In this document: piece after piece, positions 1 through 64,000 of the stretch
Layout: each line of letters opens with the position of its first letter
Position numbering within the stretch: position 1 is the stretch's first letter
From: a bacterium HR29
GTDB taxonomy: Bacteria; Chloroflexota; Dehalococcoidia; Tepidiformales; Tepidiformaceae
Length of the DNA stretch: 64,000 nt
Reading direction: 5' to 3'
NCBI GenBank assembly: GCA_002898215.1
Contig: BEIF01000001.1
Span: forward strand, 1,463,602-1,527,601
The notes under the pieces: model-generated
The model's input: the letters and a program-made list of their open reading frames with translations, nothing else
Database searches by the model: none
What the model was told of the DNA's origin: nothing
Program-made: the position numbers and the translations under genes

Positions 1-414
1 GTGCACGACCCCTGGTTCGCCACGGTTCACGCCGACGAAGGCCATGGCTCCCAGCACGCGTTCGGTGCCGAAGCGAGCGACGAACGGGTCTTCCACGCCG
101 AAGCCGTTCATCAACACCACCAGGCGGGTATCCGGGCCGACGGCGGGAGCGCAGAGGTCGGGCGCGACATCCAAGGCCGTCGCCTTCAGCGAACAGATGA
201 CCCAATCGGCTCGCCCTGCCTCGGACGCGTCGGCAACCGCACGGGCTTGTTCGAGGCGGAAGCTGCCTTCCGGGCTCTCGACGAGCAACCCCCGCTCCCG
301 GAGCGCGGCCCGATCGCGCCGGGCGACGAAAACGACTTCGTGGCCCGCGCGTTGCAACCGCGCACCGTAGAAGAGACCGACAGCCCCCGAACCGACGACG
401 ACAATCCGGGCCAC
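1..414 (-). CDS. 2-dehydropantoate 2-reductase (ketopantoate reductase family), N-terminal part
   Basis: The minus strand encodes 138 residues of a Rossmann-fold NADPH-binding domain and runs off the left edge of the window. The N-terminus reads VARIVVVGSGAVGLFYGARL, the GxGxxG nucleotide loop of the PanE/ApbA family. It continues with the alternating beta-alpha pattern and a VICSLKAT segment, matching the conserved family motif with a lysine after the fourth strand. This family reduces ketopantoate to pantoate in coenzyme A synthesis, but many paralogs act on other 2-oxo acids. The start is a GTG; a nearby ATG lies in another frame. The C-terminal substrate domain is outside the window, so the exact substrate cannot be assigned. 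Confidence 0.8.
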   Translation of the reverse strand, partial: MARIVVVGSGAVGLFYGARLQRAGHEVVFVARRDRAALRERGLLVESPEGSFRLEQARAVADASEAGRADWVICSLKATALDVAPDLCAPAVGPDTRLVVLMNGFGVEDPFVARFGTERVLGAMAFVGVNRGEPGVVH

Positions 415-515
415 GGCGGGAGCATAGCGAAGGGCGCGCTGGGGCGGTAGCGTGCGCGGATTGACGGGGACGAACGGCCGTGGGAGGATTGTAAAGGTTT
501 AGTGAGGGATAGGAG

Positions 516-1184
516 ATGTCGGAGGGCGAATCGACACCTGCGTGGCTCACGCTCGGGGCGGCAAGCCGCCTTCTCGGCGTGAGCGAATCGACGATCCGGC
601 GCTGGGCGGACAGCGGTGAGATCCGCTCCTTTCGGACTGCGGGCGGCCACCGGCGCGTGGCGGCGGAGGACATCCGGGCGATCATCGAACAGGGCGGACA
701 ACGGGGCGGCAGCGGAGCGGAGCGGATCGGTTCGCTGGCGCTGGCACGGGTTCGGCGCCGGCTGGCGCGGACGCGAGGGACGCCGCTCATGGCCCACCTC
801 CAATCTCTGGACGAGGAGTCGCGGGAGCGTCTCCGGCTGCTGGGGCGCCAGCTCGTGGACCTCTTCGCCCGCTGCATCGCCAGCGGAGCCCGACACGAGC
901 GGTACGCCGAGGATGCCCGAGCGATCGGGAGGGAGTACGGGCGCGTGCTCGCCCAGGCAGGCGTCGGAATCGGCACGGCGGTCTCGATCTTCAACCGTTT
1001 GCGGCGCTCGCTGGAGGAAACGGCCTCGCAGACCGCGAGCGAGGCGCGCCTGCCGGCGGAGCGGGCCGTGGAAGCCATCGAGCACGTGCTCGAACTGGCC
1101 GACGTCGTGCTGGAGGGGATGGCCGACCTCTACGAATCCCTGATGCCGGTTCAGGCCGGGTCGGCGAGGTCGCGGAACCCGTAG
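516..1184 (+). CDS. MerR/excisionase-type helix-turn-helix protein with RsbRD-like C-terminal domain
   Basis: The 222-residue protein has a MerR/excisionase-type helix-turn-helix at about residues 9-62 (LGVSESTIRRWADSGEIRSF, then GGHRRV). A purely helical region follows, about residues 95-215, that resembles the N-terminal sensor domain of RsbRD/histidine-kinase-type proteins. The first part implies DNA binding. The second is a signal-input fold in stressosome-type proteins, but its ligand is unknown. It is transcribed divergently from the PanE-like gene, with GAGGGA about 7 bases before the ATG. Its end overlaps the end of the opposing gene by 34 bases. A one-component regulator is the likely role; the targets cannot be read from the sequence. 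Confidence 0.65.
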   Translation: MSEGESTPAWLTLGAASRLLGVSESTIRRWADSGEIRSFRTAGGHRRVAAEDIRAIIEQGGQRGGSGAERIGSLALARVRRRLARTRGTPLMAHLQSLDEESRERLRLLGRQLVDLFARCIASGARHERYAEDARAIGREYGRVLAQAGVGIGTAVSIFNRLRRSLEETASQTASEARLPAERAVEAIEHVLELADVVLEGMADLYESLMPVQAGSARSRNP

Positions 1185-2236
1185 CGGGCGTGCGGACCGA
1201 CCACCAATGTTTCGAAGACGCCGATGCCGTCGCGTCCGCCCCAGTGGGCCCGAACGATGGTCTGCACGTGGGGATGTGCCAGCGGCTGCTCCTCCGCGAT
1301 GACGAACTCGACGCCGTCGACGGCGTCGACGCCCACCCACATCCCATGTCCCCACTCCGGGTCGCCGTATCCGAGGCCGCGCATGAGGAACTGACCGATC
1401 GCCTCGACCTCGATCGTCTCGGGGTCGCGGCCGGGAGGGGTGAGGACGATCGTGGCCCTCTCCAGGTGGCGCGTCCCCTTCCTGAACGAGATCCGATGCT
1501 CCACGGCGCAGTGAACGACGGCCGCCTCGGGGAGCGGGGAGAGGATGGCGCCACTTTCGTGCCATCGCGAGCCGTCGGCCGTCTCCGACACCGTGGAGAG
1601 GGTGCAGCGGTCGTCGAAATTGAGCGGCGCCCAATTCCAGAAGAACTGCGGTGGTTCCGGAGAGGGAGCCCCTCGCGCCTCCCGCCTCCCCACTGGCCTG
1701 ATACCCCAGGAGTGGTCCCGGCTGCCCCACCAGCGTTCAGGCCGTACCTCGAATCTGCGGCCGTCCACGACGAACCACCCCTCCCACGTGCCGTGCTGGG
1801 TGTAGCGCGTGTAGTCCATCACCACCGCGCCGACGTGGTTCTGGCGGAAGAAGTGCGGCTCTTCGAAAGGCACCGCCCTTCCCTCGAAGACGAGGTCGGC
1901 GGCGAGGCCCCAACGGTTCTCGCCGACGACGAGGCGGAGGCGGCGCAGCGGGTCCAACACCTCGACAGCGATGGGACCGACCCGCGCGGCCAGCCGGTCC
2001 TTCAGCACCGTCGAGGCCCTCACCACCCGCTGACGGCCGTCGAGCAGGACGCTGAAGGCCCCGTCGACGATCCCGAGGTTCGGGTACAGGCCAAGGGCGG
2101 CGGCGAAATAGGTGGAACCGTCGCGAGGGTACCCATTGAAGAAGTATCGGTCGTAGAAGTTGGTGTCGCTCGTAGCCGGACGGGCCACCGGCCACGTCGT
2201 TTGGTGGACGAGAAACTCGTCGCCACTGGTGATCAT
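1151..2236 (-). CDS. Conserved hypothetical protein, AttH/CrtC-like lipocalin fold candidate
   Basis: This 361-residue soluble protein has no signal peptide or membrane segment. It is rich in Trp, Arg and beta-strand patterns, with many WGG/WE-type turns. A striking central motif, RWWGSRDHSWGIR at about residues 165-177, matches the RDHSWG signature I associate with uncharacterised AttH/hydroxyneurosporene-synthase-like proteins. The fold is probably a double lipocalin barrel. No enzymatic activity can be claimed. The start chosen is the ATG of MITSGDEF, because upstream residues are low complexity and overlap the promoter region of the divergent gene. The stop overlaps the convergent regulator gene. 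Confidence 0.6.
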   Translation of the reverse strand: MITSGDEFLVHQTTWPVARPATSDTNFYDRYFFNGYPRDGSTYFAAALGLYPNLGIVDGAFSVLLDGRQRVVRASTVLKDRLAARVGPIAVEVLDPLRRLRLVVGENRWGLAADLVFEGRAVPFEEPHFFRQNHVGAVVMDYTRYTQHGTWEGWFVVDGRRFEVRPERWWGSRDHSWGIRPVGRREARGAPSPEPPQFFWNWAPLNFDDRCTLSTVSETADGSRWHESGAILSPLPEAAVVHCAVEHRISFRKGTRHLERATIVLTPPGRDPETIEVEAIGQFLMRGLGYGDPEWGHGMWVGVDAVDGVEFVIAEEQPLAHPHVQTIVRAHWGGRDGIGVFETLVVGPHARYGFRDLADPA

Positions 2237-2352
2237 CCGCGTCGCCCCCGCCGGATCTCGGGCCGATTGTACGGGAGAGGGCTTGTCTCGAGGGGGTATG
2301 CTGGAGACGAGCCGTACGACAGATCGCGGTATGCGCGAAGAGGAGGTCTCCC

Positions 2353-2679
2353 ATGGCGCTGCTCGATCGGGCGAAGTCGCTTGCCGGGACGCTAAGCAAG
2401 ACGGCCCAGAAGGGTGCCACTCGGGCCAAGCTGGAGCTGGAGATTCGGAATCTGGAAGGGAAGCTGAAGAACGAGTACGCGCAGCTCGGGCGGGCGGCGT
2501 ACACGCAACTGAAGGCGGGCGAGTCGGCGTCGGCGACCCACCCCGACATCGCCGCCAGTATCCGCGCCATCGACGAGCTGCAGGCCGAGATCGAGGAGGC
2601 CCGCCAGGCGATCGCCAACCTCGGGAGCGAGGAGGAGAGCAAAAGCCCCGAGGAGACACGCTCCGAGTCGCAAAGCTAA
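2353..2679 (+). CDS. Small helical coiled-coil protein
   Basis: The 108-residue protein is nearly all helix and charged. Heptad-like stretches (LELEIRNLEGKLKNEYAQLG, IDELQAEIEEARQAIANLG) suggest a coiled-coil oligomer. It has no membrane segment, no cysteines and a Ser/Glu-rich disordered tail. A strong AGGAGG ribosome binding site sits 8 bases before the ATG. The stop codon overlaps by four bases the stop of a convergent membrane-protein gene. It resembles the coiled-coil part of small zinc-ribbon proteins without the ribbon. A scaffold or stress role is possible, but no function can be assigned. Confidence 0.7.
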   Translation: MALLDRAKSLAGTLSKTAQKGATRAKLELEIRNLEGKLKNEYAQLGRAAYTQLKAGESASATHPDIAASIRAIDELQAEIEEARQAIANLGSEEESKSPEETRSESQS

Positions 2680-3140
2680 CGGACGGCCTCCCAGAGCGGG
2701 TGGAGCGCCCGGAAGGCAGCAGCGCAGAGAGCGCTGAGGGCGACGAGCGCGGAGAGAACGTACCACCACTCCAGCCGCTGGCAGTCGAAGGTCAGCGCCG
2801 GCATGGCCAGTCCAGCGGCCGCCGCGATGGCGCAGAGGGCGGCGCGGTTCGCGACCGAGCCGGGCGGCCAGAGGTGCGCCCCGCCGGCGAGAAGGAAAAG
2901 AGCCGCGAGGGAGGCGCCCGCCGCCAGGGCCATCGTCCGGCGCAGCCCGCTGTCGTCTTCGCGGTTCGAGGCCGACGCGGCGGCCGCGAACCCGGCGACG
3001 CCCGCCGCCCACGCTGCCGCCCAGGGTGACGGCGGCAGTGCCGCTCCGAGAAGCGGCGGCAGCACGCCTCCGAGCACGGCCCACGCCGCGAGCTCTGCAG
3101 ACGCTGAACGCAACGGGCCAGCCTGTGCCGCTCGAGCCAT
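2676..3140 (-). CDS. Hypothetical integral membrane protein
   Basis: The 154-residue product is dominated by Ala/Leu/Gly hydrophobic segments, with about four predicted transmembrane helices separated by short loops (one loop is SNREDDSGLRR). I see no family signature. The start at 3140 is supported by GGAGG 6 bases upstream on the minus strand; longer versions would only read antisense to RNase HII. The gene diverges from rnhB with a 76-base gap. Function unknown. Confidence 0.55.
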   Translation of the reverse strand: MARAAQAGPLRSASAELAAWAVLGGVLPPLLGAALPPSPWAAAWAAGVAGFAAAASASNREDDSGLRRTMALAAGASLAALFLLAGGAHLWPPGSVANRAALCAIAAAAGLAMPALTFDCQRLEWWYVLSALVALSALCAAAFRALHPLWEAVR

Positions 3141-3216
3141 CGGACGCCTCCGCGAATGATGACGTCCGAGGACCGGTGATTGTTCCGAGCGGCTTCCCGC
3201 GCGTACGATACCGGCC

Positions 3217-3846
3217 GTGGCGGAGGGGGTCCCAGCGCCGACGCTCGACCGGGAACGCGCCGCCTGGGCGGCCGGCGCCCGCTGGGTCGCCGGCGTCGAC
3301 GAAGTGGGCGTCGGAGCGATGGCCGGCCCGGTCACGGCAGCGGCCGTCGCACTGCCCGCCGAGGCTCGATTCCGATGGTTCGCCGAGGTGCGGGATTCGA
3401 AGGTACTCCTTCCGCGCATGCGCGAGCGCCTCGCTGCGGAGATCCGGTCGACGGTGCCGTGGGCGGTGGGCTGGGCATCGGCAAGGGAGGTGGACGACCT
3501 GGGGCTGACGGAGGCGCGGCGCCGGGCAGCCCTGCGCGCCCTGGAGGCGCTGGGCCTCTCGCCCGATGCCGTGATCTCCGATGCCCTGACCCTTCCGGTG
3601 CCGGGGAACGTGGCGCTCGTCGATGCAGACGCCCTCTGCGTATCGGTCGCGGCAGCCTCGATCCTCGCGAAGGTGGCGCGCGATGCCCATATGGTGGAGC
3701 TCTGCGAGCGCGTGCCCGGCTACGCATTCTGCCGGCACAAGGGTTACGTGACTCCCGAACACAAGGCGCTCCTGGCGCGCCGGGGGCCCAGCGCCGAACA
3801 TCGGCGGCGCTTCGCCCCCGTAAGCCAGTTGGCGCTGCCGTGGTAA
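3217..3846 (+). CDS. rnhB: Ribonuclease HII
   Basis: The 209-residue protein has all RNase HII blocks: VDEVG with D28/E29, DSK at D60, D122, D138 before AAASILAKVARD, and the C-terminal HKGYVTPEHK and HRRRFAPV motifs. The enzyme cleaves RNA of RNA-DNA hybrids and single ribonucleotides in DNA. The start is GTG. An oddity is that the usual Gly-Arg-Gly after the first acidic pair, which contacts the ribonucleotide and junction, reads Gly-Val-Gly (residues 31-33). Its stop lies within the start of yraN, so the two are probably translated together, as rnhB and yraN often are. Confidence 0.93.
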   Translation: MAEGVPAPTLDRERAAWAAGARWVAGVDEVGVGAMAGPVTAAAVALPAEARFRWFAEVRDSKVLLPRMRERLAAEIRSTVPWAVGWASAREVDDLGLTEARRRAALRALEALGLSPDAVISDALTLPVPGNVALVDADALCVSVAAASILAKVARDAHMVELCERVPGYAFCRHKGYVTPEHKALLARRGPSAEHRRRFAPVSQLALPW

Positions 3847-4226
3847 CCGGCCGCCAGCGACTCGGTGCCTTCGCCGAACGGGTCGCTCGGCACTTCCTGG
3901 AGGCCCGGGGGTACCGGTTCATCGAGGCGAATGTCCGCCTCAGCCCGGGTGAAATCGACCTCGTCATGCGCGACGGCGATGAGGTCGTTGCTGTGGAGGT
4001 GCGAGCACGGCGGGACGCCGAAGGGGCGGCAGCGGAATCGGTCGGGCGGCGGAAGCTGCAGCGGCTGTGGCGTTGCGCTGCAGCCTACGCCGAGGCGCGA
4101 GGCGTGCCGCTCGAGCGGATGCGCGTGGAGCTCGTGGCGGTGGAGCTCTCCGCAAGGGGGAGGGTCGAGCGCGTGGAGCACTTCACGGCGCTCGAGATCC
4201 CCGATGAAGACCCCGCAGCGTGGTAG
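3840..4226 (+). CDS. yraN: UPF0102 family protein YraN (putative endonuclease fold)
   Basis: The 128-residue protein carries the UPF0102 pattern: LGAFAERVARHFLEARGY, then GEIDLVMRDGDEVVAVEVRAR, with the E-D-ExR/K arrangement of a nuclease-like fold, and an R-R-K-L-x-R-L helix. The family's biochemical role is unsettled; it is often linked to DNA repair or recombination. The GTG start overlaps the last 7 bases of rnhB, which indicates translational coupling. The usual VEVK lysine is an arginine here, a conservative change. Confidence 0.85.
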   Translation: MVTGRQRLGAFAERVARHFLEARGYRFIEANVRLSPGEIDLVMRDGDEVVAVEVRARRDAEGAAAESVGRRKLQRLWRCAAAYAEARGVPLERMRVELVAVELSARGRVERVEHFTALEIPDEDPAAW

Positions 4227-4259
4227 GATCGCGGCGATACCGTCGCGCGAGCATCCGCC

Positions 4260-4607
4260 ATGCCCATCTACGAGTTCCGGTGCAGCGACTGCGGCAAGAT
4301 CACGAACTACTTCACGCGGAAGATCGACACGGAAGTGCGCCCACCGTGCGAGCATTGCGGGAGCGCGAACACGGCGCGCATGATGTCGCGGTTCGGGCGC
4401 CGGTACACGCAGCAGGACATCCTCGAGCGGTACGGGGACCCGGCTGAGGGAGACCTGGGCCCCGACGCCTACCGCGACCCACGGCAGATCGGCCGCTGGG
4501 TGGAGAAGAAGTTCGAGGAGTACGGCATGGACCTGCCCGAAGGCGCCCGGGAGCTCATCGATGCGGCGCGCGAGGGGGAGTTCCCCGAGCCGGTCAAGGA
4601 CCTCTGA
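4260..4607 (+). CDS. FmdB-family zinc-ribbon protein
   Basis: The 115-residue protein starts MPIYEFRCSDCGK and has a second CEHCG pair near residue 32. This gives the CxxC...CxxC zinc ribbon of the FmdB/CxxC_CXXC_SSSS family. FmdB proteins were named from formamide/acetamide operons, but most are small regulators or scaffolds of unknown role. The C-terminal 60 residues are acidic and helical and are not part of the usual family core. The stop is separated from the next GTG start by one base, so it is likely co-translated with the translin-like gene. Confidence 0.75.
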   Translation: MPIYEFRCSDCGKITNYFTRKIDTEVRPPCEHCGSANTARMMSRFGRRYTQQDILERYGDPAEGDLGPDAYRDPRQIGRWVEKKFEEYGMDLPEGARELIDAAREGEFPEPVKDL

Positions 4608-4608
4608 G

Positions 4609-5265
4609 GTGAGCGCGCCCCGGCCCGATACCTCGCCGCTCGACGACGTCATCCCACGCATCGTGGCGAACTTCACCGAAAAGCACGCCGCGCGCGAGCT
4701 GGCCCTCGGGGCGGCACGGGCGATCATCCGCGCCAGCGCGACCGCGATCCGCGCCATCCATCGGAGGGACTTCGAGGCGGCCCGGGAACGCCTGGCCGAG
4801 GCTCGCCGGCTCAACGCCGAGGCGATGGCCGCACTCGCACCCCATCCCGACGTGTACCACGCGGGGTTTCTCCACGACGCTCAGAAGGAGCTCGCCGAGG
4901 CCGAAGCCGTCTACGCGCTGGCGACCGGAGGTCCCCTCCCGACTCCCGAGGGGGCGAACGTGGAGTACGCGGCGTACCTCAACGGCCTCGGCGAGGCGAT
5001 CGGCGAGGCGAGGAGGATGATCCTCGACCGTCTGCGCGAAGGCTCCTACCGCGGCTGCGAGGAGCTCTTGGCCGCCATGGACGACATCTACGCCGCCCTC
5101 GCTTCCATCGACGTGCCGGACGCCCTCACGGGGAACCTGCGGCGGACCCTCGACACGGCACGGGGAATCCTGGAACGCACCCGGGGCGACCTGACGATGG
5201 CGATCGTCCAGAGGAGGGTAGCGGAAGCGCTCCGTGCCGAGCTTCCGCCGAGCACGGCCGACTAG
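4609..5265 (+). CDS. Translin/TRAX-family RNA-binding protein
   Basis: The 218-residue all-helical protein fits the translin superfamily, known from eukaryotic translin/TRAX (C3PO) and archaeal homologs. The C-terminal half has the family signature: YLNGLGEAIGEARR, a central MDDIYAAL helix, then DVPDALTGNLRRTLDTARG and ILERTRGDL. The acidic residues in GEAIGE and the aspartate in TLDTARG correspond in position to the TRAX catalytic acidic cluster, so RNase activity is plausible. The start is a GTG one base after the fmdB-like stop. The gene follows rnhB and yraN, giving a nucleic-acid-processing context. It ends convergently with the dehydrogenase gene, with a 4-base overlap. Confidence 0.75.
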   Translation: MSAPRPDTSPLDDVIPRIVANFTEKHAARELALGAARAIIRASATAIRAIHRRDFEAARERLAEARRLNAEAMAALAPHPDVYHAGFLHDAQKELAEAEAVYALATGGPLPTPEGANVEYAAYLNGLGEAIGEARRMILDRLREGSYRGCEELLAAMDDIYAALASIDVPDALTGNLRRTLDTARGILERTRGDLTMAIVQRRVAEALRAELPPSTAD

Positions 5266-6299
5266 CGGCCTCCGCCCGACGACTGCGCGGCGAGCCGCCG
5301 GACAAGCGCTTCGGTGAACCCGCGCGTATCGAGGTCGCCGCCAAGGTCAGGGGTGCGCTCGCCGGCAGCGATCGCATCGCGGATGGACTCCACCACGCGG
5401 CGGCCGAGGTCGTCGAACCCGCAGAACTGCAGGAGGTAGGCGTAGGCCTCGAAGGCCCCGGCCGGGTTGGCGATCCCCTTTCCAGCGATGTCGGGAGCGG
5501 TGCCGCCGGCGGGGTCGAAGATGCCGATGAGAGGCTGGTGGCTGGGCGAAAGCGCGTACGACGCGCTCGCGCCTAGCCCGACGGAGCCGACGAGGCCGTA
5601 CACCATGTCGCTGAGGAAATCGCCGTACTCGTTCGGCGTAACGATGACGTCGTACCGTTCGGGGGCAATGATGAGCTTGGCGAGGAGCGCATCGAAGAGC
5701 TCCGCCCGGTGCTCCACGTTCCGGTACTCGCGGGCGACTTCAGCCACCACCTCTTCGAACAGGCCATCGGTGGCGACTTGGATCGTCCACTTGCTCGTCG
5801 AGACGACGCGCCGGCGGTGGCGCTCGGCCAGTCGGAAAGCGAAGTGCGCGGCGTGCTCTACCGGTGCCCGTTCGATGACGCGGATTGCCACCGCCGAGTG
5901 GTGCCCGATGCGCCGACCCGCGTCTTCGTACGTTCCGCCCGTCGCTACCCGTACGACGTGGAGGTCGATGACGCCCGTATAGTTCCGGGAGACGCCGGGG
6001 TAGGAGCGGCAGGGCCGATGGATGACCGAGAGGTCGAGCCGCTCCCGGAGAAGCTGGTTGGGGGAGACCGTCTTCGTCACCGTGGGGTACTTCATCGCCG
6101 CACCGAGAGCCCGGATGGCTTCCAGCGCCTCATCGATGACGGAAGGACGGGTTTCCCTCGCCTCGAGGCTCCAGTCCACCGCCCTGAAGGTGACGGGAGA
6201 ACCGAGCGTCTCGTTGAGCGCGCGGACCGCCTCCCGCAGCTCGGCAGCGATCCCGTCGCCCAGGAGTTCGACGACCTCAGGCACGCGTCCAGTATGCAC
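5262..6299 (-). CDS. Isocitrate/isopropylmalate dehydrogenase family protein, probably NAD-dependent
   Basis: The 345-residue protein belongs to the decarboxylating beta-hydroxyacid dehydrogenase family. Residues equivalent to the IDH active site are present: S79, N81, R85, R95, R117, Y124, K170, D203, D227 and D231. The cofactor loop GGTAPDIAGKGIANP has Asp-Ile and a downstream Ala, the NAD-type pattern, instead of the Lys-Tyr of NADP enzymes. The usual KGP(I)xTP entry reads KYPTVTKTVSPNQ and the REnTE segment is RVATGGTYED, so this is a divergent subgroup. The substrate could be isocitrate, isopropylmalate or a related acid. The start is GTG at 6299 or GTG at 6284. Confidence 0.8.
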   Translation of the reverse strand: MHTGRVPEVVELLGDGIAAELREAVRALNETLGSPVTFRAVDWSLEARETRPSVIDEALEAIRALGAAMKYPTVTKTVSPNQLLRERLDLSVIHRPCRSYPGVSRNYTGVIDLHVVRVATGGTYEDAGRRIGHHSAVAIRVIERAPVEHAAHFAFRLAERHRRRVVSTSKWTIQVATDGLFEEVVAEVAREYRNVEHRAELFDALLAKLIIAPERYDVIVTPNEYGDFLSDMVYGLVGSVGLGASASYALSPSHQPLIGIFDPAGGTAPDIAGKGIANPAGAFEAYAYLLQFCGFDDLGRRVVESIRDAIAAGERTPDLGGDLDTRGFTEALVRRLAAQSSGGGR

Positions 6300-6308
6300 C
6301 GAATCCGG

Positions 6309-7016
6309 CTACGCGGCGCTCGTCCCGAAGGCCCTCCTCTCGACCGGCCCGGCGAGCAGGAGGTCGCAGAAGAGGAAGCGCTCCTCCCGGAGCACATGCT
6401 CACCGAGGAGGACGTCCAGCGGGCGGGGAAAGATGGGGCCGCCGATGACACACGTGTGGAATTCCCCTCGCTCCCCGCAGGGATCGACCCCGGGCGGAAG
6501 GTCGGCGAGGAAGGCGGCGTCGTACGTTCGGCCGGCGAATTCGGGCGCGAGCTGGTGCGTGTCGACGCAGGTGACCACGGCACGGAAGCCGCGTTCGATG
6601 ACCTCGCGGGCGAGGACGGTGCTCGATTCGCCCCACAGCGGGAAGACGGCCTCCCAATCGGCGCGGAGGAGGCGTTCTTCGCGATACCGGCGGACGTCTG
6701 CGAGGAAGATGTCGCCGAAGGCGAAGGTGCGGACGCCCTCCCGGGCGAAGGCTTCGAGGGCGGCCATCATCGCCGCTTCGTAGGCCTCGTTCGGGCATGG
6801 GTCGGGGAGCTCGACGACGCGCAGGGGAAAGCCGAGGGCGTCCGCTTGGGCCTCCAGCAGCTCGCGCCGAATGCCCTGAAGGCTTGCGCGCTGGTAGCGG
6901 GCGTTGACGGTGGTGAGGAGCGCGACGACCTCGTACCGCGGGTCGGCGATGAGGCGGTCCAGGGCGAGGGTGCTGTCCTTTCCGCCGCTGAACGAGAGAA
7001 CGACGGGTGTTCGCAC
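6309..7016 (-). CDS. Dph6-like PP-loop ATPase (diphthine-ammonia ligase family)
   Basis: The 235-residue protein starts with a PP-loop, FSGGKDSTLAL, that binds ATP in adenine-nucleotide alpha-hydrolase enzymes. Further along it has GDIFLADVRRYREE and a C-terminal region (CGERGEFHTCV, then GGPIF) typical of the Dph6/MJ0570 family. Eukaryotic Dph6 amidates diphthine on EF-2; bacteria lack diphthamide, so the bacterial role is unknown. The start is GTG. It lies directly upstream of the dehydrogenase with a 9-base gap, so the two likely form one minus-strand operon, divergent from hppA. Confidence 0.8.
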   Translation of the reverse strand: MRTPVVLSFSGGKDSTLALDRLIADPRYEVVALLTTVNARYQRASLQGIRRELLEAQADALGFPLRVVELPDPCPNEAYEAAMMAALEAFAREGVRTFAFGDIFLADVRRYREERLLRADWEAVFPLWGESSTVLAREVIERGFRAVVTCVDTHQLAPEFAGRTYDAAFLADLPPGVDPCGERGEFHTCVIGGPIFPRPLDVLLGEHVLREERFLFCDLLLAGPVERRAFGTSAA

Positions 7017-7167
7017 AGCGGCATGGTAGCAGCGGGTTGGCGAGAATTTCCCGTAAGTTTGCACGCTGGTAGACTCGCGGCTGCCTTCACGGGCCGGACT
7101 TTTGCTTCCGGCCGCATGCAGGCACCAGCGTTCCCCGCACCACACCACGGAGAGGGGTTGGCAGGCC

Positions 7168-9246
7168 ATGGTGTTGCTCTGGATTGCCCTGGCGGCGGGC
7201 GTCTTGGCGCTCGCGTTCTCGGCGGCCGTCGCACGGCAAGTGCTGCGCCACGACACGGGCACCGAGCGCATGCAGGAGATCGCCTCCGCGATCCAGGAGG
7301 GGGCGCGTGCCTTCCTCATGCGCGAATATCAGTTCCTCGCGGCGTTCGTCGTCGTCGTGGCGGTGGTCCTGGCGGTGTTCATCGATTATGACGTGCTGGA
7401 CCGCTTCGGGCCGCAGCACGGGAGGCTGACCGACTGGCCCCGGACGGCCATCGCCTACGTGCTCGGAGCTATCGCCTCAGGGACCGCCGGTTACGTGGGC
7501 ATGTACGTCGCGGTGCGGGCGAACGTGCGCACGGCGGCACGGGCGCGGGAGGGGCTGAACCCCGCCCTGCGAGTGGCCTTCTCGTCGGGCTCGGTGATGG
7601 GCATCACCGTCACGGGCATCAGTCTGGCGCTGCTGGCGCTCATCTACCTGGTGGTTCGGGACGTCCAGCCGCTCACCGGCTTCGCCTTCGGGGCTTCCTC
7701 CATCGCGCTCTTCGCCCGCGTGGGGGGCGGCATCTATACGAAAGCCGCCGACGTGGGAGCCGACCTCGTCGGAAAGGTGGAGGCGGGGATTCCCGAGGAC
7801 GACCCACGAAATCCGGCGACCATCGCCGACAACGTCGGCGACAACGTCGGCGACGTGGCGGGCATGGGCGCCGACCTCTTCGAGTCGTACACCGGCTCCA
7901 TCGTCGCCACGATGGCCCTGGCCACGGTGGCCGTTTCCGGCGCCACCAAGTTCAGCGAGAACGCGCCCTTCTCTGCAGGAGCGCTGACCGACTGGAAGTC
8001 CGACCCCTTCGTCCTGCCGCTGCTCATCATGGGCATCGGCATCTTCGCCTCCATCATCGGAACGTTCCTGGTGCGGACGAGCGAAGACGCGACCATGGGG
8101 CGGCTGCTCTGGGCGCTTCGGACCGGGATCTTCTCGGCGAGCGGGCTCGTGGTTGTCGGAACGGCGGTTGCGATTGCCGTTCTCGACCTGCCCTGGAGCC
8201 TCTTCTGGTCGATGGTGATCGGTTTGGTAGCCGGCCAGGTCATCGGCACGGCGACGGAGTACTTCACGGCCTACGAGTTCCGGCCGACGCAATCGCTGGC
8301 GAAGCAGGCGGAGACGGGCGCGGCGACGGTCATCATCGGCGGACTGAGCCTCGGGATGCTCTCGACAGCGGTGCCGCTGTTGGTCATCGTCGCCGCCATC
8401 TGGTCGACGTACGAACTCGCCGGCCTCTACGGCATTGCCCTGTCGGCGGTCGGAATGCTCGCCCCGCTCGGGATCACGCTGGCGACGGACGCCTACGGCC
8501 CGGTGGCCGACAATGCCGGCGGCATCGCCGAACAGGCCCATCTGCCGCCCGAAGTTCGCCAGCGGACGGACGCGCTCGACAGCCTGGGGAACACGACGGC
8601 CGCCACCGGCAAGGGCTTCGCCATCGGCTCGGCGGTGCTCACCGCGCTCGCCCTCATGGTGACGTACGCCACCGTCGCCGACCTCGACGCGATCGACGTC
8701 CTCCGGCACGACGTCATCATCGGCATCCTCATCGGCGGGCTGATGCCGTTCGTGTTCGCGGCCTTGGCGATGGGCGCGGTGGGCAGAGCGGCCATGGCCA
8801 TGGTCCAGGAGGTTCGCCGCCAGTTCCGGGAGATTCCGGGGATCATGGAGGGCACGGCACGGCCGGACTACGCGCGGGCAGTGAAGATCTCCACCGACGG
8901 CGCCATCCGTGAGATGGTCCTCCCGGGCATCCTCGCCGTCGTGGTCCCCATCGTCGTCGGGGCAGCCATCGACGCCCAGGCACTCGGCGGGCTCCTCATC
9001 GGGTCCATCGCCTCCGGTTCGGTCCTGGCGCTGATGATGGCGAACGCGGGCGGCGCCTGGGATAACGCGAAGAAATTCATCGAAGCGGGGCATTTCGGCG
9101 GCAAGGGGTCCGACGCCCACAAGGCCGCGGTCGTCGGCGACACGGTCGGCGACCCGTTCAAGGACACCGCCGGCCCGTCCATGAACATCCTCTTGAAGCT
9201 GATGTCCATCGTGGCGGTGGTGTTCGGTCCGCTGTTCATCGGCTGA
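7168..9246 (+). CDS. hppA: Membrane-bound K+-dependent pyrophosphatase (H+ or Na+ pump)
   Basis: The 692-residue protein has about 15-16 transmembrane helices and the M-PPase substrate motifs: [39 protein letters not shown], the second half DNAGGIAEQ, and the C-terminal [15 protein letters not shown]. It couples pyrophosphate hydrolysis to cation export across the cytoplasmic membrane. The determinant segment [11 protein letters not shown] has Ala and Gly where K+-independent enzymes have Lys and Thr, so the K+-dependent class is predicted. Pumped-ion choice cannot be fixed by eye. The start follows a weak purine-rich site; a perfect terminator hairpin follows the stop. Confidence 0.95.
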
Positions 9247-9267
9247 GCGAGCGGTGCCACACCTCCG

Positions 9268-9294
9268 AGGGGCCCCGAACGTTTCGGGGCCCCT
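9268..9294 (+). terminator. Intrinsic terminator-like hairpin after hppA
   Basis: A perfect 12-bp stem (AGGGGCCCCGAA with its complement) encloses a 3-base CGT loop, 21 bases after the hppA stop. The following T tract is short (TTCC), so termination efficiency is uncertain. Confidence 0.7.
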
Positions 9295-9377
9295 TCCACG
9301 TTGAGGGTGGTCCCCGCTTGCGACGCCGTACCTGCCCCCTCACGATGCACCCGACACCACATGGAGGGCACCGTTCG

Positions 9378-10160
9378 ATGTGGATTCGCTTGCGGCAGAT
9401 CGCGATGGTGGTGGCCGACCTGAACCGCGTGGTCGAAGACCTGCAATCCGTCTTCGGCCTGGAGGTGGCGCACATCGACCCAGGCGTCGAGGTGTTCGGA
9501 TTGGAGAATCGGATCCTGCCCATCGGCAGCCAGTTCCTGGAGGTTCTGACACCCATTCGGGAGGACACGGCTGGGGGCCGGTACATGGCCCGGCGCGGCG
9601 GCGACACCGGATACATGGTCATCTGTCAGACCGATGACCACGCCTCGTTCAAGGCGCGGGTGCGACAGCTGGGCATCCGGTCGGTATGGGAGCGTGACGG
9701 AGCGGCGTACTCCCTGCTGCAACTCCACCCGAAGGACACGGGAGGGTCCTTCCTCGAGGTCGATTGGGCCCAGGGCGGGGAGGACCCGTCCGGTCCCTGG
9801 CCGCCTGCCGGCGACCACTGGCAGCCCCACGTCCGGACCGAGATCGTTCGGGCGATCACCGCCGCGGAGATTCAATCGCCCACGCCGGAACCCCTTGCGG
9901 AACGCTGGGCGGCGATCCTGGGCCTCCCGCTCGACCGCGGGCCGGGGGGTGAACCGACCATTCGCCTTCAGAACGCGGACCTGCGGTTCGTTTTGCCACC
10001 GGACGGCCGACCAGAGGGGCTAGGGGGGATCGACCTGGAGGCGGCCGACGCCGGGACGGCGCTCGCCCGTGCCCGCGAGCGGGGCCTCCCGGTAGAGGGC
10101 TCGACCCTCCTGTTGGGCGGGATGCGCTTCCGCTTGGTGGGTGGGCGCGGGGGCGCGTAA
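9378..10160 (+). CDS. VOC-family (glyoxalase-like) protein
   Basis: The 260-residue protein looks like two glyoxalase-type modules. The N-terminal module, IRLRQIAMVVADLNRVVEDL, has the typical first beta strand, followed by FGLE, a GSQFLEVLTP strand and GYMVICQTDD. The second half begins with a helix after EIVRAITAAE and ends with an LRFVLPP strand and a GIDLEA strand. Metal-binding residues typical of active extradiol or glyoxalase enzymes are not obvious, so no substrate is proposed. The start ATG has GGAGGG 9 bases upstream. The gene stands alone between a terminator and the riboswitch promoter. Confidence 0.65.
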   Translation: MWIRLRQIAMVVADLNRVVEDLQSVFGLEVAHIDPGVEVFGLENRILPIGSQFLEVLTPIREDTAGGRYMARRGGDTGYMVICQTDDHASFKARVRQLGIRSVWERDGAAYSLLQLHPKDTGGSFLEVDWAQGGEDPSGPWPPAGDHWQPHVRTEIVRAITAAEIQSPTPEPLAERWAAILGLPLDRGPGGEPTIRLQNADLRFVLPPDGRPEGLGGIDLEAADAGTALARARERGLPVEGSTLLLGGMRFRLVGGRGGA

Positions 10161-10205
10161 GGCATCGACTGCGCGTAAATTTGTGAAGAAATTCCTTATC
10201 GGGGG

Positions 10206-10235
10206 TTGACATGCCCCATCCGGGGCTGGTAGGGT
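10206..10235 (+). promoter_or_regulatory. Sigma-70-type promoter driving the c-di-AMP riboswitch
   Basis: A perfect TTGACA -35 box is followed, after 18 bases, by TAGGGT as the -10 box. Transcription would start around 10242, so the whole aptamer at 10281-10403 would be in the leader. Confidence 0.65.
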
Positions 10236-10280
10236 TCGCGCTGGCAGGCGGAAGCCTGCGCGCGCTCGGCAACGAGACAA

Positions 10281-10403
10281 CCGAATACTGCTGAATGCGC
10301 CCTCGGGCGCAGCGGGGGACCCACCGCGTGGGGTGAATTCGGCCAGGACGCCGATAGGGTGCCCTTCCACCCGAACCCGTCAGCTAACCCCGTAAGCAGT
10401 CGG
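10281..10403 (+). promoter_or_regulatory. c-di-AMP riboswitch (ydaO-yuaA aptamer)
   Basis: The leader contains the nearly invariant ydaO-yuaA blocks in the right order: AGCGGGGGACCCA, TGGGGTGAATT, ATAGGGT, and CGAACCCGTCAGCTAACC followed by CCGTAAGC. The closing P1 helix is formed by ACTGCT (10287-10292) and AGCAGT (10395-10400), extended by CCG/CGG. Variable stems (GCGCCC/GGGCGC and CGGC/GCCG) keep complementarity. This class binds cyclic di-AMP and usually switches transcription off. An intrinsic terminator begins three bases after the aptamer, which fits transcriptional control of the zinc-ribbon gene at 10493. Confidence 0.93.
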
Positions 10404-10405
10404 AA

Positions 10406-10444
10406 GGCCCTGCGAGCGGGTGGCTCGCCGCGAGGGCTTTTTTG
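10406..10444 (+). terminator. Riboswitch expression-platform terminator
   Basis: GCCCT plus GCGAGC pairs with GCTCGC plus AGGGC with a small bulge, followed directly by seven T residues. It lies between the c-di-AMP aptamer and the downstream gene, so it is probably the regulated terminator. Confidence 0.85.
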
Positions 10445-10492
10445 CTGTCCTCGATAACGCACCACATCGCGATGCGGAAGGAGGAACTCAGT

Positions 10493-10711
10493 ATGCCTGC
10501 ACTCCAGGAGGCGCCGCCGAAGCAGTGCCCGAAGTGCCGTGGCTCGATGATCATCGAGCGGGATTGGCACGGGACGTACGGTAGCTGCATCATGTGCGGC
10601 TACGTTCACGAAGTGCTGACGCGGCCCCCCATCGATATCGCGGCGGAGGAGGCGGCCCTGCCGCAGCGGCAGCGGCGCCGCCAGCCCTCCCACGGAAAGC
10701 TGCGCCTGTAA
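10493..10711 (+). CDS. Small zinc-ribbon protein under c-di-AMP riboswitch control
   Basis: The 72-residue protein has a CPKC motif at residues 12-15 and a CIMCG motif at about 33-37, with about 17 residues between the pairs, a compact treble-clef/zinc-ribbon. The segment between is beta-strand-like (SMIIERDWHGTYG). The last 20 residues are very basic (RQRRRQ), suggesting nucleic-acid or membrane-surface contact. A strong AAGGAGGA ribosome binding site sits 7 bases before the ATG. It is the only gene between the riboswitch terminator and its own terminator, so it is the sole target. Function unknown. Confidence 0.85.
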   Translation: MPALQEAPPKQCPKCRGSMIIERDWHGTYGSCIMCGYVHEVLTRPPIDIAAEEAALPQRQRRRQPSHGKLRL

Positions 10712-10740
10712 GCGGCCGCAGGCGCGTCCCTACGTTCAGC

Positions 10741-10774
10741 GGAGCCCGACCCTAGGGTCGGGCTCCGGCTTTTC
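10741..10774 (+). terminator. Terminator after the zinc-ribbon gene
   Basis: A 13-bp perfect palindromic stem (GGAGCCCGACCCT and its complement) is followed by GGCTTTT. It closes the monocistronic riboswitch unit about 30 bases after the stop codon. Confidence 0.85.
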
Positions 10775-10966
10775 CCGGCGTGGGGGATGTCCGGCGCGAA
10801 ATCATGGCGGAGCCGGAGGGTCGCCCCGGGATGATCCGGCGGTGGAATCAGGGTTTCCCAGGATTCGATCGCCTTCCCCCAGGGATAGACTCCCACTTGC
10901 TCGTTGCGAAACCCCGAGGCGCCGGGCTCGCCGGCCCCGACGGACCGAGGAGAGGAGTCGAATCGC

Positions 10967-11746
10967 ATGGGAACGCTGAGCACTACCCGTCAGACTGCCA
11001 GCACACCGCTGAGCGCGCCTGGCACGAACCCACGGACCTCGCGCCGCATCCGCATCCTCCTCGTCGATGACCACGCGGTCATCCGCCAAGCGCTCCGCAT
11101 GCTGCTGGAAGCCCAGCCCGAGCTGGAAGTCGTCGCCGATGTCGAGAACGGCCGCGAGGCGGTGCAGGTGGCGGAGCGGTTGCGCCCGGACGTGGTCCTG
11201 ATGGACGTGGTGATGCCCGGCCTCAACGGGCTCGAAGCCACCCGCCAAATCCGCAAGGTTTCCCCCTCCACGCGGGTGGTGATGCTGAGCGGCTTCGTGG
11301 ACGAAGACCAGCTCCTGGAGGCGATTCGGGCGGGCGCGTCGGGATACCTCATCAAGCGTTCGGACGTGTCGGAGCTCGTGCTCGCCATTCAGACCGTGCA
11401 CCGCGGCAACAGCTACTTCTCGAGCGCGCTGAGCGAAGGCTTCGACCTCACGGAGGTGCTCTACCAGGCGAAGCGCGCCGAGCCGAAGAGCAGCACCGAC
11501 CCGCTGACCCCCCGGGAGCGGGAAGTGCTGCAGCTCATCGCCGAGGGCTACACCAACCAGGGGATCGCCCGCGAGCTGTACATCAGCGTGAAGACGGTCG
11601 AGGCTCACAAGGCGCACATCATGGCGAAGCTGCACGCCCGGAACCGGGCCGACCTCATCCGCTACGCCATTCGGAAGGGCATCGTGCGGCTGGAGAGTGC
11701 CGACGAAGGCCAGCGGATGCTCGACCTGGAAGCCATGGCCGGATAA
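10967..11746 (+). CDS. NarL/FixJ-family response regulator
   Basis: The 259-residue protein has an N-terminal extension of about 27 residues and then a receiver domain: ILLVDDHAVIRQAL with the acidic pair, VVLMDVVMPG with the phosphoacceptor Asp, and YLIKRSD with the conserved Lys. The C-terminal LuxR-type helix-turn-helix begins LTPREREVLQLIAEG, and VKTVEAHK is the recognition region. It stands alone between terminators, with no histidine kinase nearby. A paralog of very similar sequence lies at 43365-44129 on the other strand. Its position just before the flagellar cluster suggests, but does not prove, a motility role. GAGGAGAGGAG precedes the ATG. Confidence 0.9.
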   Translation: MGTLSTTRQTASTPLSAPGTNPRTSRRIRILLVDDHAVIRQALRMLLEAQPELEVVADVENGREAVQVAERLRPDVVLMDVVMPGLNGLEATRQIRKVSPSTRVVMLSGFVDEDQLLEAIRAGASGYLIKRSDVSELVLAIQTVHRGNSYFSSALSEGFDLTEVLYQAKRAEPKSSTDPLTPREREVLQLIAEGYTNQGIARELYISVKTVEAHKAHIMAKLHARNRADLIRYAIRKGIVRLESADEGQRMLDLEAMAG

Positions 11747-11771
11747 GGCCACACCCGCGGACCGATGGCCC

Positions 11772-11806
11772 GAGCCGGCCGGGGGATTCCCCGGCCGGCT
11801 CTCGTT
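11772..11806 (+). terminator. Terminator after the response regulator
   Basis: A 13-bp perfect stem, GAGCCGGCCGGGG, with a GATT loop is followed by TCGTTTC. It separates the regulator from the flagellar operon. Confidence 0.8.
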
Positions 11807-11906
11807 TCGGCACGGCATGAATCGGGAGCCGCTCGGTGGATCCGCTGCGAAGGTTCGGGAGCACTGGATGGACTCGTCGGGGAACGCTGGCACGGCAGCG
11901 GGGAAT

Positions 11907-11917
11907 CCCCCGATAAC
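11907..11917 (+). promoter_or_regulatory. Possible FliA (sigma-28) -10 element before flbD
   Basis: The sequence CCCCCGATAAC resembles the sigma-28 -10 box GCCGATAA. No convincing TAAA-type -35 box lies 11 bases upstream, so this is only a candidate. It is 54 bases before the flbD start and after the preceding terminator, where the flagellar operon promoter is expected. Confidence 0.3.
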
Positions 11918-11970
11918 CGGCGGGGACGGTGGGGCCTAGGGTGGTGGCAGCACGCCCGCGAGGGAGCGCC

Positions 11971-12174
11971 ATGGTGGAGCTGACGCGCATCGACGGGACG
12001 CGGTTCTACCTCAACTCCGACCTCATCGAGGTCATCGAGGCGAACCACGATACCCACATCACGCTCACGAACGGCCACCGCTACATCTGCTCCGAGCCGC
12101 CCGAGGTCATCGTCGAGCGGATCGCGGAATTCCGCCGGAAAAGCACGGGGTTCGTCGTCCGGAGGGCGAGCTAG
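11971..12174 (+). CDS. flbD: Flagellar FlbD family protein
   Basis: The 67-residue protein matches the short FlbD family that precedes motA in many flagellar operons: VELTRIDGTRFYLNSDLIEV, then HITLTNGHRYIC, and a final IVERIAEFRR helix. The family is small and mostly beta; its molecular role is not established. It is the first gene of the long flagellar operon. Its stop is immediately followed by the motA ATG with no gap, which indicates coupling. It has a moderate GAGGGAG site 6 bases before the ATG. Confidence 0.88.
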   Translation: MVELTRIDGTRFYLNSDLIEVIEANHDTHITLTNGHRYICSEPPEVIVERIAEFRRKSTGFVVRRAS

Positions 12175-12978
12175 ATGGACCTGGCCACCGTCTTGGGGCT
12201 CGGCATCGCCGTCGTCGGCATCATCGGCGGAAACATCGTCGAGGGCGGCAACCCGATGAAGCTCATCAACATCCCGGGCTTCATGATCGTCGTCCTCGGC
12301 ACCCTCGGGGCGACGATGGTCTCCCAACCGCTCTCGATCATGCTCGGGCTTCCCAAGGCCATCATGAAGGCCTTCTTCGGGCCGAAGGACCACGACCCAG
12401 CGGCGATCGTCGACCTACTGGTAAGCATGGCCGACCGGGCACGGCGCGAGGGGTTGCTGGCGCTGGAAAGCGAGATCGAGAAGATTCACGACCCGTTTTT
12501 GCGCAAAGGTACGCAGCTCATGATCGACGGGACCGACCCCGAGCTGTTGCGCCAGATTATGGAGATTGAAGCCGAGGCGATGAAGCACCGGCACCATGGC
12601 CATTACCACGCGCTAGAGTTCATGGGAGGCATCGCACCAACTATCGGCGTTCTCGGTGCGGTGATGGGCCTGATGTCGGTGATGCAGCATCTTGATGAAC
12701 CAGACCACATCGGCCCTGGTATTGCCACCGCATTCGTGGCCACGTTCTACGGCGTTTTCACGGCGAACGTCCTCTACCTTCCGCTCGCGAAGAAGCTGGA
12801 AGTAGTGAGCAAGCACGAGCAGGAAATACTCAACCTCATCATCGAAGGCCTCATGTCGATCCAGGCCGGCGACAACCCGCGCATCGTCCGCGAGAAGCTC
12901 GAAGGCTTCCTCAGCCCGGTGCAGCGGAAGTCGTCGCAGGAGCACGAGCCAGCGGCAGCAGCCCGGGAGGCAGCATGA
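12175..12978 (+). CDS. motA: Flagellar motor stator protein MotA
   Basis: The 267-residue protein has four transmembrane helices. It begins MDLATVLGLGIAVVGIIGGN and has the GGIAPTIGVLGAVMGLMSVM segment holding the conserved proline at the ion channel. The cytoplasmic loop between helices two and three carries charged residues (ADRARREGLLALESE) that contact FliG in known motors. With MotB it forms the ion channel that powers rotation. It overlaps motB by four bases (ATGA). The central stretch around 12490-12800 uses more A/T-ending codons than its neighbours. Confidence 0.95.
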   Translation: MDLATVLGLGIAVVGIIGGNIVEGGNPMKLINIPGFMIVVLGTLGATMVSQPLSIMLGLPKAIMKAFFGPKDHDPAAIVDLLVSMADRARREGLLALESEIEKIHDPFLRKGTQLMIDGTDPELLRQIMEIEAEAMKHRHHGHYHALEFMGGIAPTIGVLGAVMGLMSVMQHLDEPDHIGPGIATAFVATFYGVFTANVLYLPLAKKLEVVSKHEQEILNLIIEGLMSIQAGDNPRIVREKLEGFLSPVQRKSSQEHEPAAAAREAA

Positions 12979-13763
12979 GCCGGAAAGCTCAGGAGGAGGC
13001 GAAGAAGGAGAACCACGAGCGATGGATCGTCAGCTACGCGGACATGATCACCCTCCTGCTGGCGGCCTTCGTGGTCCTGTACGCGATGAGCAACCCCGAC
13101 GTGACCAAGCTCGAGCGCGTCCGCGAGTCCATCGAGGAGGCGTTCAGCCCGAACGTGCTCAGAGGCAGCTTCGGAGCCTCGCCCATCTTCGAAGGCGGGG
13201 CGGGAGGTGTCGTTCCAACGCTGGCCGAGCTGCGGTCCCGTGACCTGGTGAAGCTCACCGACCAGCTCGGTGAGGCGGCACGGCGTCTCGGGGCGGTTTC
13301 CGGCATCCAGATCCGCAGCGACGAGGAGTCGATCACGGTGAGCCTCGCCGACAACCTCCTCTTCGATTCCGGGAGCGCCGAACTGCGGCCCGGTTCGCAG
13401 CAGGTCCTTTCCGCCGTGGCAGCGGTGCTTCGCGAGCTGCCCAACCAGCTCCGCATCGAGGGCCACACCGACAACGTGCCCGTGAACAATCCCGAATACC
13501 CCACCAACTGGGAGCTGTCGGCAGCCCGGGCAACCGCGGTCGCGCGCTACCTCATCGAGCGAGAAGGGATCCCGCCGGAGCGTGTCTCCATCGCCGGATT
13601 CGCGGACACGCGGCCCATCGCCGACAACTCGACGCCGGAAGGCCGAGCGCTCAACCGCCGGGCCGACATCGTCATCCTCTACCCAAGCGAGGAAGACCTC
13701 CGGCAGACCCTGACAGGGCGCCCCACGCCGACCCCGACGCCGATGCAGGAGGGCCATCGATGA
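12975..13763 (+). CDS. motB: Flagellar motor stator protein MotB
   Basis: The 262-residue protein has a short cytoplasmic head, one transmembrane helix containing the proton/sodium-binding Asp (SYADMITLLLAAFVV, D23), a plug-like segment and a C-terminal OmpA peptidoglycan-binding domain. Conserved OmpA motifs are IEGHTDNVPV, NWELSAARA and GFADTRPIADNSTPEGRALNRR. It anchors the stator to the cell wall. The tail carries a short TPTPTP stretch like the Thr-Pro stalks of secreted proteins in this genome. It overlaps motA and fliL by four bases each. Confidence 0.95.
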   Translation: MSRKAQEEAKKENHERWIVSYADMITLLLAAFVVLYAMSNPDVTKLERVRESIEEAFSPNVLRGSFGASPIFEGGAGGVVPTLAELRSRDLVKLTDQLGEAARRLGAVSGIQIRSDEESITVSLADNLLFDSGSAELRPGSQQVLSAVAAVLRELPNQLRIEGHTDNVPVNNPEYPTNWELSAARATAVARYLIEREGIPPERVSIAGFADTRPIADNSTPEGRALNRRADIVILYPSEEDLRQTLTGRPTPTPTPMQEGHR

Positions 13764-14248
13764 AGCTGAACGTCAAGGTTCTGGCAGTGGCCGGAGTTCT
13801 CCTCGCCGGCGGCTTCTGGTTCTACGTGAAGCCGAACTACCTCGATGCGAAGACGCCCCCTGTGTATACGGAGGAGCAGCTCGCCGCTGCGCCGCGGCCG
13901 ACGGTGCGGCTCGAAGAGCGGGTGCTGAATCTGAAGGCTCCGCCCACTGCCCCGCATTACGTCAAGACCATCATCGCCCTCGAGTTCGAGGACCCCACGC
14001 ACGCCTGGCTTGGACTGAAGGGAGAGGCGCTGGCGAAGAAGAACGAGGAGTTCGCGAAGGAGCTGGAACCGGAACTCCATCGCATCTGGGACGTGGTCAC
14101 CTCGGTCATCGGGGCCAAGACCATCGACGAGGTCTCCACGAGCGAGGGGCGCGAGGCGCTCAAGGAGGAGCTGAAGGAAGCCCTGAACCACGTGCTCCAC
14201 GACCACAAGGTGGAGCGGGTCTACTTCGACACGTTCGTGACTCAGTAG
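13760..14248 (+). CDS. fliL: Flagellar basal-body-associated protein FliL
   Basis: The 162-residue protein has one N-terminal transmembrane helix (VLAVAGVLLAGGFWFYV) and an extracytoplasmic domain with the FliL pattern: LEERVLNL, a YVKTIIALEF strand and a long helix ending in a VERVYFDTFVTQ strand. FliL surrounds or supports the MotAB stator. Its start overlaps the motB stop (ATGA). It is normally followed by fliM, which is absent here; the next gene is fliY-like. Confidence 0.88.
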   Translation: MKLNVKVLAVAGVLLAGGFWFYVKPNYLDAKTPPVYTEEQLAAAPRPTVRLEERVLNLKAPPTAPHYVKTIIALEFEDPTHAWLGLKGEALAKKNEEFAKELEPELHRIWDVVTSVIGAKTIDEVSTSEGREALKEELKEALNHVLHDHKVERVYFDTFVTQ

Positions 14249-14263
14249 GCAAGGAGGCGGGCG

Positions 14264-15301
14264 ATGGGCAGCCCCAAACACGTTGTCGCGCAGCTCCTCT
14301 CGGAAACGCAGGCCGAAACGCTGGCGCAGGCGGGGCGCGCCCTTTGGGATGTCGCGGCTTCGACCCTCCATACGGTCTTCGGCGAACCGGTGCGCCTCGA
14401 GTCGGCCGACGGCCTCCTCCTCATGCCCGAGGAGGCGGCGGGACGGCTACCAGCGCGTCACCTCGTGGTTCAGCTCGAAATCTCGACGTCCTCGGAGCAA
14501 GCAGCCGGCTGCTACCTCTTCCTCGAAACCGACGGCGCGGCCCGCGCCCTGGGTTCAGAGGCCGACGACCCCGACGACCAGGAACAGCAGACCATCGTCG
14601 TCGCCTCGACGATCCTCGGCCAGGTGCTCCAGGCGCTGAACGCGAAGGTGCTGGGCCCCACTCCGGCCGGTCTGGTCGCCGCGCTGGACGACGTCGTGGC
14701 GAACACGGGGGCGGCGCTCCTCTCGGAAGTCGAAGACCCCGGGCTCTGGCTCACGCTCACCCTTGCCCGCCAGCGGCCGCTCACAGCCTACCTGTTCATT
14801 CCGGGCACAGCGCTGGACATCGTGGCCAACGGCTGGGGAACCGTCAGGGCAGCGAGCGACGCGTCGGGGGCGGCAGCAGCGTTCTCCGTGAGCCAGCAGG
14901 AGATCGACGAGGCCGAGCTGATCGAGGAGTCGAGGCAGCCCTCGCCTCCGCCGAAGGAGCCGACGCCGATCTCCAGCGCCGTGGCCCAGAAGGCGCAGTT
15001 CGCCCCCTTGGCACCGCCTCCGGCGACGCAGCAGCGCCAGCCCCTCGACCTCATCGCCGACCTCCAGCTGGAGGTGACCGTGGAACTCGGGCGCACCTCC
15101 ATGACGGTGGCAGAGGTCCTCGGGCTTGGCCCGGGTTCGATCATCGAGCTGGAGCGCATCGCTGGTGAGCCCGTCGACATCCTCGTCAACGACCGACTCA
15201 TCGCCCGAGGCGAGGTGGTGGTCGTCGATGAGAACTTCGGCGTCCGCATCGTCGAGGTCGTGAAGAAGGGCGGCGAGCGGGCTCTGGAGGAGGCGAGCTG
15301 A
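14264..15301 (+). CDS. fliY: FliY/FliN-type flagellar switch protein
   Basis: The 345-residue protein has a CheC-like N-terminal region (about 1-190), a Pro/Ser/Gln-rich linker (about 205-265) and a C-terminal FliN/SpoA domain, with [20 protein letters not shown] and [26 protein letters not shown]. FliN domains build the C-ring and bind the export apparatus. The CheC-like half lacks a clear E-xx-N phosphatase signature (it reads LGQVLQALN), so phosphatase activity is doubtful. The linker contains SQQEID (210-215), similar to the CheY-binding peptide of FliM/FliY. A strong AAGGAGG site precedes the ATG. Confidence 0.85.
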
Positions 15302-15876
15302 TGGAGGAGCGGCATCGTCGCCGGCTGGCGTGGATCGCGGGCGCCACCGTTCTGTTGCTGCTCCTGCTCGTCGCCGTGACGACCATCGTGCCGAGCGGCT
15401 CCGAGGAGGCGCCGCTGGCTGTCACGCCGCCCACCATCACAGCCGCCGGTGCGCCCTCCGAGCCAGGCGAGGCGTCATCCGGGGGGTTCTCGTTCGGTCT
15501 GGGCGATGCTCTTTCGCTCGCCTGGCGCCTCGGGCTCGTCGCTGCCGTGCTCGGCGGCGCGGTTGTCGGCCTCCGGTGGTGGGGGCGCCGGCTTTCGTCG
15601 CCGGCGAGCCAGACAGGGTCGCTGCGCATTACCGACACGTTGGCCTTGGGCAGCGGCCGCACCCTGCACCTCCTCGAGGCCGGCGAGCGGGTGTTTCTCA
15701 TCGCGGCCACGCCCCAGCAGATCAACCTCATCGCCGAGCTCGACCGCGCGCCCGCGACGGCCGCCCTCACGAACGGGGGCGTGTCCGAGGCCGTGCCTGC
15801 ATTTGCCCGTGCGCTCCGTGTCGCACTTGGCGCCCGGAGCTCCCGAGACGATGGTGCCCTGGAGGTGCGGGCATGA
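15301..15876 (+). CDS. fliO: Flagellar biosynthetic protein FliO
   Basis: The 191-residue protein has an N-terminal hydrophobic segment ([15 protein letters not shown]), an extracytoplasmic linker, a second membrane helix near residues 75-93, and then the FliO cytoplasmic motif: [27 protein letters not shown]. FliO helps assemble the FliP-FliQ-FliR export gate. It overlaps fliY by one base and fliP by four, consistent with co-translation. Two membrane segments rather than one is slightly unusual; the first may be a signal peptide. Confidence 0.85.
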
Positions 15877-16619
15877 TGAGACGGCAGTGGCGGCTCGCGG
15901 TGCTCGCGACGCTGCTGCCGCTCGCGGCATCGGCGTGCGCGACGGACCCGAATGCAGCTCCCGCTCAGCCCGTTCCCGCCGACGATCCGCAGCTCGTGGG
16001 GACGGCTATCCAGATTCTGCTCCTGCTCACCGTCCTCTCGCTCGCACCGGCCATCCTCGTGATGGTGACCTCCTTCACGCGCATCATCGTCGTGCTCTCC
16101 CTGGTGCGGAGCGCCATCGGGGTCCCGCAGCTCCCGCCGAACCAGGTGCTCATCGGCCTGGCGCTCTTCCTGACGGCCTTCGTCATGGCGCCCGTCTTCC
16201 GCGAGGTGAACGACGATGCCCTGCAGCCGTACCTGGCGGGCACCATCGGGCAGGAGGAGGCCCTGCGGCGAGCCGAGGCTCCCCTCCGGGCATTCATGCT
16301 GAAGCAAACGCGGGAGTCGGACCTGGCGATGCTCATGAAGGTGGCGGGCCAGCCGAAGCCGGAGAACGCCGACGACATCCCGACGTACGTCCTCATCCCA
16401 GCCTTCACCCTTTCCGAGCTGAAGACAGCCTTTCAGATGGGCTTCGTGATGTTCGTGCCCTTCCTGGTCATCGATTTAGTCGTTTCATCGGCGCTACTAA
16501 GCATGGGCATGATGATGCTCCCGCCCGTAGTGATCTCGTTGCCGTTCAAGCTCCTGTTGTTCGTGCTCGTCGACGGCTGGTCGCTCATCGTTGGCTCCGT
16601 TGTGGGGAGCTTCTTCTAG
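15873..16619 (+). CDS. fliP: Flagellar export gate protein FliP
   Basis: The 248-residue protein begins with a cleavable signal peptide ending in a lipobox-like LAASAC. It then shows the FliP core: [35 protein letters not shown] and the C-terminal [19 protein letters not shown] with a final helical pair. Five FliP subunits form the flagellar export gate with FliQ and FliR. The Cys after the signal peptide could be lipid-modified, which is not typical. The codons near 16480-16510 are AT-richer than the surroundings. Tandem ATG codons at 15873 and 15876 make the start ambiguous by one residue. Confidence 0.95.
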
Positions 16620-16631
16620 GAGTGCTCGAAT

Positions 16632-16901
16632 ATGAACGAATCCGTCGTGCTTGCCTTAGCAAAGGAGACGCTCTGGATCACGTTCCTCGTGGGGGCGCCG
16701 CTCCTGGGAATCACGATGCTGATCGGCATCGTCATCAGCATCTTCCAGGCTGTGACGCAAATCAACGAGATGACCCTCTCGTTCGTTCCGAAGATCGTCG
16801 GCGTCTTCATCGCCCTAATCATCTTCGGACCGTGGATGCTGGAAACGATCGTGTCGTTCACCGCGACGCTCTTCGGCAACTTGTCCATGTACGGGAGGTA
16901 G
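16632..16901 (+). CDS. fliQ: Flagellar export gate protein FliQ
   Basis: The 89-residue protein has two transmembrane helices and the family pattern: an N-terminal ALAKETLWITF, then ISIFQAVTQINEMTLSFVPK and FGPWMLETIV. FliQ packs around FliP/FliR to build the gate channel. AGGAG lies 7 bases upstream of the ATG. The gene is separated from fliP by 12 bases and from fliR by 3. Confidence 0.95.
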   Translation: MNESVVLALAKETLWITFLVGAPLLGITMLIGIVISIFQAVTQINEMTLSFVPKIVGVFIALIIFGPWMLETIVSFTATLFGNLSMYGR

Positions 16902-16904
16902 CAC

Positions 16905-17684
16905 GTGCCGGGGCTCACCTTCACACCGGAGACGGGTTGGGCGCTGGCGCTGCTGTTCATCCGGACAGGCGGGCTGGCGGTCACGGCTCCCGTCCTCAGC
17001 CACCGAGCGATTCCGCCGTTGGCGAAAATCGGCCTGGCCGCCGCATTGGCGGTCGCGATGCTCCCCTCAGCGCAGGCAGAGGGCTTGGTGGCGCCCGTCT
17101 CCCTCGGCAGTGTGGTCGAAGGCGTGCTCCGCGAGACGCTCTTCGGCCTGCTGCTGGGGTTGGCGATGAACTTAGTATTCGTCGCCCTCCACATGGGTTC
17201 TCGGCTCGCGGGCGTGCAGGTCGGCTTCAGCATCGGCGGGGTGCTCGACCCGGTGACGGGGAACGACTCTGCCGCGCTCGACCAGTTCTACTCCGTGCTG
17301 GCAGTCCTCATCTTCTTCGCAGTTTCGGGCCATCTGGTGGTGGTCGCGACGCTCGCCGAGACCGTTCGCGCCGTTCCCCCCGGCACGTTCGACCCTTTCG
17401 GTCTGAGCGCGGCCGCGGCCGCGAGCTTCGGGGCGGGGTTAGTGGTCACTGCCGTGCGCATCGCGATGCCGGTCGTGGCTGCCCTCCTCCTCGTCGACGT
17501 CGGACTGGGAATCGCCGCCCGAACGGTGCCCCAGATGCAGGTCCTACTGGTAGGGCTGCCGGTGAAGGTCGGTGTGGGCCTGCTCGTTCTCGGAGCGGCG
17601 ATGCCCGTTACGACGTACCTGATGCGGGGGGTCATCGAAGGGCCGCTGGCCGGCGCCAGCCTGCGGTTACTGGGGGTGCAGTGA
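16905..17684 (+). CDS. fliR: Flagellar export gate protein FliR
   Basis: The 259-residue protein has about six membrane helices. Family features include LLFIRTGGLAVTAPVLSHR near the N-terminus, GRETLFGLLLGLA-like sequence in the middle (ETLFGLLLGLAMNLVF) and AGVQVGFSIGGVLDP. FliR is the single-copy gate subunit joining FliP and FlhB. The start is a GTG three bases after the fliQ stop. It ends one base before the flhB ATG. Confidence 0.93.
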   Translation: MPGLTFTPETGWALALLFIRTGGLAVTAPVLSHRAIPPLAKIGLAAALAVAMLPSAQAEGLVAPVSLGSVVEGVLRETLFGLLLGLAMNLVFVALHMGSRLAGVQVGFSIGGVLDPVTGNDSAALDQFYSVLAVLIFFAVSGHLVVVATLAETVRAVPPGTFDPFGLSAAAAASFGAGLVVTAVRIAMPVVAALLLVDVGLGIAARTVPQMQVLLVGLPVKVGVGLLVLGAAMPVTTYLMRGVIEGPLAGASLRLLGVQ

Positions 17685-17685
17685 C

Positions 17686-18768
17686 ATGGCCGGAGAGCGC
17701 ACCGAGGCACCAACGCCCAGGCGGCTGCGCGATGCCCGCCGGCGGGGCGACGTGGCGAAGAGCCAGGAGGTCGCCTCGGTGGGCGTGCTGCTCATCGCCG
17801 CCCTCGCCCTGCGCTTCCTCGGCGGAACGATGGCCGGCGAGCTGGGGGCGGTCATGAGGGAGTGGTTCGCCCGCGAGCCAGCGGCCCTCACGCTCGATTC
17901 GGCCGCTGGGATGGGGCGGGCCGCGGGTCTGGAAACGATGCGCATCCTCGCGCCGCTGCTGGGCCTCCTGTTGGTGGGCGGCGTGACCGGTCACGTGGTC
18001 CAGAGCGGCTTCCTCGTCACGGGCGCGAAGCTCCGGCCCCGCCTCTCAGCCATCGACCCGGTCAAAGGCACCCGCCGTCTCCTCTCGCTCGACGCCCTGG
18101 TCAACCTCGGAAAATCGGTCCTGAAGCTCGCCATCGTCGCCGGCGTGGTGGCCCTCACACTTCGGTCACGGGCCGACGACGTCATCGCCCTGGGAGCGCT
18201 GCCGGTGGGCGCGGCCGCCGCGCGGGTAGCGGAGCTCATTTTCGACGTGCTGATTCGGGCAACGCTGGCGCTGTTCGTGCTCACGGTGGCCGACTACGCC
18301 TGGCAGTGGTGGATGCACCGGCGAGCGCTCCGCATGTCGAAGCAGGACATCCGGGAGGAGCTGAAGGAAACGGAGGGGAATCCGGAGATCAAGGCCGCCT
18401 TCCGTCGGCGGCGGCATCAACTGCTGAACCGCATGATCGCCGCGGTCCCGAAGGCCGACGTGGTCGTGACGAACCCCGTCCACTACGCCGTCGCGCTGAA
18501 GTACGACCCCATTTCGATGCAGGCGCCCGTGGTCGTCGCGAAGGGCGAGCGGCTGCTGGCCCAGCGGATCAAGGAAGTCGCACGCAAGGCAGGCGTGCCG
18601 GTGGTCGAAGAGCCCGCGCTGGCCCGTGCGCTCTTCAAAGCGGTGCCGGTCGGAAAGCCGATCCCCGTGTCCCTCTACCGGGCGGTGGCTGAAGTTCTGG
18701 CGTGGGTCTACGCCGTGCGCGAGCGGGCCGCGAACCGGTGGCGACCGGCAGGGGAGGCTGCGCGATGA
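17686..18768 (+). CDS. flhB: Flagellar export switch protein FlhB
   Basis: The 360-residue protein starts with ERTEAPTPRRLRDARRRGDVAKSQE split over the first 25 residues, typical for FlhB. It has four membrane helices and a cytoplasmic domain beginning MSKQDIREELKETEG. The autocleavage site, usually Asn-Pro-Thr-His, reads Asn-Pro-Val-His at residues 263-266. The Asn-Pro pair where the chain breaks is kept, so processing is still plausible. FlhB controls the switch from rod/hook to filament export. It overlaps flhA by four bases. Confidence 0.95.
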   Translation: MAGERTEAPTPRRLRDARRRGDVAKSQEVASVGVLLIAALALRFLGGTMAGELGAVMREWFAREPAALTLDSAAGMGRAAGLETMRILAPLLGLLLVGGVTGHVVQSGFLVTGAKLRPRLSAIDPVKGTRRLLSLDALVNLGKSVLKLAIVAGVVALTLRSRADDVIALGALPVGAAAARVAELIFDVLIRATLALFVLTVADYAWQWWMHRRALRMSKQDIREELKETEGNPEIKAAFRRRRHQLLNRMIAAVPKADVVVTNPVHYAVALKYDPISMQAPVVVAKGERLLAQRIKEVARKAGVPVVEEPALARALFKAVPVGKPIPVSLYRAVAEVLAWVYAVRERAANRWRPAGEAAR

Positions 18769-20876
18769 CGGCGAGCGTGCGACCCGCGAGCCCAACGCCG
18801 TGGATGCGAGCCCTCGGTCAGACGGACGTCCTCCTCGCCGTGGGAGTCGTGCTGGTCATCGGGATGATGGTCATCCCCCTCCCGACGGCGCTCGTCGACT
18901 TGTTGCTGACCATCAACCTGGCGGCCTCGGTGCTCATCCTGCTGGTGGCGATGTACACCGAAGACCCCCTGCGGTTTTCGGTCTTCCCGTCACTCCTGCT
19001 CATCACGACGCTCTACCGGCTGGCACTCAACGTCTCGACGTCGAGGCTCATCCTGCTCCACGCCGACGCGGGCCATGTGGTCGACGCGTTCGGCGGCTTC
19101 GTCGTCGGCGGGAACCTCGTCGTCGGCCTGGTGGTGTTCGTGATCCTCGTTGTCATCCAGTTCGTCGTGATCACGAACGGCGCCGGGCGCGTGGCCGAGG
19201 TGGCAGCGCGCTTCACGCTCGATGCCATGCCAGGCAAGCAGATGGCCATCGATGCCGACCTGAACGCGGGGCTCATCGACGAGGCTGAAGCACGCCGGCG
19301 GCGCCAGGCCGTGGCGGAAGAGGCCGACTTCTACGGGGCCATGGACGGCGCCAGCAAGTTCGTCAAGGGCGACGCCATCGCCGCCGTGGTGATCATCCTG
19401 GTGAACATCGTCGGGGGGCTGGGCATCGGTGTGCTGCAGCAGGGAATGGGGCTCTCCGAAGCGCTCCAGCGGTACGCGAGGCTCACGGTGGGCGACGGCC
19501 TCGTCTCGCAGCTCCCGGCGCTCCTCCTCAGCACGGCGGCAGGCATCGTCGTCACACGCGCTTCCGGCGATACCCACCTCGGAGCGCAAATCGGCCGACA
19601 GCTCACCCAGCATGCCAGGCCGCTCTTCATCGCGGGAGCGATGCTGGCCTTCTTCGGGGTGCTCCCCGGGCTTCCCACGCTCCCCTTCCTGACCGTCGCC
19701 GGCTTGGCCGTCGCAGGCGGCTGGGTCGTTCGGCGCCAGCAGGAGGCAGAGGCGCGCGCAGCGATGGCGCCGCTGAGCGAGCCGCCGAGGGCGGAGCCGG
19801 TGGGGCCCCAACAGGTCATCCAGATGATGACCATCGAGCCCCTGGAGATCGAAGTAGGCTACGGGCTCATCCCCATCGTCGACGAGCAGGCGGGCGGCGG
19901 GCTCCTGCGCCGCATCGGGGCGATCCGCCAGCAGCTGGCGCTCGAAATGGGCTTCGTGCTCCCCACGGTGCGCGTCCGCGACAACCTGCAGCTCCCGCCC
20001 AACCAGTACGTCGTGAAGCTCCGCGGCGTCGAAATCGCCCGAGCGAACCTCATGCCAGGGCATTATTTGGCGATGGACCCCGGCACTGCCGAGGGCGACG
20101 TGCCGGGCTTCGAAACGGTGGAGCCGGCGTTCGGGCTGCCGGCGAAGTGGATTGCCCCCGCTCAGAAGGAGCGGGCCGAGCTTCTCGGCTTCACGGTCGT
20201 CGATGCGGAATCGGTTCTGGCGACGCATCTGACGGAGCTCGCCAAGCGTTTCGCACCGGACCTGCTGAGCCGTCAGGACACGCAGAACCTGCTGGAGAAC
20301 CTCCGCAAGGAGTACCCCGCCCTCGTCGATGACCTCGTCCCCAACACCCTCACCGTCGGCGAGGTCCAGGAGGTGCTCCAGAACCTGCTCGCCGAGCGCG
20401 TGTCGATCCGCGACCTCGTGACGATCTGCGAGGCCTTGGCGACGCACGGTCGAACCACCCGTGACCCCGACCTGCTTACGGAGTACTGCCGGGCGGCGCT
20501 CGCCCGGCAGATCACCCGGCAATACGCGGACGAGAACCTCGTCCTGCGGGTCATCACCATCGCCGGCCCCACCGAGGAGGCCCTGGCGAACGCCGTGCAG
20601 CACACGGAGTACGGGAATACGCTCGCACTCCCGCCGTGGGAGGCGCAGCAGCTCATCGGAGCGGTGGCCGCGCAGGTGGAGCGAGCTGCCGCGATGGGAT
20701 ACGAGCCGGTGATCCTCTGCTCGTCGCGAATCCGCATCGCCCTGCGGCGCTTGCTGCAGCGACGCCTGCCCAATGTCGCCGTCATCTCGTACGCCGAAGT
20801 GGCGCCGAACGCGACGGTGGAGGCCATCGGGAGCGTGGAGGTGAACCTTGGAAGCCAAGCGATTCATCGGGAGTGA
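18765..20876 (+). CDS. flhA: Flagellar export protein FlhA
   Basis: The 703-residue protein has an N-terminal domain of about eight membrane helices with the FHIPEP signature region: FPSLLLITTLYRLALNVSTSR, then the cytoplasmic loop LDAMPGKQMAIDADLNAG. The C-terminal half is the FlhA cytoplasmic ring domain, with GLPAKWI, the DAESVLATHLTEL motif, and VPNTLTVGEVQEVLQNLL. FlhA forms a nonameric ring that uses the proton gradient and docks chaperone-substrate complexes. The start ATG overlaps the flhB stop. The end overlaps flhF by 29 bases. Confidence 0.96.
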   Translation: MTASVRPASPTPWMRALGQTDVLLAVGVVLVIGMMVIPLPTALVDLLLTINLAASVLILLVAMYTEDPLRFSVFPSLLLITTLYRLALNVSTSRLILLHADAGHVVDAFGGFVVGGNLVVGLVVFVILVVIQFVVITNGAGRVAEVAARFTLDAMPGKQMAIDADLNAGLIDEAEARRRRQAVAEEADFYGAMDGASKFVKGDAIAAVVIILVNIVGGLGIGVLQQGMGLSEALQRYARLTVGDGLVSQLPALLLSTAAGIVVTRASGDTHLGAQIGRQLTQHARPLFIAGAMLAFFGVLPGLPTLPFLTVAGLAVAGGWVVRRQQEAEARAAMAPLSEPPRAEPVGPQQVIQMMTIEPLEIEVGYGLIPIVDEQAGGGLLRRIGAIRQQLALEMGFVLPTVRVRDNLQLPPNQYVVKLRGVEIARANLMPGHYLAMDPGTAEGDVPGFETVEPAFGLPAKWIAPAQKERAELLGFTVVDAESVLATHLTELAKRFAPDLLSRQDTQNLLENLRKEYPALVDDLVPNTLTVGEVQEVLQNLLAERVSIRDLVTICEALATHGRTTRDPDLLTEYCRAALARQITRQYADENLVLRVITIAGPTEEALANAVQHTEYGNTLALPPWEAQQLIGAVAAQVERAAAMGYEPVILCSSRIRIALRRLLQRRLPNVAVISYAEVAPNATVEAIGSVEVNLGSQAIHRE

Positions 20877-21975
20877 CTTGACGAGGCTCTTCGCCCGCGT
20901 GGAGCGGGAGCTCGGGCCGGACGCCGTAATCGTGCGAACGCGGACGCTGCTGCGGGAGGGCGGGCCACCCCTCATCGAAGTCGTCGCAGCCCCCGGCCCC
21001 GGAGACGCCGACCTCGAGCTCGCGGCCGCTGTCACGGACTCGATCATCCAGCGGGTGACGGCCATCGACCCCGGGCTCACCGTCGGCGAGCTCGAAGACA
21101 TCATCGCCCGGGAATCGGCAGCACTTGCGGGCGAGGAGCAACCCGTCGAGGCAGAGCCGCCGAGAGACGAGCCGGGGTCGGGCGAGGGAACGCCGCTGCC
21201 CTTCCCTCTCGAGCTGCGGGCGGTCGACCCCGAGCCGCCACTGGCTGCGCAACTCCGCGCAGCCGGGTTGAGCGAAGCCGCCATCGAGACCGTTCGCCGC
21301 CTCGCCGAGGGAGCGTGCGACGCCGAAGAGGCCGTCGCCCGCGCGCTGGCCTCCCTCGAGGCGCGCTTCCCCGTCGAGCACGAGACGGCGGTCCTGACCA
21401 TCGTCGGCGGGCCCGGTTCGGGCCGAACCACGGCGCTCGTACGGCTAGCCCTGGATTGCATCGACGCCGGACGCCCGGCCGTGCTCGCGTCGGCCGACCG
21501 AGAACGGGCAGGGGCGCTCGCGCAGCTCCGGGCATACGGCGATGCCCTCGGAATCGCTGTCATCGATTGCCGCGACGGGCGTACGCTGGCGAAGGCCATG
21601 AGCCGGGCGCGGCCGGGCACCTGCTTCTTCGTGGATACTCCAGCGAGCGGGTGGCCCGAGGGACCCGTGGACGCTCCCCTCTACCGCTACCTCGCGATTC
21701 CCGCCCACTGGCAGGCCGAGGCGTTGGAAGCGCTCGTCGCGCCCCACGCCTCCCTGCCGCTAGCGGGAACCGTGATCACGTTCGCGGACGTCGCCACCGA
21801 CCTGACACCGGCCCTTTCCCTGGCGCTCGCAGCCGGGGCCGGGATCGCCTTCCTATCCTCGGGTCGGGACATCGCGAGCGGGGTGACGGAGGCGGACCCC
21901 GCGACCTTGGCATCGGGGATTCGGCGGAACGGGAGCAGGGAGAGAACCGATGGCCGCCTTGCCGCCACCGCGTGA
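20848..21975 (+). CDS. flhF: FlhF-like SRP-GTPase-family protein with degenerate nucleotide site
   Basis: The 375-residue protein has the FlhF N-terminus (EAKRFIGSDLTRLFARVERE) and a C-terminal domain in the SRP-GTPase position. The GTPase motifs are eroded. The P-loop is GGPGSGRTT with Arg193 in place of the catalytic Lys. DTAG reads DTPA (263-266). The TKLDE guanine-recognition motif is TFADV. GTP hydrolysis is therefore unlikely, although a structural role in flagellar number or placement may remain. It starts with TTG at 20848, because an in-frame stop lies two codons upstream; GGAGG sits 6 bases before it. No flhG/minD-like ATPase follows, which is also unusual. Confidence 0.8.
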   Translation: MEAKRFIGSDLTRLFARVERELGPDAVIVRTRTLLREGGPPLIEVVAAPGPGDADLELAAAVTDSIIQRVTAIDPGLTVGELEDIIARESAALAGEEQPVEAEPPRDEPGSGEGTPLPFPLELRAVDPEPPLAAQLRAAGLSEAAIETVRRLAEGACDAEEAVARALASLEARFPVEHETAVLTIVGGPGSGRTTALVRLALDCIDAGRPAVLASADRERAGALAQLRAYGDALGIAVIDCRDGRTLAKAMSRARPGTCFFVDTPASGWPEGPVDAPLYRYLAIPAHWQAEALEALVAPHASLPLAGTVITFADVATDLTPALSLALAAGAGIAFLSSGRDIASGVTEADPATLASGIRRNGSRERTDGRLAATA

Positions 21976-22657
21976 GGATCGCCTCAGAAAGCTCGGCATC
22001 GTCCCCGGGATGACGATCCGCATCGCATACCTCGCCGGGGAATCGATTGAGGAGTGCGTCACGTTGGTGGAAGAAGTCACGGCCGAGCGCATCGGGGTCG
22101 CGGTCCCCATCGTGAAGCTCCGGGAGCGTCCGCTGCCGCGGGGAGCGGCGCTGTGGGCCACCTATATGCACCGAGGGCGCCAGTGGCGCTTCGTCACCAA
22201 GGTGGTGGGGAGGAGCGAGGACGGCTCCCTGGAGTACCTCGGCACCCCAGCGGAAGTGGAGAGTTGCGACCGTCGGCAGTTCTTCCGCCTGCCCACGGCG
22301 CTCCACCCGCGCAGCGTCTACCGTCTCGTGATGGACGGAGGACCGGAATCCCTAACCAGCGAGCGCCCAGCGGTAATCGACTGCATGGTAGTCGACCTGA
22401 GCGAGGGAGGGTGCTGCCTGAGCACGCGCGACCCCTCGGTCCACGTCGGGGAACGGCTCGGCATCGACCTGGAGCTACCCCACGTCGGGCAGGTGTTGGC
22501 GCGGATGCGGGTGGTGGGCATCGAGGAGCCCACGCGCGACCGACGGAACCGGCGCATCCATTGCCAGTTCACCGAAATCAGCCTCGCCAACCGTGACCGC
22601 ATCGCGAAGTACATCATCCGCCGTCAGCTCGAAATGCGCCGGAGGGGGCAGCTGTGA
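21950..22657 (+). CDS. PilZ-domain c-di-GMP-binding flagellar brake protein (YcgR-like)
   Basis: The 235-residue protein has an N-terminal YcgR-N-like beta domain (residues 1-95) and a C-terminal PilZ domain. The c-di-GMP-binding motifs are visible: RRQFFR at about residues 106-111 (RxxxR) and DLSEGG at about residue 149 (DxSxxG). YcgR-type proteins slow or stop the motor when c-di-GMP is high. The start overlaps the end of flhF by 26 bases. Placement between flhF and fliA matches the location of such brakes in other one-strand flagellar operons. Confidence 0.88.
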   Translation: MAALPPPREDRLRKLGIVPGMTIRIAYLAGESIEECVTLVEEVTAERIGVAVPIVKLRERPLPRGAALWATYMHRGRQWRFVTKVVGRSEDGSLEYLGTPAEVESCDRRQFFRLPTALHPRSVYRLVMDGGPESLTSERPAVIDCMVVDLSEGGCCLSTRDPSVHVGERLGIDLELPHVGQVLARMRVVGIEEPTRDRRNRRIHCQFTEISLANRDRIAKYIIRRQLEMRRRGQL

Positions 22658-22908
22658 GGCCGCTTCCGCCGCTCACGCTCGCCCGTTGGGGGATTTACGG
22701 CGCCGCGGGGCTCGCGGCTCTCAGCGCCTGGCTCGGACTGCAAGCGGGCGGGACGCTCGATTATGTCGTGCTCCGTAGCGCCCTCGTGTTCGTGGTGTTC
22801 GCCGCTATCGCCTTCGCCGGCGACGCGCTCCTTTCGAGCCAAGGGCCGCGTCCGAACAAGGAGGAGCGGCGGCAGGATTCTCCGAGAACCCGAGGTGAGG
22901 CCGAATGA
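22654..22908 (+). CDS. Small two-helix membrane protein of the flagellar operon
   Basis: The 84-residue protein has two hydrophobic segments (about residues 12-30 and 37-57) followed by a charged, disordered C-terminus rich in Arg and Glu. The start GTG overlaps the PilZ gene stop (GTGA), and its last four bases overlap fliA, so it is firmly inside the operon. I do not recognise a family. Topology suggests both ends in the cytoplasm. Confidence 0.65.
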   Translation: MRPLPPLTLARWGIYGAAGLAALSAWLGLQAGGTLDYVVLRSALVFVVFAAIAFAGDALLSSQGPRPNKEERRQDSPRTRGEAE

Positions 22909-23648
22909 GCGACGCCCGCGCTGCCGCTGCTCGCTTGTCCATGAGCGACCGCGAGGCTGCCATCCGGCAGTATGCGCCCCTGGTGAAGTACGTGGTGGGC
23001 CGGTTGGCCATCGGCCTGCCGTCGATTCTCGACTACGAGGACATCCTCAGCTACGGGACCATCGGCCTCATCGAGGCACTCGACCGGTACGACGGTTCGA
23101 AAGGCGTCAAGTTCGAGACGTACGCGATCGCGCGCATCCGGGGCGCCATCATCGACGCGCTCCGCTCCCTCGACCGCCTGCCGCGGTCGGTCCGCCAGAA
23201 GGCGAAGCGGCTCGACCAGGCGACCTCCCAGCTCATGCTCGAGCTGGGGAGGGAGCCGACGGACGAAGAGGTGGCCCAGGCGCTAGGGATCACGCTCGAG
23301 CAGTACCAGCAGATGCTCATCGATACGAGCTGGGTCACCGTCTCGCTCGACGGGTTGCTCGACCGGGACGAACAGAGCGACACCGGCATGACCGACCTCC
23401 CGGCGGACCCGAATCAAGAGGATTTCACCCTTGCCATCGAGCGGCGGCAGCTCCTGGAGGCGCTGGCGAGGGCGATCCGCTCCCTGCCCGAACGGGAAGC
23501 CCTCATCCTCAGCCTGTACTACAAGGACGAGATGACGATGCGGGAGATCGCCGAAATCCTCGAGATTTCGGAGTCGCGGGTGTGCCAGCTCCACGCCCGG
23601 GCGCTCAGTCGATTGCGAGCGTGGCTGGCGCGGGAACAGGAGGGGTAG
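22905..23648 (+). CDS. fliA: RNA polymerase sigma factor FliA/WhiG (sigma-28)
   Basis: The 247-residue protein has sigma region 2 (QYAPLVKYVVGRLAIGLPS, DYEDILSYGTIGLIEALDRY, KFETYAIARIRGAIIDALRS), region 3 (AKRLDQATSQLMLELGREPT) and region 4 with a helix-turn-helix (MTMREIAEILEISESRVCQL). It directs RNA polymerase to late flagellar promoters. It is co-transcribed with structural genes, and its anti-sigma FlgM is encoded twice in the cluster. The start overlaps the upstream membrane-protein gene by four bases. Confidence 0.95.
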   Translation: MSDARAAAARLSMSDREAAIRQYAPLVKYVVGRLAIGLPSILDYEDILSYGTIGLIEALDRYDGSKGVKFETYAIARIRGAIIDALRSLDRLPRSVRQKAKRLDQATSQLMLELGREPTDEEVAQALGITLEQYQQMLIDTSWVTVSLDGLLDRDEQSDTGMTDLPADPNQEDFTLAIERRQLLEALARAIRSLPEREALILSLYYKDEMTMREIAEILEISESRVCQLHARALSRLRAWLAREQEG

Positions 23649-23650
23649 CC

Positions 23651-23980
23651 ATGACCGACGCCGTCGCACTGCTTGCCCTGTCACAGCTCGTCTGCCTCGG
23701 CGGGCTCGGGTACCTCTACCTGCGGCTCCAGGAGCTTCGCAAGGCGCTGGCGAGAGCGAACCGCGGCCTGAACCGACCGATTCCGGAACATCCGACCGCT
23801 CGGGCAGCAACGCGGGCGTACTCCCAGGCGCAGCCGGTGGTCAGGAGCCGCACCGAGCTCGCTGCGCTTGCGGCTCGGCTGCGCGACGGGAGGACCGACA
23901 TCGCCTCTCTGGCGCGGCAGCTGAACCGGAGCGAGGAGGAGATCCGCCTCCTTCTCCGCAGCCGAGGGGTGACATCATGA
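23651..23980 (+). CDS. Membrane-anchored coiled-coil protein after fliA (SwrB-position, DUF2802/DUF6115-like candidate)
   Basis: The 109-residue protein has one N-terminal membrane helix (ALLALSQLVCLGGLGYLYL), a basic helix, a linker with Pro/Ala, and a C-terminal helix-turn-helix-like region (IASLARQLNRSEEEIRLLL). Both layout and position directly after fliA match swrB of Bacillus, which follows sigD and activates export-gate assembly. Sequence similarity cannot be confirmed by eye, so this is inference from synteny and topology. The gene overlaps the next start by four bases. Confidence 0.55.
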   Translation: MTDAVALLALSQLVCLGGLGYLYLRLQELRKALARANRGLNRPIPEHPTARAATRAYSQAQPVVRSRTELAALAARLRDGRTDIASLARQLNRSEEEIRLLLRSRGVTS

Positions 23981-24591
23981 GAGGCGTCCTCGCCGCGGCG
24001 GCCGTAGCGGTGACACTGCTGGCAACGTTGGCTTCCCCGCTCCGGGGGGTCGCGAACGGCGTCCCCCAGCTCGTGAAGCTGACGTACTTGGAGGGCGTTT
24101 CGAACTGGGGCCCGCGCGATGCGGAGGGCGTCCTCGAATTCAGCTTCGCCGAGGCCTACGCGCGCGTCGACGTGAAGCGGCTGCCGCCGGCCGAAGGGTA
24201 TACCTACGAAGGGTGGATGGTGGCTCCGGACGGGAGCGCATACTTGGTGGGTACGATCCCTGTCGGCGCCGACGGCATCGGCACGCTCGACACGAAGCTC
24301 CAGGGCCTCACACGGTACGATTACGACCTTTTCGTCGTGGCGGCCCGCGGACCCGGCGACCAACCAGGTCAACTACCCGCTGCGCGGTCGATAGCGGGCC
24401 GGTTCACGGTCATCGCCGATTCGACCGACGGCCGCTTCCCCGGCGACGTCCGGCCGGGAACCCTCCCCGATACGGGCGAGGCGCCGGCCGGCCTTCCGTG
24501 GGGTCGAATCATCATGACCGCCGGTGTGGTGCTCGGCACGGCCGTGGTCGCCGCTGCCGCCGTGCGCCGCCGATTGCGAGGTGGAGCATGA
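23977..24591 (+). CDS. Secreted LPXTG-anchored protein within the flagellar operon
   Basis: The 204-residue protein has a signal peptide (RGVLAAAAVAVTLLATLAS), an extracytoplasmic beta-rich domain (about 27-150) with GYTYEGWMVAPDGSAYLVG and YDYDLFVVAARG, and a C-terminal sorting signal: LPDTG at 163-167, a hydrophobic helix and a final RRRLRGG. The middle resembles the extracellular domain of RskA-type anti-sigma proteins. The sorting signal predicts covalent or membrane-retained surface display by sortase; a sortase gene is located 11 kb downstream in the same cluster. It overlaps the preceding and following genes by four bases each. Confidence 0.75.
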   Translation: MRGVLAAAAVAVTLLATLASPLRGVANGVPQLVKLTYLEGVSNWGPRDAEGVLEFSFAEAYARVDVKRLPPAEGYTYEGWMVAPDGSAYLVGTIPVGADGIGTLDTKLQGLTRYDYDLFVVAARGPGDQPGQLPAARSIAGRFTVIADSTDGRFPGDVRPGTLPDTGEAPAGLPWGRIIMTAGVVLGTAVVAAAAVRRRLRGGA

Positions 24592-25349
24592 TCAAAGGGC
24601 TCTATTCCGCCTACACATCGATGGAAGCGGCCTGGCGCTACCAGGAGATCCTCAGCGATAACATCGCTAACGCGACGACCGTCGGCTTCAAGCGGGAGGT
24701 CGCCGCAGCCCAAGCATTCCCGAGCGTCCTCGTGGTCCAGCAGGAACCGGTGCCTGCGCCCCTTCCCGCACGGATTCAGCAGGTCATCGGCCAGGTGGGG
24801 ACGGGACGCTTCCTCGCCGAATTCCAGACCGACTTCTCCGCCGGGCCGTGGAAGCAGACGGGCGAGGAGCTCGACTTCGCGCTCGAAGAGGGCTTCTTCG
24901 TCGTCCAATCGCCAGCAGGGGAACGCTTCTACACCCGGGATGGCCGCTTCGGCCGCGATGCGAGCGGAACCCTGGTGACGAGTGCCGGCTACTACGTTCT
25001 GGGGAGCGACGGCCAGCCGATCGTCCTGCCCACGGAGCGTGTCACCGTGGCCGAGGATGGGACGGTCCGGGCCGGTGACATGGTCATCGGCCAGCTGATG
25101 GTCGTCGACTTCGCACCGGGGGAACTCCGACGCGCAGGGCCGGCGTACTTCACCGCCGAGGGCCTCGGAACGCCGGTCGGCAGAGGCGTGCACCAAGGGT
25201 ACCTGGAGCTATCCAACGCCCAGCTCACGGAGGAGTTGACGACGCTGTTGGCCGTCCACCGCGCATACCAGGCGAGCCAGACGGTGTTGGCGACGATCGA
25301 TGCCACGCTGGAGCGCGCGGCCGGCGAGCTGGGACGGTTCGGAGGGTAA
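24588..25349 (+). CDS. Flagellar rod/hook-basal body protein (FlgF/FlgG, FlhO-like)
   Basis: The 253-residue protein has the axial-protein N-terminus MIKGLYSAYTSMEAAWRYQE followed by NIANATTVGFKR. It has a middle domain with LDFALEEGFFVVQSPAGERF and FYTRDGRF, and the C-terminal axial motif GYLELSNAQLTEELTTLL with AYQASQTVL. These build the rod and are exported by the type III apparatus. Two such genes sit in tandem, as flhO/flhP in Bacillus, so this one is probably the proximal (FlgF/FlhO) type. It overlaps the LPXTG gene by four bases. Confidence 0.88.
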   Translation: MIKGLYSAYTSMEAAWRYQEILSDNIANATTVGFKREVAAAQAFPSVLVVQQEPVPAPLPARIQQVIGQVGTGRFLAEFQTDFSAGPWKQTGEELDFALEEGFFVVQSPAGERFYTRDGRFGRDASGTLVTSAGYYVLGSDGQPIVLPTERVTVAEDGTVRAGDMVIGQLMVVDFAPGELRRAGPAYFTAEGLGTPVGRGVHQGYLELSNAQLTEELTTLLAVHRAYQASQTVLATIDATLERAAGELGRFGG

Positions 25350-25352
25350 GGG

Positions 25353-26093
25353 ATGACGACGATTCTCGCCGCCGCGGCCAGCGGGATGCTCCATCAGCAA
25401 ATCGCCATCGACTCGATCGCTCACAACGTGGCCAACGCGAACACCGAGGGCTTCAAGCGCGTCCGCCCGTTGGCCCAAGGGCAGCCGCTAACGGGGGAAG
25501 CCGCGCAGGCGAAGCTCGGGGTGGCGCTCACCACCCTCGACCGGATCTTCGCCCCGGGGCCACTGCGCGCCGCCGACCACGCCCTGGCCTTCGCCATTCT
25601 CGACGACGCCTTCCTCACGGTGCGCCTGCCCGACGGCTCCACGGCGTATGCGCGGGCGGGGCTGTTGCAAGCCGACGGGGCGGGGAATATCGTCACGGCG
25701 CAGGGGTACCTCCTCGACCCGCCGGTCGTCTTGCCGGAAGGGGCAACCGGCCCCCACATCGATAGCCGAGGCGTCATCACGGCAACAGGGGCGGACGGGA
25801 CGCCGATTGAGGTCGGGCGGATCGTCCTCGCGCGCTTCCCCAACCCGCAGGGGCTTGTGTCCCTGGGCGAGGGGCTCTTTGCACCAAGCGCGAACAGCGG
25901 CGAGCCGATGCTGGGCGCACCCGGAGAAGCGGGATTCGCAGCCATCGCTCCCGGCATGGTCGAGGCTTCCAATGTCGACCTTGCTGAGGAGCTGACGACG
26001 CTGCTCATCGCCCAGCGGGCATACAGCGCAAGTGCGCGGGCGTTTCGCGTCGGCGACGACATGCTCGCCATTGCGACGAAGCTGACCGGATAG
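25353..26093 (+). CDS. flgG: Flagellar rod/hook-basal body protein (FlgG, FlhP-like)
   Basis: The 246-residue axial protein has HNVANANTEGFKR near residue 28, FLTVRLPDGSTAYARAGLLQ in the middle and the C-terminal signature GMVEASNVDLAEELTTLL and AQRAYSASARAF. It is 3 bases downstream of its paralog. Sequence beyond the axial motifs differs markedly, so the pair is an old duplication. The rod genes flgB, flgC and fliE are not in the window. Confidence 0.88.
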   Translation: MTTILAAAASGMLHQQIAIDSIAHNVANANTEGFKRVRPLAQGQPLTGEAAQAKLGVALTTLDRIFAPGPLRAADHALAFAILDDAFLTVRLPDGSTAYARAGLLQADGAGNIVTAQGYLLDPPVVLPEGATGPHIDSRGVITATGADGTPIEVGRIVLARFPNPQGLVSLGEGLFAPSANSGEPMLGAPGEAGFAAIAPGMVEASNVDLAEELTTLLIAQRAYSASARAFRVGDDMLAIATKLTG

Positions 26094-26103
26094 GAGGGCA
26101 GCC

Positions 26104-26418
26104 GTGAGCCGAATCGACGGGCTGCAGCCAGGTGGGCTGGAACGAACCCTCGGTGGCAGGAGCGTGAGCGAAACGTCCGGGGTCACGGGCGAGGGCCGCG
26201 CGGCGCCGAGCCGCGCGGACGGGGCGGACCGCGCCGTCCTTTCGCTGCGGGGCCGGCTCCTCGCCGCCGCCATGGAGTCGGTTCGGGCCGCACCGGAAGT
26301 GCGCAGCGAACGGGTGGCCGCTCTCAAGGCGGCCATTGCCGAGGGGAGGTACGACATCGACGCGGAAAGCATCGCCCGGCGGCTCCTCGCCGACGGGCTC
26401 GGAGAACTCGCCGGATGA
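26104..26418 (+). CDS. flgM: Anti-sigma-28 factor FlgM
   Basis: The 104-residue protein has a disordered N-terminal half, and its C-terminal half fits FlgM: VRAAPEVRSERVAALKAAIA, EGRYDIDAESIARRLL. FlgM binds FliA until hook completion, when it is exported. The start is GTG with AGGAGG 5-6 bases upstream. It overlaps flgN by four bases. The order flgM-flgN-flgK-flgL is conserved in Bacillus-type clusters. A second FlgM-like gene lies at 36383. Confidence 0.85.
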   Translation: MSRIDGLQPGGLERTLGGRSVSETSGVTGEGRAAPSRADGADRAVLSLRGRLLAAAMESVRAAPEVRSERVAALKAAIAEGRYDIDAESIARRLLADGLGELAG

Positions 26419-26834
26419 CCACCGGACAACCCGACCCGGAGGCGCTCGCCACCGCATTGGAACGGCTGAACGCCGCATCGCGGGAGCTGGAGACGGCGCT
26501 GTTGCGTTCCGACTTCGAGGCAATCGAACGAGCCACCCGCGCCATGGAAGTAGCGGCGTCGACCCTCGAGCCATGGCTCCACGGGCATGGGCCCCTGGAT
26601 GTTTCGTCAGCGGCAGCCGATACCCAGGGCATGCAGGAGGCGTACCGACGCGTCGAGGGACTCGTGCGGGAGCTGCGCGAACGGCAGGAGCGGAACGCAT
26701 TCCTGGTCCTCGCAGCGCTGAAGCTGCGCCAGCAGTGGCGAAACCTGCTGGCCGCCATGACCCCCGCGACCTATGGACCGACAGGAGAGCCCGAGATGAG
26801 GCCGGGCCGGCGCGTCATCTCCCGCAGGGCGTAG
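26415..26834 (+). CDS. flgN: FlgN-like export chaperone
   Basis: The 139-residue protein is entirely helical with long amphipathic segments (TALERLNAASRELETALL, EAYRRVEGLVRELRERQE). A late NAFLVLAALKLRQQWRNLL helix fits the chaperone domain that binds FlgK and FlgL. Sequence identity to FlgN cannot be proved by eye; position between flgM and flgK supports it. It overlaps flgM by four bases and precedes flgK by 9. Confidence 0.7.
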   Translation: MTTGQPDPEALATALERLNAASRELETALLRSDFEAIERATRAMEVAASTLEPWLHGHGPLDVSSAAADTQGMQEAYRRVEGLVRELRERQERNAFLVLAALKLRQQWRNLLAAMTPATYGPTGEPEMRPGRRVISRRA

Positions 26835-26843
26835 GAGGAAGTC

Positions 26844-28247
26844 ATGGCGCTCTCCATCGGCCTCGATACGGCGGTCAAGGCCCTCCGAGCGCACCAGTTG
26901 GCGGTGGATGTGGCCGCTCACAACATCGCCAACGCCCATTCGCCCGGCTTCTCCCGGCAGCGGGTCCTCCTGCGGCCCGTCGGTATCGACGGGAGCGACC
27001 ACTGGACGCGAGACGCCTTCCTCGGCCGGCCCGGGTACGGCGTCGATGCGAGCGAGGTGCGCCGGGTGCGCGACCTCTTCCTCGATTTCCAGGTGCGGCA
27101 AACGATCGGAAGCCGGGCGCAGTACGCCGCGCTGGCGAACGCGCTGGGGACGGCCGAGCTCGCCTTCGATGACCCGAGCGACCTCGGCCTCAGCTCCGCG
27201 CTGGCGTCCTTCTGGAACGCGTGGCACGACGTCGTGAACGAGCCGGAGAGCAAGGCGGCACGCACCGCCCTTGTCCACAGCGCCGAAACGCTCGCCTCGC
27301 GCATCCGCCGCGCGTGGGACGACCTCGACGCGCTGCGGAAGGACCTGAACCAGCAGGTGACGCTCGCGGCCCAGGACATCAACGCGAAGGCTGAGGAGAT
27401 CGCCCGCCTGAACCTGCAGATCAAGCAGGTCGAGCTCAACGGGGACAGCGCGAACGACCTTCGAGACCGGCGCGACCTGCTCCTCGACGAGCTGGCGGAG
27501 ATCGCGCAGATCAGCTACGCCGAGCAGGGCGACTCGACCGTCGTGGTGTACCTCGGCAACCACGAGCTCGTGGTGGGAACCGAGTTCCGACGTGTGCAGG
27601 CAGTCCCCGATGCCGGCAACCCGGGGATGGCCAAGCTCGTGTTCGCCGCCGACGGCGAGGACCTCGCGACGGCCTCCGGGAGGTTGCGCGGGCTGCTCGA
27701 TGCCCGCGACCAGGCCCTCCCCGACCTGATTGCGAAGCTCGACACGCTCGCGAGCGCGCTGCGCACCGAGGTCAACGCCCTTCACCAGACGGGGTACGGG
27801 CTCGACGGCTCCACGGGGCTTGACTTCTTCACGGGTACCGGTGCACGCGACATCGCCGTGAACGGCACGCTCCTGGCCGACCCTCGGAAGGTTGCGGCCT
27901 CGGCGTCGGGCGCAGCCGGCGACGCTGCGATCGCCCTCCAGATTGCCAATCTGCAACGCAGCGCGGTCGCCAGCTTGGGAAACGTAAGCTTCGACGACTT
28001 CTACGCGAGCTTGGTGACCGTGCTCGGCGCGGACACCGCCCGAGCGGAAGGGCTCGCCCAGTCGTCCGAGCGGCTCGTGAGCCACCTCGAGGCCATGCGC
28101 CAGTCGGTCTCGGGGGTGAACATCGACGAAGAGGTGACGAACCTCGCCGCTTCCCAGCGCGCGTACGAGGCTGCGGCGCGGGTGATCACGGCCATCGACG
28201 AGATGCTCGACGTGCTCATCAACCGGACCGGTATCACCGGGAGGTAG
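26844..28247 (+). CDS. flgK: Flagellar hook-filament junction protein FlgK
   Basis: The 467-residue protein has the axial N-terminus with VAAHNIANAHSPGFSRQR, the FlgK segment GVDASEVRRVRDLFLDFQVR and a long coiled-coil region near residues 150-200. The C-terminal motif is VSGVNIDEEVTNLAASQRAYEAAARVI. It forms the first junction zone between hook and filament. GAGGAAG lies upstream of the ATG. The length is typical for compact FlgK proteins. Confidence 0.93.
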   Translation: MALSIGLDTAVKALRAHQLAVDVAAHNIANAHSPGFSRQRVLLRPVGIDGSDHWTRDAFLGRPGYGVDASEVRRVRDLFLDFQVRQTIGSRAQYAALANALGTAELAFDDPSDLGLSSALASFWNAWHDVVNEPESKAARTALVHSAETLASRIRRAWDDLDALRKDLNQQVTLAAQDINAKAEEIARLNLQIKQVELNGDSANDLRDRRDLLLDELAEIAQISYAEQGDSTVVVYLGNHELVVGTEFRRVQAVPDAGNPGMAKLVFAADGEDLATASGRLRGLLDARDQALPDLIAKLDTLASALRTEVNALHQTGYGLDGSTGLDFFTGTGARDIAVNGTLLADPRKVAASASGAAGDAAIALQIANLQRSAVASLGNVSFDDFYASLVTVLGADTARAEGLAQSSERLVSHLEAMRQSVSGVNIDEEVTNLAASQRAYEAAARVITAIDEMLDVLINRTGITGR

Positions 28248-28253
28248 CGGGCC

Positions 28254-29141
28254 ATGCGCGTCACGGAGTCGATGCGGCTGACGAACCACCAGCGCTACCT
28301 GAACGAGATCGCCACGAAACTCGACGAGACCCAGCGCCAGCTGGCGAACGGCCGGAAGATCGAGCGGGCGAGCGACGACCCCACGGCGGCGGCCGTCGCG
28401 CTGCACTATCGGCGTGGCATCGCGTACGAAGCCCAGATGCGCCGCAACATCGAAAGCGGCATCGCCTTCATGAACGTCACCGAAGCTGCGCTAGCGGGAG
28501 CGACGGAGACGCTGCAGCGCATCCGGGAACTGACGGTGCAGGCCGCGAGCGACACGCTTTCGCCCGTCGACCGGGAGACCATCGCGCGCGAGGTCGACCA
28601 GCTCATCCGGCATCTGGTCCAGATCGCCAACACCGAATTCGGAGACGCCTACATCTTCTCGGGGACGGCCACCGATACGCCCGCCTACGCCGTCACCGGC
28701 GACCCGCCAACCGCCATCACCTACCAGGGCGACACGGGGCTCCGCATCCGCCAGATCTCGCGCGAGGCACAGGCCCCGGTGAACCTGGTGGGTTCGCAGG
28801 TGTTCGGGTCGACCTTCGACGACCTCATCGCCCTCCGCGACGCCCTCAGCAGCGGCGCGCCGGCGTCGGCCATCGAGCCGTACCTATCGGCGATCGACGC
28901 GTCCCTCGACCGCGTCCTTTCGGCGCGGGCCGAACTGGGTGCGCGCATCAACAGGTTCGAGGCAGCGCTCCAGCAATCGGAGACCACCGACCTGAACCTG
29001 CAGCAATTGCGGAGCGAGGTCGAGGACGTCGACCTGGCGCAGGCGATCGTGAGGCTGAGCAGCGAAGAGGTGGCGCTGCAAGCGGCGCTGGGGGCCATCG
29101 GCCGCGCCGCGAGCCTGACGCTCCTGGACCACCTCCGGTAG
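28254..29141 (+). CDS. flgL: Flagellar hook-filament junction protein FlgL
   Basis: The 295-residue protein is flagellin-like at both ends: RVTESMRLTNHQRYLNEIATKL with LDETQRQLANGRKIERASDDP at the N-terminus, and DVDLAQAIVRLSSEEVALQAAL near the C-terminus. The IFSGTATDTPAY segment is typical of FlgL. It forms the second junction ring. It is 6 bases after flgK and is followed by about 200 bases containing the flagellin promoter region. Confidence 0.93.
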   Translation: MRVTESMRLTNHQRYLNEIATKLDETQRQLANGRKIERASDDPTAAAVALHYRRGIAYEAQMRRNIESGIAFMNVTEAALAGATETLQRIRELTVQAASDTLSPVDRETIAREVDQLIRHLVQIANTEFGDAYIFSGTATDTPAYAVTGDPPTAITYQGDTGLRIRQISREAQAPVNLVGSQVFGSTFDDLIALRDALSSGAPASAIEPYLSAIDASLDRVLSARAELGARINRFEAALQQSETTDLNLQQLRSEVEDVDLAQAIVRLSSEEVALQAALGAIGRAASLTLLDHLR

Positions 29142-29229
29142 GACCTGCGAGCCGGATGCCGGCACGCCGCGCACAGGGGCCCCGCTCCCGTGCGGAAGTG
29201 GGTGGGGCGTTCACCGTCCGTTCCCCTAG

Positions 29230-29273
29230 GTTTCGCCGGGCAGACCCTTAGGGGACGCGCGGGGTTCCGATAA
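29230..29273 (+). promoter_or_regulatory. Putative sigma-28 promoter and inverted repeat before flagellin 1
   Basis: TCCGATAA at 29266-29273 is one base from the sigma-28 -10 consensus. A CTTAGGGG block about 10-11 bases upstream occupies the -35 position but is a poor match to TAAAGTTT. The region also contains an imperfect inverted repeat, TCCCCTAGG and CTTAGGGGA. The start codon lies 64 bases further downstream, after GGAAGGAG. Confidence 0.5.
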
Positions 29274-29333
29274 CCATGGCGAATCGCTCCCTGGGTGGGG
29301 CGAAACCGAAGATTCCCGACGACAGGGGAAGGA

Positions 29334-30492
29334 GAAGATGGGACTGCAGATTGCGACCAACGTGGCTGCCATCAACGCGCAGCGCAACCTCTCCCTCACC
29401 GGCCTCCGCATGGGCAAGGTGATGGAAAAACTCTCCTCCGGCTACCGCATCAACCGCGCCGCAGACGACGCCGCAGGTCTCGGCATCTCCGAAAAGATGC
29501 GCGCCCAAATCCGCGGCAACCAACAGGCCGTCCGCAACGCCCAGGACGGCATCTCCATGCTCCAAACCGCTGAAGGCGCACTCGACGAAGTCCACGCCAT
29601 CCTCCAGCGCATGCGCGAACTCGCCGTCCAAGCCGCCAACGGCACCTACGCCGAAAACGGCGCCGAACGCACCTCCATCGGCCAGGAAATCCTCCAGCTC
29701 AAAAACGAAATCGACCGCATCGCCACCGCCACCAAGTTCAACGGCCAAAACCTCCTCACTGGCACCCTCGCCGGCACCCTCAGCGCCTCCTCCGAACTCC
29801 TGGTCGGCATCCAGCTCAACACCACCGGCGGCGATGCCACCGTCACCGAAATCAACGTCCAGGGCGCCCGCGCCGGCAGCTACACCCTCACCGGCTCCGG
29901 CACCTCCCTCACCCTCACCCACGACACCCTCGGCGTCTCCCAAACCATCACCGTCAACGCCATCGCCCCGAACTCCTCCACAACCCTCAACTTCGCCAAC
30001 CTCGGCGTCTCCATCAAACTCGTCTCCGATAACGGCAAATCCGCCGCCGGCCTCGTCACCGACATCACCGCCACCGCCAACAACCAGTTCACCGTCACCG
30101 GCTCCGGCTCTGCCCAGCTCCAGGTCGGCGCCAACCAGGGCGACAACCTCTCCATCAGCTTCGGCAACATGCAGACCACCCAGCTCGGGGCGTCGACGAG
30201 CCTGAACGCGCTCATCACCGACGACCAGAACGTCTCCACCATCGCCAAGGCGGAGACGCTCATCACCGAAATCGACGGCGCCATCGAAGACGTCAACCGC
30301 CAGCGCGGTGAGTTCGGCGCGGCGCAGAACCGCCTCGAGAGCGTCATCCGCAGCCTGGGCGTGGCGGTCGAGAACCTGAGCGCCGCCGAGAGCCGCATCC
30401 GCGACGCCGACATCGCCGAGCTCTCCAGCCAGCTCGTCAGCCAGCAGATCCTCCAGCAGGCGGGCATCTCCGTCCTGGCGCAGGCGAACCAG
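29334..30492 (+). repeat. Direct repeat, copy 1 (flagellin coding region)
   Basis: This stretch of about 1.16 kb appears identical, base for base, to 30731-31889. It starts at GAAG just before the start codon and ends at codon 385. The flanks are unrelated, so the homogenised unit is the gene itself. Confidence 0.9.
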
Positions 30493-30525
30493 ATGCCGCA
30501 GGCGGCCCTGGCACTCCTGAAGTAG
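29338..30525 (+). CDS. Flagellin (copy 1)
   Basis: The 395-residue flagellin has conserved N-terminal D0/D1 motifs (GLQIATNVAAINAQRNLSLT, LSSGYRINRAADDAAGL) and a C-terminal domain (VEDVNRQRGEFGAAQNRLES-type sequence, then LSQ-like QLVSQQILQQAGISVLAQAN). The central D2/D3 region is short and Thr/Ser-rich. The first 1155 bases are identical to flagellin copy 2, and the two differ only in the last ten or so codons. From about codon 17 to codon 281 the codons end almost only in C, with GAA, CAA and AAA for Glu, Gln and Lys, unlike the rest of the genome; the final third is normal. Confidence 0.96.
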   Translation: MGLQIATNVAAINAQRNLSLTGLRMGKVMEKLSSGYRINRAADDAAGLGISEKMRAQIRGNQQAVRNAQDGISMLQTAEGALDEVHAILQRMRELAVQAANGTYAENGAERTSIGQEILQLKNEIDRIATATKFNGQNLLTGTLAGTLSASSELLVGIQLNTTGGDATVTEINVQGARAGSYTLTGSGTSLTLTHDTLGVSQTITVNAIAPNSSTTLNFANLGVSIKLVSDNGKSAAGLVTDITATANNQFTVTGSGSAQLQVGANQGDNLSISFGNMQTTQLGASTSLNALITDDQNVSTIAKAETLITEIDGAIEDVNRQRGEFGAAQNRLESVIRSLGVAVENLSAAESRIRDADIAELSSQLVSQQILQQAGISVLAQANQMPQAALALLK

Positions 30526-30551
30526 CTCACCTCGCCGCGTGTCCTCCCTCC

Positions 30552-30582
30552 GCGGCCCCCGGGGCAGTACCTCGGGGGCCGC
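30552..30582 (+). terminator. Hairpin after flagellin 1
   Basis: A 10-bp perfect stem, GCGGCCCCCG with its complement, encloses an 11-base loop, 27 bases after the stop. No long T run follows, so it may act as a terminator or as an mRNA 3' stabiliser. Confidence 0.55.
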
Positions 30583-30730
30583 CCCGTGCTCTCCCCTAAG
30601 TCACTCCCCCGATTTTTCAGGGCAACGCTCAGGTCCACCCCCACAGGCGACGATACCCAGGGTGTCCACCGCCCCCGGGGCGTGCCTCGGCGGCGATGCA
30701 GTCACACCAGACGAAGGGAGGACACCACTC

Positions 30731-31889
30731 GAAGATGGGACTGCAGATTGCGACCAACGTGGCTGCCATCAACGCGCAGCGCAACCTCTCCCTCACCGGC
30801 CTCCGCATGGGCAAGGTGATGGAAAAACTCTCCTCCGGCTACCGCATCAACCGCGCCGCAGACGACGCCGCAGGTCTCGGCATCTCCGAAAAGATGCGCG
30901 CCCAAATCCGCGGCAACCAACAGGCCGTCCGCAACGCCCAGGACGGCATCTCCATGCTCCAAACCGCTGAAGGCGCACTCGACGAAGTCCACGCCATCCT
31001 CCAGCGCATGCGCGAACTCGCCGTCCAAGCCGCCAACGGCACCTACGCCGAAAACGGCGCCGAACGCACCTCCATCGGCCAGGAAATCCTCCAGCTCAAA
31101 AACGAAATCGACCGCATCGCCACCGCCACCAAGTTCAACGGCCAAAACCTCCTCACTGGCACCCTCGCCGGCACCCTCAGCGCCTCCTCCGAACTCCTGG
31201 TCGGCATCCAGCTCAACACCACCGGCGGCGATGCCACCGTCACCGAAATCAACGTCCAGGGCGCCCGCGCCGGCAGCTACACCCTCACCGGCTCCGGCAC
31301 CTCCCTCACCCTCACCCACGACACCCTCGGCGTCTCCCAAACCATCACCGTCAACGCCATCGCCCCGAACTCCTCCACAACCCTCAACTTCGCCAACCTC
31401 GGCGTCTCCATCAAACTCGTCTCCGATAACGGCAAATCCGCCGCCGGCCTCGTCACCGACATCACCGCCACCGCCAACAACCAGTTCACCGTCACCGGCT
31501 CCGGCTCTGCCCAGCTCCAGGTCGGCGCCAACCAGGGCGACAACCTCTCCATCAGCTTCGGCAACATGCAGACCACCCAGCTCGGGGCGTCGACGAGCCT
31601 GAACGCGCTCATCACCGACGACCAGAACGTCTCCACCATCGCCAAGGCGGAGACGCTCATCACCGAAATCGACGGCGCCATCGAAGACGTCAACCGCCAG
31701 CGCGGTGAGTTCGGCGCGGCGCAGAACCGCCTCGAGAGCGTCATCCGCAGCCTGGGCGTGGCGGTCGAGAACCTGAGCGCCGCCGAGAGCCGCATCCGCG
31801 ACGCCGACATCGCCGAGCTCTCCAGCCAGCTCGTCAGCCAGCAGATCCTCCAGCAGGCGGGCATCTCCGTCCTGGCGCAGGCGAACCAG
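30731..31889 (+). repeat. Direct repeat, copy 2 (flagellin coding region)
   Basis: This is the second copy of the 1.16-kb repeat, offset by 1397 bases from copy 1. Identity ends where flagellin 1 reads CAGATG and flagellin 2 reads CAGGCG. Confidence 0.9.
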
Positions 31890-31925
31890 GCGCCGCAGGC
31901 GGCCCTGGCGCTCCTCCAGCGGTAG
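30735..31925 (+). CDS. Flagellin (copy 2)
   Basis: The 396-residue flagellin matches copy 1 over residues 1-385; the ends differ (NQAPQAALALLQR versus NQMPQAALALLK). The ATG at 30735 is chosen over one 39 bases upstream, because identity with copy 1 begins here; GGGAGG lies 11-12 bases before it. Its upstream region is unrelated to that of copy 1 apart from a shared TCCCCTAAG motif, so the copies could be differently expressed. It is followed by a strong terminator. Confidence 0.96.
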   Translation: MGLQIATNVAAINAQRNLSLTGLRMGKVMEKLSSGYRINRAADDAAGLGISEKMRAQIRGNQQAVRNAQDGISMLQTAEGALDEVHAILQRMRELAVQAANGTYAENGAERTSIGQEILQLKNEIDRIATATKFNGQNLLTGTLAGTLSASSELLVGIQLNTTGGDATVTEINVQGARAGSYTLTGSGTSLTLTHDTLGVSQTITVNAIAPNSSTTLNFANLGVSIKLVSDNGKSAAGLVTDITATANNQFTVTGSGSAQLQVGANQGDNLSISFGNMQTTQLGASTSLNALITDDQNVSTIAKAETLITEIDGAIEDVNRQRGEFGAAQNRLESVIRSLGVAVENLSAAESRIRDADIAELSSQLVSQQILQQAGISVLAQANQAPQAALALLQR

Positions 31926-31943
31926 GCCGCCCATCGCCGACCG

Positions 31944-31976
31944 GCGGGGCGGAGCCCTTCGCGGGCTCCGCCCCGC
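31944..31976 (+). terminator. Terminator after flagellin 2
   Basis: A 14-bp perfect stem (GCGGGGCGGAGCCC and complement) with a TTCGC loop is followed by TCTCGTGCT. It separates the flagellins from the flaG-fliD genes. Confidence 0.8.
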
Positions 31977-32042
31977 TCTCGTGCTCAAGAATCGGGCGCA
32001 AGAAGCCGACAACTAGGGAGACCACCCGAGGGAAGTGGAGCG

Positions 32043-32357
32043 ATGGCCGACCTTACCCTGGGCCCGATCGAACGTGTGGCCATCCAGATGCACCCGGCCT
32101 CGCGCGAAGGACGCCGCGAACCGAGGTCGTGGCCTCGGCCGCAGCGCCCCCGGCAAGACGCCGTCGCGACGCTCCACGAGCTGCTGCCCGAGGCGGACCC
32201 CGAGCGATTCGAGGCCGTTCTCGAGTTCGACGGACCTCGATTCGTGGGGGTGGTCATCCGCGATCGCGCGAGCGGGGACGTGCTCGCCAGCCTCTCGCCC
32301 GAGGAGCTGGCCGCCCGCATCGAGCGCCCCGGTGTGCTGGTCGAGCGGAGGGGCTGA
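32043..32357 (+). CDS. flaG: FlaG-like protein
   Basis: The 104-residue protein has a basic disordered N-terminal third and a C-terminal domain with a strand pattern resembling FlaG: FEAVLEFDGPRFVGVVIRD, then RASGDVLASLSPEELAARI in the place of the usual ETGEVIRQIP-type motif. FlaG influences filament length and sits between flagellin and fliD in many bacteria, exactly as here. Similarity is partial, so the call leans on position. It ends 3 bases before fliD. Confidence 0.65.
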   Translation: MADLTLGPIERVAIQMHPASREGRREPRSWPRPQRPRQDAVATLHELLPEADPERFEAVLEFDGPRFVGVVIRDRASGDVLASLSPEELAARIERPGVLVERRG

Positions 32358-32360
32358 AGG

Positions 32361-34730
32361 ATGACCGAACCCATTCGCATGGGCTCCATCTACGCCACCT
32401 TCGACACGGAAGCGCTCCTGGAGCGGATCCGCGAGGCGAAGATGCTGCAGGCGGAGCGCCTGGAGGCGAATCGCACCGCTGCCCTCTCACGACAGAAGGC
32501 GCTGGCCGATATCCGCACGAAGTTGGCCAACCTCCTCTCACGGGCCGAGGCCCTAGCGAGGCCGTTCTCGGCCCTGGTGAAGATGGCCCAAACCGAGAGC
32601 ACGGCGCTTTCGGTCACCGTGGCACCCTCCGCCTCGACCGGGTCGTTCACGGTCGACGTCCTCAAGCTGGCGACGTCGACGAAAGTCACGGGAGCGGCGG
32701 TCAGCGCCGGCGTAAATTCCACCGCACCGATGGACCAAGCGAACTTCGGTCTCACGCCCACCTACGGCACGTTCACGATCGGCACGAGCGGCGGCGGAAG
32801 CGCCACCCTCACCATCGATTCGACGGACGTCGTGACGACAACCCCGCTCGCGAGCTCGAACTTCGCCGTCGCCGTCACCGCCGGCACCTTCACGATCGCA
32901 ACCGAGTCGGGCGGGTCGGCCACCATCACCGTCGACCCGACGACGCAGTCCCTCGACGACGTGCTCGCGGCCATCAACGGGGCGGGAATCGGCGTGACCG
33001 CGCAGGTGGTGGCGGGAGCGAACGGAAAGTTGAACAGCATCCGGCTCACATCGACCCAGGGTGCCATCACGCTCGGCGCCGAGGGGGACACCTCGAATTT
33101 CCTCTCCGCCACGAACCTGCTGGGGTCGTCGGGCACCACGGTGCGCACCAGCACGCGCGGTGTGGCGGTGATGCAGTCCCTCCAGGAGACGATCGACCAG
33201 ATCAACGCCGCCGGGGTGGGCATCACGGCCGCGCTCGTGAACGACGCCGAAGGCCGGCCGAACATCGTCCGGCTCACATCGAGCGCGGGGGACATCGTCC
33301 TCGGGAACGCGACCGACAGCTCCAACTTCCTGAACGCAGTGAAGCTGCTCGCTTCTCCGGGGACGACGACGCGGGAAAGCACCGGCAGCATTGGCCGCCT
33401 CGACCCGTCGAAACCGCTGGCGCAGGCTGCGCTGCTGGCCGGAGCACCGGCATCCGGCCCGCAATCGTTCACCATCAACGGCGTCACCATCACCTACGAC
33501 GCCTCCATCGACTCGCTGAACGCGATCCTCGACCGCATCAACCGGAGCAATGCGGGCGTGACAGCCCGCTACGACGCCCTGACCGACCGAGTGGTGCTGG
33601 AGCAGCGCTCGACCGGCTCGATGCCCATCACCCTGGCGGACAACGGCAGCGGCGACCTCCTGGCGAAGCTGGGGCTCCTGAGCGGCACCCAAACGCTGGG
33701 CGAAAACGCCGAGTACCGAATCAACGGGGGACCGGTACAGTACTCGGCCTCGAACACCGCGGACGTTCTGCCGGGCATCTCGCTAACGTTCCAGGCGGTG
33801 ACCGAACCTGGCTCGCCGGCCACGGTGCGTATCGTGCAACACCCGGACGCGGTCGTGGCCAGCGTGAAGGCGTTCGTCGACGCCTTCAATGCGGCCGTCT
33901 CGGCTATCGACCAGGCAACGAAGTCGGGCGAGAAGACGGACGAGCGGGGATTGCTGAGCGGCGACTGGACCCTCAGGCAGCTGAAGTCCTCGCTACGGGC
34001 GATGGTGACGGGCCCAGGGCTCAACCTCGAGGGCCCATTCCCGAACCTCGCCGCGATTGGACTGTCCTTCGGCGCGGCCGGCTCGGAGCTGGGCACGACG
34101 AACACGCTCCAGCTCGACGAGGCGAAGCTCCGCGCAGCCATCGAGCAGGACGCTGCGGGCGTGCAATCGCTGTTCAGCACCTGGAACCTGCAGGCGACCC
34201 TCCTGCCAGGAGGGACGGGGTCGATCACGGGGATTTCGGGCAGTTACAGCGGTTCGAAAGCGGGCCGGTATCACATCATCGACGACGGCGCCGGTACGCT
34301 CATCGCGACGTTCTACCCAGCCGACGGGTCGGCCCCTACGGAGACACGAGCCACCGTGGCCCCCGGCGGTTCGACGGCTACGCTCATCCCCGGCCTCACG
34401 GTCACGGTGAGCGACCCGCTCCAGAGCGGCGAACACACCATCCTCGTCCAGCCCACAGCGGCAAGCCCCATCCAGCAATTGAAGGCGTTCCTGGAGGGCC
34501 AGGCGCGGGCTGGAGGGACCCTTCAGGCACGGGAAGACGCCTACCGCCGGATCGCCGACGACATCGCGCGGCGGAAGGAGGCTGTCCAGGAGCGCATCGA
34601 CCGGGAGATCGAACGGCTGCGTCAGAAGTTCATCGCCATGGACCAGGCGCTCGCCCGCTCGCAGCGTATCTTCGACGCCCTGACGCAGATGGCGAATCAG
34701 CTTCAGGCGAACACGCGCCCACGAAGGTAG
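32361..34730 (+). CDS. fliD: Flagellar cap protein FliD (enlarged)
   Basis: The 789-residue protein has the FliD N-terminus (IYATFDTEALLERIREA, then a coiled coil) and a C-terminal domain with LAKLGLLSG-like hook-IN repeats, RIVQHPDAVVASVKAFVDAF and a final helical coiled coil. It is longer than most FliD proteins because of three related segments: LDDVLAAINGAGIGVTA, LQETIDQINAAGVGITA and LNAILDRINRSNAGVTA, each followed by a strand pair and a conserved NFL/LLxS ending. These resemble repeated flagellin-hook-IN motifs. FliD caps the filament and directs flagellin folding. Confidence 0.92.
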   Translation: MTEPIRMGSIYATFDTEALLERIREAKMLQAERLEANRTAALSRQKALADIRTKLANLLSRAEALARPFSALVKMAQTESTALSVTVAPSASTGSFTVDVLKLATSTKVTGAAVSAGVNSTAPMDQANFGLTPTYGTFTIGTSGGGSATLTIDSTDVVTTTPLASSNFAVAVTAGTFTIATESGGSATITVDPTTQSLDDVLAAINGAGIGVTAQVVAGANGKLNSIRLTSTQGAITLGAEGDTSNFLSATNLLGSSGTTVRTSTRGVAVMQSLQETIDQINAAGVGITAALVNDAEGRPNIVRLTSSAGDIVLGNATDSSNFLNAVKLLASPGTTTRESTGSIGRLDPSKPLAQAALLAGAPASGPQSFTINGVTITYDASIDSLNAILDRINRSNAGVTARYDALTDRVVLEQRSTGSMPITLADNGSGDLLAKLGLLSGTQTLGENAEYRINGGPVQYSASNTADVLPGISLTFQAVTEPGSPATVRIVQHPDAVVASVKAFVDAFNAAVSAIDQATKSGEKTDERGLLSGDWTLRQLKSSLRAMVTGPGLNLEGPFPNLAAIGLSFGAAGSELGTTNTLQLDEAKLRAAIEQDAAGVQSLFSTWNLQATLLPGGTGSITGISGSYSGSKAGRYHIIDDGAGTLIATFYPADGSAPTETRATVAPGGSTATLIPGLTVTVSDPLQSGEHTILVQPTAASPIQQLKAFLEGQARAGGTLQAREDAYRRIADDIARRKEAVQERIDREIERLRQKFIAMDQALARSQRIFDALTQMANQLQANTRPRR

Positions 34731-34769
34731 CGCGAAAGAACGTCTCGATGCTGGGGAGGACATGACCGA

Positions 34770-35177
34770 ATGAGCGCGACACCCTCGACCTATGCCGCCT
34801 ACCGCACCACCACCATCGCCACGGCGGACCCGGTGACGCTGACAACCATGCTCTTCGACGGGGCCCTTAAGGCGATGCGGCGAGCACGGCTGCGTTACGA
34901 GGAGGGAAGACGAAAGGAGTTCCTCGACGAGCTCGAACGTGCATCGCTCATCGTGGGTGAGTTGCTCGCGACGCTCGACTACGAGCGGGGAGGCGAGCTG
35001 GCGAAGAACCTCTCCGCCATCTACGCCTACTGCTTGCGGCGGCTCACCGAGGCGACGTTGGGTGAGCTCGACAAGCTGGCCGAGGCGGAGAAGCATATCG
35101 GGCGCATCGCCGAGGCGTGGAAGCAAGCGGCCGCCGCCTACCGCGCGGGGCAGGTGGAAAGAAGCCACGCAGCATGA
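34770..35177 (+). CDS. fliS: Flagellin export chaperone FliS
   Basis: The 135-residue helical protein fits FliS: YAAYRTTTIATADPVTLTTMLFDGALKAMRRA over the first 40 residues in the usual order, LATLDYERGGELAKNLSAIY in the middle, and a C-terminal AEKHIGRIAEAWKQA helix. It binds the disordered end of flagellin. It follows fliD and overlaps the next gene by four bases. Confidence 0.93.
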   Translation: MSATPSTYAAYRTTTIATADPVTLTTMLFDGALKAMRRARLRYEEGRRKEFLDELERASLIVGELLATLDYERGGELAKNLSAIYAYCLRRLTEATLGELDKLAEAEKHIGRIAEAWKQAAAAYRAGQVERSHAA

Positions 35178-35503
35178 CGCCTCGGCAAACGCTGGCATCA
35201 GCCTTGACATTGACCGACCAGGCGATCGCTGCCTTGGAGAGCGGCGAGGATGCTGCCGAGCGATGGGTGACCCGAGCTCTATCGGCTTGCGAAGCGGCGG
35301 CGTCGCTGCCCATGGATAGCTTGACGGGCACGGAAGAAGCGGCCGCCATTCGCGCCCTGGCGGAGCGGGTGCGGTGCCTCAGCGAGGCGCTCGGCGCAGC
35401 CACCCGCCAGGTCGGAACGGAGCTGGAGCGGCTGAAAGCCAGCCGGCGCGCCACCGAGTACGGCGCGTCAGCTCCGGCGGTCGGTGGCGAACGGGAAGCC
35501 TGA
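35174..35503 (+). CDS. Small helical protein after fliS (FliT-position candidate)
   Basis: The 109-residue protein is helical with acidic and basic faces (LTLTDQAIAALESGEDAAER, AIRALAERVRCLSEAL). It follows fliS directly with a four-base overlap, the place taken by the FliD chaperone FliT in many genomes. No sequence hallmark of FliT is visible, so the assignment is by position and size only. It may also bind flagellin or FliD. Confidence 0.55.
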   Translation: MTPRQTLASALTLTDQAIAALESGEDAAERWVTRALSACEAAASLPMDSLTGTEEAAAIRALAERVRCLSEALGAATRQVGTELERLKASRRATEYGASAPAVGGEREA

Positions 35504-35617
35504 TGCGGCGCCGTGCGGCGAGCCCTGCCGTTCCCTCGGCCGTCGCGCCCGTCTCCTGCCGCGGGCTCCGCGGGCGACGGTGACAGTCTCGGACCGTCGC
35601 GTAACCGAAGTGACGCT

Positions 35618-35644
35618 CAAACAGCTACGCAGATGGGCCGACAC
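35618..35644 (+). promoter_or_regulatory. Possible sigma-28 promoter before the sortase
   Basis: CAAACAGC, then 11 bases, then GCCGACAC resembles TAAAGTTT-N11-GCCGATAA with correct spacing, but the -35 match is poor. If used, translation of the sortase would begin at the GTG at 35690 rather than at 35633. Confidence 0.3.
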
Positions 35645-36319
35645 TTCCGGCGAAACCCTCATTCGAGAACGCGCTCAGGTACCGAACCCGTGCACCGTGC
35701 TCGCTCCCTTGCCTCGACGTTCGCCTTCTGGGGTCTCGTTGCAGCGGCGGCCGGATTTCTCGCCTGGGATGTGTCGGCGGCCCTCTTTCCAGCCGTCGAA
35801 CACCGCACCGGCGGGATCCCTCTGACGGTCGCCGCGGTCGACCCGGGCGAGGAGGCGGGCCCGGAGGACCTCCCGGCGGTGCGCCCCCGCTTCACGGATG
35901 GCCGGCTTCCGACCCGTCTCGTGATCCCGAGCGTGGGCATCGATACGCAGGTCGAGGAAGTCGGCATCGTCCGCCTCGGCGGGGAGCCGCAGTGGGAGAC
36001 TTCGTGGCGCGCAGCCGGACACCTCATCACCTCCGCGCTACCGGGCCAGCCGGGGAACGTCGTCTTCGCCGGGCACGTCTCCGTGGCCGACCCTCGGAAC
36101 GTCGCCGTATTCGCCGAGCTCGACCGGGTGCAGCCAGGCGATGTCGTCGAGGTGCACGCGGGGGCGGCCGTTTACCGCTACCGCGTGACGGAGATGCTGG
36201 TCGTGAAACCGAACGAGATTTGGGTGCTGCGCTCGCAGCCGACGCCCACCATCACGCTCATCACCTGCACGAAGGACCTGCGCGCAAGGCTCGTCGTGCG
36301 AGGGGAGCTCGAATCGTGA
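35633..36319 (+). CDS. Sortase family transpeptidase
   Basis: The protein of about 228 residues has an N-terminal membrane anchor (LASTFAFWGLVAAAAGFLAW), a linker and a sortase domain. Catalytic motifs are present: His in VVFAGHVS, Cys in TLITCTKD and the later Arg in LRARLVVRGEL. The strand LVIPSVGIDTQVEEVGI is typical of class D/E enzymes. Sortases cleave LPXTG-like signals and attach proteins to wall or pili; a matching LPDTG protein lies in the same cluster. The start is uncertain: ATG at 35633, GTG at 35690, or a longer GTG at 35513 whose extra residues look low-complexity. Confidence 0.85.
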   Translation: MGRHFRRNPHSRTRSGTEPVHRARSLASTFAFWGLVAAAAGFLAWDVSAALFPAVEHRTGGIPLTVAAVDPGEEAGPEDLPAVRPRFTDGRLPTRLVIPSVGIDTQVEEVGIVRLGGEPQWETSWRAAGHLITSALPGQPGNVVFAGHVSVADPRNVAVFAELDRVQPGDVVEVHAGAAVYRYRVTEMLVVKPNEIWVLRSQPTPTITLITCTKDLRARLVVRGELES

Positions 36320-36382
36320 GCCGTTTCGAAGGGCCGTTGCAAGGCGGCCGCCGGATGCCTAGGATGACGAGGAACGCGAACC

Positions 36383-36664
36383 ATGATGTCCGAAGTGCGT
36401 GAAACTCCCGGCGCTTCGAATGTCGTCCGCATCGAGGAGCGGCGGAACGCCGCCCGAGCTGCGCGGAAGCCTGCCGCACCGGCTGCCGACCGGAACGGTG
36501 TCAGCGAGCGTGCCCGCGAGCTCGCCGGCGCGCTGGAGGCCGTGCGCGCTGCCCCCGAGACACGCGCTGTCAAGGTAGCGGTGTTGAAGGCCGCGATCGC
36601 AAACGGCAGCTACCGTCCCGACCCGCGAGCCATCGCCAGGGAGATCCTAGAGCGGGGACTGTAG
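36383..36664 (+). CDS. Second FlgM-like anti-sigma factor
   Basis: The 93-residue protein has a disordered basic N-terminus and a C-terminus (LEAVRAAPETRAVKVAVLKA, then NGSYRPDPRAIAREIL) that parallels the FlgM at 26104 motif by motif. The anti-FliA role is inferred. Duplicated FlgM proteins are unusual and could bind a second sigma factor or be exported at a different stage. Tandem ATG codons begin the gene. It is the last flagella-related gene of the cluster. Confidence 0.75.
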   Translation: MMSEVRETPGASNVVRIEERRNAARAARKPAAPAADRNGVSERARELAGALEAVRAAPETRAVKVAVLKAAIANGSYRPDPRAIAREILERGL

Positions 36665-36722
36665 CCGCGCCCCGCAGGGTTCCCCGACGCAAGGATCCGT
36701 CTGATGGCCGTCCCCAGAGCGG

Positions 36723-36749
36723 GAGCTCCCCGATTCGAACGGGGAGCTC
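36723..36749 (+). terminator. Hairpin at the end of the flagellar cluster
   Basis: A 10-bp perfect stem, GAGCTCCCCG with its complement, has a 7-base loop and follows the second FlgM gene by 59 bases. No T tract follows. On the minus strand it looks like a tRNA T-arm, but no other tRNA arms exist. Confidence 0.5.
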
Positions 36750-36793
36750 GGCAGGTAGGTTATCCGTAGAGGTCTCCGCGAAAGGGTTCGCCG

Positions 36794-37480
36794 GTGCCAA
36801 CTGTCCTCGCGATCGTGGCCGATACGCCCCCGAGCATGCAGGGCCGGATGGCGGTGCACCCGGGGCTCGCGGTCGAGGTGTGGAGCGACCTCGACCTGGC
36901 TCTGTGCCGCACCGCCGGGCAGCGCTTCGACCTCCTGGTGCTCGCCGAGATGCCGGGTGAGCGGCAGGGCGAGCTGGTTCATCGCCTGCACCAGATCCGC
37001 CGGTGGCGCATCGTGCCGGTACTGTACGTGTTGCCGCCGGAGGAGCCCGGGCTCGTCGTTCCAGGCAGCTTCCGCCCGGAGATCGACCGCATCGTCCGAG
37101 CCCGCTTCCGCTCTCCTGAGGTGATTCGCCTCATCGAGGCGATGGCCCGCGAGGGCATCGGCGATGCAGAAGCGATCGTCGCCGGAACAGCCGAGCTCGA
37201 CCCCCTACGGGGGCGCCTCCGCGTGGACGACCGGGAGATCATCCTTACCCGGCGAGAGACGGAAATCCTCGCCGTGTTGATGCAGGAACCTGGCAGGACG
37301 ATACCCTTCGGCGAGCTGGTCGAGCGCGGCTGGCAGGCGAGGCCGGATGGCAGGAACGTCCAGATCCTTCGCCGGCACATCTCCAACATCCGGCGGAAGC
37401 TCGAGGAAGCCGGCGTCCGCCTCGCGCTCCGAACGGTGAGGGGCACAGGCTATCGGCTGCAGCTGCCGAGGGCGAGCTGA
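36794..37480 (+). CDS. OmpR-type winged-helix regulator with degenerate receiver
   Basis: The 228-residue protein has an N-terminal receiver-like domain and a C-terminal OmpR/PhoB winged helix: IILTRRETEILAVLMQEPGR, RRHISNIRRKLEEAG, VRGTGYRL. The receiver is degenerate. The strand that normally ends in the phosphoacceptor Asp reads FDLLVLAEMPG with Ala there, and the N-terminal acidic pair is reduced to one Asp. It is therefore probably not controlled by phosphorylation. The start is GTG. It lies directly after the flagellar cluster and is convergent with the binding-protein gene. Confidence 0.8.
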   Translation: MPTVLAIVADTPPSMQGRMAVHPGLAVEVWSDLDLALCRTAGQRFDLLVLAEMPGERQGELVHRLHQIRRWRIVPVLYVLPPEEPGLVVPGSFRPEIDRIVRARFRSPEVIRLIEAMAREGIGDAEAIVAGTAELDPLRGRLRVDDREIILTRRETEILAVLMQEPGRTIPFGELVERGWQARPDGRNVQILRRHISNIRRKLEEAGVRLALRTVRGTGYRLQLPRAS

Positions 37481-37487
37481 GGGCAAC

Positions 37488-39224
37488 CTAACGGGGGATG
37501 AACGTCGGGTCCTCGCGGTCGATCCAGCACGCCGCCAGCCGGTGTTCGTATCCGGGGAGAATATCGAGCGGAAAGTCCCGCACGTAGGGCCACGAGAGGG
37601 CAACCACCCGCTCGCTGACGAAGTTCACCGCCACGGCGAGGTCGAGGACCCGACGCTGGGCCTCGAACCCCGTGGCGCGCCGCTGGGCCGTGTCGAACTC
37701 CGTGCGCTGACGCTCGATGAGGGCATCGAGCTGGGAGTCGCGGAGCGCGAAGGTGTTGTTGGAACCCTGGGAATGGAAGAAGGGGTACAGCCAGTCGTCG
37801 AGCTCGACCCAGCCGACGTCCGGGCCCGCCGTCCACGGCGCCTGGCCTTCGAACATCCGCTTCACAAGCTCCGCCGTGGGAACGGGATACACCGTCACCT
37901 GCACCCTAAGGACGGATTCGATGTCCTGTTCGATTCGGCTGCCCAAGCCGAGCACGCGCTCGGCGTCTTCCGCGACGACGAGGCCGACCTCGGACGGGAA
38001 CGACCCTTTCTCGGACCGGTAGGCATCGAGCAGCGCCTTGGCGTCGGAAATGTCCTGCATGCGGCCGCCAGAGCCGAGGCGATACCCGGGGCGAGCGCTG
38101 AGCTCGTCGGGAGACAGGGCCCAGCGGCGCACCGGCCAGCTCACCCAGCCGTTCACATCCCCGGAGCCCGCAAAGAAGGCTTCGATCATGGCCCGCCGGT
38201 CGACGGCGATGGCGAAGGCCTGACGGACACGGGGGTCGTTGTAGGGCGTGACCGGCGTGAAGAACCGCATCCCGAAGAAGTAGGCTTGGCCGACCTGGGC
38301 CTCGACGAGGGCGGGAAGGGCCGCGCGAAGGCGGTCCGCCTCCTTACGGCCCACGAAGGCGACGTCGAGGCGCCGAGTGCGGAAATCAGCCTCGATGAGT
38401 CGGCCATCGATGGGGTGGCGGATCGTCACGCCCGCGAGGTGCGGACGCTCGGGGCCTCCGTGCCATGCGGGGTTGCGCACGACGCTCGCGAAATCCTGCT
38501 CCGCCCACTCCACCCACTGGAACGGCCCGCTCCCGATCTGCAGTTCGGCCGAAAACCCCCGCTCGGCCGCTTCCGGGGCCACGATGAAACTGCTGGGCGC
38601 GGCGAAACGCTCGACGAGGGGGGAAAACGGCGCGGAGGTGTGCACCACCACGACGTCCGGCGAGGGCGCCTCGATGCGATCGATCATCGTCCAGTAGTGG
38701 TGGCGCTGGAAGGATTCATCGCCCCGCTGGCGTTCGATGGAGTACCGCACGTCGTCGGCGGTGACCCGTCGCCCCTCCAGGGGAGGGAGTTGGTGCCAGC
38801 GGGCATTCGGGTTGAGGCGGAAGATGTACGTCTGCTGGTCGGGCTGTTCGGGGAGCGCCAAGGCGAGATCGGGCACGATGACGCCATCGGCCTGGCTCTC
38901 GTAGGCCAGGAGACGGCTGTAGACCAGCGATTGGACAGCGATGAGGGGACCGCTCTGCGTCCTGTGAGGGTCGAATTCGCCGTCGCTCTGGACGATTCCG
39001 ACGTAGACGAGCGTGCTCGCGGCCTGCCCCTCGGGAACGACTTCGGTCAGGGTGGCAGTCGGGACGGGAGTGGGCGGCAGCGTCGCCGGTGGCTGTTGCC
39101 GTCCCTCCCGACGGCAGGCCGTCATCGAACCGGCCGCGCCGAGCGCCCCAAGGCCGGCGGCCAGCCGGAGGAACCGCCGGCGGGTCAACGGCCGCGAGCC
39201 TCGGGCGTCCGACATACCGGCCAT
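37488..39224 (-). CDS. ABC-type peptide/nickel substrate-binding lipoprotein (family 5)
   Basis: The 578-residue protein has a twin-arginine-like signal, RRRFLRLAAGLGALGAA, ending in a TAC lipobox. A Thr-Pro linker follows, and then a family 5 extracellular solute-binding domain: FDPHRTQSGPLIAVQSLVYS, VTADDVRYSIERQR and the LDVAF/DPRVRQAFAIAVDR segment. Such proteins deliver oligopeptides, nickel or glycosides to a permease. No permease or ATPase genes are adjacent, so the partner is elsewhere. Two in-frame ATG codons, at 39224 and 39215, are possible starts. Confidence 0.88.
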   Translation of the reverse strand: MAGMSDARGSRPLTRRRFLRLAAGLGALGAAGSMTACRREGRQQPPATLPPTPVPTATLTEVVPEGQAASTLVYVGIVQSDGEFDPHRTQSGPLIAVQSLVYSRLLAYESQADGVIVPDLALALPEQPDQQTYIFRLNPNARWHQLPPLEGRRVTADDVRYSIERQRGDESFQRHHYWTMIDRIEAPSPDVVVVHTSAPFSPLVERFAAPSSFIVAPEAAERGFSAELQIGSGPFQWVEWAEQDFASVVRNPAWHGGPERPHLAGVTIRHPIDGRLIEADFRTRRLDVAFVGRKEADRLRAALPALVEAQVGQAYFFGMRFFTPVTPYNDPRVRQAFAIAVDRRAMIEAFFAGSGDVNGWVSWPVRRWALSPDELSARPGYRLGSGGRMQDISDAKALLDAYRSEKGSFPSEVGLVVAEDAERVLGLGSRIEQDIESVLRVQVTVYPVPTAELVKRMFEGQAPWTAGPDVGWVELDDWLYPFFHSQGSNNTFALRDSQLDALIERQRTEFDTAQRRATGFEAQRRVLDLAVAVNFVSERVVALSWPYVRDFPLDILPGYEHRLAACWIDREDPTFIPR

Positions 39225-39320
39225 GGTATCGTGGTGAGCCGTAAGGGCAGGGAGCCTCGTGCCGGCAGTTGCCCGAGGCTGAACCCTCCCTGAAGGCCAG
39301 TTGCGTCTACGGGGGCAGCG

Positions 39321-39611
39321 ATGGAACGGCGACGGTTGAGCGACGAGGAAGTGCAGCAGGGACTGGCTTCGCTCCAGGGCTGGGAGGGCACATCAGTCGA
39401 GCTGCGGAGGGAGTTTCGTTTCCGGGACCACGTGGCGGCGATGGGATTCGTCACGAAGGTGGCGCTGGTCGCCGAGCGGATGAACCACCACCCGGACCTG
39501 CGGATCATCTACAACCGGGTCGAAATCGCCCTATCGACCCATGACGCGGGCGGAGTCACGGAGTTCGACCTCGCCCTGGCCCGAGAGATCGAGCGCTGCC
39601 TGGAGGCGTAG
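39321..39611 (+). CDS. 4a-hydroxytetrahydrobiopterin dehydratase (pterin carbinolamine dehydratase)
   Basis: The 96-residue protein carries the family signature: AERMNHHPDLRIIYNRVEIA, then LSTHDAGGVTEFDLALAREI, with the catalytic double histidine. The enzyme recycles 4a-hydroxytetrahydropterin for aromatic amino-acid hydroxylases; a related activity serves molybdopterin-type pathways. No hydroxylase is adjacent. It is transcribed divergently from the binding-protein gene, with a 96-base gap, and converges on the ferredoxin gene. Confidence 0.92.
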   Translation: MERRRLSDEEVQQGLASLQGWEGTSVELRREFRFRDHVAAMGFVTKVALVAERMNHHPDLRIIYNRVEIALSTHDAGGVTEFDLALAREIERCLEA

Positions 39612-39624
39612 CAGCCCGCGCCCA

Positions 39625-40137
39625 TCAGTGGACGCGCTCGTAGAACGCCTTCCGCGCCTGCTCCACCAAGCGAAGCTCCTCCTCGCTGAGAAGGGAGGGG
39701 TCCTTCTTCATCTCGTGGCGCAACGGGAAGATGTGGATAGCATCCCACCCGCAGACGTCTTCGCAGAGGCGGCAACCGGTGCACTTCTTCTCGTCGACCG
39801 TGCTGACGCCGAAGAAATCGTCGATGCGATCGGTGTGTTGGAGGCTGAGCGCATCGAAGGGGCAGATGTTGATGCACAGTTCGCACCCGGAGCCGATGCA
39901 CTTCTCCTCGATGACCACCGCCCTCGGCCATTCGTTCTTCTTCAGCGACTTGCAGACGTCACCGTCGCTATCGAGGATGGCCTCGGGGGGACAGACGACA
40001 CCACAGGCGCCGCAGTCGATGCAGAGGGTGGGATCGATGACGTGGAGCTGGTTCCGCTCGCCGGAGATAGCGTTGGTGGGGCACCGCTTGGTGCAGGCAG
40101 TGCAACCGATGCAGGTCTCGATGATGGAGTAGGCCAA
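39625..40137 (-). CDS. Polyferredoxin with four 4Fe-4S cysteine motifs
   Basis: The 170-residue protein has four cysteine clusters: CIGCTACTKRCP, CIDCGACGVVCP, CIGSGCELCINICP and CTGCRLCEDVCG. Three follow CxxCxxCxxxC, and the third has a longer first gap. It should carry up to four iron-sulfur centres and pass electrons between a soluble dehydrogenase and an unknown acceptor. It starts with TTG, supported by AGGAGG 8 bases upstream. The C-terminal helix (LSEEELRLVEQARKAFYE) is acidic and may bind a partner. No partner enzyme is adjacent. Confidence 0.9.
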   Translation of the reverse strand: MAYSIIETCIGCTACTKRCPTNAISGERNQLHVIDPTLCIDCGACGVVCPPEAILDSDGDVCKSLKKNEWPRAVVIEEKCIGSGCELCINICPFDALSLQHTDRIDDFFGVSTVDEKKCTGCRLCEDVCGWDAIHIFPLRHEMKKDPSLLSEEELRLVEQARKAFYERVH

Positions 40138-40223
40138 CGGCGGAACCTCCTGGCGGGCGGTCGCGGGCTTGCCCTCCCATTATCGGCAGGCGGCTCCCCG
40201 GCGAGCAACCAGCGCGGGCGCCT

Positions 40224-40682
40224 TCACGACACGGCTACGTTGCCTGCCCGCGACTCGAGATCGGCCAGATGGTCGATGCTCGGCCGCTCCTCGGGGTCGA
40301 CTTCCACCGGGGCGAACCACGCATCGAGGATCGCGGGGACATCCTCGGGGCGCGTCCGCAGGAGCGAGAGGCAGAGAACGTTCGCGTCGTTCCACCTGCG
40401 AGCACCGCGCACGATCTCGGGGTCAGCACACAGGGCCGCGCGGACGCCGGGAACCTTGTTGGCAGCGATGGAGACACCAGTTCCCGTGTAGCAGCAGAGG
40501 ATGCCGCAGTCGGCCCGGCCTGCGGCCACGTCGCGGGCGACCGCTTCCGCGACCCACGCCCAGGGCAGCGCTTCCCCGCCGGGCTTGCCGTGGACCACTG
40601 CTTCAACCCCCCGCCGCCGAAGCTCGGCGAGGATCGCCTCGGTCACGGGGGTAGCGTCGTCGGCGCCGAAGGAGACCTTCAT
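40224..40682 (-). CDS. RpiB/LacAB-family sugar-phosphate isomerase
   Basis: The 152-residue protein has the RpiB core: GILCCYTGTGVSIAANKVPG, VRAALCADPEIVRGARRWND and ANVLCLSLLRT. The catalytic Cys corresponds to the CC/CYTG region, and the anion-hole GTG motif is kept. The family interconverts ribose and ribulose 5-phosphates or galactose 6-phosphate isomers. The N-terminal MKVSFGADDA replaces the common GSDHAG-type motif, so the substrate may differ. It is preceded by a small gene with a four-base overlap. Confidence 0.85.
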   Translation of the reverse strand: MKVSFGADDATPVTEAILAELRRRGVEAVVHGKPGGEALPWAWVAEAVARDVAAGRADCGILCCYTGTGVSIAANKVPGVRAALCADPEIVRGARRWNDANVLCLSLLRTRPEDVPAILDAWFAPVEVDPEERPSIDHLADLESRAGNVAVS

Positions 40683-40894
40683 ATCCGTATCGTACCCGTG
40701 GACGGGTCCGCACGGGGCGCCCGGTCGCCGTCGTCGCGGACGACGATGCGCGCGGGTTTCCCGCCGGCGAGCGCCGCCGCCAAGTCGAGCGCAGCAGCGA
40801 TCGTCTCCGCCCGAGCGGGAACGGCCAATCGGCCTCCGGCGACACGCCACGAGCCGTCCGGCAGGCGTTCGACCACGATCACGGTCGTGTCCAC
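40679..40894 (-). CDS. Small hypothetical protein coupled to rpiB-like gene
   Basis: The 71-residue protein has a beta-hairpin-like start (TTVIVVERLPDGSWRVAGGR) and a helix (AETIAAALDLAAALAGG) followed by an ARIVVRD strand. The pattern resembles DUF2188-type repeats, in which a DGGW strand is followed by an alanine-rich helix. Its stop overlaps the rpiB-like start (ATGA), so translation is coupled. The GTG start at 40894 is the likeliest; no clear Shine-Dalgarno is seen. Confidence 0.5.
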   Translation of the reverse strand: MDTTVIVVERLPDGSWRVAGGRLAVPARAETIAAALDLAAALAGGKPARIVVRDDGDRAPRADPSTGTIRI

Positions 40895-41014
40895 GGCAAT
40901 CCGTTTCCAGGGGGTTCGATATGTCGTTCGGCAGGCGGGTGTCTGGGCCGTATCGGGACGAACCCCGATTACGGGGAGCGTGCGCGGAAGCCCGGCCCGG
41001 GGCAGGATCGGGCC

Positions 41015-42148
41015 GTGATCGTGCGTCGGTGGGGGTTCTGGCCGGCCGCAGCGGGAGCCGCAGCCGCTGCCGGAGCTGCCTACTACATCTGGCAGTTCGA
41101 CCGACAGGCGTTCCGGGTGAGCCATCGCCCCGCCGTCCTCGACGCGCATGTCGCGGAGGTCGCCGGCGACCGGGTGCGCATCCGCCGCCGCGCGCCGCTC
41201 GAGCCGCCAATCATCGGCCTCGAATACCCGGGCGGGCAGGCGATGCTCGACAGCCGCGAAGGCGAGTGGTACCGCATCGCCAGGGTGTGGGGGCGCCGTC
41301 CGGCGCGCGGCATGGCCTGCCGGTTCGACTCCTTCGTCTTCCCCGGCGACCCGGAGGTCGCACACGGCATCGGCTACGAGGAGGTCCGGTATCCGACCGA
41401 CCTCGGACCATGCCCCGCTTGGCTCGTCCCGGGGAGCAGCCCGGAGGCGCCGTGGGTCATCGCCGTCCACGGGAAGGGCGCAAGCCCGAGGGAGGTCCTC
41501 CGCATGCTGCCGGTCATCCACGGGGCGGGGGTGCCACTCCTCGCTATCGGCTACAGGAACGACATCGACGCCCCTGCCAGCCCCGACCGCCGGTATGCCT
41601 TCGGAGCGTCCGAGTGGCGCGACCTCGAGGCGGCCGTCCGATTCGCTCGTGACCGGGGCGCGCGCAGCGTTATCCTGTTCGGCTTCAGCATGGGCGGGGC
41701 CATCGCGGCGGGCTTCCTCCGGAACTCGGCCCTCTCCGCCAGCGTTGCGGCGATGGGGCTCGACGCGCCACTACTCGATCTGCGGGCCGCGGTGGAGCAC
41801 CGCGCGCGCAACCATACCCTCCCCACAGCGGTCCACCGGGCGATGCTGCCCGTGGCGGCAAGGGTGCTCCGCGTCGACTGGCAACGGTACCGGTATTTGG
41901 ACGACGTCGAGCGATGGCCGGGCCCCATCTTCCTCGCGCACGGCACCGCCGACCCCCTCGTCCCAGTGGCGACGAGCGACGCGGCGGCCGAACGCCTCGG
42001 TCCTCGCGTCCGCTACGTCCGCGTCGACGGCGCCGGACACGTGCGCTCCTGGAACGCTGACCGACTCCGATACGAACGGGAGCTGGAAGCGTGGCTTGCC
42101 GAGGCGGTGGAGGCGGCTCGCCAGCTCACCTCAGCTCGGGGTCGGTGA
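41015..42148 (+). CDS. Membrane-anchored alpha/beta hydrolase
   Basis: The 377-residue protein has an N-terminal membrane helix (AAAGAAAAAGAAYYIW), a beta-rich unit, and an alpha/beta hydrolase domain. VIAVHGKGAS is the oxyanion region, Ser sits in ILFGFSMGGAIA, Asp in LAHGTADPLV, and His in GAGHVRSW. The catalytic triad is complete. The product is probably extracytoplasmic or membrane-facing, an esterase or peptidase by family. The GTG start is 121 bases after the divergent small gene. The end overlaps the convergent MFS gene by 23 bases. Confidence 0.85.
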   Translation: MIVRRWGFWPAAAGAAAAAGAAYYIWQFDRQAFRVSHRPAVLDAHVAEVAGDRVRIRRRAPLEPPIIGLEYPGGQAMLDSREGEWYRIARVWGRRPARGMACRFDSFVFPGDPEVAHGIGYEEVRYPTDLGPCPAWLVPGSSPEAPWVIAVHGKGASPREVLRMLPVIHGAGVPLLAIGYRNDIDAPASPDRRYAFGASEWRDLEAAVRFARDRGARSVILFGFSMGGAIAAGFLRNSALSASVAAMGLDAPLLDLRAAVEHRARNHTLPTAVHRAMLPVAARVLRVDWQRYRYLDDVERWPGPIFLAHGTADPLVPVATSDAAAERLGPRVRYVRVDGAGHVRSWNADRLRYERELEAWLAEAVEAARQLTSARGR

Positions 42149-43349
42149 CGGAACCGCGGCGTTGCAGCGTCTCGGTCACGAAGAGCAGCATCACGAGCGC
42201 GCCCACGAAGGCAAACCCGCCGGAGAGGAGGGCGGCGCTCCCCAGTGCGAGCCCCTGGGCGGTGCCACCGACGATGGTCGGCCCCGCCACGCGCCCGAGG
42301 TCGGTGAGGAAGCGCCACAGGCCCAAGAACTCGCCGCTGCCGGCGCGCGGCGCGAGATCGGACCCGAGGGTCATGACCGCGCCGCTGCCCAGACCGTTGC
42401 CGATTCCGGAGAGTAAGCCCACCAGCAGGAGAGCGGAGAAGCCGTCGGCCAAGGGAAGCAGCGCGAGGCTCGCACCCAACAGGAGGAGCGACGGCACCAC
42501 GGTCCACTTCCGGCCCCAACGGTCCATCACGTAGCCGACCGGTACGAACAACGTCATGTCGATGGCCGAGGAGAGCCCCATGACGAGGCCGATGGCCCCG
42601 ACGCCCAAACCAACGTGGTCGCCCCACAGGGGGAGAAGAAGCTGGCGAGCTTCGCGCACGAAGGTGAGGATGAGAGCCACCGTGCCGGCGGTGAGGAACT
42701 GGTAGCGGAAATCGGCCAGCGTGCGCGCGAGCCGAGCGTGCACCCGAGCGCCGCTCCTCACCGGCTGGGCCGACGCCTCCCGCCGCAGAAGGACGGCAGC
42801 CCCGGCCACCGCCGCCGCCCCCGCCTGGCCGACGAAGGCCGCTTCGAAGCCGAAGCGCTCGGCCAGGAAGCCCCCGGCGATGGGGCCGACGAACACGCCG
42901 ACCCGATTGACGCCGCCGACGAGGGAGAGCGCCCGGCCTCGGTACTCCAAGGGGACCGTTTCGGCGACGAAGGCTAGGCGCGAGACGAGCCACATCGACC
43001 AGCCCGCGCCGAAGACGAACATCAGGGCGACGAGCTGCCAGGTATGGGCGGCAAAGGCGATTGCCAGGGCCGAGCTCGCCGCCAGGCCCGCGCTCACGAG
43101 CATGGTGGCCCGGCCGCCGAATCGGTTCACCATCACGCCGGCGGGAATATCGGAGGCAAGCGCCCCGACGCCGCGGACGGTGACGGTCGCACCCACGAGC
43201 GCAAGGGACGCCCCGAGAGCCTGCGCGTACAGCGGCAGCACCGGGAGCGTCATCCCCTCGCCGAAGGCGAAGAGGAGCGTTGGCAAGTAGACGGGGATAA
43301 CGAGACTGCGGAGGGAGAACCGCGGCCGCTCGGCTACCGGAGCGCCCAT
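42126..43349 (-). CDS. Major facilitator superfamily transporter
   Basis: The 407-residue protein has twelve hydrophobic helices and MFS motifs: PAGVMVNRFGGRATML after helix two and YVMDRWGRKWTVVP after helix eight, each with the G-x3-D/N-R-x-G-R-R signature. The family exports drugs or imports sugars and metabolites. No substrate is indicated. The ATG start is 15 bases downstream of the NarL-type regulator gene, so the two are likely one operon and the regulator may control the transporter. Confidence 0.85.
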   Translation of the reverse strand: MGAPVAERPRFSLRSLVIPVYLPTLLFAFGEGMTLPVLPLYAQALGASLALVGATVTVRGVGALASDIPAGVMVNRFGGRATMLVSAGLAASSALAIAFAAHTWQLVALMFVFGAGWSMWLVSRLAFVAETVPLEYRGRALSLVGGVNRVGVFVGPIAGGFLAERFGFEAAFVGQAGAAAVAGAAVLLRREASAQPVRSGARVHARLARTLADFRYQFLTAGTVALILTFVREARQLLLPLWGDHVGLGVGAIGLVMGLSSAIDMTLFVPVGYVMDRWGRKWTVVPSLLLLGASLALLPLADGFSALLLVGLLSGIGNGLGSGAVMTLGSDLAPRAGSGEFLGLWRFLTDLGRVAGPTIVGGTAQGLALGSAALLSGGFAFVGALVMLLFVTETLQRRGSVTDPELR

Positions 43350-43364
43350 CCGCGCCGCCGGGAC

Positions 43365-44129
43365 CTAGGCGGTGTCCTGCTTGGGAGGGAGGTCGGCGCG
43401 GGAAGGGTCCTCCAAGCGCAAGATGCCCTTCTGGATGGCGTACCGGATGAGGTCGGTGCGACTCTTCGTCTTCAGCTTCTGTGAGATGTGGGCTTTGTGC
43501 GCCTCCACCGTCTTGATGCTGACCGAAAGCTCCTCGGCGATGCGCTGGTTGGTGTACCCCTCGGCGATGAGCTGCAGCACCTCCCGCTCCCGCGGGGTGA
43601 GGAGGTCCAGTCCGCTGACCGACTCGTCGCCGCCCTTCGCCCGGTAGAGGAGCGCAGGCACGTCGAACTGCTCAGCAAGCGCAGCCGAGAAGTAGGTGTT
43701 GCCCCGCGCCACCGTGCGGATCGCCAGCAGGACCTCGTCGACATCGGAGCGCTTGACTAGATACCCCGAAGCGCCGGCGCGGATGGCATCGACGAGCTGC
43801 TCCTCGTCGACGAAACCGCTCAGCATGATCACCCGTGCGGTTGGCACGGCCTTCCGAAGCTGGCGGGTCGCCTCGACGCCGTTGAGCGCGGGCATCACGA
43901 CATCCATGAGCACCACGTCCGGGTTCGTGCGCTGCGCCGCGAGGACGGCCTCGCGCCCGTTCTCCACGTCGGCCACGACCTCCACCCCCTCGAACGACTC
44001 GAGGAGGCGTCGGAGGGCCTGGCGAATGACGGCGTGGTCGTCGACCAGAAGCACACGGATGGGGGGAGGCCCGGGTCGCTGCAGCGCGGCCCGCCGTCCC
44101 CGCAGGCCCAACCGGCTCTGGTCGGTCAC
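43365..44129 (-). CDS. NarL/FixJ-family response regulator (paralog of 10967 gene)
   Basis: The 254-residue protein has an intact receiver (VLLVDDHAVIRQALRRLLES, VVLMDVVMPALNG with the phosphoacceptor Asp, YLVKRSDVDE) and a LuxR helix-turn-helix (LLTPREREVLQLIAEGYTNQ). It parallels the 259-residue regulator at 10967 along nearly its full length, so they are recent paralogs. The start is GTG. No histidine kinase is adjacent, so the two paralogs may share a kinase. It precedes the MFS gene. Confidence 0.9.
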   Translation of the reverse strand: MTDQSRLGLRGRRAALQRPGPPPIRVLLVDDHAVIRQALRRLLESFEGVEVVADVENGREAVLAAQRTNPDVVLMDVVMPALNGVEATRQLRKAVPTARVIMLSGFVDEEQLVDAIRAGASGYLVKRSDVDEVLLAIRTVARGNTYFSAALAEQFDVPALLYRAKGGDESVSGLDLLTPREREVLQLIAEGYTNQRIAEELSVSIKTVEAHKAHISQKLKTKSRTDLIRYAIQKGILRLEDPSRADLPPKQDTA

Positions 44130-44205
44130 CGCCTCACTCCGGCACGGCGAGGTGCCACTATCCTATCCGCTCCCGGACGCTTTGTGTCCACCGCCGTGAG
44201 CCCGC

Positions 44206-45147
44206 TCATGAGGCTCCCGTGAGGAAGCGTCGCGGCACCTCCCGCTGGATGCGCTCGATGATATCCGGGTCGACGCCGTCGGCTGCCAGGGCGGGGAGGG
44301 CTACCGTGCGGAGGAAGAGGTACCGCGTGGGCCGCTCCCGGGGGACATCGGCGGCGCCGGCACGAACGGGCTGGGGCGCGTAGTCGTGGCCCACCATGAG
44401 GCGGTCCGCCCAGCCCCGTTCGATCAGCGCCTTGAGCGTGGCGTTCCGCTGCCGCCAGTCGGGGCGCCCGGGCGCGCCCGGGTAACGGTCCATCGAGAGA
44501 AACACCCCCGCCCGCAAGAGCGACTCCAGGTAATCGACATCGGTGGTATCGGCGCTGTGGCCGATGCAGATGCGATCCATCGGCGCGCCCTCCTCTCGGA
44601 AGATCTCCACCTGGCGGGCGCCCACCCGTTCCGGAGCCCACTGATGGGTGCTGATGGGGCACCCCGTCCGCTTCAGGGCGCGGGCCGCAGCCCGGAGCAC
44701 GCGCTCCCCTTCGGGTGTGACGCCACCGGCGTCGTTCGCGACCTTGATGACCCCCGCTTTGACGCCGGTATCCCCGATCCCGACCTCGATCTCCCTGACG
44801 AAGATGTCGGCGATTTCGTCAGGGTCGCGCGTCCAGAAGGAGCGTGGGATGTCGCGCCAGATGCCTGTGGCCACGACAACGTTCACGCCCGACGCTCGGG
44901 CGGCCTCCCGCACGAACGCCACGTCGCGCCCCAGGTCCGGTGTCGTGAGGTCGATGAGGGTATCCACGCCCCCGGCCTTCGCTTCCTGGAGCTCCTCGAC
45001 GACGCGGGCCTTCGTCCGCTCCCAATCGAAGAGCCAGGGGTAGTGGAAGTGGTCGCCGAAGGAGACGAGGACATGCTCGTGCGAGAGGACGACGCCGAGG
45101 CGGGAAGCTTCGACAGGGCCCAATACGGTTTGCACCACCGCAGTCAT
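44206..45147 (-). CDS. Phosphotriesterase-family metal-dependent hydrolase
   Basis: The 313-residue protein has the amidohydrolase-type metal ligands of the PTE family: LSHEHV (HxH), the carbamylated-lysine region in VKAGVIKVA, His in PISTHQW, His in CIGHSAD and Asp in VGHDYA. All expected ligands are present, so it should be catalytically active. The family includes phosphotriesterases, lactonases and formylases; lactonase or esterase activity is as likely as phosphotriesterase. GGGAG precedes the ATG. It is divergent from the CoA-transferase gene, with an 84-base gap. Confidence 0.87.
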   Translation of the reverse strand: MTAVVQTVLGPVEASRLGVVLSHEHVLVSFGDHFHYPWLFDWERTKARVVEELQEAKAGGVDTLIDLTTPDLGRDVAFVREAARASGVNVVVATGIWRDIPRSFWTRDPDEIADIFVREIEVGIGDTGVKAGVIKVANDAGGVTPEGERVLRAAARALKRTGCPISTHQWAPERVGARQVEIFREEGAPMDRICIGHSADTTDVDYLESLLRAGVFLSMDRYPGAPGRPDWRQRNATLKALIERGWADRLMVGHDYAPQPVRAGAADVPRERPTRYLFLRTVALPALAADGVDPDIIERIQREVPRRFLTGAS

Positions 45148-45231
45148 GGAGCGCTCTCCCGGTGGCTGACTCGCGCGTATCGTGCCCTCCGCTCTCGCCG
45201 CGCGCAATCGCAGGGACCAGCTCCCGCGGCT

Positions 45232-47442
45232 ATGATGCCGAGCATGGAGCTGCTGCGTTCGGCGCCGATTGGGGTCGTCTCGTTCGGGCCCGGGGCTTCG
45301 CTCGCCGCCTGGATGCTCGCCGGCCTCGGGGCGGACGTGCGCCACCGCACCTTCGCGAACAACGCAGACCTCGATTGCGCTGCCTTCATCGACGGGGCAG
45401 AACCCGCCTCGGGCTCCGACCCCTTCGGTGACCTCGAGGCCCCCGTCATCGTTACCGATGCGCCGTTCACCTCGGCGAACCGCGCTGCGCTCGAACGAAT
45501 CTCCCGCGCAGCACGCGTGGTGTGGATCACCCCATGGGGATGCGACGGCCCGTGGGCGGAACGGCCAGCCTCGGACCTGGTGCTCCACGCTGCGGGTGGA
45601 TGGATGTCCGCCACCGGGGACCCCGACCGGGAGCCTCTCGGTCCGCCGGGGCCGCAAGCCTCGTACCTCGCCGGGTTGTTCGCCGCGGTCGAGGCGGCCG
45701 CAGCGTTCGCCCTTCCCGGAGGAGCGAGGCCAGGCATCACCGACGTCAGCGCAGCCGAGGCGGTCCTCGCTACGACCATCTACGATGCCGTGGCCTTCCA
45801 GTACTTCGGCCGGGTACGTCCGCGCACCGGCGCACGGTACGCGCCGACCCAGCCGACGATTGTCACGCTGCCCTGCCGCGACGGATTCGTGGGGATCCAT
45901 GCCACCCTGCACCGACAATGGGTGCTCCTGGCCGAGGCGATGGGACACCCGGAGCTGGTCCGCGACCCCCGCTTCCTGACGCACGGCGACCGGGCGGAAC
46001 ACCTCGCCGAGTTGGACGCCTACCTACTGCCGTGGCTGCAGGCGCATGGCCGTTGGGAGCTGTTCGAACGGCTTCAGGCGTTGGGCATCCCTGCAGCTCC
46101 GACCCCGGATGCGGCAGAAGTGCTGTCGCTGCCTCATCTCGAAGTGCGGAGGGCGTGGCGCGACCTCCGGCTTCCGGATGGCAGGAGCGTGCGCGTGCCC
46201 GTTCTGCCGATCCGCGAGACGTTCGTGTCCCCGGCGGTCGCGGCGGCGCACGATGGGCGCGAAGGTCCGTGGCGCCAGGGCGCGCTCCGCGTCGTCGACC
46301 TCTCCATGGGGTGGGCAGGCCCCCTGGCTGGACACATCCTCGCGTGTTTCGGGGCCGACGTCATCAAGGTGGAATCGCACCGGCGGTACGACTGGTGGCG
46401 CGGCGGCACCCCCGGCGCCGACCCCGAGCTTCAGCTCCACGAACGCAGTCACGTCTTCAACGGCGTGAACCGGGGGAAGCGGGGCATCGCCCTCGACCTG
46501 GCGACGCCGGTGGGCCGGGAGGCGCTCCTTCGCCTCCTGCGCGGGGCCGATGTCCTGGTCGAGAACTTCCGGCCAGGGACCCTCGAGCGACTCGGGCTCT
46601 CGCCGGAGCGGCTCCTGGCGGAGAACCCGGGGCTCGTGGTGCTTCGCCACTCGGGATTCGGCAGCACGGGGCCGTGGGCACGCTACTTCGCTTTCGGGAA
46701 CACCATCGAAAGCCTCTCCGGACTGGCAGCCGCCACCGGCTACCCGGGCGGCCCACCCCGGATGATGAGCAACGCCTACGGCGACCCAGTCGGCGGCCTC
46801 ACCGCCACCGTTGGCCTCCTCGCCGCCCTTGCAGCCCGGCAGCGCGACGGTCGTGGTCGGTGTATCGAGGTCGCCCAGCTCGAGGCGATGCTGCCCCTCG
46901 TCACGCCGGTCCTCCTCGAGTACCAGCTCAGCGGCCGAGTTCCGCCCCGGCGAGGAAACGCCCGCCCGGGATCCGTACTCGCCGGCGTCTTCCCCTGCCG
47001 CGGCGAAGACCGGTGGTTGGCCGTCGAGGCGCGCAACCATTTTGAGGCCGCCCGACTCGCCTCCGTCCTCGGTACCGCAGAGACTCCGACCCCGGCCGAA
47101 GTTGCGGCCTGGTGCAAGGTTCGGGACCGACACGAGGCTGCCGCCACGCTCGCCGCTGCGGGCGTCCCCGCTGCCCCGGTGTACGACGAGGCGGACACGC
47201 TCGCCGAAGAGCCGTTCGCGAGCCGCGGGTTCTGGTCGGGCGAAGAGCGAGCGGTCGTGGGGTTCCACCTCTACCCGCTCCTCCCGTTGCGGCGCGACGG
47301 TAAGCGATTCCACCCGGGTCGTCCCGCGCCGCTTCTGGGCGAGCATACGGCGGAGGTGCTGCGCTCCCTCGGTTATGACGAGCGGGCCGTGGAGTCATTC
47401 TTCCAGGAGGGGGTTTCGGGGTCGGTGCCGGTACCGCCCTAG
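45232..47442 (+). CDS. Fused double CaiB/BaiF-type (class III) CoA-transferase
   Basis: The 736-residue protein is two class III CoA-transferase modules in one chain; the family is normally about 400 residues. The second module (about 355-736) is canonical: VVDLSMGWAGPLAGHILACFGADVIKVE, LVENFRPGTLERLGL and the catalytic Asp518 in YGDPVGG. In the first module the matching position is Ser144 (PQASYLAG), so that half is probably inactive and structural. Class III enzymes move CoA between acyl groups without free acid. Three in-frame ATG codons, at 45232, 45235 and 45244, are possible starts. The 3' end is convergent with alanine dehydrogenase. Confidence 0.88.
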   Translation: MMPSMELLRSAPIGVVSFGPGASLAAWMLAGLGADVRHRTFANNADLDCAAFIDGAEPASGSDPFGDLEAPVIVTDAPFTSANRAALERISRAARVVWITPWGCDGPWAERPASDLVLHAAGGWMSATGDPDREPLGPPGPQASYLAGLFAAVEAAAAFALPGGARPGITDVSAAEAVLATTIYDAVAFQYFGRVRPRTGARYAPTQPTIVTLPCRDGFVGIHATLHRQWVLLAEAMGHPELVRDPRFLTHGDRAEHLAELDAYLLPWLQAHGRWELFERLQALGIPAAPTPDAAEVLSLPHLEVRRAWRDLRLPDGRSVRVPVLPIRETFVSPAVAAAHDGREGPWRQGALRVVDLSMGWAGPLAGHILACFGADVIKVESHRRYDWWRGGTPGADPELQLHERSHVFNGVNRGKRGIALDLATPVGREALLRLLRGADVLVENFRPGTLERLGLSPERLLAENPGLVVLRHSGFGSTGPWARYFAFGNTIESLSGLAAATGYPGGPPRMMSNAYGDPVGGLTATVGLLAALAARQRDGRGRCIEVAQLEAMLPLVTPVLLEYQLSGRVPPRRGNARPGSVLAGVFPCRGEDRWLAVEARNHFEAARLASVLGTAETPTPAEVAAWCKVRDRHEAAATLAAAGVPAAPVYDEADTLAEEPFASRGFWSGEERAVVGFHLYPLLPLRRDGKRFHPGRPAPLLGEHTAEVLRSLGYDERAVESFFQEGVSGSVPVPP

Positions 47443-47446
47443 CCCC

Positions 47447-48532
47447 TCACGGAGCTGTCACCCCCAACGCTTCGGCGACCGAGGGGTGAACGATGCGCCC
47501 TCTCCGGACGACAAGCGCCGGACCCAGTTCGACGTCATTCGCCGCTGCTTCGGGCCCCAGCCGGGCGAGCCGCCGGATGGCCGGCAGAGCGGCCTCAGCG
47601 AGGGCAAGGGTGCTCGTCCGCGGCACAGCGGCGGGCATGTTCGGCACGCAGTAGTGGACGACTCCCTCCTCGACGTAGGTCGGCTCGGCGAGCGTCGTGG
47701 GCCGGCTCGTCTCGCTCGCTCCGCCTTGGTCGATGGCCACGTCCACGAGCACTGCTCCCGGCCCCATGGAGCGAACCATCGCACGGGTGACGACCTTCGG
47801 CGCTGCGGCGCCTGGTACGTGCGGCGCGAGGACGGCGAGGTCGGCTCCGGAGAACGACTCCGCAAGTGCGGTAGGGCTCGCGTAACGGGTGGCCAGACGG
47901 CCGTCGTACTGCTCGTAGAGGGCGCGGAGGCGGCCGAGGTCCACCGAGAGCATGGTCACCGCCGCATCGAGCCCTAACAGGGCACGAGCGGCAGCGGTCG
48001 CCACCGTGCCCGAACCGACGATGACACACCGGCCCGGAGGGACGCCTGCGACTCCGCCGACGAGGATGCCTCGGCCCGGCCCGGGCTGTTTCAAGAGGTG
48101 AACGCCGACCTCGGCGGCGAGCCGGCCGGCGATCTGCGACATCGGCGCGAGGAGCGGCAGGCTCCCGTCCGGTGCGCGCACGAGCTCGAAGGCGAACGCT
48201 GTCGCGCCAGACGCGGTCAGCCGCTCCGCGAGTGGCCGGTTCGCCGCCAAGTGGAGGAAGCCGAAGAGGAGGGTGCGCGATGAGATGAGGGGGAACTCCT
48301 CGGGCAGGGGCTCCTTCACCTTCACCACGAGGTCCGCCTCCCACACCCGGCTGGCGTCGGCAAGCTCGGCGCCAACGGCGGCGTACGCCGCATCGGGGTA
48401 CCCGCTGGCCTGCCCGGCCCCTCTCTCCATCACCACCGCGTGGCCGTCGGCGATGAGGGCGCCAACGCTCGCTGGGGTAAGGGCAACGCGGGTCTCGCCG
48501 GGCTTCCGTTCCTTCGGACAGCCGATTCGCAT
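47447..48532 (-). CDS. ald: Alanine dehydrogenase
   Basis: The 361-residue protein begins MRIGCPKERKPGETRVALTP, the family N-terminus. It has PLLAPMSQIAGRLA, an NAD-binding fold (VIVGSGTVATAAARALLGL) and the C-terminal VEEGVVHYCVPNMPAAVPRT motif. It reversibly deaminates alanine to pyruvate with NAD. The adenine-loop glycines are SGTVATAAA rather than the common GAGVVG, a variant that may affect cofactor affinity. The first ATG in a longer reading frame is ignored because the conserved start is at 48532. Confidence 0.92.
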   Translation of the reverse strand: MRIGCPKERKPGETRVALTPASVGALIADGHAVVMERGAGQASGYPDAAYAAVGAELADASRVWEADLVVKVKEPLPEEFPLISSRTLLFGFLHLAANRPLAERLTASGATAFAFELVRAPDGSLPLLAPMSQIAGRLAAEVGVHLLKQPGPGRGILVGGVAGVPPGRCVIVGSGTVATAAARALLGLDAAVTMLSVDLGRLRALYEQYDGRLATRYASPTALAESFSGADLAVLAPHVPGAAAPKVVTRAMVRSMGPGAVLVDVAIDQGGASETSRPTTLAEPTYVEEGVVHYCVPNMPAAVPRTSTLALAEAALPAIRRLARLGPEAAANDVELGPALVVRRGRIVHPSVAEALGVTAP

Positions 48533-48665
48533 GCTCGCCTCCTCCGAGATGCTACCGAACCGCAACGGCGATGCCGCCTCTCCGGCACGCGGTCGGGTGC
48601 GGAAGCACCGACGGGCAGCCGATGCTTGTGGCAGGATACCGTAACGGGGCGGGGCTCTTTCGGCG

Positions 48666-49922
48666 GTGCAGCGGATGAGGGGGAAGCGGCTCGGTTCGTG
48701 GTCAGCTGCTGCCGGCCTGGTGATGCTCGCGGCAGCGCTCTTCGGCTCGGCTGCCGCTCCTGCCGGGGCCGGCCCGACCCCAACCTTCCACGATGTTCAC
48801 CTCGAGTTCGCCGTCCCGCGAGGAGACGCCTGGTACATCGTCAGCATCCAGCTCTTCGTGGCGGGCGGCGAAGACGGTGACCCCGATGCCGAGGCAGCAG
48901 CAGCCAGAAGCGAGATCCTCGCTCGCTTTCCGGGCGCCGTGCCGCTGGCAGATGGAGACGTCCACGCGCAGTGGGTAGCCGCGGGCTGGAGATGGCCGGA
49001 CGGCACGGCCTCCTGGCGATACAACGCTACCGGAAAGCCCGCTGGGCTTTCGGCCGACGAAGCCGCGATAACCGGCGGGGCGACAGCCTGGAACAGCATC
49101 GGTGTGAACTTCTCCTTCTCCTACCTGGGCACCTCTGGAAGCGGAACGGGTGCCTGTCACAACGCCCCCGACGGCACGAACACCGTCGGCTGGGGACCGC
49201 AAGCGGGCAGCGTCCTGGCCGTTACCTGCACGTGGTACGACCCGCACACGAACCCCTACACGGCCGTGGAGTTCGACATGGAGTTCGACCCCGACTGGCC
49301 GTGGACGACGGGGAGCCCGGTCTCGGTTGACCTACAGAGCGTCGCGGCCCACGAATTGGGCCACGCCCTGGGGCTGGGCCACTCGGAGTACCCGTCAGCG
49401 GTGATGTACGCGACCTATAGCCAGGGCCAAGTGAAACGGACACCGACGTCCGACGACATCGCGGGCGCTGCCGCCATCTACGGCTGGAGCAGCGGCACGC
49501 CGACCCCGACGCCCAGCGCGACTCCGACCCCGACACCCAGCGCGACTCCGACGCCCACACCAACTCCGACGCCCACGCCGACTCCGACTCCGACGCCTAC
49601 GCCGACTCCGACGCCCACGCCGACCCCGACGCCCAGCGCGACTCCGACGCCCACCCCGACGCCCACGCCCGTCCCGCCGCCGATTCCGCTCCAACCAGGG
49701 CTCAACCTCGCCGCTTGGCCCGGCCCGGACGCTCCGCCGGCAGAGGCGCTCGCACCGTACCTCCCGGCGATTGCCGCGGTGTATGGTTGGGATGCTGCCC
49801 GGCAGCAGTGGCTGCGCTACGCTCCCGAACTCCCTCCCTGGGCGAACACGCTCGCGCTCTTGCGAGCGGGAGACGCGTACTGGTTCATCGCCCGAAGCGC
49901 GGTGACGATCTCGCCCCCTTGA
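48666..49922 (+). CDS. Secreted matrixin-like zinc metalloprotease with Thr-Pro stalk
   Basis: The 418-residue protein has a signal peptide (about 1-35), a catalytic domain with [11 protein letters not shown] (HExxHxxGxxH zinc site) and the Met-turn in SAVMYATY, and a long Thr-Pro repeat linker (about 278-335). A C-terminal domain of about 80 residues ([18 protein letters not shown]) resembles the domains found after such stalks in Chloroflexota secreted proteins. It probably degrades extracellular protein. The start is GTG at 48666; an ATG three codons later is an alternative. The stalk is encoded by an imperfect repeat. Confidence 0.88.
49498..49675 (+). repeat. Thr-Pro coding tandem repeat
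   Basis: About 178 bases of imperfect 6-base units (mostly CCGACG and CCCACG) encode (Thr-Pro)n with Ser-Ala breaks. Such a repeat is prone to length change by slippage. Confidence 0.85.
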
Positions 49923-49948
49923 TGGACCCGATCCGGTAGCCTGACGGC

Positions 49949-50920
49949 ATGACGGAGCAACGGCCGCACCCGGCCTACGCAGGCATCTCCACCTTCCTGC
50001 ATTTGCCGTGGGTGGAGGACCCTGACCGCATCGCGGAGCTCCAGCCGGACGTCGCCATCGTCGGTGCGCCCTTCGACGTTGCCGTGACCCACCGTCCCGG
50101 GGCTCGCTTCGGCCCCCGAGCTATTCGCGCTGCGAGCTACCTGCAGCAAACGGGACTCCACCACCTCGGTTTCCGCATCGAGCCGTTCTCGGTGCTTCGG
50201 GGCATCGACGCGGGCGATGCCCGCTGTATCCCGGGGGACATCCAGCGGAGCCACGAGGCGATCCGCGCGAAGCTGCGCGAGCTCCTGGCCGCAGCGCCGC
50301 GATGCGTTCCCATCGTGCTCGGCGGCGACCACTCCATCACCTACCCGGCGGCGGGAGTGGTGGCCGACCATTACCAGAGGCGGGTTGGCATCGTGCACTT
50401 CGATGCGCACGCCGACACCGCCAACGATTCCTGGGGAGTGTTGCTCAGCCACGGCACGCCCATGCGACGGCTCATCGAAGGGGGCCACATCGCCGGCCGG
50501 AACTTCGTCCAGGTGGGACTGCGGGGATACTGGCCCGGCCCCGACGTCATCGCCTGGATGACCGAACAGGGGATGCGCAGCCACTTCCTCTACGAAATCG
50601 AAGAGCGTGGCTTCGAGGCCGTGATCGAGGACGCGATCGAGGAGGCGCTCGACGGCCCGGAGTTCATCTACCTCTCGGTGGATATCGACGTGCTGGACCC
50701 CGCCTTTGCGCCGGGGACCGGGACGCCCGAACCGGGCGGCCTCAGCTCCCGAGAACTCCTGTGGGCCGTCCGCACCATCGTCAGTCGGGTGCCGATCGTC
50801 GGCATGGACGTCGTCGAGGTCTCGCCCCCGTACGACCCCGCTGGGATCACCGCGGAGGTAGCCCACCGCGTCGTCCTCGAGGCGATTGCCGCCCTCGCCG
50901 CCAAGCGAGCAGGCCGCTGA
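49949..50920 (+). CDS. Arginase/agmatinase-family ureohydrolase
   Basis: The 323-residue protein shows the manganese-binding motifs of the ureohydrolase family: VLGGDHSIT, VHFDAHADT, and VDIDVLDPAFAPGTGTPEPGG. The SHGTPMRRL segment is common in agmatinase and guanidinobutyrase branches. Products would be urea and a diamine or amino acid. Substrate specificity cannot be settled by eye. It follows the protease gene by 26 bases and converges on the anti-sigma gene with a two-base gap. Confidence 0.9.
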   Translation: MTEQRPHPAYAGISTFLHLPWVEDPDRIAELQPDVAIVGAPFDVAVTHRPGARFGPRAIRAASYLQQTGLHHLGFRIEPFSVLRGIDAGDARCIPGDIQRSHEAIRAKLRELLAAAPRCVPIVLGGDHSITYPAAGVVADHYQRRVGIVHFDAHADTANDSWGVLLSHGTPMRRLIEGGHIAGRNFVQVGLRGYWPGPDVIAWMTEQGMRSHFLYEIEERGFEAVIEDAIEEALDGPEFIYLSVDIDVLDPAFAPGTGTPEPGGLSSRELLWAVRTIVSRVPIVGMDVVEVSPPYDPAGITAEVAHRVVLEAIAALAAKRAGR

Positions 50921-50922
50921 GA

Positions 50923-51867
50923 TTACCGACCCTTGCGAGCGCCGCCGCGTGCTCCAGCGGCGACATCGAGCCCGCTCCCGACTGCCCCGAAGGACCCGGT
51001 TATCTCGCCGGCGAGGTCAAGACCGTGGCCGCCGCTTGGGCTCTCGCCCGATCTCCCGACCCGCACGCCTGCTTCGGCAGAGGCCGATCCCGCGCTTTCC
51101 GGCGTCGGTGCGGCGCCGCGGCCGTTCCCGTTCGCGTGCGGAGGCGGTCCAGGCGGGACCCCATCCGGCGGCCCCGGCGGAAGCCCCTCCGGAGGGCCAC
51201 CGCGCGGAACGTCGCTGGGTGGGCCCGGCGGCTCGGGCGCGCCGCCTTCGTCACCATTCCCGCAGTTCTCCAGCGCCTCGAGGGCATGGCTGACTCCCGC
51301 TTGACCTTCGGCACCGAGCCGGCCGGATTCGAGGAGGGCCCGGAGCACGCTCTGGGCGTGTGCGTTCGCTTGCACGCAGATGGATGCGCCATGCCCGTTC
51401 GAGCCCTCCGCCGGCCCAAGGGGGCCACGGGGACCTGGCGTTGGGGTAGTGCTCGGCGTTTCGGACGGCGTCTCCGTCGCTTCGGGGGTTTCGCCGCCCT
51501 CCTCCTGTTGCTGGAATCCCACTTCCAGCGCCTCCTGCGAGTGCCCGCTTGCTCCGGAGAAGGCGGGGATGCGCGGCACATCGATGGGGCCTACGCCGCC
51601 GCCCGACATCGCCGCAACCGTCCCTGCAGCGGCGAGCGGGAGCAGGGCGATGCCGCCGACGAGTGCCCGACGGAGTCCGCCCCAGCCGACGGCCGCCGGC
51701 TCCGGTTGCGCGCGAAGCCGTTTCTCCAGCGTAGCGCGAGCCCGCTCGACGGCGGACTGGGGAGGAGCTTCGGAACGGAGCGAAGCGAAGAGCCTGGCGG
51801 CGAAGGCCTCGAGCTCCGCCTCGTCGACTTCGCGATCGGGACGCGCAAAGATGCGGGTCATGGTCAT
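50923..51867 (-). CDS. Putative anti-sigma factor (single-pass, Pro-rich extracytoplasmic region)
   Basis: The 314-residue protein has an N-terminal cytosolic domain of about 67 residues (DEAELEAFAARLFASLRSEA), one membrane helix (ALVGGIALLPLAAAGTVAAM) and a long extracytoplasmic Pro/Gly/Ser-rich tail with PTPGP and PPGPP runs and a C-terminal helix-rich patch. Its ATG directly follows the stop of the ECF sigma gene, so it is the likely cognate anti-sigma. I do not see a zinc-binding anti-sigma motif (HxxxCxxC), so the sigma-binding domain is atypical. The tail may sense wall or surface signals. Confidence 0.65.
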   Translation of the reverse strand: MTMTRIFARPDREVDEAELEAFAARLFASLRSEAPPQSAVERARATLEKRLRAQPEPAAVGWGGLRRALVGGIALLPLAAAGTVAAMSGGGVGPIDVPRIPAFSGASGHSQEALEVGFQQQEEGGETPEATETPSETPSTTPTPGPRGPLGPAEGSNGHGASICVQANAHAQSVLRALLESGRLGAEGQAGVSHALEALENCGNGDEGGAPEPPGPPSDVPRGGPPEGLPPGPPDGVPPGPPPHANGNGRGAAPTPESAGSASAEAGVRVGRSGESPSGGHGLDLAGEITGSFGAVGSGLDVAAGARGGARKGR

Positions 51868-52434
51868 CTACCTCCGTTCAGCGTCGGCAAGCGCGGCGCG
51901 CAGTCGAACGATGGCGCGATGCTGGAGCGCCTTGACGGCACCAACGGAACGCCCCGTGACCGCTGCGGTCTGTTCCAGGGAGAGGTCTTCGACGAAGCGG
52001 AGGTGGAGCACCTCTCGCTGCTCCGGGGTCAGGGCGGCGAGCGCCTCGAAGAGCCGGTCGAGACGTTCGCCACCGAGGGACGACGAAGGCGCGTGAGGCT
52101 CAGCCGGGAACTCCCGCAGCTCTCGCTGGCGCCTCCGCAAGGCATCCAGCGCCCGCTGCCGTGCGATGGCCAAGAGCCAGGCGACGATCGGCTTCCCGCG
52201 GTCCCGGTACCGCCGGATGCCCGCGAAGGCCTCCAGGTAGACTTGCCCCATGACGTCCTCGGCGAGGTGCGGGTCCCGGAGCTGGACGAGCGCCGCCCGA
52301 TAGACGGCTTCGTGCGTTGCTTCGAAGAGACGCGACCACGCCTCGGCGTCCCCTGCGCGGAGCAGCTCCAGCTCCCTCGTCCCTCCCGGTATCCGGACGC
52401 GGGCTGCCGGGGCGGAAATCACTCCGAAGGCCAC
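51868..52434 (-). CDS. ECF-family RNA polymerase sigma factor
   Basis: The 188-residue protein has sigma region 2 (AEAWSRLFEATHEAVYRAAL, DPHLAEDVMGQVYLEAFAGI, YRDRGKPIVAWLLAIARQRA) and region 4 (ALTPEQREVLHLRFVEDLS, LEQTAAVTGRSVGAVKALQH). The start is GTG with AGGAGG 8 bases upstream. It lies upstream of and adjoining the putative anti-sigma gene, as is usual for ECF pairs. A likely self-regulated promoter is upstream at 52465-52500. Confidence 0.92.
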   Translation of the reverse strand: MAFGVISAPAARVRIPGGTRELELLRAGDAEAWSRLFEATHEAVYRAALVQLRDPHLAEDVMGQVYLEAFAGIRRYRDRGKPIVAWLLAIARQRALDALRRRQRELREFPAEPHAPSSSLGGERLDRLFEALAALTPEQREVLHLRFVEDLSLEQTAAVTGRSVGAVKALQHRAIVRLRAALADAERR

Positions 52435-52464
52435 CTCACCACCTCCTCGGTTCGGGAGCGTTCA

Positions 52465-52500
52465 CCTGTATAGCGTCCGGAGGGGGCGAAATGTTACGGC
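52465..52500 (-). promoter_or_regulatory. Putative ECF-type autoregulatory promoter
   Basis: On the minus strand the region reads GCCGTAACATTTCG, then about 8 bases, then CGGACGCT, followed by TATACA. The GTAACATTT block and the CGGACGC block have the spacing of an ECF -35/-10 pair. TATACA alone could serve as a sigma-70 -10 box, but no -35 accompanies it. Confidence 0.5.
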
Positions 52501-52673
52501 TCCGTCGCCTCTCGCCAGGTGACGAATGCGGAAATGCAGGACACCGGCGGTGCGTGCGGCTGAGCGCCCGGTCGAACGAGTCGAGACCTGAACGCGGCGC
52601 GGAAGGCTTCGAGCCGAGGCTCGACGGCGGGGCGGACGGCTTGCCTAGCGTTCCGGGGCGTGTGGCCGGGAGC

Positions 52674-53054
52674 TCAGTCGAGGGAGCCGAGGGCGCGGAA
52701 CTCCTCGAGAACCAGGTCGATCTCGGACTCCCCGAGCGTGCGGACGGTGGTCGCCAGCTCGGCCAGCCGGGCGGACTCCACCGGTCCCTGGCGGAGGGCC
52801 GCATCGACGGACCATAGTTTTTCGAGGGCACGCTGGAGCTGGGCCTCGATGGCCTCGGCGCGCGAGCGGAGACGGGGCTCTATCTGACCGCGGGAAAGCC
52901 CACGGGCGAGCGTATCGAGATGGAATTCGATGGCGAGCGCCGCGCCTCTGACGGCCTCGTGCGCCTCCTTTCGGCCCGCGGCGGCGTCGGCGAGGTCGCG
53001 CGCGGCGGCGAGGAGCGATTCCCGGACCGGCCGTGCCGCTGGCGGCTGGCTCAT
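52674..53054 (-). CDS. Hypothetical helical protein coupled to DUF302 gene
   Basis: The 126-residue protein is nearly all helix (SLLAAARDLADAAAGRKEA, LDTLARGLSRGQIEPRLRSR, LAELATTVRTLGESEIDLV). No family is recognised. Its ATG overlaps the stop of the upstream DUF302 gene (ATGA), so the two are likely co-translated. Absence of membrane segments and cysteines suggests a cytosolic coiled-coil. Function unknown. Confidence 0.55.
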   Translation of the reverse strand: MSQPPAARPVRESLLAAARDLADAAAGRKEAHEAVRGAALAIEFHLDTLARGLSRGQIEPRLRSRAEAIEAQLQRALEKLWSVDAALRQGPVESARLAELATTVRTLGESEIDLVLEEFRALGSLD

Positions 53055-53473
53055 GGCGCACCCAGGGAGCCGGCAGGAGCCAGCGACTCGAGCGCACGCC
53101 GAAGCTTCGCTTCGACCTCTTCGGCCAGGTTCGCGACCTGAGGGTTCGACACGAGCTGGAAGATGGCCTTCGGGCTGAGGACGGCGACGACGCTCCCGCC
53201 CTCCTCCTCGGCGACAACGACGTTGCAGGGAAGGAGGAGCCCGATGAGTGGCTCCGCCTCGAGTGCCCGATGGGCGAGGGGCGGGTTGCAAGCGCCCAGG
53301 ATCGTGTAGCTGCGGAAGTCGATTCCGAGCTTCTTCTTCAGCGTGGCGGCGACGTCGATCTCGGTCAGAATGCCGAACCCCTCGGCAGCCAGCGCATCGA
53401 CGATGCGGCGCCGTGCCTCGTCGTAGGAGACACCCGGGAGACGAAGGGTGAGGCCATAGGCTGGGTCACTCAT
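53051..53473 (-). CDS. DUF302 domain protein
   Basis: The 140-residue protein matches DUF302: DEARRRIVDALAAEGFGILT, LGIDFRSYTILGACNPPLAH, RALEAEPLIGLLLPCNVVVA. The CNPP and LPCNVVV motifs are family hallmarks. DUF302 proteins form small dimeric barrels and are often near metal-, copper- or redox-related genes; the biochemical role is unknown. The neighbouring respiratory cluster makes a copper or redox role possible, but that is inference. Confidence 0.85.
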   Translation of the reverse strand: MSDPAYGLTLRLPGVSYDEARRRIVDALAAEGFGILTEIDVAATLKKKLGIDFRSYTILGACNPPLAHRALEAEPLIGLLLPCNVVVAEEEGGSVVAVLSPKAIFQLVSNPQVANLAEEVEAKLRRALESLAPAGSLGAP

Positions 53474-53694
53474 CGGTCACCTCGCATCACGGATTCAAGC
53501 GCGGCCGACGCCGCACCCTCCATGGTACGTCGATGGGGAAGGGGGAAGGAGAAATGGTGGGCAGGCAGCTCAACTCAGGGGGGTCGTCTGCGGCCCTGGA
53601 GCCTCGGGGCCGGAGCGTCTGCGGGGGCAATCGCGACAGCGCCACCTGCCCACCACCGCGCCCATGATGGTCCGCCGTCTGCCGTGAGGGGGAC

Positions 53695-53729
53695 GGCCAT
53701 TCGGCCCTTCTTTCGCTCGCCGAACGGCC
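53695..53729 (-). terminator. Hairpin after the cytochrome oxidase cluster
   Basis: GGCCGTTCGG pairs with CCGAATGGCC (one G-T wobble) around a 15-base loop, directly after the cupredoxin gene stop on the minus strand. No T run follows the 3' arm, so it may be a weak terminator. Confidence 0.4.
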
Positions 53730-53730
53730 C

Positions 53731-54246
53731 TCATTCCCCGGTATCGCTGCCCTCGGCACCGGCGTCGATTCGCCGGAGGACGAAGACGATGAGCCCCACG
53801 ATGACGGCGCTCGGCAGGCCCAGCAGCGCGGCCGGCAGGAACGTGGAGGTGATGGGCGGCCGGCGATCGAGGAACACGGGCATGGTCCCTGAAGGGGTAA
53901 TCGTGCAGGCCACCCCCTCCTCCGTGTCGGCCGGCTCGATGATCGCCGACCCGCCCGGGGGAACCGTCCAGGCCCCGATGCGGTGGGGAACGACGTCCTG
54001 GTTGATGACGCGCACACGGCCGTTTCGGCCGATGGTGAGCGAGTTGGGGATGAAGGGTGGGGGCTCGCCCCTGGCGACCGCCTCGGCGGTCCCAGCGGGG
54101 ATGACGAGGTTCGTCGTGCGAGCCTCCGCGCTGATCGGCTCGAAGATCGCCCACCACGCCAGGCTGAGCCCCCAGGAGAGGGCCAGCACCAGCACGACCG
54201 CGAGCGTCACCGGGCTGGCCGCCGCCGCAGCCGCCCAGCGCCGCAC
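53731..54246 (-). CDS. Membrane-anchored cupredoxin-like protein of the cox operon
   Basis: The 171-residue protein has a cytoplasmic tail, one N-terminal membrane helix, and an extracytoplasmic cupredoxin-like domain (IPNSLTIGRNGRVRVINQDV then VPHRIGAWTVPPGGSA). A second helix ends the protein (LPSAVIVGLIVFVLRR). The copper-loop sequence is CTITPSGTM; the usual second His (CxxH) is Thr, so type 1 copper binding may be altered. It follows ctaE by 10 bases in the same direction. It may shuttle copper to the oxidase or bind electrons from a soluble carrier. Confidence 0.7.
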   Translation of the reverse strand: MRRWAAAAAASPVTLAVVLVLALSWGLSLAWWAIFEPISAEARTTNLVIPAGTAEAVARGEPPPFIPNSLTIGRNGRVRVINQDVVPHRIGAWTVPPGGSAIIEPADTEEGVACTITPSGTMPVFLDRRPPITSTFLPAALLGLPSAVIVGLIVFVLRRIDAGAEGSDTGE

Positions 54247-54256
54247 CGCCCCCGCT

Positions 54257-54832
54257 TCAGACCCCCTGGACGAGGTAGAGGGCAGGGTAGTAGAAGACCC
54301 AGACCACATCGACGAAGTGCCAGTACATCACCACGCCCGAAATGGGCCAGTGGTCCTTGCTGTTGAAGCGGCCCCGGAGGAGCTGGATGAGGGCGAGCAC
54401 GAGGAGGACGATGCCGCTCACGACGTGCGAGGCGTGGAGGCCCGTCATCGAGAAGAACACCGTTCCGAACGCCTCGTGCCGGGAGAACTCCGCCGTCGAC
54501 CATTCCACCCCCACCCCGGCGGCGAACACCAGCCCGAGAAGGATGGTCCCGATGAGGCCCCAGATGGCGATCCCTCGCCGGTCGTGTTCGATGGCCGTTT
54601 CCGCCGTGTAGGCCGTGACGCTCGAGAGGAGGAGAACGATGGTGATGCCGAGTCCGAGCGCCTGGTCGAGGTGCTCCGCCTCGATGCCTTCGAGGAAGAA
54701 GCGCGCGGAAAGGAAGAGCCCGAAGAGGATGGATTCGGAGAAGAAGAACAGCCAGAGCCCCACACGCTTCAGGTGGACGGGGTCGGGGTGGGCGTGCTCG
54801 GCGATCGGGAGTGAGGTTGCCGTCGCGGCCAT
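54257..54832 (-). CDS. ctaE: Cytochrome c oxidase subunit III
   Basis: The 191-residue protein has five membrane helices. Conserved blocks are LWLFFFSESILFGLFLSARF, FSMTGLHASHVVSGIVLL and VVMYWHFVDVVWVFYYPALY, all typical of subunit III. It stabilises the catalytic subunit. The ATG overlaps the stop of the small subunit IV gene. It is short, as in other bacterial quinol and cytochrome c oxidases of this type. Confidence 0.93.
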   Translation of the reverse strand: MAATATSLPIAEHAHPDPVHLKRVGLWLFFFSESILFGLFLSARFFLEGIEAEHLDQALGLGITIVLLLSSVTAYTAETAIEHDRRGIAIWGLIGTILLGLVFAAGVGVEWSTAEFSRHEAFGTVFFSMTGLHASHVVSGIVLLVLALIQLLRGRFNSKDHWPISGVVMYWHFVDVVWVFYYPALYLVQGV

Positions 54833-55032
54833 CAGTGAACCTCCTCACCACGCCAGACGCGCGGCAGGTGCATGAAGAACCACATGATGAGCCCCGCCTT
54901 CGTGCCGGCCGAGAGGGTGAGGCCGAGGAAGCGAGCCGTCGCGTCAGCCATCTCGGCGGCGAAGATGTACTCCACCACCGTGAGGACGGCCAGGGCCACG
55001 GCCACAAACCAACCGACTTTGAAGATGCTCAT
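54832..55032 (-). CDS. Cytochrome c oxidase subunit IV (small)
   Basis: The 66-residue protein has two membrane helices (KVGWFVAVALAVLTVVEYIF; TKAGLIMWFFMHLPRVWRG), the pattern of prokaryotic subunit IV (COX4_pro type). Its position between subunit I and III agrees. Its stop overlaps the ctaE start by one base. Confidence 0.75.
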   Translation of the reverse strand: MSIFKVGWFVAVALAVLTVVEYIFAAEMADATARFLGLTLSAGTKAGLIMWFFMHLPRVWRGEEVH

Positions 55033-55072
55033 CGCGTCGCGAACCTCCTAGGGGTGTAGGAAGCGGGAACGC

Positions 55073-56920
55073 TCACTTCGCGCCTCCGGCGGGAGCACCG
55101 CCAGGCATGGGCGTCGGCACGATGGCATGGACCGCACCGGGCACGCCGTACTCGTACGGGTGGCCGCGGACGACCGGGGGTGCGGGGAAGTTCTCGATCG
55201 GCGGCGGCGACGAAGTCTGCCACTCGAGCGTCCGCGCCCGCCACGGATTCGCCTCGGCCACGGGGCCACGCACCCACGAGACGACCATGTTGTAGACGAA
55301 CACGAGGAAGCTGGCGCCGAGAGCGAAGGCAGCGATGCTGATGATGAGGTTCACTCCCTCGAGCGAGGAGGGGTAGTCGGCGATCCGCCGGTTCATGCCC
55401 AAAATTCCCGGCCAGTGCATCAGGAAGAACGTGACGTTGAATCCAAGGAACATCCACCAGAAGTGGAGCTTCCCCAGGGTTTCGTTGTACATGCGGCCGG
55501 TCATCTTCGGGAAGTAGTAGTAGATCGCACCGAAGAGGGCAAAGATTTCACCGCCGACGATGGTGTAGTGGAAGTGAGCCACGACGAAGTACGTATCATG
55601 GAGATGGATGTCGGTTGGCACGTCGGCGAGGAAGATGCCGGTGACGCCACCCAAAGCGAAGTTGAAGATCACCGCCATGGCGAAGAGCATCGGCGTCTTC
55701 AGCCACAGCCTCCCCATGAAGAGCGTCCCCAGCGCCGAAAGGAAGATGAGCCCGGTGGGAATGGAGATGGCTTCGGTCAGGGCGAGGAAGGGCCCGTGCA
55801 GGTAGTTCGGCATGCCCGAGGTGAACATGTGGTGCGCCCAAACGAGGCCACTCAGCCCCAGGATGCCCAGCAGGCCCCCGACAGCGTACTTGTAGGCGAA
55901 CAGCGGCTTCCGGGAGAAGTGCGTGATGAGTTCGAGGGCAAGCCCGAAACCCGGCACGACCATGATGTAGACGGCCGGGTGCGAGTAGAACCAGAACACG
56001 TGCTGGTAGAGTAGCGGGTCGCCGCCCGCCTCGGCGTTGAAGAAGCTCATGCCGAACGCACGGTCGAGCAGCACCATGAGGAGGGCCGCAGCGAACCCCT
56101 GCGTGAAGAGGAGCGCGAGCCAAGAAGCGACGAACATGGACCAAACGAAGATCGGCAGCCGTCCCCAGGTCATGCCCGGCGCCCGGAGGAAGATGATCGT
56201 GGCGATGAAGTTGAGGCCGCCGAGAATCGAGGTGAGACCGAAGGTGATGATGGCGAGGTTGAAGAGCAGCTGCGCGTTTTCGGTGAGCACCGAGAGGGGC
56301 GGATAGGCCGTCCAGCCGGTTTCGAGGCCTCCCAGCGCGGGCGTCAGCAGCAATAGCAGTGCGACTGGCGGGTTGAGCCAATAGGTGAGGGCGTTGAGCC
56401 GCGGGAAGGCCATGTCCTGTGCGCCGATCATCAGCGGGACGGCGTAGTTGCCGATGCCGCCGATGACCGCCGCCACCGCCACCGCGATCATCAGGATGCC
56501 GTGGAGGCCCATGACCGCGTTGTACTGGTCGTTGCTCAGGAACTGGTTGCCCGCCTGGGCCAGCTCAGCCCGCATCACCATCGCCAGCAGGCCGGCGAGG
56601 AGGAACACGACCACGAAGGTGACCAGGTATTGGATGCCGATGACCTTGTGGTCGCTATTGAAGACGAAGTACCGCTGCCAGCCTGGTGCTTTGCGGGCGT
56701 AGGTGGGGAGTCCGAACCATTCCCGGCCCCATGCACCCCACATTCCGATGCCCATCAGCCATCCGACCAGTCCGAAGATGTAACCGACCGTGATCGAAAT
56801 TTGCGCGTCCCATGGGCTGTGGCCGAAGGCAACGCGCACGAGAGCGGTCAGGCCTACCCCGACGTAGAACCCGATGAGCCCGGATGCGACCCCGCTGGCG
56901 ATGGAGATGAGTGCGTACAT
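55073..56920 (-). CDS. ctaD: Cytochrome c oxidase subunit I (heme-copper, A2-like)
   Basis: The 615-residue protein has about 12-14 membrane helices and the metal ligands: His in VMGLHGILM, WFYSHPAVY with the Tyr-His neighbourhood, the HH pair in LVWAHHMFTSG, and His residues in VVAHFHYTIVGG. The segment YSHPAVY lacks the Glu of the A1 D-channel and has the YS motif of A2-type oxidases. It reduces O2 to water and pumps protons. It ends with a Pro/Gly-rich tail. It is followed by subunit IV, III and the cupredoxin. Confidence 0.95.
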   Translation of the reverse strand: MYALISIASGVASGLIGFYVGVGLTALVRVAFGHSPWDAQISITVGYIFGLVGWLMGIGMWGAWGREWFGLPTYARKAPGWQRYFVFNSDHKVIGIQYLVTFVVVFLLAGLLAMVMRAELAQAGNQFLSNDQYNAVMGLHGILMIAVAVAAVIGGIGNYAVPLMIGAQDMAFPRLNALTYWLNPPVALLLLLTPALGGLETGWTAYPPLSVLTENAQLLFNLAIITFGLTSILGGLNFIATIIFLRAPGMTWGRLPIFVWSMFVASWLALLFTQGFAAALLMVLLDRAFGMSFFNAEAGGDPLLYQHVFWFYSHPAVYIMVVPGFGLALELITHFSRKPLFAYKYAVGGLLGILGLSGLVWAHHMFTSGMPNYLHGPFLALTEAISIPTGLIFLSALGTLFMGRLWLKTPMLFAMAVIFNFALGGVTGIFLADVPTDIHLHDTYFVVAHFHYTIVGGEIFALFGAIYYYFPKMTGRMYNETLGKLHFWWMFLGFNVTFFLMHWPGILGMNRRIADYPSSLEGVNLIISIAAFALGASFLVFVYNMVVSWVRGPVAEANPWRARTLEWQTSSPPPIENFPAPPVVRGHPYEYGVPGAVHAIVPTPMPGGAPAGGAK

Positions 56921-56939
56921 CGTCGCGTAGTCCCCCTCG

Positions 56940-57698
56940 CTACTGAGCTTTCATCTGCTGGACCCAGGCCTCGAACTCCTCCCGTTCGACGACCCGGACG
57001 GGGAGAACCATCTTCGAGTGGTCGAGCCCGCAGAGCTCCGCGCATTGCGCGCGGAAGGCTTGATCCTCGGCATAGCTGCCGGTGGCCACGGGCTTCACCA
57101 CCATGTAGGTGGTGCGGCCGGGAATGGCGTCGATCTTCATCCGGAAGGCGGGAATCCAGAACGAGTGCACTACGTCGGTGGAGTTCACTTCGAAGCGGAC
57201 GGTCGCGTCCACGGGTAGGACGAGTTCGCGCCCCTGGACGGCGTTCACCGTGATGCCCTGCTCCGGATATTCGAACGCCCACGACCAACGGAACCCGGTG
57301 ACCTTCACGACCAAGTCGGCACCGGTCTCGCCCCAGCCGTAGCCGCGAGGATCGGCCTGAAGCTTCGCCAACCCGGTAAGGCCCGGGTAGATCATCACGG
57401 TGATGGCGAGGCTGGCGGTGACGGCGAGCCAGGCAATCGGCACCCAGTTCCGACCCCACCATGCCGGGCCTTCGCTCTCGCCGGTGCGCTGCCGGAAGGC
57501 GAAGAACGAGTACCCCACCCAGGCGAAGACGAAGGTGAGAACCGGCAGGCCCATGAAGGCGAGGAGCCGGAAGATGCCGTCGAACTCCTCCGAATACTCG
57601 GCACCGATGACCGGAAGGTAGTCGAGCGTGAGGACGAGTGCCCCGAGGACCGTGAGGACGACCCAGATGACCACGATGTTGACGATGTGCCGGGCCAC
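56940..57698 (-). CDS. ctaC: Cytochrome c oxidase subunit II
   Basis: The 252-residue protein has two to three N-terminal membrane helices and a CuA domain: HSFWIPAFRMKIDAIPGR and the metal loop CAELCGLDHSKM with two Cys, His and Met. It accepts electrons from a small carrier and passes them to subunit I. The start is GTG with GGAGGAGG 6-8 bases upstream. It has no cytochrome c domain. It is the first gene of the cox operon, 177 bases downstream of nosY in the same direction. Confidence 0.95.
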   Translation of the reverse strand: MARHIVNIVVIWVVLTVLGALVLTLDYLPVIGAEYSEEFDGIFRLLAFMGLPVLTFVFAWVGYSFFAFRQRTGESEGPAWWGRNWVPIAWLAVTASLAITVMIYPGLTGLAKLQADPRGYGWGETGADLVVKVTGFRWSWAFEYPEQGITVNAVQGRELVLPVDATVRFEVNSTDVVHSFWIPAFRMKIDAIPGRTTYMVVKPVATGSYAEDQAFRAQCAELCGLDHSKMVLPVRVVEREEFEAWVQQMKAQ

Positions 57699-57875
57699 AG
57701 ACCTCCTCCGTCACAATATGGGGGCATCGGAACCCCGCGCCCCCGCAGCGGGTGCCGCAGCACCGAAGTTGGAACGAGTCTCAACAAGGAGGGTAGGGCG
57801 CTTCGCGCGGTGTACCTATGGCCATTCGGCCAAAGTTGTCGGGACCGTCGGGCCTTGGCACTCGCCGAAAGCCGC

Positions 57876-58694
57876 CTACACGTCCTGGCGGCGGAACACG
57901 GCGACGGCGACGACTAACGGAGCGGCGACCCAGGCGACGAGAGCGGACGCGAGGAGGCCCGCGGTGACGCCCGTGCCGAGTTCCGTCGCCAGGTAGGCGC
58001 CGAGCGGGCCGAGCACCTCGAGGTTCGGCTCGACGGCGAGGATGCCCAGGATTCGAGCCGCCTCGACGGGGTCGAGCAGGGACGCCAGGAGGAGCGTCCG
58101 GCCCGAGGCGGAGATGGTGAGCGCGACGGCGATCGCAGCCAGCTCGTAGAAGAGCGTGAGCACGAGCCACACCAGCACGGCCGCAGCCATGGCCCGCAGC
58201 CGAGTGCGGAGGAGGACGGAAAGGAGCACTCCGATGCTGGCGGAGGCGCTGGCCAGTCCTGCGGCGAGCCCGACGAAGACGAGATACCGGTCCAGTGCCC
58301 CGAGCGGGGCGACGAGGGCGAGAAGCAGGCCTCCCAGTCCGAACCCGAGCGCCACCGCCGCCCAGAGGGCGAGCGTGAGCCCGGCATACTTCGCGAGCAG
58401 GAGCTCCCCGGCGCCAATCGGCTGGGAGAGGAGGGTGGCCAGCGTGCCCTGCTCCCGCTCAGTCGCCACGGCGGCCGCACCCAGGAGGAGCGCGAGAAGC
58501 GGTACGGCGAGGAGCGCCAGGTTTAGCAAGCCGGCGGTCGTGCGGTTGAAGCCCTCAGCGAAGACATCGCCACCGGATTGGACGCGAGCGAACAGCAACA
58601 CGAGAAGCCCGAACGAGAGCGCGAAGCCGACGAGCCAGCGACTCTGGGCGGCGTCGCGGATCTCCTTGCGCACGAGCGTGAGGAAGGAGCTCAC
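57876..58694 (-). CDS. nosY: ABC transporter permease NosY-like
   Basis: The 272-residue protein has six hydrophobic helices and an N-terminal MSSFLTLVRKEIRDAAQSRW, typical of NosY/ABC-2 permeases. TEREQGTLATLLSQPI is the coupling-loop motif. With NosF and NosD it forms the nitrous-oxide reductase maturation complex that delivers sulfur or copper for the CuZ site. The ATG overlaps the stop of the ATPase gene by four bases. Confidence 0.9.
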   Translation of the reverse strand: MSSFLTLVRKEIRDAAQSRWLVGFALSFGLLVLLFARVQSGGDVFAEGFNRTTAGLLNLALLAVPLLALLLGAAAVATEREQGTLATLLSQPIGAGELLLAKYAGLTLALWAAVALGFGLGGLLLALVAPLGALDRYLVFVGLAAGLASASASIGVLLSVLLRTRLRAMAAAVLVWLVLTLFYELAAIAVALTISASGRTLLLASLLDPVEAARILGILAVEPNLEVLGPLGAYLATELGTGVTAGLLASALVAWVAAPLVVAVAVFRRQDV

Positions 58695-59593
58695 GGGTCG
58701 ACCTCCGTGAGGCGCCGCAGCGCGTCGTCGGCTGGAGCCTCCTCGACGCGCACGTCGGAGACGGGAATTCCTTCATCGACGAGCGAATGGAGGATGGCCG
58801 CCTTCTCGGGAGCCCGGACGGGCACGACCACCCAATCGCCGAGGCGCTGAACGGAACGCTGCGGCATGGTGCGCCGGAGGAGTTCGAGCGCCTCCTGGGA
58901 GCGGCCGTTGATGCGTAGGTAGAGGCGGCTTTCGACGGCGGGCGCCTCCAGGAACTCGCGAGCAGGACCGAGGAAGACAGCGCGTCCCCGGTCGAGAACC
59001 AGGACATCGTCAGCGATGTGCGGGACATCTTCGAGCCAGTGCGTGGAGAGGAGCACGGACTTCCCCGCGGCGCGCTGGTCGGCGATGAGGCGGCGCAGCT
59101 CGACCCGTGCCGCGACGTCGAGCCCCGACGCAGGCTCGTCGAGGACGAGGAGCGGAGGATCGGCGAGGAGGGCTACGGCGAGCGCGAGCCTCCGCCGCAT
59201 TCCTCCCGAAAGGGCGGCGACACGCCGCTCGGGCACGGAGCCGAGCCCCACCAGCTCGACGCATTCGCGCGCCCGCTCCGGCGAAAGGCCACGAAGCGCA
59301 GCGTAGAAGGCCGCCGTTTCGGCCACGGTGAGGTCCGGATGGAGAGCGGCCTCCTGCGAGAGGTAGCCGATGCGCCGACGAGCTTCCTTCGGGTTCCGCG
59401 CCACGTCGATGCCGTCGACCAGGATCTGCCCTTCGAAACGGATGAGCGCCACGACCGACTTGATGAGCGTCGATTTCCCGGCACCGTTCGCGCCGACTAC
59501 CGCGAGCACCCGCCCAGGCGCAAGCTCGAACGAGACCCCGTCGAGAGCGCGAACCCTCCCGTAAGATTTGGCGACAGCGCGGGCCTGCAACAC
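58691..59593 (-). CDS. nosF: ABC transporter ATP-binding protein NosF-like
   Basis: The 300-residue protein has Walker A (VVGANGAGKSTL), the signature SGGMRRRLALAVALLADPPL, Walker B (LLVLDEPASG) and the H-loop (LSTHWLEDV). A C-terminal extension of about 90 residues is typical of NosF. The start GTG at 59593 is supported by AGGAGG 8 bases upstream; an upstream GTG at 59599 would overlap nosD. Its stop overlaps nosY. Confidence 0.9.
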   Translation of the reverse strand: MLQARAVAKSYGRVRALDGVSFELAPGRVLAVVGANGAGKSTLIKSVVALIRFEGQILVDGIDVARNPKEARRRIGYLSQEAALHPDLTVAETAAFYAALRGLSPERARECVELVGLGSVPERRVAALSGGMRRRLALAVALLADPPLLVLDEPASGLDVAARVELRRLIADQRAAGKSVLLSTHWLEDVPHIADDVLVLDRGRAVFLGPAREFLEAPAVESRLYLRINGRSQEALELLRRTMPQRSVQRLGDWVVVPVRAPEKAAILHSLVDEGIPVSDVRVEEAPADDALRRLTEVDP

Positions 59594-59595
59594 CC

Positions 59596-61626
59596 TCACC
59601 ACCTCCTCGCGACGGGGATGCGGCGAGCGAAGGCGACCGGGAGCGTACCCGCTGCCGCCAGGCCGACGGCAGCCCCCAATGCTGGCAGATGACGGGACGA
59701 CGCCGTGCTGAGGGTGACAGGGGGTTCCATCAGCGGAGCCGGGTCGACAAGGCGCACTTCGGGCTCGAGCGCCGGGAACCAACGGGAGGCGAGCTGGATT
59801 GCCGTGTGCGCCGGTGTGAAAGCGTACGCTTGCACCGCTGCATTCTCGCCGCGAAGGTCGGCAAAGGCGTCCTTGTACGTGAAGGGGAGGTCGCCGATGC
59901 CATCCCCGTCGGCGTCGAAACCACGGTAGCTGTCCCAGTAGTTGCCGCGGCCATCGAGAGCCCACCGGTTGCGCCGTGCGATGTCCCCCCCGAGGCTGCG
60001 GACCTCCTCCAGGTTTCCCAAGAACGTATTCCCTGTGAAGGTGATGTCCGCCGTCGTGAACAGCTCGAGCGCAACCTGGTTGTAGCCGATGAAGTTCCCG
60101 CGGACGCTCACGTACCCCTGTGGGCTCCGGGGCGCCCCGTCGGCCGTGAGGGCAAGTCGGTTGTGATGGATGAAGTTGCCCTCGATGGTCACATCGTCGA
60201 CGTCCTTGAGGAGGATGCCGTAGCCGGACGCTCCGGAGCGGTTGTACGCGAGCACGTTCTCCCGAAGGACAATGCCTCGGGAGAACATGATAGCCGCCCC
60301 AGCGATGTTCCTCGTGAAGCGGTTACGGTGGAATTCGTTGTGGTCCGCATACATGTAGTGAATCCCGTAGCGGACGTCGGAGACGTCGTTGCCCCGTAGC
60401 AGGTTGTGATCGGAGAAGCCGAGGAAGAGACCGTCCTTTCCGTAGCGGATGACGTTGTTCTCGACCAAACAATCGCTCGCGTTGAAGAGGTAGATGGCGT
60501 GGCCGCGCCGCTCCGGCGGGAGGTCCGGGATCGAGGTGATGCGGTTGTTCCGCACCACGTGGCCGCCGCTGTTGAGGAGGGAGATCCCGTACAGCACGTC
60601 GCGGAGCTCGTTGCCCTCGATGGTGGCCCGCGGCGCGGTGACCCGAATCCCCGCCGGCTCCCGGGCAACGTCTCGCGCACTCCCCCTGATAACGAAACCG
60701 CGGAGGGTGACTCCCTCCGCGGCGATGACGATCACGTCGCCGCGTCCCCCGCCGTCGATGACCGGTCTCCCTTCGCCAACGAGCGTGATCGGCTTGTCGA
60801 TGGTGATCTGTTCGTGGTAGGTGCCTGGCGGCACGATCAGGGTGTCGCCGGGGGCAGCGCGGGCGATGGCCTCCGCGATGCTGCCCGGGAAGTCCGCAGC
60901 GGTCTCCCCGCGAGTGGGCAAGGCCGCCCAAGCCCCCACGACGAGCAGCAGCGCCGCCGTTGCCGAAGGGCCCGTGTTCTTCCAACTAGCCACGAACCAG
61001 CGCGCGAGCGCGGGGCCGAAGGTGATGACGACTGCCGCCCCGACCATGGCCCAGAAACCCCAGTCGACCATCGTGTCGGCGCCGAAATTCATAACCCGGG
61101 TCGGACCGATGACCTTCGGCGTGAAGGGCTCCATGCGAAGAGCGGCCTTCGGGTCGAGGTCGTGGCCAAACTCATACAGCCAATACTGCAGGTCGGCGAG
61201 GAAGAAGAGCGGCGGCGTCCATAGGAGCGCCCGTATCAGAGTGCGATGGAGGCGACGACGCGCGAGGAAGGCTGCAGCGGCGGTGAGTGCGATGAGCACC
61301 GGCATCGCCACGAGGAACAGCTTCAGCTCCCAGACAGAGTCGGGCTCGATCGGCTTCATGCCGATGTAGTGATTGAGGCGGTTGATCTCCTCGATGTCCC
61401 CTTCCATTCGGTACCCGTAAGCCGTGAGGTAGAGGCCGTTCGGGTATTGGGGGGCCACCAGCTTGAGCTTCCACAGCGGAAGGAGCATCGAGAGTCCGAG
61501 CAGCACGGCTGCGACGAGGGCCGACACCGTCCAGTAGGCGTCCGGGACGGAGTACCGGGCGAGAATCCCCTGACGCGGGGCGTCGGCAGCACGGGCTGGA
61601 AGCGTCACGTCGCGCGTCGTCGTCAT
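59596..61626 (-). CDS. nosD: NosD fused to an N-terminal membrane domain
   Basis: The 676-residue protein combines about 240 residues of hydrophobic N-terminal sequence (membrane helices near 35-60, 110-130, 155-170, 190-215) with a periplasmic NosD domain made of parallel-beta-helix repeats (TLRGFVIRGSARDV, VRNNRITSI, YNRSGASGYGILLKDV). NosD, about 400 residues in most genomes, matures the CuZ cluster of NosZ. The N-terminal fusion is not seen in classical NosD and may tie the protein to the membrane or to the ABC complex. It ends with a second C-terminal helix. The ATG overlaps the nosL stop. Confidence 0.9.
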   Translation of the reverse strand: MTTTRDVTLPARAADAPRQGILARYSVPDAYWTVSALVAAVLLGLSMLLPLWKLKLVAPQYPNGLYLTAYGYRMEGDIEEINRLNHYIGMKPIEPDSVWELKLFLVAMPVLIALTAAAAFLARRRLHRTLIRALLWTPPLFFLADLQYWLYEFGHDLDPKAALRMEPFTPKVIGPTRVMNFGADTMVDWGFWAMVGAAVVITFGPALARWFVASWKNTGPSATAALLLVVGAWAALPTRGETAADFPGSIAEAIARAAPGDTLIVPPGTYHEQITIDKPITLVGEGRPVIDGGGRGDVIVIAAEGVTLRGFVIRGSARDVAREPAGIRVTAPRATIEGNELRDVLYGISLLNSGGHVVRNNRITSIPDLPPERRGHAIYLFNASDCLVENNVIRYGKDGLFLGFSDHNLLRGNDVSDVRYGIHYMYADHNEFHRNRFTRNIAGAAIMFSRGIVLRENVLAYNRSGASGYGILLKDVDDVTIEGNFIHHNRLALTADGAPRSPQGYVSVRGNFIGYNQVALELFTTADITFTGNTFLGNLEEVRSLGGDIARRNRWALDGRGNYWDSYRGFDADGDGIGDLPFTYKDAFADLRGENAAVQAYAFTPAHTAIQLASRWFPALEPEVRLVDPAPLMEPPVTLSTASSRHLPALGAAVGLAAAGTLPVAFARRIPVARRW

Positions 61627-62111
61627 GACATCTCCTCCGGGGTCCAACGTTCCACCAGGGCAGGCCAGTCGATCACCTCACCCCCGAGCTCGCGGGCGAG
61701 GGCTTTTGCGTCGTCGACCGTCGCGGCGGCCACGAGCCGGTAGGCCATCGGCGTATTCACATCGGCATTCGCCACGTAGCCGGCGGATTCGGCCGGCACG
61801 AGGGTTTCCGTGCGGTAGTCCGACACCCAGGCTCGGATTGCCGCGCGGTCGGGCTGTCGGCGTAGCAGCTGCACGAGGCAACCGATGTCATCGAATCGCT
61901 GCGGACCATTCGGGCCGCGCCAGGCTGCTGCGAAGCGACGGTCGGCGATGACCATCCCGCAGTAGGCGCACGTATCGCCGCCGAAGCGGATGTTCGGCGG
62001 GCCGGAGCCGTCCTCGCCGCCCCCCGGGAGCAGGAGGTAGCCAGCAGCTCCCGCCGCGGCGGCGGCACCGAGCGAAGCGAGAGCGATGACGAACCTGCGG
62101 CGGGAGATCAT
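61623..62111 (-). CDS. nosL: NosL-like copper chaperone
   Basis: The 162-residue protein has an N-terminal Tat-like signal (SRRRFVIALASLGAAAAAG) and the NosL motif CAYCGMVIADRRFAAAW at about residues 47-64, with copper-binding Cys and Met residues. RFDDIGCLVQLL and the C-terminal WTPEEMS fit the family. NosL delivers Cu(I) for the CuZ centre. It lies between nosZ and nosD. Its stop overlaps the nosD start. Confidence 0.92.
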   Translation of the reverse strand: MISRRRFVIALASLGAAAAAGAAGYLLLPGGGEDGSGPPNIRFGGDTCAYCGMVIADRRFAAAWRGPNGPQRFDDIGCLVQLLRRQPDRAAIRAWVSDYRTETLVPAESAGYVANADVNTPMAYRLVAAATVDDAKALARELGGEVIDWPALVERWTPEEMS

Positions 62112-62136
62112 GGCGTGGCTCCTTCGCGCCGGGGGG

Positions 62137-62164
62137 CTGCCAGCGGCCTTAAGGCCGCTGGCAG
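62137..62164 (-). terminator. Perfect palindrome between nosZ and nosL
   Basis: A 28-base palindrome (arms CTGCCAGCGGCCTT and complement, no loop) lies 17 bases after the nosZ stop. No T run follows, so it may act as an mRNA 3' stabiliser or partial terminator that lowers nosL-nosY expression relative to nosZ. Confidence 0.5.
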
Positions 62165-62180
62165 CCTTGAGGAGGGAGGA

Positions 62181-64000
62181 TTACGAAACCAGCAGCCAGC
62201 CCTGCATCTCGAGGTGGAGTGCGGAGCAGAACTCGGTGCAGTAGTAGGCGAAAGCGCCCTGGGTGTCGGCAACGAACTCCACCGTCGTGGCCTCTCCGGG
62301 GTCGAGGCTTACGTTGATGTTGTAGCGAGGGATGGCGAACCCGTGCGTAGCGTCCGGCGTTGTCTCGACGTTCGTCAGGTGGATGACGACCTTGTCGCCC
62401 TTCTTCGCCCGGATGATGTCGGGCTTGAAGTTGCTCCGCTTCACCGTGGCCCAAACTTCGACGGTGTTCCCCTTCCGCTCGATGCGCTCTTCGCCTTCCT
62501 TCACCGCGTTCGGGTCGGGCTCCATGGTGAGCGGGTTCGTGCCGGGCGGATACACCTCCCACGCCTTGATGCGGTCGATGCGAATGCCCTGGACGTAGTG
62601 GGGCTCGGCCGCGGTGATGGGCATATCGGCGATGATCTCCATCTTCTCGCCGGTGAGGTCGACGAGCTGGAAGTTCTGGGGCTTGAGCGTGCCGACCACG
62701 GGGAAGCGGTCGATGGACCACTTGTTGAGAGCGACGAGGTACTTGCCCGCCGGCTTGACCGTATCGCCCTCCATCACCACCAGGTGGCCGATGTTGTAGT
62801 GGATGGGGAGCTTCTCGACGAGCTTAAAAGCCTGGTCGCCGCTGAAGTACGGCTCGCCGAGGGACCACTTCGCTACGGCGCTCTCGAGGAAGAGGCTCGT
62901 GTAGGCGTACCCCTTGTCGTCGAACTGCGTGTGCAGCGGGCCGGCGCCGAGCTCGACGCGGGCAGCCACCACAGCATCGTAGCGGACGATCGGCACGCCG
63001 TAGACGTCCTTGTCCTCGAAGTCCTGCTTCTCGATGGCCTCCTTCAGCTTGGTGAAGGAGTAGACGGTGGCGTGCGGGTCGAGCTTGCCGCTGACGCAGA
63101 TGTACTCCCCGTTCGGCGCGACATCGACGCCGTGGGGGCTGCGCGGCTCTGGGACGAGGTAAAGCACGCCCTCCTTAGCCGCCACCTCCAAGGGGATGAC
63201 CTTCATGCCGTTCTTGGTGGTGTATCGGCCCGCCGCGACGAGCTCCTCCGCCTTCTTCCAATTGATGACGTGGAGGTAGTCGAAGTCCCTCTGCGATGCG
63301 CCGACCTCGAGCGGTTCCTTCCCTTCGAGGTTGCCGCCGGTTGCCATCTCGGCGTTGTAGGAGTTGATGAACGCCCACCCGTAGCTCACGAGCTTGCCAG
63401 CATCGGCCAGGTCCTGGGTATACGGCGGAAGCTCGACTTGGAAGCTCCGGGAAAGGTCGACGCGCCCCGTCTTCTGGTCGACGGCGAGGAAGCTCGAATA
63501 CCCGCGGAACGCGTCCTTGAAGTTGTCGAGCGCCTTATCGATGTTCTCCGTCTTCACCAGCGTGGGCGTCATCGAGGAGATGTGCACGTACTCCGTGTTG
63601 GGAGTGACGAACGCCCCGCCGTGAGACGACTGGAGGTTGGGGACGTCGACGATCTGCTTGACCTTGAAGTCGCGGAGGTCGGCCATGGCGAGGCGGCCGT
63701 TGGCGCGGTCGTTGATGTAGACCCAGCGCCCGTCGTACTCGCCGTTCGTTTCGCTGAGCGCGGGGTGATGGGTATCGGCCCAGGTGAGCTTCCCGCGGGC
63801 CCGGGAGTACGGCGTCCCCGCCTCCGTCGTCCCCTCGTCGAGCACTGCCTCGCCCCAGTCAGCACCGTACCCGAAGCCCTGCCATGGCTCGGGCGTGAAC
63901 ATCCCGATGACCTTGTACAGGCGCATCGAGGGCACGCCGATCACGAGGATCTGGCCGCCGTGCCCCCCCGACGAGAAGAGGAGGAACTCGTCGAGGTCGG
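62181..64000 (-). CDS. nosZ: Nitrous-oxide reductase NosZ (N-terminus beyond the window)
   Basis: The 606 visible residues cover most of NosZ and are open through the right edge. The CuZ histidines are visible in the propeller: SSGGH, DTHHP, SSHGG, SPHGVDV, GPLHTQ, IGHLVV and EPHYVQG. The C-terminal CuA site is CTEFCSALHLEM, with two Cys, His and Met in the expected spacing. The enzyme reduces N2O to N2 outside the cytoplasm. The operon order nosZ-L-D-F-Y is compact. The N-terminal signal, which would separate Tat from Sec type, is not in the window; by context and sequence it looks like clade II, but this is inference. Confidence 0.95.
   Translation of the reverse strand, partial: DLDEFLLFSSGGHGGQILVIGVPSMRLYKVIGMFTPEPWQGFGYGADWGEAVLDEGTTEAGTPYSRARGKLTWADTHHPALSETNGEYDGRWVYINDRANGRLAMADLRDFKVKQIVDVPNLQSSHGGAFVTPNTEYVHISSMTPTLVKTENIDKALDNFKDAFRGYSSFLAVDQKTGRVDLSRSFQVELPPYTQDLADAGKLVSYGWAFINSYNAEMATGGNLEGKEPLEVGASQRDFDYLHVINWKKAEELVAAGRYTTKNGMKVIPLEVAAKEGVLYLVPEPRSPHGVDVAPNGEYICVSGKLDPHATVYSFTKLKEAIEKQDFEDKDVYGVPIVRYDAVVAARVELGAGPLHTQFDDKGYAYTSLFLESAVAKWSLGEPYFSGDQAFKLVEKLPIHYNIGHLVVMEGDTVKPAGKYLVALNKWSIDRFPVVGTLKPQNFQLVDLTGEKMEIIADMPITAAEPHYVQGIRIDRIKAWEVYPPGTNPLTMEPDPNAVKEGEERIERKGNTVEVWATVKRSNFKPDIIRAKKGDKVVIHLTNVETTPDATHGFAIPRYNINVSLDPGEATTVEFVADTQGAFAYYCTEFCSALHLEMQGWLLVS

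Follow-up and report, generated by a model that had tools for sequence, protein, structure and literature searches.

What is a c-di-AMP riboswitch doing in front of a single gene for a 72-residue zinc-ribbon protein? c-di-AMP is known mainly for the tuning of potassium and osmolyte transport and for its part in cell-wall turnover. An initial annotation of a 64,000-nucleotide stretch of DNA from bacterium HR29 (hereafter the window) described a unit of this kind from the sequence alone, and proposed that its product is an undescribed effector of c-di-AMP signalling. The source genome, of 2.34 Mb, falls in the same family as Tepidiforma, a family that GTDB places in the class Dehalococcoidia. 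NCBI now uses Tepidiformia, and in all counts given below "Dehalococcoidia" denotes the GTDB class.

Riboswitches for c-di-AMP are reported to control transporters of ions, osmoprotectants, and amino acids in Firmicutes, and in Actinobacteria genes of the cell wall (PMC9960051, PMC7266159). The riboswitch class itself is known. That its one conserved target should be a small zinc-ribbon effector is not described in the open papers searched; an earlier mention in a supplementary table is possible. Literature searches pairing c-di-AMP with Dehalococcoidia or with zinc ribbons returned nothing.

The leader and its probable expression platform

Judged from its sequence, the leader of the zinc-ribbon gene is beyond reasonable doubt a c-di-AMP riboswitch, as the initial annotation had claimed. 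Family RF00379 (gathering score 38) matches it over the full model length at 89.3 bits, and compensatory, double-sided changes are seen at nine of the 18 consensus pairs across 27 homologous leaders. Binding of c-di-AMP by the window aptamer is predicted from this family membership. The locus resembles the ydaO/yuaA and kimA members of the class in its full-length covariance match, conserved core, and P1 helix, and shares a terminator output with the Bacillus subtilis prototype. It differs from the class in its target, which is a one-gene unit encoding a small zinc-ribbon protein. The features of the locus are collected in Table 1.

Table 1. Features of the zinc-ribbon locus in the window, with one further riboswitch of the source genome (last line).
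Feature	Position	Strand	Details
Degenerate palindromic CRP/FNR-like element	10174..10198	+	5' of the -35; relatives have TTTGTGA-N6-TCRCAA; window copy imperfect
Sigma-70-type promoter	10206..10235	+	-35 TTGACA 10206-10211, 18-nt spacer, -10-like TAGGGT 10230-10235; direct reading
c-di-AMP (ydaO/yuaA) riboswitch aptamer, RF00379	10279..10411	+	cmscan 89.3 bits, E 1.4e-19
Intrinsic terminator inside leader	10404..10443	+	hairpin about -25 kcal/mol, then TTTTTT; a simple terminator scan agrees
Shine-Dalgarno AAGGAGG	10479..10485	+	direct reading; strong Shine-Dalgarno kept among homologs
72-residue zinc-ribbon protein	10493..10711	+	ATG start at 10493; CPKC-x16-CIMC ribbon, acidic linker, C-terminal peptide RQRRRQPSHGKLRL
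Intrinsic terminator closing the unit	about 10739..10776	+	perfect 12-bp hairpin, -29 kcal/mol, then CTTTT
Riboswitch of locus L011	G000:C2 371437-371572	gene on minus strand	precedes 59-residue zinc-ribbon protein

The promoter had been called strong, a description that suits its -35 hexamer, which is nearly invariant among the homologous leaders, but not its -10 hexamer, which matches the consensus at only three of six positions and is weak. Directly 5' of the -35, the palindrome TTGTGA-N6-TCRCAA (up to two mismatches) occurs in 39 of 83 homologous promoters compared to 7 of 1462 control windows, distributed through the Tepidiforma family and sporadically in other lineages. This enrichment suggests that a regulator of the CRP/FNR type could provide a second input to the zinc-ribbon promoter.

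The terminator that the initial annotation had placed after the aptamer turned out to be one of two, the first lying within the leader and the second behind the gene. The leader terminator, with its U-run, supplies a gene-control output directly 3' of the window aptamer and is likely the expression platform. Folding of the nascent RNA predicts an antiterminator in the window, in which the 5' half of the terminator is taken up in pairs with two other elements, the core of the aptamer and the P1 3' strand; this structure would exclude both the aptamer and the terminator, and the prediction recurs only partly among relatives. Most relatives outside the Tepidiforma family possess no recognizable leader terminator or U-run, and thus the leaders of most of those lineages may act on translation. 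Other members of the riboswitch class are reported to be OFF switches, in which the ligand-bound form favors a terminator or blocks translation (PMC9960051). We infer the same polarity for the window leader. Ligand binding would abolish the antiterminator, such that high c-di-AMP would most likely give the terminator output and turn the zinc-ribbon gene off, while a low level, as under osmotic or potassium stress, would allow the gene to be transcribed.

A transcription unit of one gene

The terminator behind the zinc-ribbon gene is stronger than that of the leader, and a hairpin or terminator lies directly 3' of the gene in most of the homologs inspected. The initial annotation had named the zinc-ribbon protein as the only target of the riboswitch. 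This holds for the transcription unit in the window but not for the genome, which carries three other c-di-AMP riboswitches with targets of their own.

It is conceivable that the riboswitch instead serves genes further downstream, such as an ABM-like gene, a response regulator, or flagellar motor genes, and that the zinc ribbon is merely the incidental first gene. In 46 of 84 loci an ABM-domain gene does follow on the same strand, at a distance of 49-216 nt, and 36 of the 84 have a gene for a NarL-type response regulator. We nevertheless regard this explanation as improbable: the ABM gene usually lies past a hairpin or terminator, in the window, as in many homologs, such structures stand between the ribbon and the gene that follows it, the ABM gene has been lost from its position downstream of the ribbon in the window genome, and many loci, including those of low-GC marine lineages, keep the riboswitch and the ribbon with neither neighbor. 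Co-operon organization with the ABM-like gene was accordingly rejected for the window, where that gene is missing, and is weakened elsewhere by the intervening hairpins and terminators. A link to motility, considered on account of the response-regulator and flagellar neighbors, was rejected as a general explanation, as many loci keep the riboswitch and ribbon without them. The constant pair across loci is the riboswitch and the zinc ribbon.

The zinc-ribbon protein and its C-terminal peptide

The product is a protein of about 8 kDa with two conserved CxxC knuckles on beta-hairpins, the arrangement of a C4 zinc-ribbon fold, from which zinc binding is predicted. In an alignment of 48 members, C12, C15, C32, and C35 are invariant together with D24 and W25, and the C-terminal peptide RQRRRQPSHGKLRL is almost wholly so. 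The structure prediction is of modest confidence (mean pLDDT 75) and consists of three strands with a confident ribbon (about 81-91) and a flexible tail (58-70). The protein had been described as very basic, which does not hold for it as a whole: it is bipolar, with an acidic body (pI 5.5) and its positive charge held within the last 14 residues, which bring the pI of the complete protein to 9.2.

Across 83 sequences, nearly all residues encoded by the last 13 codons are fixed while synonymous codons vary widely, indicating that selection acts on the peptide; a constraint at the RNA level was rejected given this free codon use. The same observation bears on whether the ORF could be a regulatory leader or arrest peptide that acts at the level of RNA or translation rather than as a stable protein. 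The invariant residues do reach the stop codon, as they do in arrest peptides, but the codons of the tail vary freely, the N-terminal ribbon is equally conserved despite its distance from the stop codon, and, since a terminator follows, no gene is left behind the ORF to be regulated. We therefore consider an arrest peptide exceedingly unlikely.

No Pfam, NCBIfam, or PDB family matches the zinc-ribbon protein above its cut-off. For most family members the best weak profile matches are the TFIIB and RPB9 zinc ribbons, and in the window protein these score below the Pfam gathering cut-offs (PF08271, 22.6 bits against 29; PF02150, 18.1 bits against 25.2), so that the connection to the transcription machinery is one of resemblance only. 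Both share with the window protein a C4 ribbon with CPxC and CxxCG knuckles; in contrast, only the RQRRRQPSHGKLRL family has a DWxG loop and an invariant peptide at the C-terminus. A fold search of the PDB gave no match at E <= 0.001, and a search of the PDB with the tail peptide matched nothing. Among the best fold matches was ZifS of Thermus thermophilus (PDB 8yoz), likewise a small bacterial zinc-ribbon protein, at an E of only 0.08 and with 24% identity over 45 columns; our literature search found no paper on ZifS.

A database scan yielded 126 relatives, and among the best 80 of these every record title that names a taxon names Chloroflexota. Weaker ribbon relatives that lack the tail exist elsewhere in Chloroflexota (e.g., L251, L255, and L020), including in family f2 of the same class (genomes of 1.4-2.1 Mb), which has several tail-less copies ending in RRGRR. 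These proteins share the ribbon layout at roughly 30-51% ribbon identity but lack the RQRRRQPSHGKLRL tail, and none of the 19 tail-less ribbon loci examined carries a c-di-AMP riboswitch. A mobile origin for the family was rejected, as no homolog was found in phage or plasmid records and none was confirmed in viral contigs.

The initial annotation had suggested that the basic tail binds nucleic acids or a membrane surface. The first of these, a tail that contacts nucleic acid, is plausible, given that the nearest profiles, though below cut-off, are those of TFIIB and RPB9 and that the f2 relatives end in RRGRR. Binding to a membrane surface has nothing but charge in its favor.

Linkage of riboswitch and gene

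The homolog survey proposed by the initial annotation showed a tight association between riboswitch and gene. In 76 of the best 80 of the 126 relatives, a motif for the aptamer core was found 58-150 nt ahead of the matched gene start, and the covariance model confirmed the aptamer in 14 of 20 such loci, a sample that deliberately included suspected negatives. In whole genomes, 25 cases were found to be adjacent by coordinates and a further 56 of 60 sites by sequence; cmscan of 20 of these 60 sites confirmed 16, the remaining four being the four negatives. Of the 87 genomes checked outside family f16, 81 have the riboswitch directly upstream of the gene, with G270 and G298 taken as negatives and G541 standing outside the count. 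The tail-matching copies with no riboswitch before them are those of G340, G387, G270, G298, G551, and G534. Genomes of family f16 (G210, G353, and G365 among them) retain the gene, identical in its tail, but their sole riboswitch lies elsewhere in all genomes compared. At two loci, L092 and L015, a decaying aptamer with a partly readable core precedes an intact zinc-ribbon gene.

Twelve genomes outside f16 have the gene and a single detected riboswitch, and in all twelve that riboswitch lies directly before the gene; the genome scan for riboswitches used strict filters, and weak additional riboswitches may have escaped these single-riboswitch counts.

Distribution in Dehalococcoidia

The distribution of the gene was surveyed in 294 Dehalococcoidia genomes using a degenerate DNA pattern that covers a portion of the tail, with the reversed pattern as a control. 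The pattern was present in 105 genomes and never at more than one site per genome, while the control gave no matches; 105 is a lower bound, as the pattern overlooks some members (e.g., L229 and L240). By raw genome counts, uncorrected for phylogeny, a c-di-AMP riboswitch is found in 104 of the 105 gene-bearing genomes and a diadenylate cyclase in 101, compared to 23 and 25, respectively, of the 189 pattern-free genomes. In the four gene-bearing genomes for which no cyclase was detected, completeness is 72-88%. All 14 families that possess the gene also possess the riboswitch and the cyclase, and the gene is confined to cyclase-bearing lineages.

Such a pattern could also arise if the gene, riboswitch, and cyclase were inherited together from one ancestor with no functional tie between them. 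The gene-free genomes do fall mostly in whole families that also have no cyclase, and because of this clustering the 294 genomes are not independent. We consider common inheritance alone very unlikely, as the order of riboswitch then gene survives in most of the 14 families despite changing neighbors, genomes outside f16 reduced to a single detected riboswitch retain exactly the one before the zinc ribbon, and the aptamer is visibly decayed at L092 and L015, where the linkage has been lost. Physical linkage is stronger evidence than the co-occurrence counts.

Other riboswitch targets in the genome and the class

The source genome encodes one diadenylate cyclase with a DAC domain (G000:C1:764041, E 1.7e-42) and four c-di-AMP riboswitches. 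In addition to that of the window, these precede an MFS-type transporter, a set of two short ORFs and a lysine-2,3-aminomutase-like radical-SAM gene (L010), and another small zinc-ribbon protein, 59 residues long, MLRRGYESWWQRLVW...CPECAAPYEPTDRYCRRCHVRVPEWRF (L011). Relatives of this second ribbon are found behind riboswitches at seven other loci.

We also inspected the loci 3' of 110 c-di-AMP riboswitches of the class, from which most known members of the zinc-ribbon family had been deliberately omitted; two had no recognizable core, leaving 108. A small ORF with two CxxC pairs (up to 170 residues, with a Shine-Dalgarno sequence and a start within 450 nt) was found in 30 of the 108, seven of which belong to the RQRRRQPSHGKLRL family. 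Different small CxxC/CxxC proteins therefore stand behind 23 of the 101 other riboswitches, cases that are partly shared among related genomes and so not all independent. The same ORF test gave 9 of 1430 and 9 of 977 at random positions (about 0.7%) and 0 of 30 behind cobalamin riboswitches of the class. Groups among the 23 include proteins with the patterns WW...CPEC...YCPGCH..TPEWRYG, CPRCDQPLG..CDMWG, and EAMRL..EED...C..C...GSVEYD..RLCN.CA. Members of these other groups occur at L133, L135, L141, L142, L144, L147, L148, L149, L157, L167, L175, L191, L193, L207, L212, and L213. These further small proteins suggest that the class follows a general strategy and that the zinc ribbon is no isolated case.

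Larger targets include 12 lysine-2,3-aminomutase-like genes, which possibly serve synthesis of beta-lysine as an osmolyte, and eight trehalose-6-phosphate-synthase-type genes. Loci of the former radical-SAM type include L010, L140, L145, L159, and L173, and loci of the latter type (glycosyltransferase 20) include L138, L156, L166, and L187.

Discussion

As far as regulation and co-occurrence are concerned, there is good support for the proposal that the zinc-ribbon protein is a previously undescribed c-di-AMP effector: the covariance score lies far above threshold and the homologs carry the riboswitch, the two points on which the initial annotation had staked its reading. On balance, we favor a one-gene c-di-AMP OFF-switch unit whose product is a dedicated effector that contacts RNA polymerase, the ribosome, or nucleic acid. 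The zinc ribbon would form a rigid docking module, and the basic peptide, whose invariance and free C-terminal position imply a single conserved partner, would bind a single, highly conserved target, most likely RNA polymerase, the ribosome, or nucleic acid. A fall in c-di-AMP would in this way be converted into changed gene expression via the zinc-ribbon protein.

The main rival to an effector of this kind is a small adaptor whose C-terminal peptide would attach to a single conserved enzyme or transporter, such as one of potassium or osmolyte handling, and regulate it post-translationally with no contact to nucleic acid or the transcription machinery. The other riboswitch targets of the class (lysine-2,3-aminomutase-like genes, glycosyltransferases of the trehalose-6-phosphate-synthase type, and an MFS transporter) would suit such a role in osmolyte metabolism, the body of the protein is acidic, and protein-protein contacts just as typically involve a short, invariant peptide at the C-terminus. 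On the other hand, the nearest profiles are the zinc ribbons of a transcription factor and of RNA polymerase, and no partner gene consistently adjoins the zinc-ribbon gene. We regard an adaptor as possible but rather unlikely.

In conclusion, returning to the favored effector contacting RNA polymerase, the ribosome, or nucleic acid, the zinc-ribbon protein is probably a core and unstudied part of c-di-AMP signalling in the class. We further offer, tentatively, the broader possibility that c-di-AMP signalling in Dehalococcoidia (GTDB) runs largely through several families of small zinc-ribbon proteins under riboswitch control, of which the RQRRRQPSHGKLRL family would be the core and would serve as a global regulator, docking on RNA polymerase or on the ribosome once c-di-AMP drops. 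If true, this would be a second-messenger output of a kind undescribed for c-di-AMP. The system is small enough to be tested completely, consisting of one leader, one 8-kDa protein, and one 14-residue tail. As a single-copy gene with an invariant tail, tied to the riboswitch in most of 14 families and kept as the target of the last detected riboswitch, the zinc ribbon points to an apparently unexamined output of c-di-AMP in these bacteria.
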